DNA of 64,000 bases from Mesobacillus persicus (GTDB lineage: Bacteria; Bacillota; Bacilli; Bacillales; Cytobacillaceae), in assembly GCF_900109925.1 (NCBI RefSeq), contig NZ_FOBW01000013.1:1-64000 (forward strand), written 5' to 3'. The notes beneath the pieces are model-generated. The model was given only the letters and a program-made list of their open reading frames with translations, did not search any database and had not been told where the DNA came from. Position numbers and translations under genes: made by a program. Shown here one piece after another: positions 1 to 64,000 of this stretch; the stretch's first letter is position 1, and the number at the start of each line of letters is the position of its first letter.

Positions 1-206
1 AGCATCCCCTCATGAGAGGGAATGAATTATCCGGTATTAGCCCCGGTTTCCCGGAGTTATCCCAGTCTTACAGGCAGGTTGCCCACGTGTTACTCACCCG
101 TCCGCCGCTAACATCAGGGAGCAAGCTCCCATCAGTCCGCTCGACTTGCATGTATTAGGCACGCCGCCAGCGTTCGTCCTGAGCCAGGATCAAACTCTCC
201 AATAAA
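1..206 (-). rRNA. rrs: 16S ribosomal RNA, 5' end (partial)
   Basis: The reverse complement begins TTTATTGGAGAGTTTGATCC and continues with the conserved start of bacterial 16S rRNA, including the 27F primer region and the helix 6 variable loop with a GGGAGCTTGCTCCC stem. About 206 nt of a roughly 1550-nt gene are inside the window; the rest lies beyond base 1. It is the first gene of an rRNA operon directly downstream of gyrA, as rrnO is in B. subtilis, and is read in the same direction as gyrA. The 5' end at 206 is set by comparison with the known B. subtilis mature end. Confidence 0.97.
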
Positions 207-295
207 GAGTGATTAGCTCATAAAATAAAACGTTGGCTCATGTTCTTCCATAATAGAAGACATGATAAAAATTGTTTGTTGACGCTTGTTTGTTT

Positions 296-310
296 AGTTT
301 TCAAAGAGCA
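296..310 (-). promoter_or_regulatory. rRNA leader boxA-like antitermination element
   Basis: On the minus strand the leader reads TGCTCTTTGAAAACT, which matches the boxA element of Bacillus rRNA leaders, where NusB/S10 bind for antitermination. It lies downstream of promoter P2 and about 90 nt before the 16S 5' end. The assignment is by motif and position only. Confidence 0.7.
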
Positions 311-335
311 ATCATCGCGTTTGAGCGACTTTATT

Positions 336-364
336 AATATAACACTTTCATCCAGCGAAGTCAA
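336..364 (-). promoter_or_regulatory. rRNA operon promoter P2
   Basis: On the minus strand, -35 TTGACT (359-364) and -10 TATATT (336-341) are separated by exactly 17 bp. This is the promoter nearest to 16S, with an expected leader of roughly 120 nt. It is the stronger-looking of two tandem sigma-A promoters, the usual arrangement for Bacillus rrn operons. Confidence 0.85.
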
Positions 365-419
365 TATTTTTTTAAAACTTTTAAAATGTTAATAACTTGT
401 TTCGCTGCTGACTTATAAG

Positions 420-448
420 AGTATATCAGGCATTATCCTAAAAAACAA
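420..448 (-). promoter_or_regulatory. rRNA operon promoter P1
   Basis: On the minus strand, -35 TTGTTT (443-448) and -10 TATACT (420-425) have a 17-bp spacer. It lies 84 bp upstream of P2, the tandem spacing seen in Bacillus rrn operons. About 260 bp separate it from the gyrA terminator; apart from one copy of a short repeat (520-540) I see nothing else in that stretch. Confidence 0.75.
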
Positions 449-519
449 GGTTTTATTCTATTTTTGCAAAGTTTTTTTCTGATCTCCGGAATCCCCCGAA
501 ACATAATAAGATTCTTGCA

Positions 520-540
520 TAAAGATTGTTGTTAAAATCC
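520..540. repeat. Short dispersed repeat, family C copy 1
   Basis: These 21 bp are identical, in inverted orientation, to 11230-11250, and the core GATTGTTGTTAAAA recurs near 22656-22669. All copies are intergenic, which suggests a small dispersed element. Confidence 0.6.
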
Positions 541-710
541 TAAGTCGAATCTAACGACCAGCCCCTTTTCTCATAATTGGTGGCTGTTTTCTGTATATAG
601 ATAGCTCAGATATAAGTATTAAGCTTAAAATCACCAAAGTTGGCTTAACCCCAAGTTCATTCTAAAGTTTGAATAAAGACCATCATCAGAATCCTGCGAT
701 CGCTTAAAAT

Positions 711-741
711 AAAAAAACTGTAGACAAGAGTTTGTCTACAG
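711..741 (-). terminator. Intrinsic terminator of gyrA
   Basis: On the minus strand a perfect 10-bp stem CTGTAGACAA / TTGTCTACAG (718-741) with a 4-nt loop is followed by seven T residues. It lies about 30 bp past the gyrA stop codon and separates the gyrBA transcript from the rRNA promoters. Confidence 0.92.
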
Positions 742-772
742 TCTGATAAGCACAAAAATGTGCTCTAATTAA

Positions 773-3343
773 TTATTCTTCGCCATCTTCATTTGCTGGT
801 GGTTCTTCAGTAGAAATCGGTTGATTTTCATCTTCCGTAACTGGTAGTCCGTCTTCTGAAACATTATCATGCTCAGATTCGACAGCTTCTAATTCTTCTA
901 GTTTTTCTTCTTCCTTATCAACCTGTGCAACGGTCGATACGGATTCATTCACTTCTTTATTTAGACTAATGAGCTTTACTCCCTGGGTATTACGGCCGGT
1001 AATAGAGATTCCACCTACAGGGATACGGATGATAACTCCACCCGTTGTAATAACCATTAAGTCTTCTTCACCTTGGACAACCTTCATTGTAACTAGATCA
1101 CCATTTTTCTCGGTAATGTTACATGTTTTGATTCCTTTACCGCCACGGCCTTGCCTTCTATACTCGGTGGCAGGTGTACGTTTACCAAAGCCATGTTTTG
1201 TTACAACTAATATATCCGCACTTTCTTCAAGAACCTCCATACCAACTACTTCATCATCATTAGCAAGAGTAATCCCTTTAACTCCGGTAGCAGTACGTCC
1301 CATGGACCGGACATCGGTTTCTGGGAAGCGAATCATTAAGCCGTTTTTCGTTCCGATGATGATTTCCTTGTCGCCATCGGTTAGGCGAACTGAAATCAAC
1401 TCATCTCCTTCACGAAGGTTAAGGGCTATTAAACCATTGTTTCGGATATTCGCAAAAGATGTAAGTGGAGTTCGTTTTGCAATTCCATCTTTCGTTGCAA
1501 AGAATAGACTCCAATCTTCAACAAACTCTTCTACGTGGATGATAGCATTAACCCACTCGCCTTTTTCCACTCCCAATAAATTGATAATTGGAAGGCCTTT
1601 TGCCGTTCTACTGAATTCTGGTACTTCATATCCTTTTGTACGATAAACTTTCCCTTTATTTGTAAAGTAAAGAATCGTATCATGTGTCGAAGTGGTAATT
1701 AAATGCTCGACAAAGTCATTCTCATTGGTTCCCATTCCTTGGATTCCGCGTCCACCTCGTCTTTGAGCACGATAGGTTGAAACAGGAAGGCGTTTGATAT
1801 ATCCATTATGAGTCAAGGTGATAACAACATTCTCACGTGGAATTAAATCTTCATCCTCAATCATTTCAATACCCGCAGTTATAATCTCTGTTCTGCGTTT
1901 ATCATTGAAGCGTTCTTTAACTTCCAATAGTTCTTCACGGATAATTTCAAGGATTTTTTCATCATCTGCTAAAATAGCTTTTAATTCAGAGATTAATTCA
2001 ATTAGACTTTGGTATTCCTCCTCAATCTTCTCGCGTTCTAAACCTGTTAAACGCTGTAAACGCATGTCGAGGATTGCCTGTGCTTGTTTCTCGGATAAAT
2101 TGAACTGAGTCATTAATCCTTCACGGGCGATATCCGTAGTTCTTGAACCACGAATTAAGCTAATGATAGCATCTAAATTATCTAATGCGATACGTAAGCC
2201 TTCAAGGATATGGGCACGCGCTTCTGCCTTGCGAAGTTCAAATTCAGTCCTACGACGAATAATTACCCTTTGATGGTCCAAATAATAAACTAGACATTGT
2301 TTTAGATTCAGAACCTTAGGCTGACCGTCTACAAGCGCTAAAGTGTTAATCCCAAAACTAGTTTGTAATGCCGTTTGCTTATATAAATTATTTAGCAACA
2401 CATTCGCGTTAGCATCTTTACGTACTTCAATAACAATTCGGAGTCCGTCACGATCGGATTCATCACGCAAATCAGTAATTCCATCGATTTTCTTTTCACG
2501 AACTAAGTCAGCAATTTTTTCAATCAATCTTGCTTTGTTTACCTGATATGGAATTTCATTAACGATAATTACTTCTTTACCGTTTGATTTTTGTTCAATC
2601 TCTACTTTAGCTCTTACAGTGATCGATCCACGACCTGTTTCATAAGCTTTTCGGATACCACTTCTGCCAAGAATCATTCCGCCTGTAGGGAAGTCAGGGC
2701 CAGGTATGATTTCCATTAGTTCTGGGATTGAAATTTCAGGGTCCTTACTTACTGCTAGAACACCATCAATCACTTCTCCTAGTTGATGTGGTGGGATATT
2801 TGTCGCCATTCCGACTGCAATCCCTGATGTACCATTGACAAGGAGGTTTGGAAATCTTGAAGGAAGAACAACTGGTTCTCTTTCAGAGCCATCATAGTTA
2901 TCCTGATAATCAATCGTATCCTTATTGATATCCCGAAGGAGTTCCATAGAGATTTTTGACATTCTTGCTTCTGTATAACGCATCGCTGCAGCGGAATCTC
3001 CGTCAATGGAACCGAAATTCCCATGACCATCGACTAACATATAACGATAATTGAAATCCTGGGCCATCCGGACCATCGTTTCATAAACTGCTGAATCACC
3101 ATGTGGGTGGTATTTCCCGATAACTTCCCCAACGATTCTAGCTGACTTTTTATAAGCCTTATCTGAGTGCATTCCAAGATCATGCATTGCGTAAAGGATG
3201 CGTCGGTGTACCGGTTTTAAGCCGTCACGCACATCAGGCAAGGCTCGAGCTACGATAACGCTCATAGCATAATCTAGGAAGGATGTCTTCATTTCCTGAC
3301 TAATATTAATCTCTTTCACACGAGGATTGGGCGTCTCTGCCAT
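773..3343 (-). CDS. gyrA: DNA gyrase subunit A
   Basis: GyrA forms the A2B2 gyrase that introduces negative supercoils by passing one duplex through a double-strand break. I start it at the ATG at 3343 (856 aa), because GGAGG lies 10 nt upstream and the protein then aligns from residue 1 with B. subtilis GyrA; the longer open frame to 3388 has no such support. The catalytic tyrosine is Tyr123 in the motif MRYTEA. The quinolone region [10 protein letters not shown] keeps Ser84 and Glu88, the sensitive-type residues. The GyrA box QRRGGRG lies in the C-terminal beta-pinwheel domain, and the acidic tail is rich in Glu and Asp. It follows gyrB after 112 bp and ends at a strong terminator. Confidence 0.98.
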
Positions 3344-3365
3344 TTGGAAGGTACCTCCTTTAATA

Positions 3366-3419
3366 GAAAAGCGAAAGCGCCTGTCCAACCCTGAGGAGCT
3401 AGGGGGCGCTACTTGCTAC
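3366..3419. repeat. GCGCC-type intergenic repeat (family B) between gyrB and gyrA
   Basis: The segment begins TAGAAAAGCGAAAGCGCC and ends with GGGGGCGCT, then CTTGCTAC. It resembles the stretches at 13104-13149 and 56773-56933, which share TAGAAAAG.GGAGGCGCC-like starts and GGCGCTGGAGCTAGAC-like ends. The GCGCC and GGCGC parts can pair as a hairpin in the gyrB-gyrA spacer. Boundaries are approximate. Confidence 0.5.
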
Positions 3420-3455
3420 TAATAGAAAAGCAGGATAGACAGTATATCTATCCTG

Positions 3456-5393
<1,938 letters not shown>

Positions 5394-5436
5394 CTACACT
5401 TTCAATTTACAGTTCAATTACTAATCATGTTAGAGA

Positions 5437-5691
5437 CTATAGAGGAAACTCCTGAACAGTTAATTTTTGCGAACGCTTTTTTAATGTTCCAGCTGCTAGA
5501 GGAGAGTAATAAATTTGATCCTTTGTGATAACAATAGATTTGTACTCTTTCTTTGATAAATTAACGATTTCTTGGTTCCGACGAGCGAGGAATTCCTCAA
5601 GCACATCAGAAAAGCCGGTGCTTTCTTTATCTAAGATGGCAATAATTTCACTTGTTCTGACCAACGTATCTTCTCCAATATGCAAGTACAT
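5437..5691 (-). CDS. remB: Extracellular matrix regulator RemB (DUF370)
   Basis: This 84-aa protein starts MYLHIGEDTLVRTSEIIAIL and has the DUF370 fold. In B. subtilis the gene between recF and gyrB (yaaB) was identified as remB, an activator of biofilm matrix genes, and the RemA/B family are ring-forming DNA-binding proteins. The start is the ATG at 5691, preceded by GAGGTG at 4 nt. It lies only 8 bp after recF, so the two are almost certainly cotranscribed. Function is by homology and position; nothing in the sequence shows its targets. Confidence 0.9.
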   Translation of the reverse strand: MYLHIGEDTLVRTSEIIAILDKESTGFSDVLEEFLARRNQEIVNLSKKEYKSIVITKDQIYYSPLAAGTLKKRSQKLTVQEFPL

Positions 5692-5699
5692 GTTTCACC

Positions 5700-6818
5700 T
5701 CATTGGATTTTTGTCATCACTCCAGATTCCACCCGATAAGCGGCGGCATCTTTCAGTGTCTTATGGTCAATCCCATCCACACTAGTCGTTGTGACAAAGG
5801 TTTGGACCTTCCCTTGAATTGTATTTAATAAATGGGATTGGCGGTAATCGTCTAATTCTGATAAAACATCATCGAGAAGAAGAATCGGATACTCACCAAT
5901 TTCTCTATTAATCAATTCAATTTCAGCTAACTTAACTGATAGGGCAGTTGTCCGTTGCTGTCCTTGAGAGCCAAATGTTTGGACATCGCGTCCATTGACG
6001 ATAAACTCTAAGTCGTCTCGATGCGGACCAAACATAGTTGTTCCTCGTTCAATTTCCCTTTGTTTGATTTTCATAAATTTATTTTCATAGACCTCTATCA
6101 TTTTCGACAAATCTTGGTCTTCTGATACATCAGCAGATGGTTTATAGTCAATTTTCAATGTTTCTAGCCCACGGGAAATCCCCTCGTGGATTGGGAGTGC
6201 CCATTGTTCAAGCAAACGAATAAACTCATACCGTTTAATAATAATTTTCGCTGCCATTTGAATAAACTGTTCTGTTAAAACATCAAGCATAGTCAAATCT
6301 GTTGTTTTCTTAATCTGCAGTTGTTTAAGGTAATGATTACGTTGCTGAAGCATTTTTTGATATTGGCTAATATCATGCAAATAGACAGGGGATACCTGTC
6401 CAATTTCCATATCAATAAAACGGCGCCTTACTTGTGGACTCCCTTTCACAAGGTTTAAATCCTCAGGCGCGAACATCACAACATTCATATTCCCTACATA
6501 CTGGCTTAACTTTTTTTGTTCAATATGATTATATTTTGCTCGTTTTCCCTTTTTGGAAATAACGAGTTGCATTGGTACGGATCCACGGTTCTTTATAATC
6601 CTACCTTCTATTTTAGCATAATCTGTGTCCCAGCGAATAAGTTCTTTATCATTTGCTGTCCGATGAGACTTTGCCATGGCCAATACAAAAATCGATTCCA
6701 TCACATTTGTTTTTCCTTGGGCATTCTCACCAATGATCACATTTACTTTATTTTCAAAATGCGCTTCTAGCTGCTCATAATTCCGATAATTTTTTATTTG
6801 TAATTCTTCAATATGCAT
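5700..6818 (-). CDS. recF: DNA replication and repair protein RecF
   Basis: RecF is an SMC-like ATPase that, with RecO and RecR, loads RecA on gapped DNA. The 372-aa protein is of normal length. The Walker A motif GENAQGKT is at residues 30-37. Near the C-terminus are the ABC-type signature ([16 protein letters not shown]) and the Walker B motif [12 protein letters not shown]. It follows yaaA after 18 bp and precedes remB by 8 bp in the same operon. Confidence 0.97.
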
Positions 6819-6836
6819 GAATGGACCATCCTTTAA

Positions 6837-7052
6837 TTATTGGATGACTAGAAACTCTCCGTACTCGGGAATCATGATTTGATCTCCATTTCGGAGCTTT
6901 CTTCCTCTTCTTTGATCTTGTTCTCCGTTGACATAGACCTCATGTTCACTTAAGAACCATTTAGCCATTCCGCCGGATTGAATGACCTCTGCTAGCTTAA
7001 GAAACTGGCCCAATGTAATGAACTCTGTGTCAATTTTAATTTCTTCGCTCAT
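6837..7052 (-). CDS. yaaA: S4-domain RNA-binding protein YaaA
   Basis: This 71-aa protein consists almost entirely of an S4 RNA-binding domain (residues about 12-68, with GGMAKWFLSEHEVYVNGE and RRGRKLRNGDQI). It sits between dnaN and recF as in B. subtilis, where YaaA is linked to 50S ribosome maturation. The terminator just after dnaN implies that yaaA-recF-remB-gyrB-gyrA are expressed mainly from their own promoter in the 145-bp gap, where I see no clear hexamers. Confidence 0.93.
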   Translation of the reverse strand: MSEEIKIDTEFITLGQFLKLAEVIQSGGMAKWFLSEHEVYVNGEQDQRRGRKLRNGDQIMIPEYGEFLVIQ

Positions 7053-7197
7053 TTATTTTCACCATTTCTTTAAAAGGATTTAATACTTTATTTTACTAAA
7101 AAAAAACGCAAGAGACAAGTAACAAAAGCGACGTGGTCCGATGAGCATGCATGATTCCTGACTAAATAATTTTAAAAACGGAAAATTTCACTCTTTT

Positions 7198-7236
7198 TTC
7201 TAAAAAGAAAATCCCCTGTCAAGCTGACAAGGGATT
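7198..7236 (-). terminator. Intrinsic terminator of dnaN
   Basis: On the minus strand AATCCCTTGTCA pairs with TGACAGGGGATT (7210-7236) around a three-base loop, followed by TTCTTTTT. It lies just past the dnaN stop codon and separates dnaA-dnaN from yaaA. Confidence 0.85.
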
Positions 7237-7245
7237 GGCAAAAGA

Positions 7246-8382
7246 TTAATAAGTTCTTACCGGTAAAATTAACTGGAGAATCGCTTCGTCATTTAGTGGA
7301 CGAATAACAAAGGGTCTCATCGCTCCAGTAAAGGAAATTTGAATTTCGCTTCCCTCAAGGGCTTTTAGAGCATCCATCATGTATTTAGCACTGAAGGAAA
7401 TTTTCAATTCTTCCCCTTCAACAGATTGAGTTTGAATTTCTTCAACAACTTTTCCGATTTCCGGTGTGTTGGATGATATTTCAATTGAATTCCCATCAAT
7501 AGTTGAGAATTTAACGACATTATTTTTCCCTTCTCTTGCTAGTAAAGAAGCACGATCAATTGCATGAAGGAATTCTTTTGTATTTACAACGACATCGGTT
7601 TTTCGCTCATTTGGAATTAATCTAGCCGTATCAGGATAATTGCCTTCAAGCAGTCGGGAAAAGAATAATAGGTGTTTGGTTTTAAAGAGTACCTGGTTTT
7701 CAGTAACAACAATATCAACCATCGCTGCGGTATCATCGAGAATCTTACTTAACTCCGTCAGGCTCTTTCCTGGAATAACGACATTATGCTTTCCATCTGC
7801 TTCTGTCTCTAATCTAGCTTTCCTTAATGCCAGGCGGTGACTATCTGTTGCAATACAGATCAATTCGCTATTTTCAACCTTCCAGTTTACACCTGTCAAG
7901 ATTGGGCGTGTTTCTGAGGTGGACACTGCAAATACTGTCTGCCGAATAAGGGCTTTAAGTAAATCTGTTGGTATCCGAAAAGCATTTTCTTCTGAAATTT
8001 GAGGTAGGTGTGGATATTCCTCAGCATCTAAGCCATTCAAATTAAATTCAGATTTCCCTGAACGAATGACAGTTTGTAAATGGTTTTCTACATCAATTTC
8101 AACTGTGCTTGTAGGAAGCTTTCTAACAATTTCACTAAAGAATTTCGCTTGTAGAACAATCGCTCCAGTTTGTTTGATTTCAACTATTTCTTTGTCATCT
8201 TCTACTCTTGGAATAAAAGATTCAATCGAAATATCCGAATCACTTCCAGTTAATGTTACTCCATCTTCTGTAGCAACAATTTTAATCCCTGTCAGAATAG
8301 GAATGGTCGTTCTGCTGGTTACTGCTTTCATAACATCTTGGACACTTTGTAATAAATAGTCCCTCTGGATGACAAACCTCAT
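7246..8382 (-). CDS. dnaN: DNA polymerase III sliding clamp (beta subunit)
   Basis: The beta clamp is a ring-shaped dimer that tethers polymerase III and many repair factors to DNA. The true start is the ATG at 8382 (378 aa, MRFVIQRDYLLQSVQDVMKA), preceded by GGAGG 8 nt upstream; the open frame extends 13 codons further without support. The sequence aligns end to end with B. subtilis DnaN, including SRTTIPILTGIKI and the C-terminal QLILPVRTY, which forms part of the partner-binding pocket. It is separated from dnaA by the origin's unwinding region. Confidence 0.98.
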   Translation of the reverse strand: MRFVIQRDYLLQSVQDVMKAVTSRTTIPILTGIKIVATEDGVTLTGSDSDISIESFIPRVEDDKEIVEIKQTGAIVLQAKFFSEIVRKLPTSTVEIDVENHLQTVIRSGKSEFNLNGLDAEEYPHLPQISEENAFRIPTDLLKALIRQTVFAVSTSETRPILTGVNWKVENSELICIATDSHRLALRKARLETEADGKHNVVIPGKSLTELSKILDDTAAMVDIVVTENQVLFKTKHLLFFSRLLEGNYPDTARLIPNERKTDVVVNTKEFLHAIDRASLLAREGKNNVVKFSTIDGNSIEISSNTPEIGKVVEEIQTQSVEGEELKISFSAKYMMDALKALEGSEIQISFTGAMRPFVIRPLNDEAILQLILPVRTY

Positions 8383-8565
8383 TTGAAAATCCTCCAATTT
8401 GGTATTTATTTCGCACATCATGCATATATTTATATTTTAAAAATATAGTAAAAGTACTAGTAGGCCCTGTGGATTTGTGGATAACCTTATTTTCGACAAG
8501 GAAACACAGCCTATCCACATGTGGACAGACTGTGTGCAACTACTCTCTAGTTATTCACATTATCC
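8383..8565. other. oriC, dnaA-dnaN part: DnaA boxes, DnaA-trio and AT-rich unwinding region
   Basis: This gap holds DnaA-box-like 9-mers: TGTGGATAA at 8476-8484, CTATCCACA at 8511-8519, TGTGGACAG at 8520-8528 and TTATTCACA at 8551-8559. Next to the box at 8476, the minus strand reads CTACTAGTACTTTTACTA (8446-8463), matching the repeated DnaA-trio that in B. subtilis guides DnaA onto single strands. This runs into an AT-rich stretch (about 8420-8445) that is the likely unwinding site. The layout is the same as B. subtilis incC/DUE. Confidence 0.9.
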
Positions 8566-9912
8566 CTAGACCTTCAACTGATCATGAATTTCTTTTAGCT
8601 GTTTTTGCAGGGCTGAATCAGTCGATAGGAGTTTAGAAATCTTTTCATGAGCATGGATGACGGTTGTATGGTCACGCCCGCCAAATTCCTCCCCAATTTT
8701 CGGAAGGGAAAAGTCAGTTAATTCACGAGAAAGATACATGGCAATTTGTCTTGGGAATGCAACGGATTTAGTACGTTTCTTTGCTTTGAAATCTTCAAGT
8801 TTTACATTATAGTGCTGGCCAACAGTTCTTTGTATATCAAGAATGGTAATCACTTTTGGCTTTGAGTTAGGAATAATGTCTTTTAAAGCTTCGGCAGCTA
8901 AATCAGCATTAATGTCTTTGTTAATTAACGAAGAAAAGGCAACTACTCTTATTAATGCCCCTTCAAGTTCGCGGATATTGGAATCAATTTGGTTTGCAAT
9001 ATAAAGCATGACCTCATTTGGAATATCAAGGCCTTCAGCTTTTGCCTTTTTCTTAAGAATGGCTACCCTTGTTTCTAAATCAGGAGGGGTGATATCGGTA
9101 ATTAAGCCCCATTCGAAACGTGATCGTAACCTGTCTTCCAATGTTGGTATTTCTTTAGGAGGCCGATCACTGGAGATAATGATTTGCTTGCTTTCTTCGT
9201 GCAGGGTATTAAAAGTATGGAAGAATTCTTCTTGAGTTGATTCTTTTCCAGCGAGGAATTGAATATCATCAATAAGAAGAACATCGACTTTCCGATATTT
9301 GTTCCGGAATTCGACCGCTTTGTTATCGCGGATAGAATTAATAAACTCGTTTGTAAATTTTTCAGAAGATAAATAAACTACCTTCGCAGAAGGGTTATGT
9401 TCCTGAACATAATGGCCAATCGCGTGCATTAAGTGAGTTTTACCAAGTCCGACTCCCCCGTATATAAACAGTGGATTATAGGCTTTAGCCGGTGCCTCTG
9501 CAACCGCAAGCGAAGCAGCATGAGCAAACCGATTCCCCGATCCAATTACAAAAGTATCAAAGATATATTTAGGGTTAAGCATATTGTTATGAAGATCATG
9601 GTGATCTTCACCTTTGTTTGCTTTCTTTGGTGGGACGGGCAGGCTTATTTCTTCCTCACTTTGATTTTGCGGAATAATAAACTTGATTGTTAGATTTTCA
9701 CCTGTAATTTCATAAATAATTCCGCTAATCAGCTGGGAATACCGTTCTTCAAGCCAGTCACGGGCAAACTCATTCGGGGCTGTAATGGTCAGTGTGTCTC
9801 CCTGGAGAGAATGAGCCTTTGTTGATTTTAGCCAAGTATCAAAACTAGGCTTACTAATTTTTTTCTCAACTTTGGATAAGGCTGTATTCCAGAGGTCCGC
9901 GATATTTTCCAA
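8566..9912 (-). CDS. dnaA: Chromosomal replication initiator DnaA
   Basis: DnaA binds 9-bp boxes at oriC, oligomerises with ATP and opens the duplex. I place the start at the TTG at 9912 (448 aa), because AAAGGAGG lies 8 nt upstream and the protein then matches the family start ([11 protein letters not shown]); the open frame continues 52 codons upstream into oriC with no family match. Domain I ends near residue 80, the linker is residues 85-108, Walker A GGVGLGKT is at 152-159, Walker B is LLIDDIQF near 213, and the DNA-binding signature GGRDHTT is at about 411-417. Boxes on both sides of the gene fit autoregulation. Confidence 0.97.
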
Positions 9913-10018
9913 TCCATAACCCTCCTTTGGCAATGTATTTATAACCATGCATAACCATGTATAAAGCCTTTTTGGGCGAAATTTATAATTATACAAGTCT
10001 ATTAATGTGGAAAAATAT

Positions 10019-10048
10019 ATAATAGGAATAAAAGCGGTTTTTCGACAA
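10019..10048 (-). promoter_or_regulatory. Candidate dnaA promoter
   Basis: On the minus strand, -35 TTGTCG (10043-10048) and -10 TATTAT (10019-10024) have an 18-bp spacer, about 110 bp upstream of the dnaA start. DnaA boxes start immediately upstream (from 10060), which would allow DnaA to repress its own gene. The -10 and -35 are imperfect. Confidence 0.45.
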
Positions 10049-10434
10049 TATCCACGATTTGTGGACAAAGTTCAAATCACAGGCTTGGATAACCTATCCA
10101 CATGATATCCACAATTTGTGGATAAGTATAATTTTCAACATTAGTTGTTAAGAGTGAAAACACAAATATAATATCAAAAAATCCATTATGGCGCAACGGT
10201 TTTTGATACCTTATCCACAATAGTCTACAGCTGTGGAGAGAAATTGTCCACAGGATATTTATTTGTGTAAAAGTTGTTAATTATGATTGTGGATAAAGAA
10301 AAACGTGTCGATTTTTGTCCACAAGCCTATGTAGATAGGATTTTGTATAGGAAAAAAATCAATTTTTAAATATAGAAATCAGTGGGATGGAAAAACTTTT
10401 CATGCAGATAAATTTTAGTTTTCAATTGTGGCTA

Positions 10435-10464
10435 TTGACATTTTACTGGTACCGTCCTTATAAT
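10435..10464 (+). promoter_or_regulatory. Promoter of rpmH
   Basis: A consensus -35 TTGACA (10435-10440) and a consensus -10 TATAAT (10459-10464) are separated by 18 bp, about 50 bp upstream of the rpmH start. Confidence 0.88.
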
Positions 10465-10513
10465 TAGTAGGAATGTCTGACTTAGCAGCTAATTCCTCAG
10501 GGAGGTGTCATAT

Positions 10514-10648
10514 ATGAAAAGAACTTACCAACCAAATAAACGTAAGCACAGCAAAGTTCACGGTTTCCGTAGCCGCATGAGCTCAGCAAACGGACGCAAG
10601 GTACTTGCTCGCCGTCGTCGTAAAGGAAGAAAAGTATTATCAGCCTAG
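10514..10648 (+). CDS. rpmH: 50S ribosomal protein L34
   Basis: This 44-aa, very basic protein starts [20 protein letters not shown] and ends [10 protein letters not shown], as L34 does throughout Bacilli. The ATG at 10514 is preceded by GGAGG (10501-10505). The gene marks the right side of oriC and is followed directly by an intrinsic terminator, with rnpA 121 bp further on. Confidence 0.98.
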
Positions 10649-10675
10649 GCCACTGAACTGTCAGTGGCTTTTTTT
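10649..10675 (+). terminator. Intrinsic terminator of rpmH
   Basis: An 8-bp stem GCCACTGA / TCAGTGGC with a 4-nt loop is followed by seven T residues, starting at the base after the rpmH stop. It probably attenuates rather than fully blocks transcription into rnpA, since no strong promoter is visible in the 90 bp before rnpA. Confidence 0.9.
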
Positions 10676-10769
10676 CTCTTTCAGCTAAGCTAACCGATCA
10701 ATTGGAACGCAAGATAATCTCTATAGTAAGTAATAGTAATTTGTCAGGCTGGAGTGAAGGTGTGTTTAT

Positions 10770-11132
10770 ATGAAGAAAGAACTTAGAATTAAAAAGAATA
10801 AGGAATTCCAGCAAGTTTTTCAAAAAGGGAAGTCCTTTGCAAATAGGCAATTTGTCGTTTATGTCATGAAAAAGGAAGACCAGGAAACTTTTCGGATCGG
10901 CTTATCGGTAAGCAAGAAGATTGGAAATGCCGTTAAACGTAACCAAATTAAGAGATATATTCGTCAGGCATTCCTCGAATTGAAAGATGAAGTTAAAAAG
11001 GGGAACGATTACGTTATTATTGCGAGAAAGCCGACAGCTGAAATGGGAATGCAAGATGTAAAAAAAAGTCTAGAACATGTTTTAAAGGTCGCTCGCGTTT
11101 TGAAAAAAAAGAACATTGGTCATAATGAGTGA
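10770..11132 (+). CDS. rnpA: Ribonuclease P protein component
   Basis: RnpA is the protein cofactor of RNase P, which removes 5' leaders from tRNA precursors. The 120-aa basic protein has the family signature [21 protein letters not shown] at about residues 45-65 and the later element DYVIIARKP. The ATG at 10770 is preceded by a GGAGTGAAGG-type site. It is located between rpmH and the membrane insertase gene, as in nearly all bacteria. Confidence 0.96.
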
Positions 11133-11229
11133 AGGAAAGCTTTGTCTCTTATAGAAATAAAAATTGAGAGAAATAAGCTTTGTTACATGGAGAAAAGAGC
11201 TTGCAAATTTTACTAACAAAAGGCCTTTA

Positions 11230-11250
11230 GGATTTTAACAACAATCTTTA
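11230..11250. repeat. Short dispersed repeat, family C copy 2
   Basis: These 21 bp are the exact reverse complement of 520-540. It sits between rnpA and spoIIIJ immediately before a GCGC hairpin. A partial third copy is at about 22655-22676. Confidence 0.6.
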
Positions 11251-11252
11251 TG

Positions 11253-11284
11253 AAAAGCGCCTTTTTTTAAAGCGCTTTTTTATA
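11253..11284 (+). terminator. Probable terminator downstream of rnpA
   Basis: AAAAGCGC (11253-11260) pairs with GCGCTTTT (11272-11279), followed by more T residues. It would separate rnpA from the next gene. Confidence 0.65.
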
Positions 11285-11424
11285 AAAGATGATAAAATAC
11301 ATTTGGACTATTAATGATCAAATTTGTTGTAACCGATTTGGGTGTAATTACATAATTGGTCGTAAATTGCTTCAGATAATTCAATATTAGTCAGGGATTG
11401 ATCACGGTTAGGAGGAAATAGGGA

Positions 11425-12216
11425 TTGAAAAATAGAATGTTACTTGTAGTGAGTCTGGTATTTCTAATGACAGTTCTAACAGGCTGTATGGAATACGAAC
11501 AGGCCATCACTTCTGAAAGCGAAGGCTTTTGGAATGAATATATCGTTTATCCACTATCTTGGTTAATTGTTCACATGGCCGATTGGCTAGGTGGAAGCTT
11601 TGGACTTTCACTAATTGCGGTAACCATTCTTATTCGCTTTGCCATTTTGCCGCTAATGATTAAACAAACGAAAAGTTCGAAGGCCATGCAAGCGATTCAG
11701 CCTGAGATAAAGGAATTGCAAGCTAAATATAGCTCAAAGGATCAACAAACGCAGCAAAAACTTCAACAAGAGACCATGGCCTTATTCCAAAAGCATGGAG
11801 TCAATCCACTAGCGGGTTGTTTGCCAATTTTTGTTCAAATGCCAATCTTAATCGGTTTTTACCATGCAATTGTACGTACCCGAGAAATTGCTGGACATAA
11901 CTTCCTATGGTTCGAGCTTGGTGCACCAGATCCATTTTTCATTTTGCCACTTGTAGCGGGAATCACAACATTCCTACAGCAAAAGATTATGATGGTAGGA
12001 ATGCCAGATAATCCTCAAATGAAGATGATGCTTTGGATGATGCCAATTATGATTGTTGTTTTCGCCTTTAACTTACCTGCAGCCTTGCCTTTATACTGGG
12101 TTGTCGGAAATATTTTCTCTATTATTCAGACCTATTTTATTAAAGGGCCGGATTTGAAGAAGCAGCCAGCGACAGCAACAGCCACCGGCAAAGCGGGAGG
12201 AGCAAAGAAAAAGTGA
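11425..12216 (+). CDS. spoIIIJ: Membrane protein insertase YidC/SpoIIIJ
   Basis: YidC-type insertases place proteins in the cytoplasmic membrane; SpoIIIJ is also needed in the forespore for sigma-G activity. The 263-aa protein begins with a lipoprotein signal (lipobox LTGC, lipidated Cys21), followed by hydrophobic segments near residues 58-80, 130-150, 175-195 and 205-235 with the motif [14 protein letters not shown] between the first two. The start is the TTG at 11425, 9 nt after GGAGG; an ATG four codons later is possible. It overlaps jag by 4 bp. The position next to jag identifies it as SpoIIIJ rather than the paralog YqjG. Confidence 0.95.
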
Positions 12217-12836
12217 AACAGATAACTGCTACAGGACAAACAGTCGAAGAAGCAGTAGAATCAGCACTAGCTCAATTACAGACTACGAAGGACCGCACCG
12301 AGATACAGATTGTTGATGAGGGGAAAAAAGGATTCTTTGGGATCTTTGGTTCAAGACCAGCGATTGTTAAAGTGACAGTTAAAATTGATCCTTTTGAAGA
12401 AGCAATCAACTACCTGAAAAAGATTAGCCATGAACTGGGAGCGCCGGCAGAAATTGAGCTCAAACAAGAGGGCAAACAAGTTCAGTTTATTTTAACAGGT
12501 GATAAGATCGCCTTATTGATAGGGAAAAGAGGACAGACTCTTAACTCTCTTCAGTACCTAACTCAACTAGTGATGAATCGTTATTCGAATCAATTTTATA
12601 CGGTTCTTTTGGATGCTGAGGATTACCGCAAAAGAAGAAATGATACCCTGGTTCAACTAGCAGAGCGTCTTGCTCAAAAGGCTTTAAGAACTGGCCAGGA
12701 GGTTGCATTAGAGCCTATGCCTTCATATGAACGAAAAGTGATTCATACAGCATTGGTGAAAAATAGGAAAGTAAAGACCTATTCAGACGGGAGTGACCCA
12801 CACCGTCACATCGTCATTACCCCTGCAGGGAAATAA
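12213..12836 (+). CDS. jag: RNA-binding protein Jag/KhpB
   Basis: This 207-aa protein has the family order: Jag_N domain (residues 1-52, with [12 protein letters not shown]), a KH domain (about 75-150, [13 protein letters not shown]) and an R3H domain (about 150-203, with [12 protein letters not shown] and [10 protein letters not shown]). It binds RNA, probably with KhpA, and is linked to cell-shape and division control in Gram-positives. The GTG start overlaps the spoIIIJ stop codon, implying translational coupling. Confidence 0.95.
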
Positions 12837-12854
12837 ATAGGCTATAGATTGATT

Positions 12855-12904
12855 AAGACTGAAGACAAACTCGGAGAATTCGAGCTTGCCTGCAGTCTTT
12901 TTTA
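12855..12904 (+). terminator. Intrinsic terminator of spoIIIJ-jag
   Basis: A long imperfect hairpin pairs AAGACTG (12855-12861) with CAGTCTT (12893-12899), with an inner CTCG/CGAG stem, followed by a T-rich run. Confidence 0.85.
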
Positions 12905-12961
12905 TTTTGTATGTAAATAGGACTATTGAATTTTTTTGCAAAGGATTTTTTTGTGAAACCG

Positions 12962-13199
12962 GTTGATTGGAGTGGAAGGCACGAAGACTCCTCGAAAATG
13001 AACTGCACATTTTCTCGTGCGTGGGCCTATTCAAGGATGACATTCAGTGTCCTGCGGGAGTGCAAGGCCAAGGGAGACCCCACAGGAGCGTAGCGACGAG
13101 GAGATAGAAAAGTAGAAGCGTCTCGAGGGGCTAGGCGCTGCAGCTAGACAGGCTCCCGGACTGCCCGCGGAAAGCGAAGTGCCTGGAGCGGAAATCAAC
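12962..13199. repeat. Large inverted-end intergenic repeat (family A, full-length copy) with nested family B segment
   Basis: It starts GTTGATTGGAGTGGAAGGC and ends GCCTGGAGCGGAAATCAAC, so the ends are inverted repeats. Inside are GCGGGAGTGCAAGG, GAGACCCCACAGGAGCG and CCGCGGAAAGCG blocks shared with copies at 26127-26316 and 35306-35433. A segment of about 70 bp (from CTCGAAAATGAACTGCAC) is shared only with the 26127 copy. The part 13104-13149 belongs to a second repeat family (GCGTC...GGCGCTGCAGCTAGAC), apparently inserted into this copy. Together with the terminator it fills most of the 608-bp jag-mnmE gap. Confidence 0.85.
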
Positions 13200-13274
13200 A
13201 CCTACGTTTAACACAAAAAAAACAGCCTTTAGAAAATAATCTATTTTAAAATCCTGTAGTATCCTGTTTTATTG

Positions 13275-13331
13275 TTATTCACATGTGGATAAGTTAAAAT
13301 AATAACTACTTCTTATGTTTGTTGTGGATAA
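13275..13331. other. DnaA-box group upstream of mnmE
   Basis: Three boxes, TTATTCACA (13275-13283), TGTGGATAA (13284-13292, directly adjacent) and TGTGGATAA (13323-13331), lie 115-170 bp before mnmE. In B. subtilis a DnaA-binding cluster is known in the jag-thdF(mnmE) interval, as far as I recall, so this may be conserved and may regulate mnmE or titrate DnaA. Confidence 0.7.
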
Positions 13332-13444
13332 GATTTAGCTAGAGATTATATTTTTTTCAATGTTGATGTGATATTCTATAAAAATTGGTGAACGAAGCCT
13401 GGTATAGATAGAAGTGCTTGTAGTTTTAGTTATGGGGTGAAAAG

Positions 13445-14830
13445 ATGGAGTTTGATACAATTGCCGCGATTTCTACTCCAATGGGAGAAGGAGCGATTGC
13501 GATTGTCCGCTTAAGCGGAGATGATGCTTTTAAAATAGCAGACAAACTATTCAAAGGAATAGGGAATAAAAAAATTGTAGAAGTTCCTTCACATACAATA
13601 CACTATGGTCATATGATTGACCCGAAGACCAATATGGTAGCAGAAGAGGTTATGGTTTCAGTAATGAAAGGCCCCAAGACATTTACGAAGGAAGATGTAA
13701 TTGAAATCAATTGTCATGGTGGTCTTGTGTCTGTTAACCGGGTACTCCAGTTAGTGCTAAGTGAGGGAGCAAGGCTTGCTGAGCCAGGTGAATTTACGAA
13801 AAGGGCTTTTTTAAATGGCCGAATCGATCTTTCACAGGCAGAAGCGGTTATTGACTTGATTCGTGCAAAAACTGATCGAGCGATGAATGTTGCACTGGGA
13901 CAAATGGATGGACGACTATCTAGACTCATTCGTAAGCTACGTCAGGAGATATTGGAGACACTTGCGCATGTGGAGGTCAATATTGATTATCCTGAGTATG
14001 ATGATGTCGAAGAAATGACCCATAATATGCTTCTAGAAAAATCTAGATATGTTCATAAGGAAATTGCAAAGTTACTTGAAACTTCGCAGCAAGGGAAAAT
14101 CCTTCGTGAAGGACTCTCAACCGTTATTGTCGGTCGCCCAAATGTCGGGAAATCTTCTTTATTGAACAGTTTAGTACAGGAAAATAAAGCAATTGTAACT
14201 GATATTCCAGGAACGACAAGGGATGTTATCGAGGAATATGTCAATGTTAGAGGTGTTCCATTAAGGCTTTTAGATACGGCAGGTATTCGAGAAACAGAGG
14301 ATATCGTCGAAAGAATCGGAGTAGAGCGATCTCGCCAAGTGTTGAAAGAAGCCGATTTAATTTTGCTTGTACTCAATTACTCGGATGAGTTAACGGAAGA
14401 AGATCACAATCTCTTTAAAGCTGTCGCAGGTATGGACGTGATTGTGATTGTCAATAAAACCGATTTACCTCAAAAGATGAATATGGACGAGTTACATGAA
14501 TTAGCTAAAGACTATAAAGTTGTCACGACTTCCTTAAAAGAAGATAAGGGAATTGATGAACTAGAAGAAGCAATCTCCTCATTATTCTTCTCAGGGGCGC
14601 TTGAAGCAGGAGATATGACTTACGTATCCAATAGCCGACATATCGCTTTGTTAAATCAGGCAAACCGATCAATCGAGGAAGCCATTAATGGAGTAGAAAG
14701 CGGTGTTCCCGTCGACATCGTTCAGATAGACTTAACCCGCTCATGGGAACTGCTCGGAGAAATCATCGGAGAAAGTGTTCACGAAAGCCTAATCGACCAA
14801 TTATTCTCCCAGTTCTGCTTAGGTAAATAG
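13445..14830 (+). CDS. mnmE: tRNA modification GTPase MnmE
   Basis: MnmE works with MnmG (next gene) to install the cmnm5 group on wobble uridine 34. The 461-aa protein has an N-terminal tetrahydrofolate-binding domain (1-118), a helical domain, and an inserted GTPase domain with G1 GRPNVGKS (230-237), G3 DTAGI and G4 NKTD. It ends FCLGK, keeping the C-terminal cysteine motif. The ATG at 13445 is preceded by GGGGTG. Confidence 0.98.
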
Positions 14831-14848
14831 AAGCGTTAAGCTTTATTT

Positions 14849-14890
14849 GTTGATTGTAACGGAAGGCGAGTGCCTGGAGTGGAAATCAAC
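14849..14890. repeat. Short copy of family A repeat between mnmE and mnmG
   Basis: These 42 bp keep only the two ends: GTTGATTGTAACGGAAGGC joined to GAGTGCCTGGAGTGG, ending AATCAAC. It is an internally deleted form of the larger elements, inserted within the mnmE-mnmG operon. Confidence 0.75.
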
Positions 14891-14952
14891 AGCAACGTTA
14901 ACATAGCCTTTTATTTAGAATTTTATTTTAAGAAAGCAAAGGAGGCAGCCAA

Positions 14953-16842
14953 ATGCCATTTGAAGCCGGAAATTACGACGTAATCGTAATCGGTGCGGGT
15001 CATGCCGGTAGTGAAGCAAGTCTTGCGGCAGCACGCATGGGTGCCAAAACATTAATGATTACCATTAATCTGGATATGATTGCATTTATGCCATGCAACC
15101 CATCCATTGGTGGGCCAGCAAAAGGGATCGTTGTCAGAGAAATTGATGCATTAGGCGGTGAAATGGGCCGCAACATCGATAAAACATATATTCAAATGCG
15201 GATGCTAAACACAGGAAAAGGGCCAGCTGTACGAGCATTACGGGCTCAAGCAGATAAATTTGCCTATCAGCATGAAATGAAGAAAACAATGGAAGAAGAA
15301 CCGAACTTAACAATGGTTCAAGGAATGGTTGAACGGTTAATTGTCGAGGACGGTGTTTGTAATGGTGTCATTACAATGACAGGGGCAGAGTATCGTTCAA
15401 AAACAGTGGTCATTACGACTGGTACTTTTCTGCGCGGAGAAATTATCCTTGGTGAGTTGAAATACTCTAGTGGTCCCAACAATCAACAACCTTCGATTAA
15501 GCTTTCTGAACATCTAGAGGAGCTTGGTTTTGACTTGGCGAGATTTAAAACGGGAACACCTCCAAGGATCCATAGTAATACAATTGATTATTCTAAAACA
15601 GAGATTCAGCCTGGAGATGACACTCCACGAGCGTTCTCCTATGAGACAACAAAATATATTACGGAGCAGCTTCCTTGCTGGCTTACTTATACTAACGAAA
15701 AAACCCATCAAATTATCGATGAAAATCTCCATCGGTCACCGATGTTCTCAGGAATGATTAAAGGAACGGGACCGCGTTATTGCCCATCCATTGAAGATAA
15801 GGTTGTTCGATTTAATGATAAACCACGTCATCAAATATTCCTTGAGCCAGAAGGACGTCATACACAGGAGGTCTATGTTCAAGGCCTATCAACAAGCTTA
15901 CCTGAGGATGTGCAGCAGCAAATTCTAAGGTCGATTCCTGCCCTTGAAAATGCCAAAATGATGCGTCCTGGTTACGCGATTGAATATGATGCCGTTATTC
16001 CGACACAATTATGGCCGACTTTAGAAACAAAGGTCGTCAAGAACCTTTATACAGCCGGACAAATTAATGGAACCTCAGGTTACGAAGAGGCTGCTGGCCA
16101 GGGGTTAATGGCTGGGATCAATGCAGGAAGACGAGCCTTAGATAAAGAAGAATTGATTTTGAGCCGCTCTGACGCTTATATTGGTGTCATGATTGATGAC
16201 CTTGTGACAAAAGGGACGAATGAGCCGTACAGATTGCTGACTTCAAGAGCAGAGTATCGCTTATTGCTCCGTCATGATAATGCTGATTTACGTTTAACTG
16301 AGAAAGGGCATGAGCTCGGAATGATCTCCGAAGAACGTTACGAGCGTTTCATTCAAAAAAAGGAAGCTATTGATGCGGAAGTCCAAAGGCTTCGTTCCAT
16401 TATTATCAAGCCTTCGGAAGAGGTTCAGAGCCTTATTCGCTCACTTGGTGGTAGTGAATTAAAGGATGGAATTCGTGCTTCTGACTTTATTAAGAGAACG
16501 GAAATTTCATATGAGCATATTAAAAAGCTGATTCCACCAGAAGTAGAATTGGATACAGACGTAGAAGAACAAGTTGAAATCCAAATCAAGTATGAGGGTT
16601 ATATTGAAAAATCATTGCAACAAGTGGATCGTTTGAAAAAAATGGAGAACAAAAAGATTCCGGAGAACATTGATTATGATGCCATTACAGGGATTGCAAC
16701 TGAGGCTCGACAAAAGTTGAAGGATGTCCGTCCGCTTTCAATTGCCCAGGCTTCTCGTATTTCTGGTGTAAACCCTGCGGATATTTCCATCCTATTAGTT
16801 TATATTGAACAGGGTAAAATCGCACGGGTATCAAATGATTGA
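14953..16842 (+). CDS. mnmG: tRNA uridine 5-carboxymethylaminomethyl modification enzyme MnmG
   Basis: MnmG (GidA) is the FAD-dependent partner of MnmE in wobble-uridine modification. The 629-aa protein has the Rossmann FAD motif GAGHAGSEA (14-22), the GidA signature GPKG-like region [21 protein letters not shown], and a C-terminal domain with [19 protein letters not shown] that binds MnmE and tRNA. The ATG at 14953 follows AAAGGAGGCAGCCAA. RsmG follows after 29 bp. Confidence 0.98.
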
Positions 16843-16871
16843 TATAAATTTTAGCAGAAAGGGATTAGCCT

Positions 16872-17588
16872 ATGAATCCAGACCAATTTAAAGCAGCTCT
16901 TGCTGAGAAAGGGATTGTTCTCTCCGATCGGCAGATGGAGCAATATGAAATCTATTTCAAAACGCTTGTTGAGTGGAATGAAAAAATGAATTTAACGGCA
17001 ATTACTGAAAAAGAGGAAGTGTACTTAAAGCATTTCTATGATTCAATTTCGGCGGCCTTTTATTTTGACTTCAATAAGCCTTTTACGATTTGTGATGTTG
17101 GAGCTGGCGCTGGATTTCCGAGCATTCCCTTAAAAATTGCGTTTCCAAACTTGAACATCACCATTGTTGATTCCCTAAACAAGCGAATTTCCTTTCTTGA
17201 ACATTTGGCCAAGGAGCTTGGACTTGAGAATACACAATTCATCCATGACAGAGCTGAAACATTTGGGAAAAACCCATTATACCGAGAAAAGTACGAGCTT
17301 GTTATGGCTAGGGCGGTTGCAAGATTATCAGTTCTTAGTGAACTGTGTCTGCCTTTAGTTCAAATGGACGGTACCTTTATTGCCATGAAGGGTGGCCAGG
17401 CGGAGGAAGAAATCCAAAGCGGAAAAAAGGCACTTGATGTGCTCGGTGGAAAAGTGAAAAGTGTACATTCCTTTAAACTCCCCGTTGAAGAAAGTGAACG
17501 GAATATATTAGTGATTGAAAAAAAGAAGAAAACACCGAAGCAGTACCCGAGGAAACCAGGTACCCCAAACAAAACTCCTATCGAATAG
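16872..17588 (+). CDS. rsmG: 16S rRNA (guanine-N7) methyltransferase RsmG
   Basis: RsmG methylates G527 of 16S rRNA (E. coli numbering) using S-adenosylmethionine. The 238-aa protein carries the SAM-binding motif [15 protein letters not shown] (residues 75-89) and the later [14 protein letters not shown]. Its C-terminal tail is very basic ([14 protein letters not shown]). It lies 29 bp after mnmG, so they are probably cotranscribed. Confidence 0.96.
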
Positions 17589-17692
17589 GGGTACCTTCTC
17601 TTTAAAATTAGTTTATAATAATATTTAGATGCAGGAACTTGTCTTTATATATTGAATATGTTAAAGGGAGTTTCGTAAAGGTGGTGCAGGGA

Positions 17693-18571
17693 ATGAAGCC
17701 TTCTTTTTCACGCTTCTTTGGTTTGGGTGAAAAGCAGGAACAGCAGGAAGAACAATTGGAACAGATAGAAGTAGAAGTAGAGAAACCGATAGAACGAGAT
17801 GAAATAAAAAAAATCCCGATTGATGATATCGTTCCGAACCGATTTCAGCCAAGGACGGTGTTTGACGATGAGAAAATTGAGGAGCTCGCCCGTACAATCC
17901 ACACGCACGGAGTGATTCAACCTATCGTCATCAGGGAATTTGAAAATGGAAAGTATGAAATCATCGCAGGTGAGCGCCGCTGGCGGGCGATGAAAAAACT
18001 TGGATGGGATGAAGTTCCAGCCATTATCAATAATTTAAGTGATGCAGAGACCGCATCGGTTGCCTTAATTGAAAATCTTCAACGGGAAGAATTGTCTCCA
18101 ATTGAGGAGGCGATTGCCTATGGCAAGTTATTAGAAATTCATAGCTTAACGCAGGAAGCATTGGCCCAGCGCTTAGGTAAGGGACAATCTACGGTTGCGA
18201 ATAAGCTTCGATTGCTAAAGTTGCCTCAAGAAGTTCAGGATGCACTATTAAATAAATTGATTTCCGAACGTCATGCACGGTCGTTAATTCCACTTAAAAA
18301 TCCTGAAAAACAGGTTCAGCTGTTGAACGAAATCATAGAGAAATCTCTTAATGTCAAACAAACTGAACTTAGGGTAGAGAAAATGCTTAATCAGTCCACT
18401 GAGAAGCCGAAACCAAAGCGTAAGGCCTTCAGTAAGGATGTGCGCATTGCGGTCAACACGATTCGTCAATCCTTGTCTATGGTTTCCGATTCAGGGATTA
18501 ATTTAAAGTCTGAAGAAGAAGAACATGAGGACTACTATCAAATTACCATTCAAATTCCTAAAAAGAAATAA
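17693..18571 (+). CDS. noc: Nucleoid occlusion protein Noc
   Basis: Noc is a ParB-like CTPase that binds NBS sites and blocks FtsZ assembly over the nucleoid. I start at the ATG at 17693 (292 aa), since the protein then begins [13 protein letters not shown] like B. subtilis Noc, whose N-terminal amphipathic helix binds the membrane; the open frame extends 18 codons further up. It has the CTP-binding motif GERRWRA, the [14 protein letters not shown] block, and a helix-turn-helix ([20 protein letters not shown]). It resembles parB downstream, but the FSRFFGLG start and the gene order separate them. Confidence 0.95.
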
Positions 18572-18580
18572 TACTAGAAT

Positions 18581-18612
18581 GTGAGAAACGGTGAATGTTT
18601 CTCGCTTTTTTT
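18581..18612 (+). terminator. Intrinsic terminator of noc
   Basis: GTGAGAAAC pairs with GTTTCTCGC around a 7-nt loop, followed by eight T residues. It separates noc from the soj-spo0J pair. Confidence 0.88.
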
Positions 18613-18770
18613 TGTAGATTATTAGATTACTAACTTTGTTTTTTATAAATTTCCCATTTAGTTTATGATAAAATAAAATACATGATTAATTTTAATAGAT
18701 AGTAGCTTTGATTTTATAAATTCTTTCTCATTTCTAAACAGAAGTTATCGGTTCGAAGGTAGGTGACAAT

Positions 18771-19532
18771 GTGGGCAAAATCATTGCAATTGCTAACCAG
18801 AAGGGCGGGGTTGGAAAGACAACCACCTCAGTGAACTTGGGTGCCTGCTTAGCATATATAGGAAAAAAGGTTTTATTAGTGGATATCGACCCACAAGGTA
18901 ATGCCACAAGTGGTGTTGGGATTGAAAAGGCAGATGTGAACCAGTGTATTTATGATGTTCTCGTTGATGATGTTGCAGCCAAATCAGTCATTTTGCCAAC
19001 AGCAGTGGAAAATTTATTCGCAATTCCTGCGACAATTCAATTAGCAGGCGCAGAAATTGAGTTAGTGCCAACTATTTCCCGGGAAGTTAGATTAAAGAGG
19101 GCCCTTGAAGAGGTTAAAGACGAGTTTGACTTTATTCTGATTGATTGCCCACCTTCACTAGGATTACTGACACTTAACTCCCTTACTGCTTCAGATGCTG
19201 TGCTAATCCCAGTTCAGTGTGAGTATTATGCATTAGAGGGATTAAGTCAACTGCTGAATACAGTCCGCTTAGTTCAAAAGCATTTAAATCAGCATTTGAA
19301 AATAGAAGGAGTACTCCTAACGATGTTGGATGCCCGGACGAATCTCGGTATTCAAGTCATTGAAGAAGTGAAGAAGTATTTTCAGGACAAGGTTTATAAA
19401 ACCATTATCCCACGCAATGTTCGACTCAGTGAGGCCCCAAGTCATGGAGAGCCAATCATTATTTATGATCCAAAATCACGAGGTGCTGAGGTTTATCTAG
19501 ATCTTGCAAAGGAAGTGCTTGCCCATGGCTAA
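18771..19532 (+). CDS. soj: Chromosome-partitioning ATPase ParA (Soj)
   Basis: Soj is a Walker-type ATPase that acts with Spo0J in origin segregation and also regulates DnaA. The 253-aa protein has the deviant Walker A KGGVGKTT (11-18), DIDPQGNAT and the switch motif DCPPSLG. The start is GTG at 18771, with AGGTG upstream. It overlaps parB by 8 bp. A near-consensus Noc-binding site lies inside the gene (19074-19087). Confidence 0.97.
   Translation: MGKIIAIANQKGGVGKTTTSVNLGACLAYIGKKVLLVDIDPQGNATSGVGIEKADVNQCIYDVLVDDVAAKSVILPTAVENLFAIPATIQLAGAEIELVPTISREVRLKRALEEVKDEFDFILIDCPPSLGLLTLNSLTASDAVLIPVQCEYYALEGLSQLLNTVRLVQKHLNQHLKIEGVLLTMLDARTNLGIQVIEEVKKYFQDKVYKTIIPRNVRLSEAPSHGEPIIIYDPKSRGAEVYLDLAKEVLAHG
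19074..19087. promoter_or_regulatory. Candidate Noc-binding site (NBS) within soj
   Basis: ATTTCCCGGGAAGT matches the Noc palindrome ATTTCCCGGGAAAT at 13 of 14 positions. It lies in coding sequence for Ile-Ser-Arg-Glu-Val, so protein conservation could explain part of it. Binding is inferred. Confidence 0.5.
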
Positions 19533-20370
19533 AGGTTTAGGGAAAGGATTAAATGCCTTTTTTAGTATGGAAGTTGGAAAAGAAGAGACTGTGAAAGAAA
19601 TAAGTGTCCAGGAACTTCGGCCCAATCCTTACCAGCCACGTAAAATCTTCCAACAAGAGGCGATTGATGAATTAAAGAATTCCATCCTAGAACACGGGAT
19701 CTTGCAGCCACTAATTGTTAGGAAGAGTATAAAAGGATTTGAGATTGTTGTTGGAGAACGTCGATATCGTGCGGCTAAGGCAGCAGGACTAGAAACGGTA
19801 CCTGCTGTTGTAAGAGAATTCAATGAACAGCAGATGATGGAGCTTGCGGTCCTCGAAAACCTACAGCGTGAAGATTTAAACCCGATTGAAGAAGGCGCTG
19901 CATATCAGACATTGATTGAAAAGCTCGGCTTGACACAAGAAGAACTAGCTAAGCGTCTTGGTAAAAGCAGACCGCATCTTGCCAATCATATTCGATTACT
20001 AAGCTTGCCGCCGAAAATACAGGCGCTTATTTCAGATGGGAAAATCTCGATGGGACATGGCAGGGCACTGCTAGGATTACGGCAAAAGGAACGGCTTCAA
20101 GCAGTTGCAGAAAAGATAGTAAAAGAAGGATTAAACGTTCGGCAACTTGAACTTTTGATTCAGCAGTTAAACGATGCGGTTCCACGTGAAACGAAGAAAA
20201 AGCCAGAAAAAGATGTTTTCATTCGTAATCAGGAAACCCAACTTCGGGAACGTTTCGGAACAACTGTCACGATTAAGCAATCTAAAAATAAAGGCAAAAT
20301 TGAAATTGATTTCTTTTCAAAGGATGACCTTGATCGAATCCTTGAGTTAATCGGAAGAAATGATTCGTAA
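19525..20370 (+). CDS. spo0J: Chromosome-partitioning protein ParB (Spo0J)
   Basis: Spo0J binds parS, forms CTP-dependent sliding clamps and loads SMC at the origin. I start at the ATG at 19525 (281 aa, MAKGLGKGLNAFF), which gives the conserved N-terminus that stimulates ParA; the frame is open seven codons further. It shows the CTP-binding GERRYRAAKAAG, the ENLQREDLNPIEE block, the helix-turn-helix around KRLGKSRPHLANHIRLL, and a C-terminal dimerisation domain ending DLDRILELIG. It overlaps soj by 8 bp and ends before a terminator. Confidence 0.97.
   Translation: MAKGLGKGLNAFFSMEVGKEETVKEISVQELRPNPYQPRKIFQQEAIDELKNSILEHGILQPLIVRKSIKGFEIVVGERRYRAAKAAGLETVPAVVREFNEQQMMELAVLENLQREDLNPIEEGAAYQTLIEKLGLTQEELAKRLGKSRPHLANHIRLLSLPPKIQALISDGKISMGHGRALLGLRQKERLQAVAEKIVKEGLNVRQLELLIQQLNDAVPRETKKKPEKDVFIRNQETQLRERFGTTVTIKQSKNKGKIEIDFFSKDDLDRILELIGRNDS
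20178..20193. promoter_or_regulatory. parS-like site within parB
   Basis: GGTTCCACGTGAAACG matches the parS consensus TGTTNCACGTGAAACA at all but the two outer bases. B. subtilis also has a parS inside spo0J at this point of the gene, so conservation of position supports it. Confidence 0.7.
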
Positions 20371-20398
20371 GCTATCGTGTAGATAGCTTATTTTTTTA
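20368..20398 (+). terminator. Intrinsic terminator of soj-spo0J
   Basis: TAAGCTATC pairs with GATAGCTTA around a 5-nt loop, followed by seven T residues. The stem includes the parB stop codon. Confidence 0.9.
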
Positions 20399-20532
20399 TG
20401 CTCTGTTTTCGTAAAGGGACAGGATGTGAACCCTAGATTTAACTAGTCTGAACAAAATGAGTGGGAATCATTTCAATTTCATGCTATTTTAAGTCTATTG
20501 GTTTGAAATTAAAGGGTAATTAGGTGAGGAAT

Positions 20533-21252
20533 ATGTTTTTATTGGGGACAATTGTAAATGGACTGTTGATTGTGATAGGGGTTCTTCTAGGGAAATTGTT
20601 GCATCGGATTCCAGAGGGTATGAAAACAACAGTCATGTACGGAATTAGCCTTTCTGTTATTGTATTAGGTTTACAAATGGGATTTAAGAGTGAAAATTTC
20701 CTAATTGTAATCATTAGCCTTGTAGCTGGTGCTGTAATTGGTGAGTATTTTAACCTGGATGATAAATTAAACTCAGTAGGTCACTGGCTTGAAAAGAAAA
20801 TGGGTACCTCCTCAGGAGAAGGTAGCATCTCCCAAGGCTTTGTTACCGCGACCCTCATTTTTGTTATTGGTGCAATGGCTATTATCGGTGCTCTTGATAG
20901 CGGGATCCGGGGTGATCATGATGTACTATATACGAAAGCAATTATTGATGGTTTTACCGCATTAATTTTAACAACAACCTTAGGGGTGGGCGTTATTTTT
21001 TCCGCTATTCCAGTGATGCTTTACCAAGGGGCCATCGCTACGTTTGCTACACAAATCGATCGTTTTATTCCAACTGAGTTGATGGATAGCTTTATTGTTG
21101 AAGTTACAGCCTCGGGCGGCGTGATGATTTTTGCTATTGGCTTAAACTTAGCTGGTGTCACAAAAATCAAGGTAGCAAATCTATTACCTGGTATTCTTGT
21201 AACAGCAATAATTGTATCCGTTATTTATGGATATCAATCTTTTATTAATTAA
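20533..21252 (+). CDS. DUF554 family membrane protein
   Basis: This 239-aa protein is mostly hydrophobic, with about six or seven predicted membrane segments, and matches the DUF554 family (B. subtilis YdfK type): the start FLLGTIVNGLLIVIGVLLGK, GLQMGFKSENFL and ALDSGIRGDHDVL are typical. The ATG at 20533 has AGGTG 6 nt upstream; a GTG at 20524 is the other option. Its biochemical role is unknown. It stands alone after parB, convergent with yyaC. Confidence 0.85.
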   Translation: MFLLGTIVNGLLIVIGVLLGKLLHRIPEGMKTTVMYGISLSVIVLGLQMGFKSENFLIVIISLVAGAVIGEYFNLDDKLNSVGHWLEKKMGTSSGEGSISQGFVTATLIFVIGAMAIIGALDSGIRGDHDVLYTKAIIDGFTALILTTTLGVGVIFSAIPVMLYQGAIATFATQIDRFIPTELMDSFIVEVTASGGVMIFAIGLNLAGVTKIKVANLLPGILVTAIIVSVIYGYQSFIN

Positions 21253-21347
21253 TCACTATTTCGTGTGAACATAGATGGGGACTTATTAGGTTCAGCGGGC
21301 TTCAAGCAGTTCATTAGACCGGAAAAGGGATAACGGGATTCATAAAA

Positions 21348-21449
21348 GGTTCATGAAACCCGACAAGAATAAGTTTCGAGTAAAATGTGCTTCTTGAAGG
21401 CTCATGAGACAAGAAAGAGTAAGATTCGCTTAAAATGAGCTTCATGAAT
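21348..21449. repeat. Two imperfect tandem copies of a 51-bp unit
   Basis: Copies start GGTTCATGAAACC at 21348 and GGCTCATGAGACA at 21399, and both continue into (T/A)TTCG..TAAAATG(T/A)GCTTC(T/A)TGAA. Weaker partial units flank them (about 21310-21347 and from 21450). They lie in the 284-bp gap between the convergent DUF554 and yyaC genes. Function unknown. Confidence 0.7.
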
Positions 21450-21503
21450 GGTCGATGGTTCCAAGTTCAATCCTTAATTCGAGCAAATTAGCACCCTATA
21501 ACG

Positions 21504-21532
21504 AAAAAAAGGAAGGCTCCAGTAAGCCTTCC
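21504..21532. terminator. Bidirectional terminator between DUF554 gene and yyaC
   Basis: GGAAGGCT and AGCCTTCC form an 8-bp stem (21511-21532), with seven A residues on the left, giving a T run for the minus-strand yyaC transcript, and a weaker T-rich run on the right. Confidence 0.88.
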
Positions 21533-21536
21533 TCTT

Positions 21537-22154
21537 TTAGTTGGTTTGTTCTTGGTCCAAATCCCACTTGAGATCTGTCCATGTTTGCTTTGTAGGGAAA
21601 CGGGTGCTTGTTTCATGGAGACCATTTGCGATGGTTTTTGCCATATTTAATACAAGATTCAATCTTGTATTTTGGAGGACAAAAAACTCCATAAATCCAC
21701 TTACATTTACGATTCCGGTGATATGGATATCCCCAACTTCAGGGAGCTCTTTATTTACGCCTGCTCCAGGTTTAACGGGTCCAGAGCCAACTTGGATGAA
21801 TCCAACACTCTTCATTCGCCCTAAACAGGCATCGATTCCAATAATGAATGGATTAAAGTGTTTATCTTTTATTTCCTTTAACTTTTCCTCAAGATTAACA
21901 GCATGAATGGGCTGTTCCAATGTACCATAGACATGAAAGGAAGAAACCTTCTTTTCTTCAAGGAAAGTTCCGATTAGGGGGCCTAATGAATCACCAGTAG
22001 ATCGGTCTGTTCCAATACAGACAATCACAATGGGGCGGCTAGTAATCGTTGGCATGTGGGAAAGAATGCTTTTAGCAAGTTTACCAGCAGCTTCTTGATC
22101 CTCATGGTCGATTTTAAAGTCGCTACCTTTTCTATCAAAAAAATTCAGATTCAT
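21537..22154 (-). CDS. yyaC: Sporulation-associated protein YyaC (GPR/HyaD-like fold)
   Basis: YyaC belongs to a family related to spore protease GPR and hydrogenase-maturation peptidases and is found in spore formers. The 205-aa protein has IVIVCIGTDRSTGDSLGPLIG near residues 43-63 and PFIIGIDACLG near 105, matching the acidic residues of the family's metal site. The ATG at 22154 has GGGAG 8 nt upstream; a GTG three codons earlier is weaker. The presence of this gene supports an endospore-forming host. Confidence 0.9.
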   Translation of the reverse strand: MNLNFFDRKGSDFKIDHEDQEAAGKLAKSILSHMPTITSRPIVIVCIGTDRSTGDSLGPLIGTFLEEKKVSSFHVYGTLEQPIHAVNLEEKLKEIKDKHFNPFIIGIDACLGRMKSVGFIQVGSGPVKPGAGVNKELPEVGDIHITGIVNVSGFMEFFVLQNTRLNLVLNMAKTIANGLHETSTRFPTKQTWTDLKWDLDQEQTN

Positions 22155-22397
22155 TGGCTCCACTCCCTTTATTTCATAATATCAGTATACGGAAAATTCC
22201 ATTAATCTATACATCTAAGAAAAAAAAGAACAATCACATAGCTCATTTTTGCTAATTAGCTTTGCATTTTATAAAATTGCTATAAGTATACGTGTTAATT
22301 TCTTTTGAATTGAGATAAAAATTGATAAACTAAAGCTAAAATTAACTAAAGACATTAGAAGACCGGTATGAGACCTTGTTGTTAGTGGGAGGTAAGA

Positions 22398-22598
22398 GTG
22401 GTGGAACAAAAAGAATTTCAACTGAACGATGTTGTGGAGATGAAAAAGCCTCATCCATGTGGGACCAACCGCTGGAGAATTATTCGCCTAGGGATGGATA
22501 TTCGCATTAAGTGTGAAGGCTGTGACCATAGTGTATTGATTCCAAGAAAGGATTTTACCCGGAAAATGAAAAAAATCCTTGAGAGGCAGGAAGATTAA
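22398..22598 (+). CDS. yyzM: DUF951 family small protein (YyzM-like)
   Basis: This 66-aa protein matches DUF951: DVVEMKKPHPCGTNRW at residues 11-26 and a CEGCDHSVLIPR motif at 39-50 that resembles half of a zinc-binding site. The start is GTG at 22398 or the next codon GTG, after GGAGG. It is conserved upstream of ychF in Bacilli; its role is unknown. Confidence 0.88.
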   Translation: MVEQKEFQLNDVVEMKKPHPCGTNRWRIIRLGMDIRIKCEGCDHSVLIPRKDFTRKMKKILERQED

Positions 22599-22745
22599 TC
22601 CTGCTTATTTTTTTTCGACCATCGATTAAGATAGATAAAAGGCTTTTTCGTTATAGATTGTTGTTAAAAACCTAAAGCTGATTTTAACGCAACAAGGTAT
22701 GAGAAAGAGCCACATAAAAAGACAAAACAATGGGGATGAGAGTGA

Positions 22746-24755
22746 TTGGAAAAAGTATTTCATGCAGCATGCCCGTTAAATTGTTGGGATAGCTGCGGGT
22801 TTAAAGTAACGGTTATAGATGGGAAAGTGACAAAGGTTGAAGGGGATCCAGATCATCCCATCACAAAGGGGAAGATTTGTGGACGAGGACGGATGCTTGA
22901 AAAGCGAGTGAATTCGGGTGAACGTTTGCTTTACCCATTAAAAAAGATAGATGGAGATTTTATTAGAGTTTCTTGGGAACAAGCTCTCGATGAAATTGCC
23001 TTAAAACTAAAAGAGTATAAAGAAAACTTTGGGACAACTTCCGTCTTGCATAGCCATGATTATGCCAATGGCGGCCTCTTAACAAACCTAGACAGTCGTT
23101 TTTTTAATTGTTATGGCGGCGTAACTGAATTAACCGGTTCACTTTGCTGGGGTGCGGGCATTGAAGCGCAAAATTGGGACTTTGGTGATGCTTACAGCCA
23201 TGCACCGGGTGATCTTTTAAATAGTAAAAACATCGTTATTTGGGGCCGCAATGTCGCAAGGACGAATATGCATTTATATGAGCAATTGCAGAAAGCTAAA
23301 AAGTCCGGGGCAAGATTGTTTGTAATTGACCCGATATATAACGCGACTGCTAAAATTGCTGATCAATATATTTCAATTAAACCTGGACTTGATGGCCTCC
23401 TAGCTGCAGGGGTTATGAAGGAAATGACAAGGATGGGCTTGGAAGACAAAGAGTTTATCGAAATGCATTCAGTTGGATACCAAGACCTACAAGTCTTGCT
23501 TGATAGTGTTTCACTAGAGTATATAAGTTCTGTTACAGAAGTTCCAATCGATACCATTACACACTTAGCTAAAGTGTACGCTCAGCGTCCTGTTGCGACG
23601 ATGTTCGGTTTAGGAATGCAGCGCTATGCGAACGGTGGCAATACGATTCGGTTAATCGATGCGCTTGTTGCCATGAGTGGAAATATCGGTATTGCTGGTG
23701 GTGGTGCTAACTATGCCAGCAAACAAGTAGGTCAAAGTTTTCATACAGAAGCAATTACTTTACCTAATCGTAAAAAAGAAAGTAGAAATTTTACGATGAT
23801 GAAGCAAGCAGAAGGGATCTTAACGGCGACAGAACCTGAAGTGAAAATGGCCATTGTCACGTGTGGGAATCCACTTACACAACTTCCTGATACGAATAAA
23901 GCAAAACGAGCATTTTCTTCACTAGAGACACTTGTTGTAGTTGACCAATATATGACGGATACAGCGGAAATGGCAGATTATGTGTTACCTGTTACAGCGG
24001 CATTTGAGACAGAAGATGTTTATTATTCCTCAATGTATCATCATTACGTCAATCATGGGCCGAAACTAGTAGAGCCTCCAGGGGAGGCTAGGACGGATGA
24101 GTGGATTTGGTCGCAGTTGGCAAATCGCCTTGGCTTTGGAGAGGATTTTGCGTTTACTAGAGAAGAATATCTAAATCTTGGTCTTTCTTCCTTAAACAAA
24201 GAGGACATTACAATTGAATCTCTACGAGAAACCAAGTTTGCAGAATTGCCGGTAGATTCTATTCCGTGGAGTGATAGGAAGTTTAAAACACCAAGTGGAA
24301 AATATGAATTCACCTCTACCTCTGCTGTAAAGGCTGGTTTTGACGGGAAAATCACTCTTACACTTCCAAATGAGTCAAAATGGACGAACCCTAATCTAGC
24401 AGAAAAGTATCCATTTTCTTTACTGACGATTCATCCTCTCCGGTCAAACCACTCTCAACATTATCATCTATTAGGGAATGAGCCTGAGGTGAAGGTTGAG
24501 ATTGCTGAAGATATTGCTGAAGCTAGAAGTCTAACTGACGGTGATCAGGCTGTCGTATGGAACGACCGTGGTAAAATTACCGGAAGGGTTTCGCTTTTGA
24601 AAAAGGCACATCCAGGAACCATTAATATTGATGAGGGCATATGGGGGAAGTTTGGCGGTTCAGTCAACCAGCTCACCTCTGATTTAGAATCAGATAATCG
24701 ACAGGGAAGTACATTGTATGACTGTCTAGTAAATATTGAAAAGGTTACTATCTAA
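22746..24755 (+). CDS. yyaE: Molybdopterin-dependent oxidoreductase (YyaE-like)
   Basis: This 669-aa protein belongs to the DMSO-reductase family, which uses bis-MGD molybdenum and usually an Fe-S cluster. At the N-terminus Cys9, Cys13, Cys17 and Cys45 form a C-x3-C-x3-C-x27-C motif for one [4Fe-4S] cluster. Later blocks such as GRNVARTNMHLYEQ, KPGLDGLLAAGVM and the C-terminal molydopterin_binding domain (NHSQHYHLLGNEPEVKVEI) fit the family. No Tat or Sec signal is visible, so it is probably cytoplasmic. B. subtilis has yyaE at the same place before ychF. The start is TTG at 22746. The substrate is unknown; no partner subunits are encoded nearby. Confidence 0.9.
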   Translation: MEKVFHAACPLNCWDSCGFKVTVIDGKVTKVEGDPDHPITKGKICGRGRMLEKRVNSGERLLYPLKKIDGDFIRVSWEQALDEIALKLKEYKENFGTTSVLHSHDYANGGLLTNLDSRFFNCYGGVTELTGSLCWGAGIEAQNWDFGDAYSHAPGDLLNSKNIVIWGRNVARTNMHLYEQLQKAKKSGARLFVIDPIYNATAKIADQYISIKPGLDGLLAAGVMKEMTRMGLEDKEFIEMHSVGYQDLQVLLDSVSLEYISSVTEVPIDTITHLAKVYAQRPVATMFGLGMQRYANGGNTIRLIDALVAMSGNIGIAGGGANYASKQVGQSFHTEAITLPNRKKESRNFTMMKQAEGILTATEPEVKMAIVTCGNPLTQLPDTNKAKRAFSSLETLVVVDQYMTDTAEMADYVLPVTAAFETEDVYYSSMYHHYVNHGPKLVEPPGEARTDEWIWSQLANRLGFGEDFAFTREEYLNLGLSSLNKEDITIESLRETKFAELPVDSIPWSDRKFKTPSGKYEFTSTSAVKAGFDGKITLTLPNESKWTNPNLAEKYPFSLLTIHPLRSNHSQHYHLLGNEPEVKVEIAEDIAEARSLTDGDQAVVWNDRGKITGRVSLLKKAHPGTINIDEGIWGKFGGSVNQLTSDLESDNRQGSTLYDCLVNIEKVTI

Positions 24756-24842
24756 AGCTGTCGGTAAAATGTATTCCATCGGTAGACTTTTAAAAGACTA
24801 CATGATTAGGATACATTCTACTGACAGCTTGTCTTTTTTTTC
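24755..24842 (+). terminator. Very long hairpin terminator of yyaE
   Basis: AAGCTGTC (24755-24762) pairs with GACAGCTT (24823-24830), the pairing continues through an interrupted stem (AATGTATTCC / GGATACATT), and the loop holds a second palindrome GTAGACTTTTAAAAGACTAC. Eight T residues follow. Confidence 0.88.
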
Positions 24843-24857
24843 CTTACTCTCTATAAT
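24829..24857 (+). promoter_or_regulatory. Candidate ychF promoter overlapping the yyaE terminator
   Basis: TTGTCT (24829-24834) and a consensus TATAAT (24852-24857) are 17 bp apart, about 70 bp before ychF. The -35 lies at the foot of the yyaE terminator stem and the T run is in the spacer. Confidence 0.65.
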
Positions 24858-24925
24858 TGTGAGAGGCAAATTGATTACAGTCCATTAATCTGCAAAATAA
24901 TAGATATTGATTAGGAGTGACAGGG

Positions 24926-26026
24926 ATGGCCTTAACAGCAGGTATTGTCGGGCTTCCGAACGTAGGGAAATCGACCTTGTTTAATGCAATTACACAGGCT
25001 GGTGCAGAATCAGCAAACTACCCATTTTGTACAATTGATCCGAATGTCGGAATTGTTGAAGTTCCAGATCATCGTTTAACAAAATTAACAGAATTGGTTC
25101 AACCGAAGAAAACCGTACCAACTGCATTTGAATTTACCGATATTGCAGGTATTGTAAAAGGTGCAAGTAAAGGTGAGGGGCTAGGGAATAAGTTCCTTGC
25201 TCATATTCGTGAAGTGGATGCGATTTGTCAGGTGGTCCGTTGCTTTGCGGATGAAAATATTACCCATGTATCAGGCAATGTCGATCCAATATCAGATATT
25301 GAAGTCATTAATTTAGAGCTTATCCTAGCGGATCTAGAATCAGTCGATAAGCGAATTAGCCGAGTGGAAAAACTTGCGAAACAAAAAGATAAAGAAGCAC
25401 TTGTTGAATTCCCGGTTCTTACTAAAATAAAAGAAGCACTTGAAAACGAACAAGCTGCCCGTACAGTTGAATTGACTGAAGAGGAAGCAAAAGTAGTTAA
25501 AGGTCTTCACTTGCTAACAACAAAGCCAATGCTATATGTAGCAAATGTTGATGAAGATGATGTTGCCGACCCATCAGGCAACGAGTATGTTCAAAAAGTT
25601 CGTGAATTTGCAGCTAAAGACAATGCCGAGGTCATTGTGATTTGTGCAAAAATTGAAGAGGAAATTGCCGAGCTTGAAGGGGAAGAAAAGGAAATGTTCC
25701 TTTCTGAACTAGGAATTGCAGAGTCAGGCCTTGATCAGTTGATTCGTGCTGCATATAACCTACTTGGCCTTGCTACTTACTTTACGGCAGGTGTTCAAGA
25801 AGTTCGTGCCTGGACTTTCCGTCAAGGAATGAAAGCTCCACAATGCGCTGGAGTCATTCATTCTGACTTTGAAAGAGGCTTTATTCGTGCGGAAACTGTC
25901 TTTTATGATGACTTAATTGCCACAGGTTCAATGACCGCCGCCCGTGAAGCAGGTAAAGTAAGACTTGAAGGAAAAGATTATATAGTAAAAGACGGAGATA
26001 TCATCCATTTCCGTTTTAACGTATAA
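24926..26026 (+). CDS. ychF: Ribosome-binding ATPase YchF
   Basis: YchF (YyaF) is an Obg-family P-loop protein that prefers ATP and binds ribosomes. I start at the ATG at 24926 (366 aa, MALTAGIVGLPNVGKST), with AGGAG 8 nt upstream. The G1 loop GLPNVGKS is at 9-16; DIAGIVKGAS is the G3 region; the NVDE at the G4 place replaces NKxD, which explains the ATP preference. A TGS domain with AWTFRQGMKAPQCAGVIH occupies the C-terminus. Confidence 0.98.
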   Translation: MALTAGIVGLPNVGKSTLFNAITQAGAESANYPFCTIDPNVGIVEVPDHRLTKLTELVQPKKTVPTAFEFTDIAGIVKGASKGEGLGNKFLAHIREVDAICQVVRCFADENITHVSGNVDPISDIEVINLELILADLESVDKRISRVEKLAKQKDKEALVEFPVLTKIKEALENEQAARTVELTEEEAKVVKGLHLLTTKPMLYVANVDEDDVADPSGNEYVQKVREFAAKDNAEVIVICAKIEEEIAELEGEEKEMFLSELGIAESGLDQLIRAAYNLLGLATYFTAGVQEVRAWTFRQGMKAPQCAGVIHSDFERGFIRAETVFYDDLIATGSMTAAREAGKVRLEGKDYIVKDGDIIHFRFNV

Positions 26027-26038
26027 AGAATAGAGTAG

Positions 26039-26068
26039 CCCGTAGCTTAGAAAAGCTATGGGTTTTTA
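26039..26068 (+). terminator. Intrinsic terminator of ychF
   Basis: CCCGTAGCTT pairs with AAGCTATGGG around a short loop (26039-26062), followed by five T residues. Confidence 0.88.
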
Positions 26069-26126
26069 TTTGCTAGATTTCTTTCTAAGAACTAATTTAG
26101 GAGGAAAATTGTTTAATTCGCTATAT

Positions 26127-26316
26127 GTTGGTTGGAGCGGAAGGCACTCGACTCCTCGAAAATGAACTGCACATTTTCTCGTGCGTGGGCATATTCGAGG
26201 ATGTTATGCAGTGTCCTGCGGGATGACGGGGCAGGGGAGACCCCACAGGCGCAATAAGCGCCGAGGAGGCTCCCCGGCACGCCCGCGGAAAGCGAGTGCC
26301 TGGAGCGGAAACCAAC
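26127..26316. repeat. Large inverted-end intergenic repeat (family A)
   Basis: It begins GTTGGTTGGAGCGGAAGGC and ends GCCTGGAGCGGAAACCAAC. The ends differ from the 12962 copy by a paired change (A to G at one end, T to C at the other), so base pairing is kept. It shares with that copy a roughly 70-bp internal block starting CTCGAAAATGAACTGCAC, absent from the 35306 copy. It occupies most of the 500-bp ychF-rpsF gap. Confidence 0.88.
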
Positions 26317-26427
26317 ATACAGGTTTACAGAGCATTCTAAAAATGGACAAGAGTACGAACGTATGTTAGTATTTAATTGAAAGAAAGTAAAGTAAATAGA
26401 ACAAACAAGATTCACCCTCAAGCTTAG

Positions 26428-26456
26428 TTGCTTTTGATCTATCTATATGCTATAAT
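26428..26456 (+). promoter_or_regulatory. Promoter of rpsF-ssb-rpsR
   Basis: -35 TTGCTT (26428-26433) and consensus -10 TATAAT (26451-26456) are separated by 17 bp, and a TG one base before the -10 gives an extended -10. Confidence 0.85.
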
Positions 26457-26462
26457 CTTTCA

Positions 26463-26530
26463 TTGTGAGTAATGTATAATTGCTCCTTGCCCAATTGAGT
26501 GGGCCGTTAGTCCAAAAGGAGGTGAAAGTG
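26463..26530 (+). promoter_or_regulatory. rpsF leader, probable S6:S18 autoregulatory element
   Basis: The 5' leader has a hairpin GCCCA-ATTGAG-TGGGC (26489-26504) followed directly by CCG-containing sequence and the ribosome-binding site. Leaders with a conserved CCG next to a hairpin are known to bind the S6:S18 complex and repress rpsF-rpsR operons. Assignment rests on position and these short motifs. Confidence 0.55.
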
Positions 26531-26818
26531 ATGAGAAAGTACGAAATCATGTACATCATCCGCCCAAATATTGAAGATGAAGCGAAAAAAGCGTTAACTG
26601 AACGTTTTAACGGCATCTTAACTGATAATGGTGCGGAGATTGCTGAGGCAAAGGATTGGGGTAAGCGTCGTCTTGCGTATGAAATCAACGATTTCCGCGA
26701 CGGATACTATCAAATCCTTCAAGTGAATGCAGGTCCAACTGCGGTTGATGAATTCACTCGTCTAGCAAAGATCAGCGAAGATATCATTCGCCACATTGTA
26801 ATTAAAGACGAAAAATAA
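26531..26818 (+). CDS. rpsF: 30S ribosomal protein S6
   Basis: S6 pairs with S18 in the 30S platform. The ATG at 26531 (95 aa, [20 protein letters not shown]) follows AAAGGAGGTGAAAGTG; the open frame begins 17 codons earlier inside the leader. [20 protein letters not shown] is the family core. First gene of the rpsF-ssb-rpsR operon. Confidence 0.98.
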
Positions 26819-26844
26819 TTTTTATATAAATTTTCAGGTATAAT

Positions 26845-26860
26845 TGTTCCACGTGGAACT
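26845..26860. promoter_or_regulatory. parS site between rpsF and ssb
   Basis: TGTTCCACGTGGAACT matches TGTTNCACGTGNAACA at all but the last base and is a near-perfect palindrome in the 69-bp non-coding rpsF-ssb gap, so it is not explained by protein coding. Confidence 0.85.
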
Positions 26861-26887
26861 TACTGAAAAGAAAGGGGTTGATTACTG

Positions 26888-27388
26888 ATGATGAATCGTG
26901 TAATTCTTGTCGGCCGTTTGACAAAGGATCCGGAACTTCGGTATACACCGAACGGAGTAGCAGTTGCTTCTTTTACTCTAGCTGTTAATCGGGCATTTAC
27001 GAACCAGCAAGGTGAGAGGGAAGCGGACTTTATTAATTGTGTTGTTTGGCGTCGTCCTGCTGAAAACGTTGCGAACTTTCTTAAAAAGGGGAGTCTTGCA
27101 GGTGTTGACGGACGTGTCCAAACTCGTAGTTACGAAGGACAAGACGGCAAACGTGTTTACGTCACTGAAGTAATGGCGGAAAGTGTCCAGTTCCTTGAAC
27201 CAAAAGGTCAAAACCAAAACGCTGATAGAGGAGAAGGTTATACTCCTCGTCCGAATGGTGGACAAGATAACCCGTTTGGAAATCAGAATCAACGCCAACC
27301 TCAACCTCAACGAAATACTAGATTAGATGAAGATCCATTTGCAGGTGGCGGTCAGATTGACATTTCAGATGATGACCTACCATTCTAA
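26888..27388 (+). CDS. ssb: Single-stranded DNA-binding protein
   Basis: SSB coats single-stranded DNA at forks and recruits partners through its tail. The 166-aa protein has the OB-fold (1-108, [20 protein letters not shown], then [20 protein letters not shown]), a Gln/Asn/Gly-rich linker (about 110-150), and the acidic partner-binding tip DISDDDLPF. It lies between rpsF and rpsR. Confidence 0.98.
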
Positions 27389-27422
27389 TCTTAAGATCGT
27401 TAAGGTTTAAATAAAATGATAA

Positions 27423-27683
<261 letters not shown>

Positions 27684-27688
27684 TGTTC

Positions 27689-27731
27689 GAAAACAAGAGG
27701 CAGCGGGGGATTCCCGCTGCCTCTTGTTTTC
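27689..27731 (+). terminator. Strong terminator of rpsF-ssb-rpsR
   Basis: A perfect 19-bp stem from GAAAACAAGAGGCAGCGGG to its complement closes a 5-nt loop; the 3' arm itself contains the T run. Confidence 0.9.
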
Positions 27732-27812
27732 AGATTATATGTCATTTAGTTGAAACTCACGTGATGACTAGCTAAAATAGTTGTTACGTAGAACTTTTCT
27801 TGAGGTGACAAT

Positions 27813-28760
27813 TTGAAAAATAAAAGTACATATAAGTTGACCGAAGGGGCCATTCTCTTGGCCATTTTCACTGTATTATTGTTGATGACACTTTATATAC
27901 CAGGCTTAGGGTTAGTGGTGAATTTCTTTTTAGCCTTGCCATTTATGATGTTTTCAGCAAAACATGATTGGAAGAGTGCATCTGTTTTTACAATTGCTGC
28001 TCTTATCCTATCTCTTATCGTAGGGACATTCCTTGCCATTCCAATTGCCCTTACGTATGGCGTGACCGGGGTAGTAATTGGCTTGATGATTGGCAAGGGA
28101 AAGAGCAGATTGGCTATCTTTGTCGCAGGGTCTTTGGTGTTTCTAGCAAACACAATCATTCAATATGCAATAGCTGTTGCTTTATTTAACATGAATATGA
28201 TTGAAGAGTTTCTAGTTACTTTTAAAGAATCCATCAATACTTCAGTAGGCATGCTTGAAAATATGGGCCAAACCGTGGATGAGTCGGTTGTCGAACAATT
28301 TGAATCAACCGTAACCTTGATGGAAACGTTAATGCCTAGTATGTTTGTCATGGCATCATTTATGATTGTTTTCCTTATTCAACTATTGTGTTTCCCTGTC
28401 TTAAGGAGGTTTGGGGTTAAGGTCCAACAATGGATGCCATTTAGAGAAATGTCTTTACCGAAAAGTTTGTTATGGTATTACCTTCTTTCACTAATAGCCT
28501 CTATGTTCGTGCAACCAGAGGTAGGGAGTTATTGGCATTGGGCAATAACGAATCTTCTCTTTGTGTTGCAATTCCTTATGTTGGTTCAAGGTTTTACTTT
28601 TATTGCTTATTATTCTCATCCAAAAGGGTACTCTAAGGCAATCTTGGTTGTTTCGATTATCCTTGCAGTCCTAATTCCTTTTATTCTTTATATTGTTAGG
28701 ATATTAGGTATAATTGACTTAGGTTTCGATTTAAGAAAGCGAATGGGTGAGAAAAAATAA
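27813..28760 (+). CDS. yybS: YybS family membrane protein (DUF2232)
   Basis: This 315-aa protein has about eight hydrophobic segments and the DUF2232 character (start KLTEGAILLAIFTVLLLMTL, then ALTYGVTGVVIGLMIGKGKS). It precedes gdpP as in most Bacilli, 30 bp apart. The start is TTG at 27813 after GAGGTG. Function unknown. Confidence 0.9.
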   Translation: MKNKSTYKLTEGAILLAIFTVLLLMTLYIPGLGLVVNFFLALPFMMFSAKHDWKSASVFTIAALILSLIVGTFLAIPIALTYGVTGVVIGLMIGKGKSRLAIFVAGSLVFLANTIIQYAIAVALFNMNMIEEFLVTFKESINTSVGMLENMGQTVDESVVEQFESTVTLMETLMPSMFVMASFMIVFLIQLLCFPVLRRFGVKVQQWMPFREMSLPKSLLWYYLLSLIASMFVQPEVGSYWHWAITNLLFVLQFLMLVQGFTFIAYYSHPKGYSKAILVVSIILAVLIPFILYIVRILGIIDLGFDLRKRMGEKK

Positions 28761-28790
28761 GTAGAAATCACTGCTATAGGAGCTGAGTAC

Positions 28791-30764
28791 ATGCCTTCAT
28801 ATTTAGAAAGGCGGCAAATGAGATATCCTTTATATGGGTTAATAGCTGTGCTCCTTGTTCTTCTTGGAATTTTATCTTATTATAATTGGATTATTGGAGC
28901 GATTGGTTATTTCCTAACAGGGCTCTGCATTTTCTTTCTCTTTAATATCTTTTATCAAGTAAGGAAAGAAACCGAAGAGTATATTTCAACACTTTCTTAT
29001 CGTGTGAAGAAGGTCGGCGAAGAGGCTTTAATGGAGATGCCGATAGGAATAATGTTAATTAATGATGATTATCTCATTGAATGGACAAATCCATTTATCG
29101 CCTCTTGTTTCAATGAAGATAGCCTTGTTGGACGATCACTTTATGATGTAGCAGATGTGGTGGTCCCGCTTATAAAGCAGGAAGTTGAGACTGAGATTAT
29201 CTCTATGTATGATCGGAAATTCAGGGTAGTTCACAAGTCAGAGGAACGATTACTTTACTTTTTTGATGTAACAGAGCAAACGGAAATTGAAAAGCTCTAT
29301 TATGATGAAAGAACAGTTATCTCCTATATTTATCTTGATAACTATGATGAACTAACTCAGGGGATGGATGATCAGACAAGGAGTAGTTTGAACAATCTCG
29401 TTACGTCACTATTAAATAAATGGGCAACAAATAACGGTGTGTTCCTTAAAAGGGTCTCTTCTGAGAGATTTATCGGTGTCTTTAATGAACATATCCTACA
29501 GTTATTAGAAAAAGGAAAGTTTTCCATCCTTGATGAGGTAAGGGAAACGGCCTTGAAGCAGAATGTTCCGCTTACGGTTAGTATTGGGGTGGGAACGGGC
29601 TTTTCTTCTTTGCCGGAACTCGGAGAACAAGCCCAGTCTAGCCTTGATTTAGCATTAGGTCGCGGCGGTGATCAGGTAGCTATTAAACTTACGAATGGTA
29701 AAGTGAAGTTCTATGGCGGAAAGACTAATCCAGTAGAAAAACGTACACGCGTAAGGGCAAGGGTCATTTCACATGCCTTGAGAGATTTAATTGGGGAAAG
29801 CGATAAGGTATTGGTGATGGGGCATAAGTACCCTGATATGGATGCGATTGGTTCTGCCATTGGGATTCTAAAGGTTGCTCAGATGAATCAACGTGAAGGA
29901 TTTATAGTCGTCAATAAACAGGAAATTGATGTTAGTGTTCAGCGAATGATGGAGGAAATAGGCAAGAAGGAAGAGCTATCTTCTCGGTTTATCAGTCCAG
30001 AACAGGCTTTTGAAATTGCCTCAGATGATACACTCCTCGTTATTGTCGATACTCATAAGCCATCACTTGTTATCGATGAACGTGTATTGAATCGAATTGA
30101 AAATCGCGTCGTTATTGACCATCACCGAAGAGGAGAAGAGTTTGTTAAGAATCCATTGCTTGTTTATATGGAACCATATGCCTCCTCGACAGCTGAGTTA
30201 GTCACAGAGTTACTTGAATACCAGCCCAAAAGTGGTAAAATCCAAATGCTTGAGGCGACAGCTCTACTTGCAGGGATTATTGTTGATACAAAAAGTTTCA
30301 CACTTAGAACCGGATCTCGTACGTTTGATGCTGCCTCGTATTTACGGAGCCATGGTGCAGATACGGTTCTGGTACAAAAGTTTCTTAAAGAAGATATCGA
30401 GACGTATATCAAGCGTGCTAGAATTATTGAAAATGTGTATTTCTTCCGCGAGGGCATTGTTATTGCGAAAGCAGATGATGAAGATATAAGCAATCAAGTC
30501 ATTATTGCTCAGGCAGCAGATACACTTTTAACCATGGATGGTGTCAGTGCATCCTTCGTTATTTCGCTAAGGTCAGACACGCTGGTAGGTATTAGCGCAA
30601 GGTCGCTTGGTGAAGTAAACGTCCAGGTTATAATGGAAAATTTAAATGGCGGTGGTCATCTGACAAATGCGGCTACTCAGCTTACGAATGTTACACTTAG
30701 CGAAGCTGAATTCATGTTGCAAGAAGCCATTGTTAACTATTTAGAAGGGGGAACGAAAGAATGA
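28791..30764 (+). CDS. gdpP: Cyclic-di-AMP phosphodiesterase GdpP
   Basis: GdpP hydrolyses c-di-AMP to pApA and so affects potassium and osmolyte homeostasis and cell-wall stress. The 657-aa membrane protein has two N-terminal transmembrane helices (about 12-31 and 34-54), a haem-binding-type PAS domain (about 85-150), a degenerate GGDEF domain (about 170-300, with [17 protein letters not shown]), the DHH domain with [14 protein letters not shown] and [11 protein letters not shown], and DHHA1 with [11 protein letters not shown]. It overlaps rplI by 4 bp. Confidence 0.98.
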
Positions 30765-31210
30765 AGGTCATTTTCCTAAAAGATGTTAAAGGTAAAGGTA
30801 AAAAAGGTGAAGTCAAAAATGTTTCAGACGGTTATGCTCATAACTTCCTGATTAAACAAGGGCTTGCTGCAGAAGCCACATCAGCAGCGATGAGTTCATT
30901 GAATGCTCAAAAGAAAAAAGAAGAGAAGCAGGCAGAGGAAGAGCTACAACAAGCGAAGGATTTAAAAGAAAAGCTTGAAAAGCTTACGGTTGAACTCTTA
31001 GCTAAATCAGGAGAAGGCGGCCGATTATTTGGGTCGATTACAAGCAAGCAAATCGCTGAACAACTACAAAAGAAGCATAAGATTAAAATTGATAAACGTA
31101 AAATTGAAATGGATGATGCGATTCGAGCTCTTGGTGTTACAAAGGTTCCAGTCAAGCTTCATTCCGAAGTAACAGCCACATTAAATGTTCATGTAAAAGA
31201 AGGCAGTTAA
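30761..31210 (+). CDS. rplI: 50S ribosomal protein L9
   Basis: L9 is a two-domain dumbbell-shaped protein. The 149 aa start [21 protein letters not shown], the N-domain signature, followed by the long linking helix (about 40-75) and the C-domain ([13 protein letters not shown]). The ATG overlaps the gdpP stop by 4 bp, implying coupled translation. Confidence 0.98.
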
Positions 31211-31400
31211 ATTTGGCAGTTCCTTTACAAAAAAAACGTGGTAAAATAAAAGAATCGGCAGAAACGTAGTCAACCTTTCTGTCCTTTCTATGTACAGCAT
31301 GTGGTTAGTTTTTATACTGATCACTTTTTTTCTTTATATTGCTATTTTAAATAGTATAAGTGGATGATAGTTATATATCCTCTAAATAGGAGGTTTTTAG

Positions 31401-32765
31401 ATGAATGAATTATTAGCTGATCGAATGCCGCCGCAAAATATTGAAGCGGAACAGGCCGTGTTAGGTGCTATTTTCCTAGAGCCTTCGTCTTTAACCGTTG
31501 CTTCTGAGCTCCTAATTCCTGATGACTTTTATCGGGCAGCACATCAGCAGATTTATAATGTCATTTTGAACCTTAACGATAAAGGGAAAGCAGTTGACCT
31601 TGTAACCGTTACAGAGGAACTGGCTGCGGCCAAGCTCCTTGAAGATACAGGTGGAGTTAGTTATTTGAGTGAACTAGCCGCGTCGGTACCAACTGCAGCC
31701 AATATTGAATATTATGCGAAAATTGTTGAAGAGAAGTCTTTGTTAAGAAGATTAATTCGAACGGCCACAACAATTGCTTCTGATGGCTACTCTAGAGAAG
31801 ATGAAGTAGAGTCACTTCTTAGTGAGGCTGAAAAAAGTATACTAGAGGTTGCACAGCGAAAGAATGCTGGGGCCTTTCATAATATAAAAGATGTACTAGT
31901 GCGCACATACGACAACATCGAGACAATCGCTAATCGTGTTGGTGATGTAACAGGTATTCCAACAGGATTTGCAGAGCTTGATAGAATGACAGCAGGATTC
32001 CAGCGGAATGATTTAATCATCGTAGGAGCACGTCCTTCTGTAGGTAAAACAGCATTTGCTCTTAACATTGCTCAAAATGTTGCCACTAAAGCTCAAGAGA
32101 ATGTGGCTATTTTCAGTCTCGAGATGGGTGCTGAGCAGCTAGTGATGCGTATGCTTTGTGCCGAGGGCAATATCAATGCTCAAAATTTAAGAACAGGTTC
32201 CTTAACAGATGAAGACTGGGGTAAGTTAACGATGGCAATGGGAAGCCTATCTAATTCTGGTATTTTCATAGATGATACTCCAGGGGTTAAAATCGGTGAA
32301 CTTCGCTCAAAATGCCGTCGCTTGAAACAGGAGCATGGATTAGGGATGATTCTAATTGACTATCTACAGCTTATTCTAGGGGATGGACGGTCTGGAGAGA
32401 ACCGACAACAAGAGGTTTCGGAAATTTCACGTTCCCTAAAGGCCCTAGCCAGAGAGCTACAGGTCCCGGTTATTGCTTTGTCTCAGCTATCCCGTGGTGT
32501 GGAACAACGTCAAGATAAGCGCCCAATGATGTCAGATATTCGTGAATCAGGAAGTATCGAGCAGGATGCCGATATTGTTGCCTTCCTATATCGTGATGAC
32601 TATTATGACAAGGAATCAGAAAACAAGGACATTATAGAAATTATTATCGCGAAGCAACGTAATGGCCCAGTAGGGACTGTTCAATTAGCTTTTGTTAAAG
32701 AATATAATAAATTCGTTAATTTGGAGACACGGTATGATTCGTCGGCCATTCCTCCAGGAGCTTAA
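31401..32765 (+). CDS. dnaC: Replicative DNA helicase (DnaB family; dnaC in B. subtilis)
   Basis: The hexameric helicase that unwinds DNA ahead of the fork. The 454-aa protein has the N-terminal domain (PPQNIEAEQAVLGAIFLEP), the RecA-like ATPase with Walker A ARPSVGKTAFAL (about residue 210), and Walker B LIDYLQLI followed by ALARELQVPVIALSQLSRGV. It ends NLETRYDSS. GGAGG precedes the ATG at 31401. It follows rplI after 190 bp, in which I see no clear signals. Confidence 0.98.
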   Translation: MNELLADRMPPQNIEAEQAVLGAIFLEPSSLTVASELLIPDDFYRAAHQQIYNVILNLNDKGKAVDLVTVTEELAAAKLLEDTGGVSYLSELAASVPTAANIEYYAKIVEEKSLLRRLIRTATTIASDGYSREDEVESLLSEAEKSILEVAQRKNAGAFHNIKDVLVRTYDNIETIANRVGDVTGIPTGFAELDRMTAGFQRNDLIIVGARPSVGKTAFALNIAQNVATKAQENVAIFSLEMGAEQLVMRMLCAEGNINAQNLRTGSLTDEDWGKLTMAMGSLSNSGIFIDDTPGVKIGELRSKCRRLKQEHGLGMILIDYLQLILGDGRSGENRQQEVSEISRSLKALARELQVPVIALSQLSRGVEQRQDKRPMMSDIRESGSIEQDADIVAFLYRDDYYDKESENKDIIEIIIAKQRNGPVGTVQLAFVKEYNKFVNLETRYDSSAIPPGA

Positions 32766-32827
32766 AAGATTAGCCTACTATAGGTTAATCTTTTTTTCTT
32801 TTCTTTAGCTCTGTTAAACAACAACCG

Positions 32828-32852
32828 GTTGATTAAGTGGAAATTAATTGAC
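32828..32852. repeat. Decayed short copy of family A repeat
   Basis: GTTGATTAAGTGGAAATTAATTGAC is reduced to the two ends. It is flanked by CTCTGTTAAAC on the left and GTTTACCACAG on the right, which resemble the outer inverted repeats near other copies. Confidence 0.5.
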
Positions 32853-32911
32853 ATGTTTACCACAGTCGCCTTTTTAGGCATAATAATCTTGAAAAGGTTA
32901 AGTGTGTGCAT

Positions 32912-32955
32912 TTTTACGAACGTAATATAAATTTATATATTTATTGTTCGTGTTT
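32912..32955. promoter_or_regulatory. PurR operator (two inverted PurBoxes) upstream of purA
   Basis: CGAAC (32917-32921, in TTTTTACGAACGTAAT) and GTTCG (32946-32950, in TATTGTTCGTGTTTT) form an inverted pair 24 bp apart, just upstream of the promoter. This fits the paired PurBox (consensus around CCGAAC) that PurR binds in front of B. subtilis purA. Confidence 0.7.
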
Positions 32956-32957
32956 TA

Positions 32958-32987
32958 TTGACACTATTTAGGTAAAACTGATAAAAT
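32958..32987 (+). promoter_or_regulatory. Promoter of purA
   Basis: Consensus -35 TTGACA (32958-32963) and -10 TAAAAT (32982-32987) with 18-bp spacing, about 60 bp before the start codon and directly after the PurBoxes. Confidence 0.75.
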
Positions 32988-33046
32988 TATCTTGTTTGAT
33001 TAGAAAAATTAACTTTTTACATAGAACATTTGGAGGTGCTTTCTGT

Positions 33047-34339
33047 ATGTCATCAGTTGTTGTAGTCGGAACGCAATGGGGAGACGAAGGAAAAGGAAAA
33101 ATCACCGATTTTTTATCTGAGAATGCTGAAGTCGTTGCTCGTTATCAAGGTGGCAATAATGCGGGCCATACGATTAAATTTAACGGTGAGACCTATAAGC
33201 TTCACCTCATTCCATCAGGAATTTTCTATCAAGATAAAATCTGTGTGATTGGGAACGGGATGGTCGTTGATCCGAAAGCGTTGGTACAAGAACTAGCTTA
33301 CCTCCACGACAAAGGTGTTGCGACAGATAATTTAAGAATTAGTAATCGTGCGCATGTCATCTTACCTTACCACTTGAAACAAGATGAAGTGGAAGAGGCA
33401 AGAAAAGGCGATAATAAAATAGGAACGACGAAAAAGGGGATTGGTCCCGCTTATATGGATAAGGCAGCACGTGTTGGCATAAGGATCGCTGACCTTCTTG
33501 ACCGTGAAGTATTTGAGGAGAAGCTAACTCGTAACCTTGAAGATAAAAATCGTTTATTTGAGCGCATGTATGAAACAGATGGATTTAAGATTGAAGATAT
33601 TCTTAATGAATATTATGAATACGGTCAACAAATTGCTCCACTTGTTTGTGATACATCAGTTGTTTTAAATGACGCTTTAGATGACGGGCGCCGCGTTCTA
33701 TTTGAAGGAGCTCAGGGAGTGATGCTTGATATTGATCAGGGTACTTATCCTTTTGTTACTTCTTCAAATCCAGTGGCTGGAGGAGTGACGATTGGTTCTG
33801 GCGTTGGGCCATCTAAAATCACTCATGTAGTCGGCGTGTGCAAAGCTTATACAACTAGAGTAGGGGATGGGCCATTTCCAACAGAACTAGATAATGAGAT
33901 TGGGCATCAAATTCGTGAAGTAGGTCGCGAATATGGTACGACAACAGGAAGGGCACGCCGTGTCGGCTGGTTTGATAGCGTAGTCGTTCGACATGCACGT
34001 CGTGTAAGTGGCCTCACAGATCTGTCGCTCAATTCAATTGATGTTCTAACAGGAATTGAGACTTTAAAGATTTGTGTTGCGTATCAGCATAAAGGAAAAG
34101 TTATAGATGAATTTCCAGCTAGCCTAAAGGTTTTAGCGGAATGTGAACCTGTTTATGAGGAACTACCAGGTTGGAAAGAAGATATCACTTCTTGTAAAAC
34201 TTTAGATGAGTTACCGGTGAATGCAAGGCATTATATTGAAAGAGTATCTCAATTGACTGGGATTCCATTATCAATCTTCTCTGTCGGCCCAGATCGAAAC
34301 CAAACCAATATCGTTCGTAGCCCATGGAGACAGAATTAA
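33047..34339 (+). CDS. purA: Adenylosuccinate synthetase
   Basis: PurA joins IMP and aspartate using GTP in AMP synthesis. I start at the ATG at 33047 (430 aa, [18 protein letters not shown]), with GGAGG 10 nt upstream; the open frame extends 17 codons further. It shows the GTP-binding GDEGKGK and the IMP-binding NNAGHT, and the later [13 protein letters not shown]. Monocistronic, with its own operator, promoter and terminator. Confidence 0.98.
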
Positions 34340-34352
34340 TAAGTAACTAACT

Positions 34353-34383
34353 AAAAACTCCCTTTTATGAGGGAGTTTTTGTT
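34353..34383 (+). terminator. Intrinsic terminator of purA
   Basis: AAACTCCC pairs with GGGAGTTT around an 8-nt loop, then TT-G-TTTT. The following stretch to 34616 contains no gene that I can see. Confidence 0.88.
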
Positions 34384-34616
34384 TTATTCAAATTGGGTGG
34401 GAAGCCGGAATATATGCACCATGAAACTGCTAGGAACAAAAAATATTAGGGTAAGATTGCAAAAGTTATGTTTCAAGAAAATAGTACAACAGATATTAAA
34501 ACCTTAATGATATAAATTTTTTAGAAATAACTCAAAAAAAGATATACAAACGTTTTTCCCTATGATAATATAAAAAAGTCGTTTGTGAGCGGTGAGAAAT
34601 TTGTCGAAACTTGTAA

Positions 34617-34814
34617 ATGTAGTACCTAACATAGCAAGAGCCATTAGCTCAGTTGGTAGAGCAAGTTTCTAACTTCATTGAAAAGCATCTAGGAAACTTG
34701 CGAGGAAGACCGTAAGGTGTTTCGAGCAGCGCAGATGCGCTACCTAGTAAGACTTTTACAGAGCACCATGTAGTACCTAACATAGCAAGAGCCATTAGCT
34801 CAGTTGGTAGAGCA
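34617..34814. repeat. 47-bp direct repeat spanning the tRNA-Lys 5' end
   Basis: The two copies are 34617-34663 and 34768-34814, offset by 151 bp. Each consists of 21 bp of upstream sequence (ATGTAGTACCTAACATAGCA) plus the tRNA start. The 104 bp between them contains no recognisable gene. Confidence 0.85.
34638..34663 (+). pseudogene. Truncated tRNA-Lys copy (first 26 nt)
   Basis: GAGCCATTAGCTCAGTTGGT and the next six bases equal the 5' end of the intact tRNA-Lys at 34789. The identity begins upstream: 34617-34663 equals 34768-34814 (47 bp). After base 34663 the sequence diverges completely, and there is no anticodon arm or T arm, so it cannot make a tRNA. Confidence 0.85.
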
Positions 34815-34864
34815 TCTGACTTTTAATCAGAGGGTCGAAGGTTCGAGTCCTTCATGGCTCACCA
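34789..34864 (+). tRNA. tRNA-Lys (UUU)
   Basis: A complete cloverleaf: acceptor GAGCCAT/ATGGCTC, D arm GCTC...GAGC, anticodon arm CTGACTTTTAATCAG with anticodon TTT, T loop GGTTCGAGTCC, and encoded CCA. Confidence 0.96.
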
Positions 34865-34894
34865 TTTCTTCACACTAGTATAATTTTTCATCAT

Positions 34895-34966
34895 GGCCCC
34901 TTGGTCAAGCGGTTAAGACACCGCCCTTTCACGGCGGTAACACGGGTTCGAATCCCGTAGGGGTCA
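34895..34966 (+). tRNA. tRNA-Glu (UUC)
   Basis: Acceptor GGCCCCT/AGGGGTC, anticodon arm CCGCC-CTTTCAC-GGCGG with anticodon TTC, and T loop GGTTCGAATCC. CCA is not encoded. Confidence 0.95.
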
Positions 34967-35156
34967 TTATACATAATTTACATAAAACGCATGGGTAAGA
35001 CTGTTTAGAACACTCAGTAGTTGAGTCGGTCGTGCACAACCGAATAAGCTACTTTGAAATACACCAGCGTACCAGCCAATCGCTGCATGAACATAACACT
35101 TAAGGCTGGGACGTAGGACTTAAAACAAGGATTAAGCGAAACTAAATACTATTTAT

Positions 35157-35229
35157 GGCTCAGTAGCTCAGTCGGTAGAGCAATGGACTGAAAATCCATG
35201 TGTCGGCGGTTCGATTCCGTCCTGAGCCA
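35157..35229 (+). tRNA. tRNA-Phe (GAA)
   Basis: Acceptor GGCTCAG/CTGAGCC, anticodon arm ATGGA-CTGAAAA-TCCAT with anticodon GAA, and T loop GGTTCGATTCC. CCA is not encoded. It lies 190 bp after tRNA-Glu; nothing recognisable is between them. Confidence 0.95.
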
Positions 35230-35237
35230 TCAAAAAA

Positions 35238-35271
35238 GGGAGCGTGTATACATTACACGTTCCTTTTTTTA
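35238..35271 (+). terminator. Terminator of the tRNA cluster
   Basis: GGAGCGTGTA pairs with TACACGTTCC (one G-T pair) around a 5-nt loop, followed by seven T residues. Confidence 0.88.
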
Positions 35272-35305
35272 TTTTTTATAAAGAGTAATGCTGTTTTTGC
35301 TAACC

Positions 35306-35433
35306 GTTGATTGAAGAGGAAGGCGCTTGACTCCTGCGGGAGCAGCGGGACAGGTGAGACCCCGCAGGAGTGCAGCGACGAGGAGGCTCACCGCACGCCC
35401 CGCGGAAAGCAAGCGCCTGGAGCGGAAATCAAC
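35306..35433. repeat. Inverted-end intergenic repeat (family A, 128-bp form)
   Basis: From GTTGATTGAAGAGGAAGGC to GCCTGGAGCGGAAATCAAC, with internal CTCCTGCGGGAGCAGCGGGA, GAGACCCCGCAGGAGTG and CCCGCGGAAAGC. It lacks the 70-bp block present at 12962 and 26127, so is likely the basic form. It is followed by CTAACAGAGCC, an outer flank shared with other copies. The rest of the gap to 35821 holds no gene that I can see. Confidence 0.88.
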
Positions 35434-35682
35434 ATACTTGTCTAACAGAGCCTTATTTTTAAATGACCTTATATTACAAAACTGTAACAAACAGCATAAT
35501 ATAATTATTCTCATTATATAAATGGTGGATATGGATAGAGAGAGGAGGTTACAGCAGATCGTAATATATGCGATTCCTTTATATTACTGGTTTTTTCGAC
35601 AATAAGAGGGTAATAAGACCCAGAGTCTTTCACAAAAAGATTACCAATTGATTTACAAATAATGTAGTAAAATGTCAGTTAT

Positions 35683-35699
35683 TATACATTTTTGTTACA
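35683..35699 (-). promoter_or_regulatory. Possible WalR box upstream of the M23 peptidase gene
   Basis: On the minus strand TGTAAC-N5-TGTATA fits the WalR consensus TGTWAH-N5-TGTWAH at 11 of 12 positions, about 125 bp before the gene. WalR controls many cell-wall hydrolases, which makes it plausible, but one AT-rich match is weak evidence. Confidence 0.35.
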
Positions 35700-35821
35700 T
35701 TATAAATTCAACTAATCTTTTTAAAACCAAATGTGGTAACCTATAGAAGGTTAATCTAAAAAATTATGATTCTATTGGTACTAGTCTTAGTTGTTTTTTT
35801 TTGTACCTGCAGGAGGATAAC

Positions 35822-37288
35822 ATGAGAAAGATGAGAAATATTTTGTCTGGTTTTACTACTAAACTTAAGCCGGCAATTAATAAATCAATCGTATCAGTAT
35901 TGACCGTTTCTGCGCTTACATTTGGAACGGGTCATTTAATAGCAGCTGCAAATTCACAGTTAACGACTTTCTACCATCTATACATACAAAATGAGTATAT
36001 TGGAAAAGTAAAGGATATTGCAGAAGTAGAATTGTTCCTTGAACAGAAGGTTGAGTCAATGGAAGATCAGTATCAAGGTGTTGAATTAGAATTAGGAGAG
36101 GATTTCTCCTATATCCCGGAACAAGCTTTTCAATCTAGCTATCAAGCAGACCTTGACAGAATACTAGATATCCTTGATACAAAAGTTAATCTTGTGGCAA
36201 ATGCTTACGCCCTAGTTATTGATGGTAATGAAGTTGCTTATGTTCCGGATGAAGAATCCGCAGCGAATGTGCTTAAGGAGCTAAAGCTAGATTATGTAAC
36301 GGAAGATCAGCTTGCTGAAGTAGATGCCAGACAAGATGATTCTAATCAATCTATACCACAAGTAACAGAAGATCAAACTTCTATTATAGTAGACGTTAAT
36401 TTATCAGAAGAAGTTTCAATAACTGAAGTAGAAATTAATCCAGAAGATATTTTATCTATTGAAGAAGCAGTTAAACTCTTCAAAAAGGGAACGTTAGAAG
36501 AGAAGAAGTATAAAGTCCAACCCGGGGATGTTCTTGGAACGATAGCAGACTCTCATGACTTACAGTTGGACCAGCTTATGTCATTAAATCCTGGTTTCAA
36601 TGAGAACACAGTCCTAAAGCCTGATATGGAGTTAAATGTTACATATCAGAAGCCATTGGCTGTAGTTCAAGTCGACAAACAAGGTTATCGAACAGAAGTA
36701 GTCCCATTCGATAGAGAAGTGATCTCTGATGACACAATGTTTAAAGGGGATACTAAAGTTAAGCAAGAAGGTAAACAAGGACTAAAAGGTGTAACCTATT
36801 CTGTAACTGAAGAAAATGGAGTTATTGTTGAACAGGAAACATTAGCAACAGAGGTCATTGAAGAGCCTGTTAAAGAAATCATCATCAAAGGTACTAAAGT
36901 TGTGCCGTCCCGTGGAACAGGTAGCTTCGTTTGGCCAACTAACGGAGGTTATGTTTCAAGCAATATGGGATATCGTTGGGGAAGAATGCATAAAGGCATG
37001 GATATAGCTAGGCCGAGTGAACCTACCATTAAAGCAGTAGACAATGGTGTAGTCGTGTCGGCTGGTTATGATAATGGTGGATATGGAAACAAGGTAGTGA
37101 TTGATCATCAAAATGGCTATCGCACAGTTTATGCACATCTTGCTTCCATTTCGGTAAGTCCTGGACAAACAGTACCTAGAGGATCGAAAATTGGTGTGAT
37201 GGGATCAACCGGTGACTCTACGGGTGTCCATCTTCATATCGAAGTATTAAGGAATGGACAACATATTGATCCAAGATCCGCATTTTAG
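35822..37288 (+). CDS. Secreted LysM-G5-M23 peptidoglycan metallopeptidase
   Basis: A 488-aa exported cell-wall hydrolase. A signal-like hydrophobic stretch is at about residues 23-45 (SIVSVLTVSALTFGTGHLI). A LysM domain (about 230-280, KYKVQPGDVLGTIADSHDL) binds peptidoglycan, a G5 domain follows (about 285-365), and the C-terminal M23 domain (370-488) has the zinc-ligand motifs HKGMDIA and HLHIEV, indicating endopeptidase activity on peptide cross-links. The ATG at 35822 has GGAGG 5 nt upstream. It lies directly before walR, which suggests a link to wall turnover. I do not recognise a B. subtilis gene name for it. Confidence 0.9.
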   Translation: MRKMRNILSGFTTKLKPAINKSIVSVLTVSALTFGTGHLIAAANSQLTTFYHLYIQNEYIGKVKDIAEVELFLEQKVESMEDQYQGVELELGEDFSYIPEQAFQSSYQADLDRILDILDTKVNLVANAYALVIDGNEVAYVPDEESAANVLKELKLDYVTEDQLAEVDARQDDSNQSIPQVTEDQTSIIVDVNLSEEVSITEVEINPEDILSIEEAVKLFKKGTLEEKKYKVQPGDVLGTIADSHDLQLDQLMSLNPGFNENTVLKPDMELNVTYQKPLAVVQVDKQGYRTEVVPFDREVISDDTMFKGDTKVKQEGKQGLKGVTYSVTEENGVIVEQETLATEVIEEPVKEIIIKGTKVVPSRGTGSFVWPTNGGYVSSNMGYRWGRMHKGMDIARPSEPTIKAVDNGVVVSAGYDNGGYGNKVVIDHQNGYRTVYAHLASISVSPGQTVPRGSKIGVMGSTGDSTGVHLHIEVLRNGQHIDPRSAF

Positions 37289-37303
37289 ATAATATCATAT
37301 AGG

Positions 37304-37336
37304 AAAAGTCTCTAGATATCACTAGAGGCTTTTTCA
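37304..37336 (+). terminator. Terminator after the M23 peptidase gene
   Basis: AGTCTCTAG pairs with CTAGAGGCT around ATATCA, followed by TTTTTC. Confidence 0.8.
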
Positions 37337-37551
37337 TTTTAAGGATTGATTATGTTCTAGCAATTGCTTAGATTTTTTAGGCTGATTGTTCTTAGAAATG
37401 TTTACATTCCCAAAGAAGATATCAAAGGTAGATAACAGAATAATTTTGTTTTTCCTTCTAATACAGTAAAATAGGTTAAATAGAACCTTTTTGAAAGATT
37501 AGGTAGAATGATTAAAACTAGAACATTTTACGGACGAAAAGGAGATTGATT

Positions 37552-38262
37552 ATGGAGAAAAAAATTCTCGTTGTTGATGATGAAAAGCCGATTGCGGATA
37601 TATTACAGTTTAACTTAAAAAAAGAGGGCTATGAAGTCCACTGTGCCTATGATGGAAACACTGCGGTTGAAATGGTAGATGAAATTCAACCTGACATTAT
37701 CTTATTAGATATCATGCTTCCTTTAAAAGATGGCATGGAAGTATGCCGGGAAATACGGAAGAAATATGATATGCCGATTATTATGTTGACTGCTAAAGAT
37801 TCTGAAATTGACAAGGTGCTTGGTTTAGAATTAGGAGCGGATGATTACGTAACAAAGCCATTTAGTACAAGAGAATTAATTGCCCGTGTAAAGGCCAATT
37901 TACGTCGGCATCAGAATAATGCATCACGGGTTGAAGAAGAAGAAGAGTCCAATGAAATATCAGTTGGTTCGTTAACAATCCATCCTGATGCTTATGTGGT
38001 GTCAAAGCGAGGCGCAACGATTGAACTGACTCATCGTGAATTTGAGTTGCTTCATTACCTAGCGAAACATATTGGACAAGTCATGACTAGAGAGCATTTA
38101 CTTCAGACGGTTTGGGGATATGACTACTATGGTGATGTAAGAACGGTAGATGTTACAGTTAGACGTCTTCGGGAAAAAATTGAAGATAACCCGAGTCACC
38201 CTACATGGATTGTCACTCGTAGGGGAGTCGGCTATTATTTAAGAAACTCTGAACAGGAGTAA
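37552..38262 (+). CDS. walR: Essential cell-wall response regulator WalR
   Basis: WalR (YycF) is the OmpR-family regulator of wall metabolism. I start at the ATG at 37552 (236 aa, [18 protein letters not shown]), preceded by GGAG 7 nt upstream. Receiver domain: Asp9/Asp10 and phospho-acceptor Asp53 in LLDIMLP, with TAKD and KPFSTRE. The winged-helix domain (about 132-232) contains [16 protein letters not shown] and [14 protein letters not shown]. The first gene of walR-walK-yycH-yycI-walJ-htrC. Confidence 0.98.
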
Positions 38263-38270
38263 TAGAGTAA

Positions 38271-40106
38271 ATGAAAAAGGTTGGTTTCTTTCGCTCTATT
38301 CACCTTAAGTTTGTCATTATTTATGTACTTCTGATTATGATTGCAATGCAAATTATTGGTGTTTACTTTGTGAAAACACTTGAAGATACCCTAATGACCA
38401 ATTTCCAAAATTCTCTCAAACAGCGAGTCAATATGCTCGTTTTTGATATTGAAGAAGAGATGGTCAAGGAACGTGGGAAAGAGGATGCTACTAGGGAAGA
38501 GGCAATTAGACAAGTATTACGTGAATATAAAACCACGGATATTTCTGAGATAAGGGTAATCGATGGGGGAAGCTTCAGAATCATCGGTACATCGGACCAG
38601 AGTAAACAAGGAATAGTTGGCCAAAGGACTCCTGAACTGAAAATTAAACGATCAATCGCTCTGGATCGGGATGAGGGGAGTATTCAGCTAGACACACAGA
38701 CAGGAAGTAAAGTCAGCAGAGTCTGGGTCCAGTCTACACCCATCCGGTCAAAGGGAGAGGTGATTGGGGCTGTTTATTTAGTCGCTAAGGTTGAAAATAT
38801 ATTTACCCAAATGAAAGATATTAATAAAATTCTCTTCACTGGAACGGCTATTGCTTTAATTTTCACCGCACTTCTTGGAATTCTACTGGCGAGAACCATT
38901 ACTAGACCGATAGCAGATATGAAAAAACAAGCGTTAGTAATGACTAGAGGGAATTTCTCTAGAAAGGTAAAAATTTACGATAACGATGAGATTGGTCAAC
39001 TCGCGATGACATTTAATGATCTAACGAAGAAGCTCCAAGAAGCAACGGCGACAACAGAAGGGGAAAAGCGGAAACTTAGCTCAGTCATTTCAAATATGAC
39101 TGACGGGGTAATTGCTACCGATCGTAAAGGGAGAATTATTTTAATCAATGAGCCGGCAGCAAAAATGCTTGATGTTTCACGTGAAACAGTGTTATCAAAT
39201 TCAATAGTTTCGGTTCTTGGAGTTGAGGACGACTATAGCTTTGATGACTTGTTGCTTGAGCAGGAATCAGTCATTCTGGACTTTAGCACAAAGAATAAAC
39301 GTTTAATATTAAGGGCTAATTTCTCTGTTATCCAAAAGGATAGTGGTTTTGTTAATGGCCTGATTACGGTATTACATGATATTACGGAACAGGAGAAAAT
39401 TGAAATGGAGCGGCGCGAGTTTGTTGCAAATGTTTCGCACGAGCTACGGACTCCATTAACAACCATGCGAAGCTATTTAGAAGCACTAGCTGATGGGGCA
39501 TGGCAGGATAAAGAAATTGCGCCGAACTTCTTACAAACGACTCGGACAGAAACAGAGAGAATGATTAGGCTAGTCAATGACTTGTTACAGCTTTCTAAAA
39601 TGGATCGAACGGACTACCGCCTTTCTAAGGAATGGATTGATTTCTCGATTTATTTTAACCGAATCATTGATCGGTTTGAATTCACAAAAAACCAGAATGT
39701 CACCTTTGAAAGGGAAATTCCTAGTAATTCTATTTTTGTTGAGATTGATGAAGATAAAACAACACAAGTGTTGGATAATATCATTTCAAACGCTATGAAA
39801 TACTCTCCAGAAGGTGGCCACATTACTTTTAAACTGAAGGAAGAGGATACGAAGATCGTTGTTAGTGTGTCGGATGAAGGTGTTGGAATCCCAAAAGACA
39901 ATGTGAAGAAAATCTTTGACCGCTTTTATCGAGTAGATAAAGCAAGAACACGTAAGCTTGGAGGTACAGGACTAGGGCTTGCCATTGCGAAGGAAATGGT
40001 TCAGGCGCATGGAGGAGACATTTGGGCAGAAAGTGTGGAAGGAAAGGGAACAACCATCTTTTTCACTCTTCCTTATGATCGAACGGCAGAGGATGAATGG
40101 TCATGA
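38271..40106 (+). CDS. walK: Sensor histidine kinase WalK
   Basis: WalK phosphorylates WalR. The 611-aa protein has a first transmembrane helix (about 12-30), an extracellular sensor domain, a second helix (about 185-206), HAMP (about 207-257), PAS (about 262-370), the phospho-acceptor His390 in NVSHELRTP, and an HATPase domain with DEGVGIPKD and GGTGLGLAIAKEM. A perfect parS lies inside the gene. It follows walR after 8 bp and overlaps yycH. Confidence 0.98.
   Translation: MKKVGFFRSIHLKFVIIYVLLIMIAMQIIGVYFVKTLEDTLMTNFQNSLKQRVNMLVFDIEEEMVKERGKEDATREEAIRQVLREYKTTDISEIRVIDGGSFRIIGTSDQSKQGIVGQRTPELKIKRSIALDRDEGSIQLDTQTGSKVSRVWVQSTPIRSKGEVIGAVYLVAKVENIFTQMKDINKILFTGTAIALIFTALLGILLARTITRPIADMKKQALVMTRGNFSRKVKIYDNDEIGQLAMTFNDLTKKLQEATATTEGEKRKLSSVISNMTDGVIATDRKGRIILINEPAAKMLDVSRETVLSNSIVSVLGVEDDYSFDDLLLEQESVILDFSTKNKRLILRANFSVIQKDSGFVNGLITVLHDITEQEKIEMERREFVANVSHELRTPLTTMRSYLEALADGAWQDKEIAPNFLQTTRTETERMIRLVNDLLQLSKMDRTDYRLSKEWIDFSIYFNRIIDRFEFTKNQNVTFEREIPSNSIFVEIDEDKTTQVLDNIISNAMKYSPEGGHITFKLKEEDTKIVVSVSDEGVGIPKDNVKKIFDRFYRVDKARTRKLGGTGLGLAIAKEMVQAHGGDIWAESVEGKGTTIFFTLPYDRTAEDEWS
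39173..39188. promoter_or_regulatory. Perfect parS site within walK
   Basis: TGTTTCACGTGAAACA equals the parS consensus at all 16 bases and is a complete palindrome. B. subtilis has a parS in its walK (yycG) as well, as far as I recall, so Spo0J loading here is likely. Confidence 0.93.
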
Positions 40107-41425
40107 ATTATGAAAAAGTGAAAACAGGATTGCTAGTTTTTTTAATTGTTCTTAGTGGGGTACTAACTTGGAATATTTGGACCTTTCAACCAAGATATGA
40201 AGTAATGGAAAATGAAAAACCAGTGAATGTAGCTTTGGGATTGAAGCAAGAAGTGAAGAAAATTGTTCAGCCGGACCAAATTGTCTTTCATACGGCAGGA
40301 AAACACCTTGGTACGAATGATGATTCAGAAATTAATAAAATTGTTACGATGATAAGCCAATGGAAATATTACGATGTGATAAATGATTCTAACCGCAGCT
40401 TTGAAATAAACCAATCACTTACTAAGGGACGTTATACCGAACTGATTTTTCCAGATGAAGTCCCGATAGAGCTTTATAAAAAAGTCCTAAACTTTGAAGA
40501 CCAGGATCTACCTAAATTTGAGTTTGACCGAATTATAATTGATGAACTAGCAAATGAGGGAAAAGAGGGTTCCGTTTATTTTTATTCTACAAAAAACCAA
40601 CAAGCTTATTTAAGCCATGTAAGCTTGGCATCCATTAATGAATTTTCTGAGGAATATGAAGAGAGAGTTGAAGATTTTAAACCTTTTTTTTCACATGAGT
40701 TGGCCAATGGTACGATGATTTATTTGCCTGTGCAAGAGATGGAGATGTTAAATTACACCTATTATCGGAATCCAATAGAACCTGAGGAATTAAAGAAGGC
40801 CCTCTTTAGGGATCCAAGCTTTGTTCAAAGAAGTTTTGTCACTGATGGGGAAGAATACACAGATGAAGCGAGTAAAATGACGGTTAATAACAATACCAAT
40901 ATGATCACTTATGTTAATCCTTTTAGAGAAAGTGAGTCTGTTGTGGGTACGGAGAATATCATCCAAAAAGGAATCGAGTTTATTAATGGTCATAGTGGTT
41001 GGACGGATAATTATCGATATGCGTTTAAGGATGATTTTAATCAACAAGTGGTCTTCCGTATGTACAGTGATGAAGGGTATCCAATCTTTAATCAGGTTGG
41101 TTTATCTGAAATCTATCAAGAGTGGAGTCAATCAGAGATTAAACGATTCGTTCGGCCAAGCTTTCAGCTAGAGTTACCAATCAATCCAGAAATGAGATTA
41201 GTGACTATGCCTTCAGGGAACGAAATCATCGAGGTGTTAAATTCAAAAGAGGAGTTAGATAAAGAACTTCTTGAGGATGTATCGCTCGGGTATTATATGT
41301 TAAAAGATAGCCAAGATTCTTCTATTATTACCTTGAGACCAGGATGGTTTTATCAATACGATGGGATATGGTTTGAGCTGATTCTAAATGAGAGGGTGAT
41401 AATGAATGGATTGGAGTCGGATTAA
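40103..41425 (+). CDS. yycH: WalK regulator YycH
   Basis: YycH and YycI are membrane-anchored proteins that restrain WalK in B. subtilis (and activate it in Staphylococcus). The 440-aa protein has one N-terminal transmembrane helix (GLLVFLIVLSGVLTWNIW, about 8-26), and the rest lies outside the membrane. The ATG at 40103 overlaps the walK stop as ATGA; an ATG two codons earlier is also possible. It overlaps yycI by 20 bp. Confidence 0.93.
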   Translation: MNYEKVKTGLLVFLIVLSGVLTWNIWTFQPRYEVMENEKPVNVALGLKQEVKKIVQPDQIVFHTAGKHLGTNDDSEINKIVTMISQWKYYDVINDSNRSFEINQSLTKGRYTELIFPDEVPIELYKKVLNFEDQDLPKFEFDRIIIDELANEGKEGSVYFYSTKNQQAYLSHVSLASINEFSEEYEERVEDFKPFFSHELANGTMIYLPVQEMEMLNYTYYRNPIEPEELKKALFRDPSFVQRSFVTDGEEYTDEASKMTVNNNTNMITYVNPFRESESVVGTENIIQKGIEFINGHSGWTDNYRYAFKDDFNQQVVFRMYSDEGYPIFNQVGLSEIYQEWSQSEIKRFVRPSFQLELPINPEMRLVTMPSGNEIIEVLNSKEELDKELLEDVSLGYYMLKDSQDSSIITLRPGWFYQYDGIWFELILNERVIMNGLESD

Positions 41426-42206
41426 AACCATCTTTATCATCAGCTTCCTGCTCCTAGATATTTATCTCGTTTTTCAATTTATGAATACGCGTAGTGAAGC
41501 AAATTATGAAGTCATTGAAGAAGCCTCTATTGAAGAAAAGCTAAAGAATGATGATATAAAGTATAATAATGAGGCTTCACAACAACTAGAAAAAGAGAGA
41601 TATATTAGCGTGAAGCCTAAAGTTTTTACTCAAGCAGACTTATCGGCAAATCAAGCACTTAAGATTTCTAATAATATTGATGGAACGACGATTATTGGAC
41701 AGTTAGAAGAGCCTATTAAAATAGGAGCTGAGTTCAATCCGGATGAATTAATCCTCGCTGTAAAAGGGATCGTTCAATCAGGGGAAAAATACCGATTTTG
41801 GAAAAAGGACGATTTAGAAGGAACCATCACTTTTTATCAACTTTATGAAGGGAAAATGTTGTATAATAACTTGAATGGGAAGCTCACCTTTTATCTAAAT
41901 GATAAAAATGAAGTCGTCTCCTATGAACAGACCTATTCAGAAGAGATTGAAAAGCTATCAAATGAGCAAGAAATACTTACTAAGTTGGGGGCAATCGAAA
42001 CTCTTTATAAAAAGGGCTTATTAAAGCCGAAGAGCGAGATTACCAAGGTAGAGTTAGGATATTCTACACTAGTACAATTAGCAGCATCACAAGTATTAGC
42101 TCCGACTTGGAGAGTTGTTGTTAATGGGGAAGAAAATCTATTTGTCCATGCATTTGAAGGACAAGTTATTCAGTTCAATCAAGACGAAAATAATATAACG
42201 GAGTGA
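41406..42206 (+). CDS. yycI: WalK regulator YycI
   Basis: This 266-aa protein begins [20 protein letters not shown], the family's N-terminal anchor, with an extracytoplasmic domain after residue 28. It forms a complex with YycH and the WalK transmembrane helices. The start overlaps the yycH end by 20 bp. Confidence 0.95.
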
Positions 42207-42213
42207 AATAGAT

Positions 42214-43008
42214 ATGACTTTGCATTTTAGTGTTCTCGCAAGCGGGAGTACGGGAAATGCGATCTATGTGGAGACGGAGGACCAGAGATTCTTGGTGGAT
42301 GCTGGGTTAAGCGGCAAGCAAATGGACGCTTTATTCACGCAAGTTGGCCGTGATATGAAGAACCTCTCAGGTTTACTAGTTACGCATGAACACAGCGATC
42401 ATATTAAAGGAATAGGGATCGTTGCCCGTAAATATAAGTTACCAATCTATGCGAATGAAAAGACATGGAAAGCGATGGATGGGTTAATTGGGGAAGTACC
42501 ACTTGAACAGAAGTTCACGTTTGATATGGAAACGGTCAAAAGCTTTGGTTCTCTAGATATTGAATCATTTGGGGTTTCACATGATGCAGCCGAACCAATG
42601 TTTTATGTTTTTCACCATGAAGGGAAAAAGCTAGCTCTTATTACCGATACAGGTTATGTAAGTGACCGGATGAAGGGGATCATCTCAAATGCGGATGTTT
42701 ATGTATTTGAGAGCAATCATGATGTCCAAATGTTAAGAATGGGCCGTTATCCCTGGAATATTAAGCGACGGATTCTAGGTGATTATGGGCATGTGTCAAA
42801 TGAAGATGCAGCCATCGCCATGAGTGAAGTCGTTGGTGATAAAACCAAACAGATCTATTTAGCTCATCTTAGTGCTGATAATAATATGAAGGACCTTGCG
42901 AAAATGTCTGTATCTCAGACACTTGAGGGACGAGGGATCCGAACAGGTGAACAATTTGAACTCTTCGATACTGATCCGAAAAAACCAACGGCTTTAACAG
43001 CTGTTTAG
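42214..43008 (+). CDS. walJ: Metallo-beta-lactamase fold hydrolase WalJ (YycJ)
   Basis: This 264-aa protein has the metal-binding motif THEHSDH (residues 57-63) and later ligands in TDTGYV and GHVSNED. WalJ has 5'-3' exonuclease features and is conserved in the wal operon, where it is tied to cell division and replication coordination. It follows yycI after 7 bp. Confidence 0.96.
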
Positions 43009-43346
43009 AATTGGCAGCTGTGAATAGAAACTGGTGGAATGTGGTCAGAAATGGCGTTCATTCCTTTTTTTTAGGCTATGTTAAAGGACATTGGTGATGT
43101 TGCTCACCGTTGGTTAGAGTATCTGGAGTGGAAACCATCATGCTAGTTTAAGAGAGCTTTCTTAAGGGTAGTAAAATGAACACCAACTTAATTCTAGTAT
43201 GAAAAAACCACGTTACACTGTGATGAGGCTTTTTGTTACGCAATTTGACGAAACCTAAAAATTAAAATTAACGTAATCTCAGGTTATAATGGTTATAGGA
43301 AAATAATGAATTTTATCTTCATACGCTTTGTGAAAGGAAGGATATC
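43009..43346. other. Intergenic region walJ-htrC with short family A repeat copy
   Basis: At 43109-43139 GTTGGTTAGAGTATCTGGAGTGG and AACCATC form a decayed end-to-end copy of the family A element, with GCTATGTTAAAGG on the left resembling its outer flank. An imperfect hairpin lies around 43015-43040. No gene is visible; the promoter of htrC should lie in the last 150 bp, but I see no clear hexamers. Confidence 0.5.
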
Positions 43347-44573
43347 ATGGGCTATTATGATGAAGACCAACAAACTCGCTATCAGCAGCAAAAACGAGGG
43401 AAAGGCGGCTCTCTTTTCTCAAGTCTAGCTGGGGCCGTAATAGGTGGGCTAATTGTTATATTTAGTGTACCAACTCTTGCAGAGTTTGGAGCGCTTCCTT
43501 ATGACGTAGCGCCTAAAAATGCCGTTGAACATGTAGTAGAAAGTGATGAAAATAAAAATGTGTCAGTTAATGTTTTAACAGGAATCACGGAAGCGGTTGA
43601 AAAAACAGGCGAAGCAGTGGTTGGCATTACAAATATTCAGTCTGGACGAAGTGGGTTCTGGTTTGAAACCAGTCAAAATCAAGAAGCTGGTACGGGCTCT
43701 GGCGTCATCTACAAGGTAAGTGGTGACAAAGCTTATATTGTTTCTAATTATCATGTGGTTGAAGGGGCATCCGAGCTTGAAGTAACCTTTAGTGACGGAA
43801 AAAAAGTACCAGCAACCCTTGTAGGCGGAGACCAATGGACAGATTTAGCAGTCTTAGAGATTGAATCTGAACAGGTAAAAACAGTAGCAGAGTTCGGTGA
43901 CTCCGATCAGTTGCAAATCGGTGAACCAGCAATTGCGATTGGAAATCCCCTAGGGTTAACATTCTCCGGGTCTGTAACACAAGGAATTATCTCTGGCCTG
44001 GAACGTGCTATACCAGTTGATATTAATCAGGACGGGGTACCAGATTGGCAGGCGGAGGTCCTTCAGACGGATGCAGCCATTAATCCAGGAAACAGTGGTG
44101 GAGCTTTAGTTAATATTGATGGACAGGTGATTGGGATCAATTCAATGAAAATTGCCCAATCTTCAGTTGAAGGAATTGGCTTAGCGATTCCAATTAACTA
44201 TGCTGTACCGGTTATTGAGGACTTGGAGCAATATGGAGAAGTCAAGCGACCATATATGGGGGTTAGCTTGAGTTCCGTTAACGAAATCCCTGTACGTTAT
44301 CAACAGTCTACTTTGAAACTACCTGAGGATATTAATTTTGGTGTGGCAATATTAGAAATCGTTCCAAACTCACCAGCAGCAGAAGCAGGATTAAAGGAAT
44401 ATGATGTAGTTGTTGAAATGGATGGAGTTCAAATTAAGGATGCCGTAGACTTACGCAAGCATTTATATAATGAAAAAGATGCTGGCCAGGAGTTAAAAGT
44501 TAAGTTCTATCGTGATGGCAAGCTTCAGGAAACGACTTTGATGCTTGTGGAGGAAAATTTGGAAGTGAATTAA
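43347..44573 (+). CDS. htrC: Membrane-anchored HtrA-family serine protease
   Basis: A 408-aa DegP/HtrA-like quality-control protease (YyxA in B. subtilis). A single transmembrane helix (about 23-47) follows a short cytoplasmic tail, so the protease is outside. The catalytic triad is His136 (SNYHVVEG), Asp166 (WTDLAVL) and Ser250 (NPGNSGGALV). A PDZ domain fills about 300-400 (VPNSPAAEAGLKEYDVV). It closes the wal cluster, 338 bp after walJ. Confidence 0.96.
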   Translation: MGYYDEDQQTRYQQQKRGKGGSLFSSLAGAVIGGLIVIFSVPTLAEFGALPYDVAPKNAVEHVVESDENKNVSVNVLTGITEAVEKTGEAVVGITNIQSGRSGFWFETSQNQEAGTGSGVIYKVSGDKAYIVSNYHVVEGASELEVTFSDGKKVPATLVGGDQWTDLAVLEIESEQVKTVAEFGDSDQLQIGEPAIAIGNPLGLTFSGSVTQGIISGLERAIPVDINQDGVPDWQAEVLQTDAAINPGNSGGALVNIDGQVIGINSMKIAQSSVEGIGLAIPINYAVPVIEDLEQYGEVKRPYMGVSLSSVNEIPVRYQQSTLKLPEDINFGVAILEIVPNSPAAEAGLKEYDVVVEMDGVQIKDAVDLRKHLYNEKDAGQELKVKFYRDGKLQETTLMLVEENLEVN

Positions 44574-44589
44574 ACAGGAATCAGTATTT

Positions 44590-44620
44590 GACAGTGGGCT
44601 ATTTGCTTACTGTCTTTTTT
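44590..44620 (+). terminator. Terminator of htrC
   Basis: GACAGT and ACTGTC form a 6-bp stem with a longer loop, followed by six T residues. A right-hand half of the family A repeat (GCCTGGAGCG...AATCAAC, 44680-44698) lies between here and the next gene. Confidence 0.65.
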
Positions 44621-44740
44621 ATGTCGTTCTGTTAAAAGGGATTATTGGATGGACTCATTGAAGTTAAAGGGATACTAATGCCTGGAGCGTAAATCAACAC
44701 ATAATAAAAATAAAATCTTTCATTGTATGCTAAAATGGTC

Positions 44741-45009
44741 TGTGGATAAATTAATAAGGAAAGAAAATGGTCAGATGAATGGAGATGAAAGTGTGATTTA
44801 TTGCTGTACAGAACATGTAGATATGGCATTAGATGATGTTGTGGATGAACATGAGGTAGCTCCAAAGCTTGAGAAGTTAGAAAGTGTGGAAAACTCAAGC
44901 GGAACCTGTGGATACTGTGGAAAACCTGCTGTATATATGGTAGGGAACGAATGATCTGCCTACTAAATACAGTTAATGCTGTTGATATGTGGATAACTTC
45001 TGTGGATAT
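44741..45009. other. Group of DnaA-box-like sites next to rlmH
   Basis: TGTGGATAA at 44741-44749 and 44988-44996 are perfect boxes; TGTGGATAC at 44907-44915 and TGTGGATAT at 45001-45009 have one change. All four are in the same orientation. Two flank the start region of rlmH. Confidence 0.55.
44793..44954 (+). CDS. Small CxxH/CxxC protein
   Basis: This 53-aa protein, read from the GTG at 44793 (GGAG 8 nt upstream), has CTEH (Cys5-His8) near the N-terminus and CGYC (Cys39-Cys42) near the end, giving a possible zinc site. Proteins of this form are found next to rlmH in many Bacilli. The open frame extends upstream to 44727 without support. Function unknown. Confidence 0.82.
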   Translation: MIYCCTEHVDMALDDVVDEHEVAPKLEKLESVENSSGTCGYCGKPAVYMVGNE

Positions 45010-45045
45010 GTTGTTTGTAAACTGTTTGTAAAGTGGGGATGGCCT

Positions 45046-45525
45046 GTGCATATCTCAATTGTGACGGTTGGGAAATTAAAAGAAAAGTACTTGAAACTAG
45101 GGATAGAGGAATATGTAAAACGACTAAATAGCTATGCGAAAATTGATTTAATTGAGGTAGCAGACGAAAAAGCACCCGAAGAATTAAGCGAAATAGAAAT
45201 GGAGCAAGTGAAGCAAAAAGAAGGCGAGCGCATATTAGCAAAAATCAACCAGGATACATATGTGATTGCTCTTGCAATTAATGGGAGATTGAAATCATCA
45301 GAAGAACTCGCTGAGACCCTCGATAAATTGGCCACCTACGGGAAGAGCAAGGTGGCCTTTATTATCGGTGGATCGCTTGGGTTAAGTAATGATGTATTAA
45401 AGCGGGCGGATGAGCAGTTGAGTTTTTCAAAGATGACCTTTCCACATCAACTGATGAAGTTGATTCTTGTAGAGCAAGTTTATCGAGCTTTTCGGATTAA
45501 CCGTGGTGAACCGTATCATAAGTAA
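45046..45525 (+). CDS. rlmH: 23S rRNA (pseudouridine-1915-N3) methyltransferase RlmH
   Basis: RlmH (YydA; orfX in Staphylococcus) is a SPOUT-class methyltransferase acting on helix 69 of 23S rRNA. I start at the GTG at 45046, after GGGG; this gives 159 aa, the same as B. subtilis, and the usual [17 protein letters not shown] start. The SAM-binding knot is at [15 protein letters not shown], and the protein ends [10 protein letters not shown]. These last codons form the sequence that is repeated three times downstream (see the att-like sites). Confidence 0.97.
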
Positions 45526-45527
45526 AT
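45508..45527 (+). other. att-like site 1 (native rlmH 3' end)
   Basis: GAACCGTATCATAAGTAAAT encodes Glu-Pro-Tyr-His-Lys-stop of rlmH plus 5 bp with the following TGAGGTTTT. In staphylococci the corresponding sequence is the SCC attachment site. Confidence 0.7.
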
Positions 45528-45578
45528 GAGGTTTTTTAGTAGTTGTTTTATAACCATATCTTTCCGTTTTGTCTTCTG

Positions 45579-45605
45579 AACTTGATATAATGTATATATC
45601 AAGTT
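45579..45605. promoter_or_regulatory. Palindromic operator overlapping the promoter of the AlbA_2 regulator gene
   Basis: AACTTGATATA (45579-45589) and TATATCAAGTT (45595-45605) are perfect 11-bp inverted arms separated by 5 bp. A consensus -10 TATAAT (45586-45591) lies within it, and the ribosome-binding site follows immediately. Binding here would block transcription or translation of the next gene, so autoregulation is likely. Confidence 0.7.
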
Positions 45606-45619
45606 AGGAGGTGTATTTT

Positions 45620-47260
45620 ATGGACATTAAAGAGGTAATTAAACAGGGTGAAACTAAGTATGTAGAGTTTAAAAGTTGGGTGAAAGCAAACAAAAAAGAA
45701 CTCATGAATATCTTAACAAATGAGGCTGTCGGATTTGCTAATTCAGATGGTGGTATTATTTTAGTCGGAGTTGAAGATGATGGGGAAATTACCGGATGTG
45801 ATGACTATGATGAACAGGGTATCATTGAGAGCATTTATGATAAGACGATACCGAAGCTGTTTACTGATATTGATGTAATAAAGATTGCTAATAAAGATAT
45901 CATAAAAATATCCATTCAAAAATCACATGAAATTGTAGCTACTTCAAAAGGCGTTGTATTTAAAAGATTAGGGAAAAATACAAAGCCATTTTATCCATCA
46001 GAATACACCTCAAATAGTATAAAAGGATTTAAAGGAGACTACTCCGCAAAAATTATCGAACCTGCTACCAATGATGATATAGATTTTACTGAAGTAGAGC
46101 GCTTAAAGTTAAAAATACAATCTCGTGATAAAGATTCTACTTTATACCAATCAGACAATATCACTTTCTTAAAGGACTTACGATTGATAGATATTATTGG
46201 TGATGAAATTCAGTTAACAGTGGCAGGTTTATTATTTGTTGGAACTAAAGAGGCAATTACTAGGTATTTACCACAATCTGAGATAATTATTCTTACATAT
46301 AATGAAGGGCAAACTGAATACCATAAGCGTTTAGAGCTCAAAGTTCCATTAGTCCAGGCAGTAGATAGGATTCAACAATTTTTTGAAGATAGAAATGGAA
46401 TACAGAACATTCAAATGGGACTATTCAAATTGGAAATTCAAGATTATCCTATTAATGTTTTCCAAGAAGCTCTTTTAAATGCAATTTCACATCGTGATTA
46501 TGAGAGCACTTCTTCAATATTTGTTAAGTTTTATCCGAATGAAATAATTATTGAAAATCCTGGCTCGTTCCCGTCTGGGGTAGATAGTACAAATATTATT
46601 ACACATCCTTCTTCACCGAGAAATAAGTTAATTGCTGAAACGCTCCAAAAACTGAGATACGTTCAACGTTCCGGACAAGGAGTAGATATCATATTTAAAG
46701 ATATGCTGTCTTTAGGAAAGTCAGCTCCAGAATATAATTTATATTCTGAGGCAGTAAGTTTGACTTTAAGAAGCAGTTTAGAGGACATAGAATTTCTAAA
46801 GTTTATTACTAAAGAAGAAGAAACTAACGGTGAGTTTTCAGTTTCGGAAATCTGTATATTAAAATACATTAAATCTAATAAAACCATTACTCTAGGCAAG
46901 GCTGCCGAGGTGGCTCAAATAACAACTCAATCAGCAGCAAATGTGTTAAACAAACTTTGTAAAAAGAGAAATATTCTACAAAGGGAAGCAAGAAATAAAT
47001 ATATGTTTACCCATCGAGTATACGAAAGTTTTAATGCCAATATTGAATATACAAAAGATAAAGACTTTGATGAAATTCAAGCTAACGTAATGATTTTGGA
47101 CTACTTATCTAAAAACGAATATATAACCCGTAAAGAAGTTGAGAGGCTTTGTGGATTTTCACCAGCTACAAGTAAAAGAATACTAAAGGATTTAAGGGAA
47201 CAGGAAAGAATAATTTTAGAAGGTCAAAATAAATCCAGTAAATATAAATTAAAAAAATGA
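45620..47260 (+). CDS. AlbA_2 / ATPase-domain regulator (COG2865 type)
   Basis: A 546-aa protein with an N-terminal Schlafen-type AlbA_2 DNA-binding domain (about 1-130; YVEFKSWVKAN, GFANSDGGIILVGVEDDG), a GHKL-like ATP-binding domain (about 200-390; ALLNAISHRDY, IIENPGSFPSGV, RSGQGVDIIF), and two winged-helix segments (about 405-470 and 490-546; KRILKDLREQERI). Such proteins are annotated as ATP-binding transcriptional regulators or RecG-like; biochemical roles are poorly known and some sit in defence islands. The ATG at 45620 has GGAGG 8 nt upstream. Cargo of segment 1, with its own palindromic operator. Confidence 0.85.
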   Translation: MDIKEVIKQGETKYVEFKSWVKANKKELMNILTNEAVGFANSDGGIILVGVEDDGEITGCDDYDEQGIIESIYDKTIPKLFTDIDVIKIANKDIIKISIQKSHEIVATSKGVVFKRLGKNTKPFYPSEYTSNSIKGFKGDYSAKIIEPATNDDIDFTEVERLKLKIQSRDKDSTLYQSDNITFLKDLRLIDIIGDEIQLTVAGLLFVGTKEAITRYLPQSEIIILTYNEGQTEYHKRLELKVPLVQAVDRIQQFFEDRNGIQNIQMGLFKLEIQDYPINVFQEALLNAISHRDYESTSSIFVKFYPNEIIIENPGSFPSGVDSTNIITHPSSPRNKLIAETLQKLRYVQRSGQGVDIIFKDMLSLGKSAPEYNLYSEAVSLTLRSSLEDIEFLKFITKEEETNGEFSVSEICILKYIKSNKTITLGKAAEVAQITTQSAANVLNKLCKKRNILQREARNKYMFTHRVYESFNANIEYTKDKDFDEIQANVMILDYLSKNEYITRKEVERLCGFSPATSKRILKDLREQERIILEGQNKSSKYKLKK

Positions 47261-47301
47261 GCCGCAAATGAGCCGCAAATGAGCCGCAAATGAGCCGCAA
47301 A
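47258..47301. repeat. Four tandem 11-bp repeats at the stop codon of the AlbA_2 gene
   Basis: TGAGCCGCAAA is present four times in a row, starting with the stop codon TGA itself, followed by a fifth TGA. The repeat brings a stop codon in each unit. Variable copy number by slippage is expected. Confidence 0.92.
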
Positions 47302-47345
47302 TGACTAAATAAAAGATGGAAAACCTCATTTAGACATGTCACGGT

Positions 47346-47365
47346 GAACCTTACCATAAGTAAGT
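47346..47365 (+). other. att-like site 2
   Basis: GAACCTTACCATAAGTAAGT matches 17 of 20 bases of the rlmH end, and is followed by GAGGTTTTT as at site 1. In the rlmH reading frame it would still encode Gly-Glu-Pro-Tyr-His-Lys-stop: both changes before the stop codon are synonymous. AAAACCTCATTTA, the inverse of the site 1 flank, lies just before it at 47320-47332. Confidence 0.7.
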
Positions 47366-47389
47366 GAGGTTTTTAAATAAGGAAAAGGA

Positions 47390-47430
47390 GGTTTGAGCCT
47401 AACACATATATGTTCGGTTCAAGCCTTTTA
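47390..47430 (+). terminator. Hairpin downstream of att-like site 2
   Basis: GGTTTGAGCC (47390-47399) pairs with GGTTCAAGCC (47416-47425), including two G-T pairs, followed by TTTTATTATTT. The rest of the gap to 47588 is AT-rich with nothing else visible. Confidence 0.6.
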
Positions 47431-47588
47431 TTATTTCAAAAAGAATAAAAGTTTAAATTATATAGTGAATAACTTCAGAATGTAGACATGTAAATTAAAA
47501 AATATAGTTTTTTTAAGTTTTAAATCATCTTGTTTGACTATATAATTTAAAAAAAGGCAATAATTTAAATTAAGGTAGGTGATCTGGT

Positions 47589-48821
47589 ATGGAATATGAG
47601 AAATTATCTAAGGTTTTTTATAAAAAGGGAAAAGAATATTATGAAAATGAAATTGAGAAAAGAAAAAGTAGTTACGGTAGTTATTTAACAAACTTAACTA
47701 TTAGAAGTTTTAGAAAAGGACAAATAATTAATGAATCCTACCAATTATTTTATGTGAATACTCATCAATTGATGTCTCTAAATAACAAAGTGTTAATCAA
47801 TAGTTCAAAGATATCTTCACTTATTAGTAGGCTCCCCAAGTTCGTGGTAGAGCCATATTTCCATAAACTAATTGTGAACGAAGCACAAAGTAATAATGAA
47901 ATAGAAGGTATACGTAGTACTAAAAAGGAATTAAAAGAAGTATTGGGAGATGTAATGAAATCTGAAAAAAAACAAAAACGTTTTAAAGGATTAATGAAGA
48001 CATATTTGTTTATTGATCAAATTAAACCTTTTACGGAAATATCAGATTTCAGAAAGCTATTTGATGATTTAGTCTCAGATGAGATAGATAGGGAAGATGC
48101 GCCTGACGGTGAATTATTTAGAAAAGGTTATGTAGAGATAAATGATGGATCAAATACAACTCATATAGGCGTAAGTTCCGAAGTGAAAATTATTGAATCA
48201 CTAAACGCATTAGTCAACTTTCTCGATGATGAAGAGCATTCAGAATTGTACCGCTATATGGTGGCACATTACTATTATGAATACATACATCCTTTCTATG
48301 ATGGAAACGGTAGAACAGGGCGTTTATTAGTTTGTAGTTATTTATCTAGATATTTAGAGAGATATTCTTCAATTACTTTTTCTTATGCAGTGAATAAGAA
48401 CAAATCAAAGTATTATAAAGCTCTTGAAGAAATACCTACTCCTTTAAATAAAGGAGAAGTGACCTTTTATTTGATGGATATGCTAGAATTGCTTTTGTCA
48501 GGGCAAGAAGGGATTATTGAAGATTTAGAAATAAATTTGTCCAAAATAGAACGAATTAAAGAATCTTTTAAAAGTGAAATCTGGCATGAACGAATGGAAG
48601 AATCCGATTTATTAAGGATAATGACATATTTAAGTGTATTTGTTAATGAAGAAATCAATTTTTCTGTAATTAGGTTGATGGAACTTTCTAATAAGTCAAG
48701 ATATAAAGTAAATCATATAATGAGTAAATTAGAAGATGATGGCTATGTTAATTTGGTAAGCCAAAGACCGAAGGAATATAAAGTATCTGATGAATTTTTA
48801 GAAAACATCTTAATTTCTTAA
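47589..48821 (+). CDS. Fic domain protein (class with N-terminal inhibitory helix)
   Basis: Fic enzymes transfer AMP or other nucleotide parts to target proteins. The 410-aa protein has the complete active site HPFYDGNGRTGR with catalytic His234. The N-terminal region has NNEIEGIRSTKKEL, resembling the inhibition motif (S/T)xxxE(G/N) but with Asn at the first position. A winged-helix segment is at the C-terminus (about 345-410, NKSRYKVNHIMSKLEDDGYV). Such chromosomal Fic proteins act in toxin-antitoxin or regulatory roles. It is the only gene of segment 2; no separate antitoxin gene is visible. Confidence 0.88.
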   Translation: MEYEKLSKVFYKKGKEYYENEIEKRKSSYGSYLTNLTIRSFRKGQIINESYQLFYVNTHQLMSLNNKVLINSSKISSLISRLPKFVVEPYFHKLIVNEAQSNNEIEGIRSTKKELKEVLGDVMKSEKKQKRFKGLMKTYLFIDQIKPFTEISDFRKLFDDLVSDEIDREDAPDGELFRKGYVEINDGSNTTHIGVSSEVKIIESLNALVNFLDDEEHSELYRYMVAHYYYEYIHPFYDGNGRTGRLLVCSYLSRYLERYSSITFSYAVNKNKSKYYKALEEIPTPLNKGEVTFYLMDMLELLLSGQEGIIEDLEINLSKIERIKESFKSEIWHERMEESDLLRIMTYLSVFVNEEINFSVIRLMELSNKSRYKVNHIMSKLEDDGYVNLVSQRPKEYKVSDEFLENILIS

Positions 48822-48998
48822 AATCATTAATAGACAGTTGAGGGTAAAACTTTTTACTTGGCTTGCTTAAATTTAGCAGATTAGATGGAAAAAAAACTAC
48901 GAAAGAATAAATGCAGTTTTTGAATTTTAAGCATTAAGCATTAAACATTAAGCATTAAGCATTAAAACTAGAAAACCCTCATTTAGATTCACAAGGCT
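48822..48998. other. Right end of segment 2: tandem 7-bp repeats and inverted flank
   Basis: TAAGCAT is repeated in tandem at 48928-48962 (five units, the third TAAACAT). Then follows AAAACCCTCATTTA (48972-48985), the same inverted flank as at site 2 with one extra C, leading into att-like site 3. No gene is visible. Confidence 0.75.
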
Positions 48999-49018
48999 GA
49001 ACCGTATCATAAGTAAAT
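48999..49018 (+). other. att-like site 3 (identical to rlmH end)
   Basis: GAACCGTATCATAAGTAAAT is identical over 20 bp to 45508-45527. The following bases (CAGATTTAG) differ from the GAGGTTTT at sites 1 and 2. Confidence 0.75.
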
Positions 49019-49185
49019 CAGATTTAGACCAACGCCTCTCCTTAAGTGTTGGGGAGGTTAGAAAAAAACTATAGGAAGGGTATTCCCCAATAATGAAGTA
49101 AGTGGATTGACAATTGTAATAATTCTATTAAACTAAAGTTAGTTCTATCCACGAATTTTTCTCGAAATATCCTTATATCTTTGCT

Positions 49186-49335
49186 CTACTCCGCAAGTCT
49201 TATTTGCCAATTACGATCCTTCAATTGTGTTTTACTAATCCTCTTTTTTTCGCTATCATCTACCACATAATAATTTTCATAGTTTTTCAAAGATCCGTCT
49301 AAAAATTCTAGGCAATCTGTAATGGAGATATTCAC
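49186..49335 (-). pseudogene. Small open frame, possible gene remnant
   Basis: A 49-aa frame on the minus strand from a GTG at 49335, MNISITDCLEFLDGSLKNYE at its start and ending QLKDRNWQIRLAE. There is no convincing ribosome-binding site and I do not recognise the family. The rest of the 370-bp gap between site 3 and the next gene shows nothing else. It may be the tail of a lost gene of segment 3. Confidence 0.3.
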
Positions 49336-49391
49336 TGGATTTTATTTAATTGTCTATGTTGTGAATGTTCTTTTAGATAGGAGAGGGAAGT

Positions 49392-50054
49392 ATGGGATTT
49401 GAAAAAGAATACCAGGCCTTTTTAAATGCTCACTTACAGGCAAGAACCGGTGAACGGTTGCGGCGCCTACAAGAAGGTCACAAACAGGCTGAAATGTTGT
49501 TTTTAAAACAAGTATGGTGGCCATTATTTCACCAATTCAAGTATCTTCATCCAGAACATGAAGTGGATGATTACAAGGATGGCAAACGGTATTTGGATTT
49601 TGCTTATATTCGTCCCGGCATCCAGATTTGCTTAGAGGTCGACGGGTATGGCCCTCACCTAAAGAACATCAGCAGATGGCAATTTTCCGACAACCTAGAA
49701 CGTCAAAACCAGCTGGTGATTGATAGATGGACCGTGATTCGCTTTTCTTTTGATCAAGTGAAAGAGAATCCTCGTAGATGCCAACAGATTGTTCAGCAAG
49801 TGATTGGTAAGTGGCTGGGTGATGAGCTGGACCAGACATCTCTGTCCTTTCTTGAAAAGGAAGTGCTTCGACTAGTGATTCGAAAAGGAGAAGACATATC
49901 CCCAACGGAAGTTGAGGAGTATTTAAAGTTAAGTGACAAGACAGTAAAAAAAGTACTTTCTCAATTAGTCGAAAAAAAGATGCTAATCCCTACATCTGGA
50001 ACCAAGAGGATCCGCTCCTATCGGTTAGGGGATCAGGTTAAAGATCCGGTCTAA
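49392..50054 (+). CDS. PD-(D/E)XK nuclease-like protein with C-terminal winged helix
   Basis: This 220-aa protein resembles DUF559/Vsr-like endonucleases: Asp69 in RYLDFAYI, then Glu82-Val-Asp84 in CLEVDGYGPH and a following RQNQLVIDRWTVIRFSFDQV, the usual core order. The C-terminal part (about 150-210, SPTEVEEYLKLSDKTVKKVL) looks like a winged helix. GGAGAGGGAAGT precedes the ATG at 49392. It is the main gene of segment 3. The real substrate is unknown. Confidence 0.7.
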   Translation: MGFEKEYQAFLNAHLQARTGERLRRLQEGHKQAEMLFLKQVWWPLFHQFKYLHPEHEVDDYKDGKRYLDFAYIRPGIQICLEVDGYGPHLKNISRWQFSDNLERQNQLVIDRWTVIRFSFDQVKENPRRCQQIVQQVIGKWLGDELDQTSLSFLEKEVLRLVIRKGEDISPTEVEEYLKLSDKTVKKVLSQLVEKKMLIPTSGTKRIRSYRLGDQVKDPV

Positions 50055-50297
50055 TTAATAAGCGGAAGAATTCCGCTTAATTAGTAATTTTTATAAAAAC
50101 TAGCTCAAATAGACGGAGAAATTCCGGTTATTGACTCGAAAAACGTGAAAATGTGGTATTTTGCTTTGCATAACCGGAAAATCTCCCCTTATTTACATCG
50201 AAATGAGCTCCATTCTGTATTTAGACGGAAAATCTCCGCTTATTTTTCTTTTGCTAGGTTCACCAATCAAAAGGAAGAGAGTTTGATGAGTCATGAT
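50055..50297. repeat. Run of short CGGAAAATCTCCG-type palindromic repeats
   Basis: Four related units lie at about 50058-50078 (TAAGCGGAAGAATTCCGCTTA, a perfect-arm hairpin), 50110-50133, 50170-50192 and 50221-50243, spaced about 55-60 bp. Each is a CGGA...TCCG near-palindrome next to TTATT. No gene can be supported between the nuclease gene and rluF. Confidence 0.65.
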
Positions 50298-50317
50298 GAA
50301 CCGTACCACAAAAAAAT
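50298..50317 (+). other. att-like site 4 (degenerate)
   Basis: GAACCGTACCACAAAAAAAT matches 16 of 20 bases of the rlmH end. In the rlmH frame the sequence from 50295 reads Asp-Glu-Pro-Tyr-His-Lys-Lys-stop, so the changes in the Glu-Pro-Tyr-His-Lys codons are synonymous. It marks the likely right border of the array. Confidence 0.5.
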
Positions 50318-50402
50318 AGGTGGGTTCCTAAGTCATTGAGTGCTTCTTTCATGGAAAGCAGCACTATTCGAATTTTCGAGGCAAACTCGATATCCGCCTA
50401 AT

Positions 50403-51110
50403 CTACCACTCTCTAGGTTCATAATTTAATTCCCTAAATAATTGTGTTCGCTCTTTCTTAGATAGATCTCTCCACTGCCCAGGTGGGAGGTTGCCTAAAT
50501 GAATATTCATGATCCGGGTTCGTTGTAATCTGTAGACCTCATAGCCCAAAGCTTCGCACATGCGGCGAATTTGCCGGTTTAACCCTTGTGTAAGTATGAT
50601 TTGAAAGTCAAATTTTGATAGTTGATGGACTTTACAAGGAAGTGTTTTTGTTCCCAATATTTTTACACCCTCTGACATATTCTTTAAAAATTCAGGTGTA
50701 ATTGGCTTGTCCACGGAAACGATATATTCCTTTTCATGCTTGTTTTCAGCACGGAGAATTTCGTTAACAATATCACCATCATTCGTAAGTAGGATTAATC
50801 CCTCTGAATCCTTATCGAGGCGCCCAATATTAAATACCCTTAATGGATGGTTGACCAAGTCAACTATATTTCCCTTTACACCTTTTTCTGTTGTACTAGT
50901 AATGCCGACAGGTTTATTCAAGGCAAGATAGACATTGTTCCTTGCGATCCGAATGGGATCCCCGTTTACAAGAACCTCATCCCCGGGCTCAACCTGGCTG
51001 CCCAGTGTTGCCTTTTTGCCGTTTATCATTACTCTCCCATCGTTAATTAATTTATCTGCACCACGCCTCGATGCTTTTCCAGAATCACTTATAAACTTAT
51101 TAATACGCAT
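50403..51110 (-). CDS. rluF: 23S rRNA pseudouridine synthase, RluF type
   Basis: A 235-aa protein with an N-terminal S4 RNA-binding domain (1-60, [20 protein letters not shown]) and an RsuA/RluB/E/F catalytic domain with the active-site Asp99 in [36 protein letters not shown] is typical of the RluF group, which modifies U2604 (E. coli numbering). It is convergent with the island and transcribed alone. Confidence 0.9.
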
Positions 51111-51329
51111 GTTGCTACACCCACCCTTAAATTAGAGGATTGTTTAGTAAATAATTAACTATACTTTATTTTTAGAATGAATCACAGCTATAGTATAACG
51201 AATTATAGAGTTGTTTCAAAAAAATAGTCGTGTTTTCTTATGGATTCCCATATATTTTTTATGGAATTCGGTCGTTTTGTTGTGGTATAGTGGGTTAGCT
51301 TAAAAACGTTGAGAATCGAGGGATCTAAT

Positions 51330-51965
51330 ATGACAAAGGAAAGGATTCTTCGCTGGTCTTTTTTTGTTTTCGGATTGATGATTTTAGCACTTGGTGCTGC
51401 CTTGACGGTGGAAGGGAAGTTTCTAGGAATTGGTCCTTGGGACGTGTTTCATTATGGACTGTCACTAAAGCTGGGATTAACCATTGGTTCTTGGTCCATC
51501 ATTATCGGATTCCTACTATTAACTACATCCTCCATCCTAACGAAACAACTACCTAAAATCGGTGCTTTCTTGAATATGCTGTTGCTTGGTTTATTTATTG
51601 ACTTCTTTATCTGGCTATTGCCTAGTACTGATAGTTTAATCGGTGCTGTCTTATTCTTTATCTTAGGTGTTGTGCTAATAGGTTATGGAATTGGACTCTA
51701 TGTTTCAGCTGATTTAGGTTCGGGACCCCGTGATAGTATTATGATCATGATTGTTGATAAAACCGGTTGGAGTATCCAATGGGTTCGCAATGGGATGGAA
51801 GTTCTAGTTCTCCTTCTAGGTTGGGGACTGGGGGGACCAGTTGGAATTGGCACGGTAATTATCGCCTTTTTCTTAGGTCCAATTGTCGGTTTCTCCTTAC
51901 CACAATGTAAAACACTTCTAGCGTATATGCTTATGAAAAAGGAACATAAAAAGCTAGCTGCTTAA
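51330..51965 (+). CDS. YczE/YitT-like integral membrane protein
   Basis: This 211-aa protein has about five membrane helices and the family features LGIGPWDVFHYGLSLKLGLT near residue 33 and ADLGSGPRDSIM near 130. The B. subtilis relatives YczE and YyaS are of the same size. The ATG at 51330 follows GAGGGATCTAAT; the frame is open 7 codons upstream. The substrate or role is unknown. Confidence 0.8.
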   Translation: MTKERILRWSFFVFGLMILALGAALTVEGKFLGIGPWDVFHYGLSLKLGLTIGSWSIIIGFLLLTTSSILTKQLPKIGAFLNMLLLGLFIDFFIWLLPSTDSLIGAVLFFILGVVLIGYGIGLYVSADLGSGPRDSIMIMIVDKTGWSIQWVRNGMEVLVLLLGWGLGGPVGIGTVIIAFFLGPIVGFSLPQCKTLLAYMLMKKEHKKLAA

Positions 51966-52004
51966 AAAGGCTAACCTTTCTTATCATTGAAGGTTAGCCT
52001 TTTT
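51964..52004. terminator. Bidirectional terminator between YczE-like gene and narK
   Basis: AAAAAGGCTAACCTT pairs with AAGGTTAGCCTTTTT around an 11-nt loop. T runs are present on both strands, serving both convergent genes. Confidence 0.9.
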
Positions 52005-52057
52005 GGTATTTAAGATCTTTTTAATATGAAGGAAGGGGGTTCTCTGCGCCTACTTCC

Positions 52058-53395
52058 TCAATCACAAGGTTTACTTGTCCTTAGTGAATCAATTGGCACT
52101 TCGGCATTGTCACGAGCATAATAAATCCAAATGATGGCCGCACAAAATAAGTAATAGAGAACAAAAACGTAAAATGCACTGCTGACGTCCCCAGTATTCT
52201 TTATCGACCACCCGAACAATTGAGGAATAAAAAATCCACCAAAAGCGCCAATTGCTGAGGCGAGGCCAATTGCAGCCGGTGATTCACTAGGCCCAAAAAT
52301 AATTGGAAACATCGTGAATATTGATCCATTTGCAATTCCACCAGCAGCAAATAATAGCAGGAAAGACAGGAAAAAGCCTAGGAAGCTTCTAAAGTTTTCA
52401 CTTATAAAAATAAGTACGCCGATCACACCTATAATCATAAAACCAATATCAATAATGGAGACCTTTGCCCCTCCAATTTTATCAGCAAGATAGCCACCAA
52501 CAGGTCGGCCAAGGGCACCAAGTAATGGTCCAATAAACACTAACTGAATCCCATTAATTTCCGGGAACTCACCCCTTAATAATAGTGGGAAGGCAGCTGA
52601 ATAACCGATAAAAGAGCCAAAAGACATAATATATAAGATGGTGATTAGATACATATGTTTCCGCCTAAATACCCTCAATTGCTCGGATAGTTTTGGCTTT
52701 TCTAGAGGTAAATTTGTCATCCCAAACCACGCCATCAAAGCAAATAGTACAATCGGAATAATCCAGACTAAGGCACCATTTTGAAGCCAAAGCTCAGTTG
52801 TATCATTCCCCGTTTGAATCGTTTGTGGTGGGCCGCCTAGCTGTCCAAACAGAGGAATGGTAATGACAAGAGGGATAAGAAACTGAGCTAAACTAACTCC
52901 GAGATTTCCTAGGCCGCCATTAATTCCTAAAGCCGACCCCTGTTTCGATTTAGGGAAAAAGGGGCCAATGGCGGCCATTGAGGAGGCAAAATTCCCACCT
53001 CCAAAACCACAAAGAGCAGCAAGCAACGCCATAATGGAATAAGGTGTTTCAGGATTTTGCAAGGCCAAACTGATGCCGACCACAGGAACGAGAAGAATAA
53101 GCGTGGATAAAACGGTCCATGTCTTTCCTCCCGTATAGGTCACACCTATTGAATAAAAAACTCTCACTAAGGCTCCCGTTAGTGCAGGGATGGCTGTAAG
53201 AGAATAAACTTGTTCTGTTGTATATGGAAATCCTGCATCAGTTAATTGAAGCGATAAGATTGACCAAATTTGCCAAACACTGAAGGCAATTAACAAATTC
53301 GGAATGGAAATCCATAGGTTTTGATTGGCAACGGATTTTCCTCTAGAAGCCCAAAATGTTTGATCATTTGGGTTCCAGTAATTCATCTCCTTCAT
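52058..53395 (-). CDS. narK: NarK-family nitrate/nitrite transporter (MFS)
   Basis: A 445-aa protein with about 12 membrane helices and the nitrate signatures of the NNP group: GFGGGNFASSMAAIGPFFP (about 130) and the second Gly-rich FLLLFAAGGIANGSIFTMFP. The Arg in helix 2 (GALVRVFYS) also fits. It moves nitrate in and/or nitrite out. No nitrate reductase genes lie nearby. The start at 53395 has GAGG 7 nt upstream; Met4 is less likely because its SD would be too close. Confidence 0.85.
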   Translation of the reverse strand: MKEMNYWNPNDQTFWASRGKSVANQNLWISIPNLLIAFSVWQIWSILSLQLTDAGFPYTTEQVYSLTAIPALTGALVRVFYSIGVTYTGGKTWTVLSTLILLVPVVGISLALQNPETPYSIMALLAALCGFGGGNFASSMAAIGPFFPKSKQGSALGINGGLGNLGVSLAQFLIPLVITIPLFGQLGGPPQTIQTGNDTTELWLQNGALVWIIPIVLFALMAWFGMTNLPLEKPKLSEQLRVFRRKHMYLITILYIMSFGSFIGYSAAFPLLLRGEFPEINGIQLVFIGPLLGALGRPVGGYLADKIGGAKVSIIDIGFMIIGVIGVLIFISENFRSFLGFFLSFLLLFAAGGIANGSIFTMFPIIFGPSESPAAIGLASAIGAFGGFFIPQLFGWSIKNTGDVSSAFYVFVLYYLFCAAIIWIYYARDNAEVPIDSLRTSKPCD

Positions 53396-53583
53396 TCGAT
53401 AACCTCTTTCTCACAAAAAAAATGTCTCCACTTATAGTTATCTGTAAAAGAAAAGGAACTATCCCGCTTTGAATGAAAATACTTATTATCTAATCGTAAG
53501 GTTATTGATTTTAGAGCAGCAATACTGAGGTTTATCCCAAAGTGGCATACTAGATAAACATAATAACCATAAAGGAGTAAAAC

Positions 53584-53895
53584 ATGAGCGGGAGTAATAA
53601 TCAGTCACAAAGTCAATATACAGTCAACGCGAGGGACCTACTTGCTATGGAGCGGACCAAATTAGCCATGGAAAGAACAAAACTTGCTAATGATCGCACA
53701 CTTTTGGCCTATATTCGCACATCCTTATCCTTCTTTGCCGCAGCGGCTGCACTTATAGAATTCTTTAACAAGAGTCAGAAGTTACAGATTACAGCATATA
53801 CTGCTATTTCTATAGGAGTAGTTCTTCTAATTTTTGGAGTCTATAATTATTACCGATCAAAAAGAGAGATGAAAGCGATGGAGTTGGTCAAATAA
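53584..53895 (+). CDS. DUF202 (YidH-like) small membrane protein
   Basis: A 103-aa protein with a polar N-terminus containing the doubled motif LAMERTKLAMERTKLANDRT, followed by the DUF202 part LLAYIRTSLSFFAAAAALIE and a second helix (ISIGVVLLIFGVYNYY). It has two membrane helices. Role unknown. It is divergent from narK, with 188 bp between them. Confidence 0.85.
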   Translation: MSGSNNQSQSQYTVNARDLLAMERTKLAMERTKLANDRTLLAYIRTSLSFFAAAAALIEFFNKSQKLQITAYTAISIGVVLLIFGVYNYYRSKREMKAMELVK

Positions 53896-53980
53896 GATAA
53901 ATTAATAAGCCTTTTAATAGAAAATAGCCGGCATTTTTTTTACTATAAAAAGTAACCTTAGAGCAAAGGGGAGGAGAGAA

Positions 53981-54649
53981 ATGGGCTTTAAAAAGCGTCT
54001 TGTTCTTAAAAATGGTGAACGTAACGTAGAGGTGGTCATCCGTAATTATGGAGAGGATGACTTTACGGATCTAATTCGGATACAACAGGAGAGCTTTCCC
54101 CCACCATTTCCCGAGGAATTATGGTGGAATGAAGACCAACTAATGAACCATATTACTTTATTTAACGAAGGAGCATTATGTGTGGAGGTTGATGGCATTT
54201 TGGCTGGATCAATGACAGGCTTGATCGTTGATTTTAATCCAAATCAACCCAATCACACCTGGGAGGAAATTACAGATAACGGATATATTCGAAATCACCA
54301 CCCAAATGGGAATTCCTTATATGTGGTCGATATTTGTATTCGTCCAGCCTATCGTAAACTTGATTTAGGAAAATGGTTAATGCAGTCGATGTATGAAGTT
54401 GTCGTCCATAAAGGGCTTGATCGACTGCTAGGTGGAGGCCGTATGCCTGGATATCATAAACATGCGAGTACAATGACGGCGGATCACTACTTGGAGCAGG
54501 TGGTCAAAGGGACGTTGAAAGACCCTGTCATTTCCTTCCTGCTTCGGTGTGGACGAACACCTCTTGGCGTTGTAACAGATTATTTGGAAGATGAAGAGTC
54601 TAAGAATTATGCGGCGTTAATGGAATGGAAAAACCCATTTAAACAGTGA
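53981..54649 (+). CDS. GNAT-family N-acetyltransferase
   Basis: A 222-aa protein. VVDICIRPAYRKLDLGKWLM (about 119-138) is the acetyl-CoA-binding motif A region, with the R-x-x-R/K-x-x-G/L pattern. The sequence resembles the acetyltransferase half of nitrilase-fused proteins such as B. subtilis YhcX, here without the nitrilase half. The substrate is unknown. Confidence 0.8.
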   Translation: MGFKKRLVLKNGERNVEVVIRNYGEDDFTDLIRIQQESFPPPFPEELWWNEDQLMNHITLFNEGALCVEVDGILAGSMTGLIVDFNPNQPNHTWEEITDNGYIRNHHPNGNSLYVVDICIRPAYRKLDLGKWLMQSMYEVVVHKGLDRLLGGGRMPGYHKHASTMTADHYLEQVVKGTLKDPVISFLLRCGRTPLGVVTDYLEDEESKNYAALMEWKNPFKQ

Positions 54650-54680
54650 AGGTTTAAAACAAATAAAATAGGTTATTTTT

Positions 54681-54726
54681 AAGAGAGAGGATTCTACCTA
54701 CTTCAGGTAAGGGCCTCTCTTTTTTA
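54681..54726 (+). terminator. Terminator of the acetyltransferase gene
   Basis: AGAGAGG (54684-54690) pairs with CCTCTCT (54714-54720), with an inner CCT/AGG stem, followed by five or more T residues. Confidence 0.85.
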
Positions 54727-54798
54727 TACCGGTAATTTAGCGTAAAAAATGAAACAATTGGGTAATAATAAACGATAGACGTTCTAGGGGGGATTGAT

Positions 54799-56367
54799 AT
54801 GGAAAACAATAGTTGGAAGAATGCTGTATTTTTAATATCTGGAATTGTCATATCCTTACTAGTCATTATTGGAGCTATATTACCAAAAGCTTTTGGAGAA
54901 GTGGCTGGGAGGTTATTCGGTTTTACAACGGTTAATTTCGGTTGGTTTTATTTATTGGCGGTATTTATCCTAATAATTTTCCTGATTGGACTTGCAGTTA
55001 GTAAATATGGAGCCATTCGATTAGGAGGAGAAAAGGAACGGCCTGAATTCTCTTTCTTTACTTGGATTGGAATGTTGTTTTCCGCTGGATTTGGAGCAGG
55101 TTTAGTATTCTGGGGCGTAGCGGAACCGATGAGTCATTTTTTTACACCACCGATTGTGGGAGCTGAGGGGCAAACAGTTGAGGCTGCAAGGCTTGCCATG
55201 GGTTACTCCTTTTTCCATTGGGGTGTTAGTCAGTGGTCTGTATTTGCGATTGTGGGTTTAGTCATTGGATTTTTACAGTTTCGAAAGCAAAGGGATGGCC
55301 TTGTCTCAACGGCATTAGAACCTGTAACGGGGAACAAACCTGTTGTCAAAAAAACCATTGACTCCCTAGCAGTTATTGCAACCGTAATGGGGATTGCGAC
55401 CTCCATTGGTCTAGGTGTTCTCCAGATGAATGGTGGTTTAAATGTAGTATTTGGAACTAGTAATTCAGTCGGTACGCAAATGATCATCATCTTGGTCATT
55501 TTTATTGCCTATATGCTGTCATCCTCAACTGGACTTGAAAAAGGGATTAAATATTTAAGTAATTTAAATTTAGGACTAGCTTTAGTACTTTTAGTGTTTG
55601 TGTTCTTTGCAGGCCCGACTGTTTTTATTTTAGAATCCTTCACATTGGGCATAGGGGACTACCTAACGAATTTCATCCAATATAGTTTAAGGTTACAACC
55701 GTACAGAGGAGGCACTTGGGTTCGAGATTGGACCATTTTCTATTGGGCCTGGGCGATAGCTTGGTCTCCATATGTAGGCGCATTTGTTGCGAGGGTCTCT
55801 AGGGGAAGAACAATCCGTGAATACATTATCGGTGTCATGGTTATTCCGCCGTTAATCGCCTGTATCTGGATTGCTGCCTTTGGTGGAACAGGCTTATGGA
55901 ATGATTTAAATAACGGAACGAATATTGCTGAACTTGTAAATGCTGATTTGACAACGGCGTTGTTTCAGACGTATGAATTTCTACCGTTAAAAACAATCCT
56001 TTCAGTATTATCTATTTTGCTGATTTTTACGTTCCTTGTAACGTCAGCTGACTCGGCAACCTATATTTTGGCTAGTATGACGATGTTTGGGAGTTTAAAT
56101 CCTCCCCAATACGCAAAGGTCGTCTGGGGAATTCTTATGTCGGCAATTGCTGCAGTTCTTTTATATGCAGGAGGTCTCGAGGCCTTACAAACGGCGTCCT
56201 TAATTGCTGCACTGCCATTTACAATTATTTTAATGCTCTTGATGTTTGCAATTGCAAAATTGTTAGCTAAAGAACCCTTGCCGATTAGAAAGGCGGATTT
56301 GCGTCGCTTCCGGCGACTTGAAGAAGCGGCAAATAAAACGAATAATGATACCAAGAGGAAGAAATAA
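54799..56367 (+). CDS. BCCT-family transporter for compatible solutes
   Basis: A 522-aa protein with about 12 membrane helices. SAGFGAGLVFWGVAEP (about 98-113) and DWTIFYWAWAIAWSPYVGAF (about 307-326, the Trp-rich substrate site) are the betaine/carnitine/choline transporter signatures. Such Na+-coupled carriers import glycine betaine (OpuD) or ectoine (EctT). The neighbouring ectABC genes make either plausible, and I cannot decide from sequence. The C-terminal tail is basic (DLRRFRRLEEAANK), which in some members senses osmotic stress. GGGGGG precedes the ATG at 54799. Confidence 0.9.
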   Translation: MENNSWKNAVFLISGIVISLLVIIGAILPKAFGEVAGRLFGFTTVNFGWFYLLAVFILIIFLIGLAVSKYGAIRLGGEKERPEFSFFTWIGMLFSAGFGAGLVFWGVAEPMSHFFTPPIVGAEGQTVEAARLAMGYSFFHWGVSQWSVFAIVGLVIGFLQFRKQRDGLVSTALEPVTGNKPVVKKTIDSLAVIATVMGIATSIGLGVLQMNGGLNVVFGTSNSVGTQMIIILVIFIAYMLSSSTGLEKGIKYLSNLNLGLALVLLVFVFFAGPTVFILESFTLGIGDYLTNFIQYSLRLQPYRGGTWVRDWTIFYWAWAIAWSPYVGAFVARVSRGRTIREYIIGVMVIPPLIACIWIAAFGGTGLWNDLNNGTNIAELVNADLTTALFQTYEFLPLKTILSVLSILLIFTFLVTSADSATYILASMTMFGSLNPPQYAKVVWGILMSAIAAVLLYAGGLEALQTASLIAALPFTIILMLLMFAIAKLLAKEPLPIRKADLRRFRRLEEAANKTNNDTKRKK

Positions 56368-56374
56368 TTCTTTT

Positions 56375-56413
56375 ACCGAGTGCCGCTGCTTTAATTGTGG
56401 TGCTCGGTTTTTT
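56375..56413 (+). terminator. Terminator of the BCCT gene
   Basis: ACCGAG (56375-56380) pairs with CTCGGT (56403-56408), with more pairing inside, followed by six T residues. Confidence 0.82.
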
Positions 56414-56648
56414 ATGTGAGATGAGGTAAAAGTTTTTAAGTTTTATAAGAAGAATAGAAATTGTTAAATGTTTAGTCATGAAAGAGCAGCAATTCAGTGG
56501 TCGCCTTTCGTGTTAAAACACATATCCCTCAAGGGTTCAGGGTGAAGAGAAGCGGAATATGATTCTATCCAGTTAAACCATAAAATGGTGCGTAAAAAAT
56601 TTAAAATATTTTGTCGATTGCGAGGATTCGGGAGGAAACAGGGGGATT

Positions 56649-56708
56649 ATGGAAGCAGAACAAGCTGAGTATGCCTTACACTTATTCAGCCTTGATTATT
56701 TAGATTAA
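56649..56708 (+). CDS. Possible 19-aa small ORF upstream of ectABC
   Basis: ATG at 56649 after GGGGGATT; the product is MEAEQAEYALHLFSLDYLD, followed by TAA. The ribosome-binding match is good but coding cannot be shown at this length. It could be a leader peptide or chance. The remaining sequence from 56414 to 56772 shows no other feature. Confidence 0.2.
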   Translation: MEAEQAEYALHLFSLDYLD

Positions 56709-56772
56709 CCCCTAAATACGCGCTTTGACGCTATTTTTTTTTCCCGTTATGATAAATATCGTTAGGATATTA

Positions 56773-56933
56773 GAAAAGCGGAGGCGCCCGTTCAGCGACG
56801 TATGGACTGGAGCGCTTCGACTGAGATAAAGGAAACACGAAGAGCGTTAGCGATTCGATGTTGACTTATCGTAGGGAGTAGAGCGAAGTCCACTAGTCGC
56901 TGGGCGCTGGAGCTAGACAATTTCCTAAGTTAA
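56773..56933. repeat. GCGCC-type intergenic repeat (family B, long copy)
   Basis: It begins GAAAAGCGGAGGCGCCCGTT with CAGCGAC and ends GTCGCTGGGCGCTGGAGCT with AGACA, so the ends pair as a long hairpin (GGCGCCCG..CAGCGAC with GTCGCTG..GGCGC). The centre has GCGCTTCGACTGAGATAAAGG and CGATTCGATGTTGACTTATCG. It lies about 50 bp before ectA. Smaller versions are at 3366 and 13104. Confidence 0.75.
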
Positions 56934-56984
56934 ACCTTTTATACTTTTATTATCTTGAACAAAAGGAGGATTCAAATACTTTAG

Positions 56985-57503
56985 ATGATAAAAACATCGG
57001 AGTTAGATAAATTGACCTCATATTCTTACCGCATTCCAGATAAAGAAGATGGGGCTAAAATGTGGGAATTGATTAAAAGTACCAGTAACATGGATTTAAA
57101 TTCAGCTTATTCTTATCTTTTGCTTAGCCATTACTTTTCTGATACATGTGTAATTGCAGAGGATGAGGATCAAATCATCGGCTTTGTGTCCGCTTTCCGT
57201 CCACCCGCGAATCCTGATACAGTATTTGTTTGGCAAGTTGCTGTCAATTCAGATTATCGTGGGAAAGGAATAGGGAATAAGCTTTTAAATGAGTTATTAG
57301 ATCGAGAAGCATGTGAAGATGTTCAATACTTGGAGGCAACTGTGTCCCCTTCAAATGTGCCATCACAATCGCTCTTTAAAGGCTTGGCAAAAAAAATGGA
57401 TTGTCCCTGTGAAATTTCAGATTGTTTCACTGAAGAGATGTTTCCGGAACCCGGACATGAAGCTGAGCAAACATACCGAGTTGGACCTTTTAATCAAAAA
57501 TAA
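56985..57503 (+). CDS. ectA: L-2,4-diaminobutyrate N-acetyltransferase EctA
   Basis: EctA acetylates diaminobutyrate, the second step of ectoine synthesis. The 172-aa GNAT protein has YRIPDKEDGAKMWELIKST near the start and VAVNSDYRGKGIGNKLLNEL as the acetyl-CoA motif (about 85-104). The only ATG that fits is 56985, but GGAGG lies 15 nt upstream, an unusually long spacing. The order ectA-ectB-ectC is the standard operon. I could not identify a clear promoter; the family B repeat lies just upstream. Confidence 0.95.
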   Translation: MIKTSELDKLTSYSYRIPDKEDGAKMWELIKSTSNMDLNSAYSYLLLSHYFSDTCVIAEDEDQIIGFVSAFRPPANPDTVFVWQVAVNSDYRGKGIGNKLLNELLDREACEDVQYLEATVSPSNVPSQSLFKGLAKKMDCPCEISDCFTEEMFPEPGHEAEQTYRVGPFNQK

Positions 57504-57570
57504 ACATGTAGTACCTGAATAGAATCATTACCACTTTAAAAGATTGAATATTCCGAAAGGTTGTGACTGA

Positions 57571-58848
57571 ATGCAAGCGATAAAAGAATTGGATGCACAG
57601 TTAACCGTATTTGAAGAGATGGAATCGGCAGTTAGAAGCTATATTCGTAGTTTTCCAACTACATTTAGTAAAGCAAAAGGTTCAACGATGTGGGATACGA
57701 ACGGAAAAGCATATATTGACTTTTTTGCTGGTGCGGGAGCGTTAAATTACGGGCATAATCATCCTAAGATGAAAGAAGCACTATTAAGCTATATTGCTGA
57801 AGATGGAATTACACATAGTCTAGATATGGGAACGAAGGCAAAAGCGAACTTTCTAACCAATTTTAATGAAATCATTCTCAAGCCTCGTAATCTCGAATAC
57901 AAGGTCATGTTTCCAGGGCCAACGGGAACGAATACGGTAGAGAGCGCGCTCAAATTGGCACGAAAAGTGACCGGACGAGAATTAGTGATTAGTTTTACGA
58001 ATGCTTTTCATGGTATGACAATCGGTGCACTTTCGATCACAGGGAATTCCTTTAAGCGTCACGGAGCAGGGGTTTCTCTAAATAACAGTGTAGCAATGCC
58101 ATTTGATCAATATTTAGGCGATGAAGTAGATACGGTAGATTATCTTGAAAAGTTCCTTGAGGACAGTGGAAGCGGTGTCGCATTACCTGCAGCGATTATT
58201 CTTGAAACGGTTCAAGGTGAGGGTGGCTTAAATGTTGCCAATCCAGAATGGTTAAAACGAGTCGAGGAATTATGCCGCAGATGGGACATCTTACTGATTA
58301 TTGATGATGTTCAAGCAGGCTGTGGTCGTACGGGAACATTCTTTAGCTTTGAATCAGCGGATATTAACCCGGATATTGTTTGTCTATCTAAATCGATTAG
58401 CGGTTATGGAACTCCTATGGCGTTAACCCTTATTAAGCCTGAATATGATATTTGGGGACCAGGTGAACATAATGGAACATTCCGCGGACATAATCTTGCG
58501 TTCATTACTGCAACAGAGGCTTTAAACTTCTGGAAAGACGATGAGTTCTCAAAAGATATCATTGAAAAGGGTCTGCTAGTTGACGAGTTCTTAAAAAGAA
58601 TCGTTTCGCAATATCCTGAACTAGAAGGGGAAGTACGTGGGAAAGGTCTCTTCAGAGGAATTGCATGTGGTGTCGAAGGCTTAGCAGATAAAATCTGTGC
58701 TCAAGCATTTGAAAAAGGCCTTATTATGGAAACATCAGGACCGAGCAGTGAAGTATTTAAAATCATGCCACCATTAAACATTGATCGTGAAGCTTTAAAC
58801 AAAGGCTTTGCAATAGTAGAAGCTAGTATAAAAGCTTGCTTGAAATAG
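57571..58848 (+). CDS. ectB: L-2,4-diaminobutyrate aminotransferase EctB
   Basis: EctB makes diaminobutyrate from aspartate semialdehyde with glutamate as donor. The 425-aa class III aminotransferase has the PLP lysine Lys274 ([10 protein letters not shown]), the preceding [19 protein letters not shown], and [14 protein letters not shown] near residue 126. It follows ectA after 67 bp. Confidence 0.97.
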
Positions 58849-58883
58849 TGCTCTTATATAGAACATTGTTGATTTTGTAAATC

Positions 58884-58905
58884 GTTGATTGGAGCGGTAA
58901 TCAAC
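58884..58905. repeat. Minimal 22-bp family A repeat inside the ect operon
   Basis: GTTGATTGGAGCGGTAATCAA plus C: only the two 7-bp ends and GGAGCGGT remain. It forms a hairpin in the 134-bp ectB-ectC gap and is followed by TGTTTAAAAGAG, like the outer flank of the larger copies. Confidence 0.8.
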
Positions 58906-58982
58906 ACTCTTGTTTAAAAGAGAATAGAAATCAAGCAGTTGCTAGCAAGTATTAGTGTAAATCAACTAAAGGAGGAATCATC

Positions 58983-59384
58983 GTGATTGTAAAAAACTTA
59001 GACGACGTAATTGGAACAGAAGACCATGTAAAAGGTGAAACTTGGGAAAGTAGAAGAATCATTCTAAAAGACGCAGGAATGGGTTTCTCCGTTCACGATA
59101 CGATTATTTATAAAGGAACTGAATCTATGTTCTGGTACAAATATCATCAAGAAGCGGTCTATTGTGTTGAGGGTGAGGGTGAAATTGAAGATCTAACAAC
59201 AGGTAAAATTCATCCAATAAGACCAGGTACTATGTATGCACTCGTGGGACATGAGAAACATCTTCTTCGTGCAACGAAATCCGATATGAGGATGGTTTGT
59301 GTATTTAACCCTCCATGTACTGGTAAAGAAACACATGATGAAGAAGGCGCATATGCACTTCCAAAAGAGGAAGCAAATTTATAA
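58983..59384 (+). CDS. ectC: Ectoine synthase EctC
   Basis: EctC cyclises N-gamma-acetyl-diaminobutyrate to ectoine. The 133-aa cupin starts MIVKNLDDVIGTEDHVKGET and has WYKYHQEAVYCVEGEGEIED (about 51-70), which contains family metal and substrate residues, and PPCTGKETHDEEGAYAL at the end. The start is GTG at 58983 after AAAGGAGG. The operon ends at a terminator; no ectD hydroxylase is present. Confidence 0.97.
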   Translation: MIVKNLDDVIGTEDHVKGETWESRRIILKDAGMGFSVHDTIIYKGTESMFWYKYHQEAVYCVEGEGEIEDLTTGKIHPIRPGTMYALVGHEKHLLRATKSDMRMVCVFNPPCTGKETHDEEGAYALPKEEANL

Positions 59385-59434
59385 TTAATAGCTAGTCCTA
59401 AAAGTTGTTATTAAATAATTGTGTATATAATAGA

Positions 59435-59468
59435 AGAAAGTGCTCCGGCGAGGGAGCACTTTCTTTTG
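59435..59468 (+). terminator. Terminator of ectABC
   Basis: GAAAGTGCTCC pairs with GGAGCACTTTC around a 6-nt loop, then TTTT. The T-poor complement could also serve the minus-strand gene that ends at 59484. Confidence 0.9.
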
Positions 59469-59483
59469 TGAAAAAGGATTTAA

Positions 59484-59846
59484 TTATATAAACCAAACAA
59501 TCAACAATATAGAAAGAAGAAGGATTAAACCAATCGTCTGAACCTTTATGATTGGATATAAGCCTACTCCAATCCTCTCTGATGGGAGCGGCTTATCACG
59601 CCATTCCTCAAGATGATCATTCCTGTTAAACATAACATGATTGAATCTCCTAAATCCAAAGGTGACACCGTCGAAAAAACCGCCTTTTATCGTATACATA
59701 ACTAGAAACAGTATGAGATAAAAAATCGTTATATAAAATAATGCGTTTATATAATGAAGAAGGGTATATTCGGGAGCAAAGATTAAAAAAAGAATGGAGA
59801 TAAGTAAAAGGTTCCCCATTAACACGGTAGATTTCTTGTTAAGCAT
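59484..59846 (-). CDS. DUF3899-like small membrane protein
   Basis: A 120-aa protein with three hydrophobic segments (about 9-27, 34-54 and 103-120) and the motif GGFFDGVTFGFRRF, which I associate with DUF3899. The ATG at 59846 has AGGTG 6 nt upstream; a GTG three codons earlier is in the same frame. Function unknown. Convergent with ectC. Confidence 0.7.
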   Translation of the reverse strand: MLNKKSTVLMGNLLLISILFLIFAPEYTLLHYINALFYITIFYLILFLVMYTIKGGFFDGVTFGFRRFNHVMFNRNDHLEEWRDKPLPSERIGVGLYPIIKVQTIGLILLLSILLIVWFI

Positions 59847-60180
59847 CCTAATCACCTTTTAAAAAGTTATTGTGATAATAATGTACATTTCAATAGATGT
59901 CCAGTCTACCTGCAAATTATACTATAAATTTGCCCATCCCTGTATGACCTATTTTAGGGAAGGCAAACAGAATCTAGCAAAGGATGTCGAGTTACCGGTA
60001 AATAAGTCAGCTTTTAAAAGCAATTTCTGCATAAAAATAGTATTCTACTAATATGTAAACCATCCAATTTCTACTATTTAGAAATATTAAAATCCTGTTA
60101 GAAACCCTGACAATAAAGGGTTTCTGATAATTTAACCCATTACAAAAATAGTATTTTTAGATTTTTTTATTTATTTACGC
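59847..60180. other. Intergenic region before oppA with one hairpin
   Basis: AGAAACCCT (60100-60108) pairs with AGGGTTTCT (60117-60125); it has no T run of terminator length. Apart from this I see no feature until the oppA promoter. Confidence 0.4.
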
Positions 60181-60210
60181 TTTACAACTCTATTTAAAAC
60201 AGAGTATACT
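60181..60210 (+). promoter_or_regulatory. Promoter of oppA
   Basis: -35 TTTACA (60181-60186) and -10 TATACT (60205-60210) with an 18-bp spacer, about 60 bp upstream of the start codon. Confidence 0.72.
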
Positions 60211-60271
60211 TTCATTAGCTTCTTTCGAAGAGAGAATTGCCAGAAAATAAAAAAAACAGGGGGTCTCAAAT

Positions 60272-61951
60272 ATGAAGCGTAAGTTATCTTGGCTATTAAC
60301 ACTTGGCCTAGTGCTAAGCATGTTCTTAGCAGCATGCTCCGGCGGCGGAGATGATGCAGAACAACCAGCAGATGAAGGAAAAGATCAAGCTGCTGAAGAA
60401 AACGTAGAACAGGTTTTCAACCTACTTAACGGAGATACTATTCCATCAATGGACCCATCAATGGCGACTGATGAATACGGTTTCCAATTCTTGGGTGCAA
60501 CAATGGAAGGTTTATACCGTCTAGATGCTAATGCAGAACCTGCTGAAGGTATTGCAAAAACTCACTCAGTTAGTGAAGATGGCCTTACTTGGACATTTGA
60601 ACTACGTGAAGATGCAAAATGGGAAAATGGTGACCCTGTAACTGCGCATGACTTTGTTTATGCTTGGCAGCGTGCAGTAAACCCTGACACAGGATCTGAG
60701 TATGGTCCATACATGATGGGTGGCGTTATTAAAAACGCTACACAAGTTAACACAGGTGAAGCAGCTCTTGAAGATCTTGGAGTTAAAGCAGATGGCGACT
60801 ACAAATTAGTTGTTGAGCTTGAGAACCCAACTCCTTACTTCCACTCTTTAACAACTTTCGGTACTTTCTTACCGTTGAACCAGAAGTTTGTTGAATCACA
60901 AGGCGATAATTTCGCTACTAGCACAGAAACTCTACTAGCTAACGGACCATTCAAGTTAGAAAACTGGACAAGTACTGCAAGTCAGTGGAATCTTGTAAAG
61001 AATGAAACTTACTGGGATGCAGCAACTGTAGAATTAGAAAAAATGACATACCAAGTAAGTAAAGACCCAACTACAGCTGTACGTCTATATGAAGAAGGAA
61101 CAGTTGACCGTGTTGGTTTATCTTCTGACTTAGTTGACCAATATTCAACACATGATGATTATGTAATCACTCCAGAAACTTCTGTATTCTACTTGAAGTT
61201 TAACCAAACTAGAAACGAAGCTCTTGCAAACGTAAATATCCGTTCTGCTATTGCTCGTGCATTTAATAAGCAAGATTTAGTTGATGAAATCTTAAACAAC
61301 GGTTCAATCGTTGCTGATGGTCTTGTACCAGCAGACTTCGTTAATATCCCTGGAACAGAAAATGATTTCCGTGAGACAAGCGGCGCTCTTTCTGCTCATA
61401 ATGTAGAAGAAGCACAAGCATTCTGGGAAAAAGGTTTAGAAGAACTTGGAACAGATTCAGTTGAAATTGAGTTCCTTGGTGGAGACACTGAAACTTCTAA
61501 AGTAATGAACGAATACCTCGCAAATCAGTTACAAACAAACCTACCAGGTCTTAAAGTTACATTAAAGCAAGTACCATTCGAACAACGCTTAGATTTAGAT
61601 ACTGCTATGGATTATGATATCCAGTTTGCTGGATGGGGTCCTGACTACCTTGATCCATACACCTTCTTAAGCCTTTGGATTACTGATGGTGGAAACAACA
61701 AAATGGGCTACTCAAATGCTAAGTATGATGAGTTATTAAATGAATCAGCAACTACTCTAGCAAGAGATAACGATGCTCGTTATGAAAACTTCCTAGAAGC
61801 GGAAAAAATTCTATTTGAAGATGCAGCAATCGCACCAATTTACCAACGTGCAATGGCACAGTTAGTTGCTCCTAAAGTTGAGGGTGTTTTCGTTAACCCA
61901 TTCGGTGCAACTTATGAGTACAAATGGTCTAAGGCAGTATCTGTAGAATAA
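60272..61951 (+). CDS. oppA: Oligopeptide ABC transporter, substrate-binding lipoprotein
   Basis: A 559-aa extracellular solute-binding protein (SBP family 5). The lipoprotein signal ends in LAAC, lipid-anchored Cys22, followed by a Gly/Asp/Glu-rich linker. The fold signature WTFELREDAKWENGDPVTAHDFVYAWQRAV (in two parts: residues about 98-113 and 115-130) is typical of OppA. GGGGG precedes the ATG at 60272. It delivers peptides to the OppB/OppC channel encoded downstream. Confidence 0.93.
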   Translation: MKRKLSWLLTLGLVLSMFLAACSGGGDDAEQPADEGKDQAAEENVEQVFNLLNGDTIPSMDPSMATDEYGFQFLGATMEGLYRLDANAEPAEGIAKTHSVSEDGLTWTFELREDAKWENGDPVTAHDFVYAWQRAVNPDTGSEYGPYMMGGVIKNATQVNTGEAALEDLGVKADGDYKLVVELENPTPYFHSLTTFGTFLPLNQKFVESQGDNFATSTETLLANGPFKLENWTSTASQWNLVKNETYWDAATVELEKMTYQVSKDPTTAVRLYEEGTVDRVGLSSDLVDQYSTHDDYVITPETSVFYLKFNQTRNEALANVNIRSAIARAFNKQDLVDEILNNGSIVADGLVPADFVNIPGTENDFRETSGALSAHNVEEAQAFWEKGLEELGTDSVEIEFLGGDTETSKVMNEYLANQLQTNLPGLKVTLKQVPFEQRLDLDTAMDYDIQFAGWGPDYLDPYTFLSLWITDGGNNKMGYSNAKYDELLNESATTLARDNDARYENFLEAEKILFEDAAIAPIYQRAMAQLVAPKVEGVFVNPFGATYEYKWSKAVSVE

Positions 61952-61997
61952 TTCATTAGAGGTTTTTCTAAAGATTATTCCATCTAGTAATAAGAAC

Positions 61998-62038
61998 AAG
62001 AGAGTGTGTGCTCTAAAAGGCATATACTCTCTTTTCTC
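61998..62038 (+). terminator. Hairpin between oppA and oppB (probable partial terminator)
   Basis: AAGAGAGTGTGTGC pairs imperfectly with GCATATACTCTCTT, followed by TTCTCCTTTTT. In opp operons such hairpins let most transcripts stop after oppA, giving more binding protein than channel. Confidence 0.72.
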
Positions 62039-62123
62039 CTTTTTAGGAGAGAAATATCAGATAATAATAAAAATTGCTTTGGACATGATAAAAAAATATT
62101 GAAGTAAATTAGGGGGTGCAGGA

Positions 62124-63053
62124 ATGACTCGCTATATTCTGCGTCGTTTATGGTATATGTTCATCACGTTATTCATCATTGCCTCGGTATCCTTTTTCCT
62201 TATGAAATTGCTGCCAGGTAGCCCGTTGAACGCTGAGGATAAGTTGAGCGAACAACAAAAGACAATTATCTTAGAGAAGTATGGATTGAATGATCCCGTT
62301 CCAGTTCAGTATGTAAAATATCTTGGTGGTTTAGTTCAAGGTGACTTAGGTATTTCTTTTGCCTTTGATAATACACCAGTAACAGATATCTTGGCGGATC
62401 GGATTGGGCCATCTGCAATCATAGGCTTCCAGGCACTCATAGTAGGGACACTACTCGGAATCCTCTTAGGTTTAACTGCCTCAATCTTCCGTAACGGTCC
62501 TCTAGATTATTCATCGACAATCATTGCTGTATTAGGAACTTCCATTCCGTCCTTTGTCTTTGCAGGATTATTACAATATCTTTTAGCTGTTAAATGGGGT
62601 TTATTGCCAGTAGCATTATGGGGTGAGTTCAAGCATACCATTCTACCAACAATTGCTTTAGCAATCCATCCAATGGCTACAGCTGCTCGTTTTACAAGAA
62701 CGGAAATGGTAGAAGTCCTTCATTCGAATTATATTACGACAGCCCGTGCTAAGGGTGTCAATGAATCCGGAATTATCTGGAAACACGGACTGCGTAACGC
62801 TTTAATCCCATTAGTAACGGTAACGGGTCCGATGGCTGTAAGTTTAATGACTGGTTCATTGGTTATCGAACAAATCTTTGCTATTCCTGGAATCGGGGAG
62901 CAATTTGTCAAGTCTGTTATGGTTAATGATTATCCAACGATTATGGGAACAACTTTGATGTTTGCGTTTCTATTTGTTGGAATTATCTTGGTAATCGACC
63001 TCCTTTATGGATTAATTGATCCTAGAATTAGACTAGCAGGAGGAAATAAATAA
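62124..63053 (+). CDS. oppB: Oligopeptide ABC transporter permease OppB
   Basis: A 309-aa permease with about six membrane helices. The EAA loop that contacts the ATPase is YITTARAKGVNESGIIWKHG (about 212-231). It begins MTRYILRRLWYMFITLFIIA, usual for OppB. GGGGGTGCAGGA precedes the ATG at 62124. Followed at once by oppC. Confidence 0.94.
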   Translation: MTRYILRRLWYMFITLFIIASVSFFLMKLLPGSPLNAEDKLSEQQKTIILEKYGLNDPVPVQYVKYLGGLVQGDLGISFAFDNTPVTDILADRIGPSAIIGFQALIVGTLLGILLGLTASIFRNGPLDYSSTIIAVLGTSIPSFVFAGLLQYLLAVKWGLLPVALWGEFKHTILPTIALAIHPMATAARFTRTEMVEVLHSNYITTARAKGVNESGIIWKHGLRNALIPLVTVTGPMAVSLMTGSLVIEQIFAIPGIGEQFVKSVMVNDYPTIMGTTLMFAFLFVGIILVIDLLYGLIDPRIRLAGGNK

Positions 63054-63054
63054 C

Positions 63055-64000
63055 ATGGATAACAAAAATCAAAACAAAATTCCAAAAGACCTATTTAAGC
63101 CACTAGTCCGAGAAGAAGATACAAGTGAAAAAATTTCAAGTCCAAGTCGTACATTTGGACAGGATGCTAGAAGAACCCTCTTTGCGAACAAAATGGCTAT
63201 GGTTTGTATTTTCCTTCTCATAGCTATTATTTTAATGAGTATCTTTGGACCGATGTTCAATAAATACGAAACCGATGATCAGGACTTATCTCGAGCAAAA
63301 ATGCCTCCGCGTGTTCCTGTCTTAGAGAATATTTCTTGGTTAGGATTTGATGGAACGTTAAGCAGCACCTACAATGGTAAAGATGTTGAACAAGCAACTG
63401 CAAAAGCAATTGCGAGATATGACAATCAGGAAGACTTTATTGACATCAAAGTTCTTAATGAAGGTGACGGAAGTAGAAACTCTGCAGAAGTAAAAGCTAC
63501 CTATCATATCTATGAAGCAAAAGAACTACAAGATACCTACTTTTGGATCGGAACAGATACGCTAGGCCGTGACCAGTGGACTCGTCTATGGGAAGGGACA
63601 AGAGTTTCCCTAATCATTGCTTTTGTTGCAGCCGCTATTGACCTTGTGGTCGGGGTTGCCTATGGTGGAGTATCTGGATTCTATGGCGGAAGAGTCGATA
63701 ATATCCTACAACGTATTGTTGAGATTCTTGTTGGTATTCCGAACTTAGTTATCATTCTTTTAATGATGCTTGTCCTGCAGCCAGGTATAGTATCTATCGT
63801 AATAGCGTTAACGATAACCGGATGGACAGGGATGGCCCGAATTGTCCGGGGTGAAGTTTTAAAGGTAAAAAGCCAAGAGTTTGTTTTGGCAGCACGGACA
63901 CTAGGTACTCCTAACGGTACTATTATCCGAAAACACTTGGTTCCAAACATCAGTGGAATCATTATTATCAATACGATGTTCACAATCCCAGGAGCAATAT
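63055..64000 (+). CDS. oppC: Oligopeptide ABC transporter permease OppC (partial, runs off the window)
   Basis: The open frame starts at the ATG at 63055, 1 bp after the oppB stop with AGGAGG upstream, and is still open at 64000 (315 codons). The N-terminus is cytoplasmic, with a first helix around residues 47-66, a large external loop and the start of the permease domain (about 160). The EAA loop FVLAARTLGTPNGTIIRKHL is near the end. ATPase genes oppD and oppF are expected next. Confidence 0.93.
   Translation, partial: MDNKNQNKIPKDLFKPLVREEDTSEKISSPSRTFGQDARRTLFANKMAMVCIFLLIAIILMSIFGPMFNKYETDDQDLSRAKMPPRVPVLENISWLGFDGTLSSTYNGKDVEQATAKAIARYDNQEDFIDIKVLNEGDGSRNSAEVKATYHIYEAKELQDTYFWIGTDTLGRDQWTRLWEGTRVSLIIAFVAAAIDLVVGVAYGGVSGFYGGRVDNILQRIVEILVGIPNLVIILLMMLVLQPGIVSIVIALTITGWTGMARIVRGEVLKVKSQEFVLAARTLGTPNGTIIRKHLVPNISGIIIINTMFTIPGAI

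Follow-up and report, generated by a model that had tools for sequence, protein, structure and literature searches.

The 64,000-nucleotide stretch of Mesobacillus persicus DNA analysed here (hereafter the window) raises the question of why the end of the rlmH gene is repeated downstream of that gene, and what the genes lying between the repeats represent. The interval is most probably a stack of non-autonomous cassettes of the staphylococcal cassette chromosome (SCC) type, which would have been added successively by a recombinase acting in trans.

Repeats of the rlmH end and the segments between them

The target gene rlmH (45046..45525, forward strand), an rRNA-methylase gene, encodes a 159-aa protein (Pfam SPOUT_MTase, 202 bits; NCBIfam RlmH, 261 bits) that is the sole match in this genome, and its last codons are the attachment (att) site. 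Four copies of this 3' end, starting with GAACC at 45508, 47346, 48999 and 50298, bracket three segments; re-read over the 20 bases used in the initial annotation, they agree at 20/20, 17/20, 20/20 and 16/20 positions, exactly as recorded there. Copy 1 (45508..45535, forward strand) includes the left arm of cassette 1, which matches the class A arm at 10/10 positions, and copy 2 (47346..47373, forward), recovered in the repeat and 15-mer searches, includes that of cassette 2. Copy 3 (48999..49026, forward) runs into a degenerate left arm of segment 3, TAAATCAGATTTA, and its region is homologous to the rlmH junction of a genome from another genus (G090). The degenerate copy 4 (50298..50315, forward) forms the junction with rluF, and no further copy occurs in the window within 14 kb of rlmH. 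When the whole genome (4.64 Mb) was searched with the 18-mer GAACCGTATCATAAGTAA, the best matches were copies 1 (rlmH itself), 3 and 2, with 0, 0 and 2 mismatches respectively; 11 more sites had 3 mismatches, against 5 sites at up to 3 mismatches in the reversed control. Copy 4 lies beyond the limit of this search, yet it retains 14 bases, GAACCGTACCACAA, comprising the codons E-P-Y-H-K. The search and its control thus dispose of the concern, raised at the outset, that the repeats might be equally frequent elsewhere in the genome.

Segments 1 and 2 share a common design, in which each starts with the last rlmH codons followed by TAAATGAGGTTTT and ends with AAAACCTCATTTA 13 bases before the next copy. 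Cassette 1 (45517..47355, forward, about 1.84 kb; ends drawn in the middle of the TAYCAY core from the linkage mapping described below) has TAAATGAGGTTTT as its left arm at 45523-45535 and, as the inverted repeat of the latter, the right arm AAAACCTCATTTA at 47320..47332, which conforms exactly to the class A pattern; the terminal repeats agree at 13/14 positions. Its 546-aa product (45620..47260, forward) combines Schlafen AlbA_2, HATPase_c_4 (RecG-C-like) and winged-helix domains in Pfam, in line with its first description as an AlbA_2/ATPase regulator, and its best PADLOC model is pAgo (72 bits). A palindrome, AACTTGATATA-N5-TATATCAAGTT, which was read from the sequence at 45579..45605, spans a TATAAT-like -10 element and is a possible operator/promoter of this gene. 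Cassette 2 (47355..49008, forward, about 1.65 kb) is bounded by a left arm TAAGTGAGGTTTT (47361-47373) and a right arm AAAACCCTCATTTA (48972..48985) that agree at 12/14 positions. It codes for a 410-aa Fic-domain protein with a C-terminal winged helix (47589..48821, forward), an identification that holds by Pfam (Fic, 46 bits) and is accompanied by a PADLOC SoFic match of 118.8 bits.

Segment 3 (49008..50307, forward, about 1.3 kb) has ends that agree as inverted repeats at just 6/14 positions, so that it might be old, decayed or not a cassette. Its left end is conserved up to the att site in four relatives (L134, L109, L172 and L128), and it is probably an older, decayed cassette. The 220-aa protein it encodes (49392..50054, forward) has a C-terminal winged helix and an N-terminal half whose nuclease-like character is unproven: the PD-(D/E)XK label that it was first given finds no backing in a nuclease family among its Pfam and NCBIfam matches, its structure model is of low confidence (mean pLDDT 58.6), and no significant solved relative was recovered, the best hit (E 0.18) being to a repressor.

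Each of the three segments carries one main gene, as originally proposed, and these cargo genes resemble conflict or defence genes that bring a regulatory domain of their own. The reported want of a serine recombinase in the array also stands, in that none appears among the Pfam matches of the three main proteins and none of the four PF07508 genes of the genome lies on this contig.

Beyond the array lies rluF (50403..51110, reverse strand; NCBIfam RluF, 331 bits), preceded by a spacer marked by a hairpin, AGTGCTTCTTTC...GAAAGCAGCACT (50339..50365), which is common to the rlmH-rluF junctions of loci L151, L145, L155 and L075 and is also found in L175. In five other loci rluF immediately follows rlmH, just as it follows copy 4 here. 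It is not safely ancestral, because in L075, L145 and L143 it is bracketed by att copies; the 1011-bp rluF segment of L075 is flanked on either side by class A arms and counts among the 46 class A segments of the survey below.

Gain, loss and exchange of cassettes in Bacillaceae

The family survey drew on the best 80 RlmH matches, 6 genomes of the genus, 60 picked genomes of the family and the window, a set of 147 rlmH loci from which 8 duplicates were dropped to leave 139; the downstream length differs between loci owing to contig ends (less than 1 kb in L123). A degenerate 15-mer, with up to 1 mismatch allowed, recovered 145 copies downstream of rlmH, at least 4 of which are the ends of extra complete rlmH genes (L062, L162, L169 and L170). 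As background, the 0.76 Mb searched upstream gave 1 match, and the reverse strand of the 1.6 Mb downstream gave 3. These counts, together with the 18-mer search, rule out chance repeats. The segments also have paired ends: the mean end-repeat match inside them is 8.47/14, as opposed to at most 7.70 in 2000 shuffles, and 40 of the 145 match at 11/14 or better (shuffled mean 19.5, maximum 30). Among 193 genomes of the family, 40 contain the exact class A right end, at 56 sites in total, with no site in the reversed control. Of the 37 sites that could be placed on one contig with rlmH, 12 lie at least 350 kb from it, in part through rearrangement (with rluF or YitT adjoining, as in L175 and L172) and in part unexplained. 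No serine recombinase is present in 45 of the 46 class A segments. Size and arm filters left 72 of the 145 segments for a cargo scan, which covered 106 proteins and listed the 25 commonest families; three of the 106 proteins are pseudouridine synthases of the rluF type, either resident genes or cargo. In all, the cargo seen so far includes conflict genes (Fic, AlbA_2, PtuA-like and GmrSD), transporters with LysR regulators and a spore-germination operon.

Precise absence of a segment with one att copy remaining had been suggested as a sign of mobility, and it is seen for segments 1 and 2 in G090 (locus L134), where rlmH runs directly into segment 3 and one site is left; no att copy follows segment 3 there, and this comparison, like the others, is between species or genera rather than strains. 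Precise gain is likewise evident elsewhere, in the form of cassettes of equal length at different array positions and site-to-site cassettes on plasmids. Position 1 of L136 corresponds to position 2 of L161 (4043 bp each, 95.2% identical), and position 1 of L163 to position 3 of L167 (2345 bp each, 94.2%), with unrelated flanks in both instances. Complete cassettes, reaching from one att site to the next, are found again at 87-98% identity in other array positions, other genera and plasmids: a Heyndrickxia oleronia plasmid carries the first rlmH cassette of L148 (96.6% over 4.0 kb), one of Peribacillus sp. R9-11 the rlmH cassette of L142 (97.7% over 2.5 kb), and one of P. asahii the first rlmH cassette of L143 (87% over 1.1 kb). 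Two of the plasmid units are located at mimics of the rlmH end. Such 11-codon mimics, lacking the rlmH gene itself, were found in plasmid stretches L251 and L254 and at chromosomal loci L176 and L188; as L188 and L251 share one 8.5-kb stretch, the independent cases number three. As for carriage by phages, the class A right end with its fixed 6-base spacer had no exact match in viral contigs, and this route was set aside.

Judged from these sequence comparisons, the rlmH arrays of Bacillaceae gain and lose units of the segment 1/2 design and share them intact with each other and with plasmids. That the genes are instead ordinary vertical neighbours, with repeats arising by chance or conversion, would accord with the relatives of the segment 3 protein, 79-94% identical, which in several genera are neighbours of rlmH or of an att copy. 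This reading is nevertheless highly improbable given the repeat counts, the pairing of end repeats, the precise absence and the plasmid copies; for segments 1 and 2 it is refuted by G090, and in that same genome the segment 3 protein is 94% identical to that of the window as against 85% for RlmH. A point against easy reshuffling of the two genes of cassettes 1 and 2 in particular is that their homologues elsewhere (AlbA_2 in G039 and G032, where the homology ends at the ORF; Fic in G106, G055 and G024) have no att copy inside the surrounding 11-15 kb. The closest Fic homologue (L060, 72%) lies about 5 kb downstream of rlmH, past two att copies, with none seen on its right side.

The candidate recombinase and the probable point of strand exchange

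The same ends bound larger elements at rlmH that encode a CcrB/CcrC-like large serine recombinase, with complete autonomous versions of 13-20 kb in G023, G089, G059 and G112. With 412 bits on the CcrB model, whose curated cut-off is 900, the G023 enzyme is a relative of CcrB rather than the staphylococcal CcrB; those of the other three elements are 71-96% identical to it. Supply in trans, as proposed in the initial annotation, is plausible since elements with the same ends carry such an enzyme, but a search of the window's genome at E 1e-120 recovered nothing close to the class A recombinase, which leaves present-day mobility in this genome unproven. The same threshold gave no match on plasmids. 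The genome's own four PF07508 genes, two of which form an overlapping pair on contig C39, were considered as movers and rejected: their products show 22-27% identity to the class A enzyme, and their CcrB-model scores do not exceed 95 bits (three scored; the fourth, C39:23.6 kb, left out). Contig C39 has no copy of the 18-mer within 3 mismatches. A tyrosine recombinase gene at rlmH was seen once, in L029, in a weak single-seed search of loci L026-L111.

The existence of autonomous elements of 13-20 kb with the same ends, along with the degenerate segment 3, would be compatible with the array being the decayed remains of one large SCC-like island that lost its recombinase and was broken up at internal repeats. 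We regard this as improbable, for nine proteins of the G023 element, the recombinase included, leave no trace in the array (tblastn, E 0.01), and homologues of any of them occur in just 12 of the 145 segments, counting the G023 element; moreover, segment 1 and segment 2 are separately bounded by paired, matching ends, and complete small units turn up in other genomes as well as on plasmids. Somewhat less improbable, if still unlikely, is that the movers are other rlmH-targeting serine recombinases of about 530-610 aa encoded directly beside rlmH. These are present in many loci, and those scored (L029, L045 and L062) reach 380-399 bits on the CcrB model; against them, their elements mostly start with other arms (AGGCAAAAA, GCACATGGTT and GGGTAAAATA), the G023 element is the only one of the 8 recombinase-holding segments among the 145 with class A arms at both ends, and the remaining class A elements examined carry the G023-type enzyme.

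The crossover point was approached through the linkage between arm class and rlmH sequence in 101 of the 139 rlmH junctions and in the 75 and 77 of the 145 copies assignable to a class. For the left-arm class, linkage to rlmH positions -1, -4 and -7 exceeds that in each of 300 shuffles, with no linkage at any variable site from -10 upstream (-13 falls just short, at 0.157 against a shuffle maximum of 0.161). Linkage of the right-arm class is confined to -23 and sites upstream of it; as this class is defined by bases about -39 to -29, linkage there follows by construction, and the independent positions are -27, -25 and -23. This family-wide pattern indirectly points to strand exchange between about -13 and -7, that is, within TAYCAY, the SCC core. 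The dyad centre GA, our first guess for the exchange, was dropped after the linkage mapping.

Under the favoured reading of stacked cassettes, a CcrB/CcrC-type large serine recombinase, encoded by larger SCC-like elements with the same ends, would excise the units as circles, which would then be inserted at rlmH by exchange inside TAYCAY. The newest unit would lie nearest rlmH and rewrite its last codons, each unit bringing one self-contained gene. Here segment 3 would probably have arrived earliest, landing between rlmH and rluF, with the Fic unit following and the AlbA_2 unit last.

Relationship to SCC elements and integrons

SCC is known mainly as a carrier of methicillin resistance, and the origin of its parts is an old question. 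Integrons line up small units, each with a single main gene, which are moved by a recombinase from elsewhere and of which the newest lies beside the anchor; their attI/attC sites are served by a tyrosine integrase. With SCC, pseudo-SCC and SCC composite islands the present array shares the use of the last rlmH codons, direct and inverted repeats (in segments 1 and 2, not in segment 3) and tandem stacking, and the core TATCATAA reported for SCC (PMC6222049) is also found here, with exchange in it indicated by the family-wide linkage rather than by the window's genome alone. It differs from SCC in that the units measure about 1-5 kb and contain just one or two main genes, lie in another host family, have the arm ATGAGGTTTT and also occur on plasmids; having no ccr gene on board, the array is not a full SCC but only SCC-like or pseudo-SCC-like. 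The Enterococcus cassette chromosome likewise uses the rlmH site, with a TATCATAA core, dyad arms and circularisation shown by PCR, but the transferred element is 32 kb, carries ccrAB and belongs to a different family (PMC6222049).

The view that the array is a distinct, little-described form stands in part. For Bacillus and other Firmicutes, SCC-like islands inserted at rlmH, some of them tandem composites, have already been published (PMC10061031); the available sections of that account describe a large serine recombinase, Pol-SSB, primase/helicase and conflict genes, a kind that the G023, G089, G059 and G112 elements resemble. What looks new is only the small recombinase-less form: those sections concern islands carrying a recombinase and do not describe single-gene cassettes without one, arms shared with autonomous elements or exchange with plasmids (PMC10061031), and among the titles and abstract openings listed by full-text searches of open-access PMC, none dealt with arrays of small cassettes lacking a recombinase at the rlmH of Bacillaceae.

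If a Bacillaceae pool of small cassettes with SCC-type ends is indeed moved in trans, a much wider cassette economy could have SCC-like islands among its products. Such a pool, if real, would be common to plasmids and chromosomes of several genera and would also offer a route for adaptive genes; the site, arms and candidate recombinase are specified closely enough for tests in laboratory strains. The occurrence of whole cassettes in related bacteria and plasmids suggests a gene-swapping system a little like the integron. The likeness is functional only, comprising arrays of small units, a recombinase from elsewhere and the newest unit at the anchor. Unlike in integrons, the sites here are of the serine type (copies of the rlmH end with inverted arms), no integrase appears among the Pfam matches of the main proteins, the anchor is a housekeeping gene, and at least cassette 1 seemingly has its own promoter. 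We would give about even chances to the broader proposal that rlmH in Bacillaceae anchors a serine-recombinase counterpart of the integron, in which small cassettes, mostly without a recombinase, would depend for their movement on CcrB/CcrC-like enzymes that a few autonomous elements encode and would pass between genera on plasmids, some of which offer an 11-codon mimic as landing site.

Single-gene cassettes behind rlmH

An earlier claim from the initial annotation, that repeats of the rlmH end lie on one strand and bracket three single-gene segments, was borne out by both inspection of the sequence and a repeat search. The last rlmH codons form att copy 1 (window 45508-45525, forward strand), and copies 2, 3 and 4, in the orientation of rlmH, start at 47346, 48999 and 50298, delimiting segments of 1838, 1653 and 1299 bp, after which rluF is the next gene. 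The main gene of the first segment encodes a Schlafen AlbA_2/HATPase_c_4/winged-helix protein and that of the second a Fic protein that also has a winged helix; the product of the third is 220 aa long and has its winged helix at the C-terminus. An 18-mer search of the 4.64-Mb genome recovered copies 1, 2 and 3 as the three best matches, the remaining 11 each having three mismatches (reversed control: five matches). Copy 1 is followed by TAAATGAGGTTTT, and the inverted repeat AAAACCTCATTTA precedes copy 2; segment 2 is framed by the same end pattern between copies 2 and 3. The cassette left end is ATAAGTAAATGAGGTTTT and the right end AAAACCTCATTTA...GAACCNTAYC, with the left and right end repeats matching at 13/14 positions in segment 1, 12/14 in segment 2 and 6/14 in segment 3.

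All three proteins show a winged-helix match near the C-terminus, and a 27-bp palindrome (45579-45605) spans the likely -10 element of the AlbA_2 gene, on account of which the cassettes may be self-regulated units. The AlbA_2 stop codon is covered by a fourfold tandem repeat of the 11-mer AAATGAGCCGC (47255-47298), and 7-mers of the GCATTAA type occur in tandem in the Fic cassette, shortly before its right end (48928-48967).

Comparison of the rlmH-rluF interval among relatives, as the initial annotation had proposed, recovered a precise absence with one att copy left: in genome G090 (locus L134) rlmH runs from base +4 into sequence 87% identical to segment 3, and cassettes 1 and 2 are thus missing with a single site remaining. 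In five further loci (L151, L155, L145, L075 and L038) rluF directly follows rlmH, and the hairpin found after window copy 4 is also aligned in four of these junctions, L038 being unclear. The simplest history would thus begin with rlmH-rluF, followed by insertion of segment 3, then the Fic and lastly the AlbA_2 cassette. Caution is due regarding this starting state, because rluF is itself flanked by att copies in L075 (+0 to +1011, with the arm type of cassettes 1 and 2, class A, at both sides), L145 (+0 to +1119) and L143 (+7554 to +10161), and may there be cargo. Segment 3 has probably itself moved, since the protein it encodes in the window shares 94% identity with its G090 counterpart, exceeding the 85% of RlmH; the left end of the segment is kept as far as the att site in L134, L109, L172 and L128, and its right ends vary among genomes.

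Distribution and probable movement of the cassettes

Across 139 Bacillaceae rlmH loci, the window included, 145 att copies were recovered downstream of rlmH (15-mer with at most one mismatch, 1.6 Mb), at least four of them being the end of an additional, complete rlmH gene; the same search gave one match upstream in 0.76 Mb and three on the reverse strand of the 1.6 Mb downstream. At least one downstream copy is present in 83 of the loci, with six in L143. Left and right ends of the 145 segments pair with a mean score of 8.47, as against at most 7.70 in 2000 shuffles, and 40 segments score 11 or more, as against at most 30. The arm ATGAGGTTTT (at least 8 of 10 bases) follows rlmH in 56/139 loci versus 15/13,483 background positions. 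The exact class A right end occurs in 40/193 family genomes (56 matches in total) versus 14/397 in an order-level search, 12 of these outside the family; thus, the system extends beyond the family, with the exact end being rarer outside. Here family and genus are the groupings of the genome database used, the genus group including Bacillus sp. FJAT-27251 and Mesobacillus foraminis CV53; L110/L030 and L108/L077 are duplicates. A sub-terminal sequence immediately inward of the left arm, AAAAAAGTAACAGCACC or its visible part, is common to the copies of L035, L065, L091, L177 and L190.

Whole cassettes are shared at different positions: the first of L136 equals the second of L161 (each 4043 bp, 95.2% identical, neither flank similar), and the first of L163 equals the third of L167 (each 2345 bp, 94.2% identical). 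No att copies adjoin the AlbA_2 homologues of G039 and G032 or the Fic homologues of G106, G055 and G024. Window copy 2 matched five plasmid records at E 0.01, of which four were examined. A Heyndrickxia oleronia plasmid has a 4.0-kb spore-germination cassette with 96.6% identity to the first cassette at rlmH in L148; on a Peribacillus sp. R9-11 plasmid, a BenE/LysR cassette shows 97.7% identity to its L142 counterpart and 97.4% to the one in Peribacillus deserti (L043); and the YitT cassettes of a P. asahii plasmid and of L143 are 87% identical. In plasmids L251 and L254, and in the chromosomal loci L176 and L188, which have no rlmH gene in the stretch covered, the stack is headed by an 11-codon mimic of the rlmH end with one or two mismatches to a 33-base degenerate pattern, the reversed pattern giving none at up to six mismatches; L188 and L251 count as one case, having 8.5 kb in common at 99%. 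No phage carrier of the class A end was found among the viral contigs searched.

In 12 of 37 placeable cases the class A right end lies at least 350 kb from rlmH on the same contig (placement by eye; 19 of the 56 matches were not placeable). Since YitT or rluF, which in the window neighbour rlmH, still lies beside such far ends in L172 (G017, contig C1, 62-64 kb) and L175 (G124, contig C1, 1.26 Mb), a rearrangement behind the distance is suggested for these two loci, as if the att copies or their surroundings had taken part in it. In L062, L169 and L170 a 4.8-kb serine-recombinase element (about +0 to +4775) replaces the RlmH C-terminus with a new end, EPYIF.., with a second, complete rlmH lying behind the element; another second rlmH lies around +2704 in L162, whose genome (G086) has four rlmH matches. 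Integration seems to be compensated by a spare copy of the target gene.

Recombinases and the site of strand exchange

A recombinase gene was sought among the three main proteins of the array and, by PF07508, on its contig, and was not found, in keeping with the earlier claim that the array lacks a serine recombinase. Of 46 segments in which both arms are class A, 45 likewise have none, the sole exception being a 12.9-kb element in G023, whose other products include a RadC-like protein and a primase/helicase of the P4 type. Its 573-aa enzyme scores 412 bits with the CcrB and 361 with the CcrC model, both under the curated cut-offs of 900. Searches of the 193 family genomes (E 1e-120 or better) recovered matches to it in ten, six being 67-100% identical (the G031 copy with an internal stop) and four only 44-46%, and none in the genome of the window. 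Elements that are complete, with such an enzyme between two class A arms, are present in G023, G089, G059 and G112, and right ends only in G031 and G048; other serine recombinases adjoining rlmH belong to elements mostly with other arms. The cassettes would be acted upon by a recombinase in trans and would pass through a circular form.

In L154, L202, L203, L205 and L206 an ORF of 183-187 aa extends over the start of the gene for the large recombinase; the only domain it has in L154 is the resolvase N-terminal one, and it is possibly a partner or a remnant of a CcrA-like gene. In several loci, L029, L066, L069 and L100 among them, a gene for a recombinase of about 570-600 aa runs antisense to rlmH and has its stop codon within rlmH, so the C-terminus of the enzyme would differ between the integrated and excised states. 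Contig C39 (61.7 kb) of the genome of the window encodes two overlapping large serine recombinases of 554 and 534 aa (L020, 2284-5509), together with genes resembling anaerobic nucleotide reductase (recognised by eye), and is possibly a plasmid or island.

Where rlmH meets the first segment, the incoming left arm's class shows linkage with rlmH positions -1, -4 and -7 that exceeds each of 300 shuffles; none of the variable sites from -10 upstream is linked, with -13 falling narrowly short (0.157; highest shuffle, 0.161). In the remaining copies these three positions are again linked to the downstream class, and the upstream class shows linkage solely at -23 and beyond upstream. Shared ancestry alone would link the upstream sites too, and no such linkage was seen. 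Judged from this linkage of arm class to flanking rlmH bases, exchange takes place between about -13 and -7, within the TAYCAY motif of the last rlmH codons. This region corresponds to the core of SCC and ECC, TATCATAA according to PMC6222049, which also quotes earlier work reporting that altering the C of the SCC core abolishes exchange.

Cargo and relationship to known cassette systems

The cargo, with its predicted functions, is mixed and not confined to defence. Among the Pfam families listed for 106 proteins, drawn from 72 segments, the commonest are amino-acid permeases, AAA_21, LysR regulators, ABC transporters and GmrSD; some proteins match PADLOC models (e.g. mads, AriA, AbiL and PtuA).

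Since the defining recombinase gene of SCC was sought without success, the units of the array are SCC-like, recombinase-less cassettes rather than a full SCC. The published systems closest to them are SCC-like islands known from Bacillus and other Firmicutes (PMC10061031) and the enterococcal cassette chromosome (PMC6222049). By analogy, the array would work like SCC, and its layout is reminiscent of an integron array.
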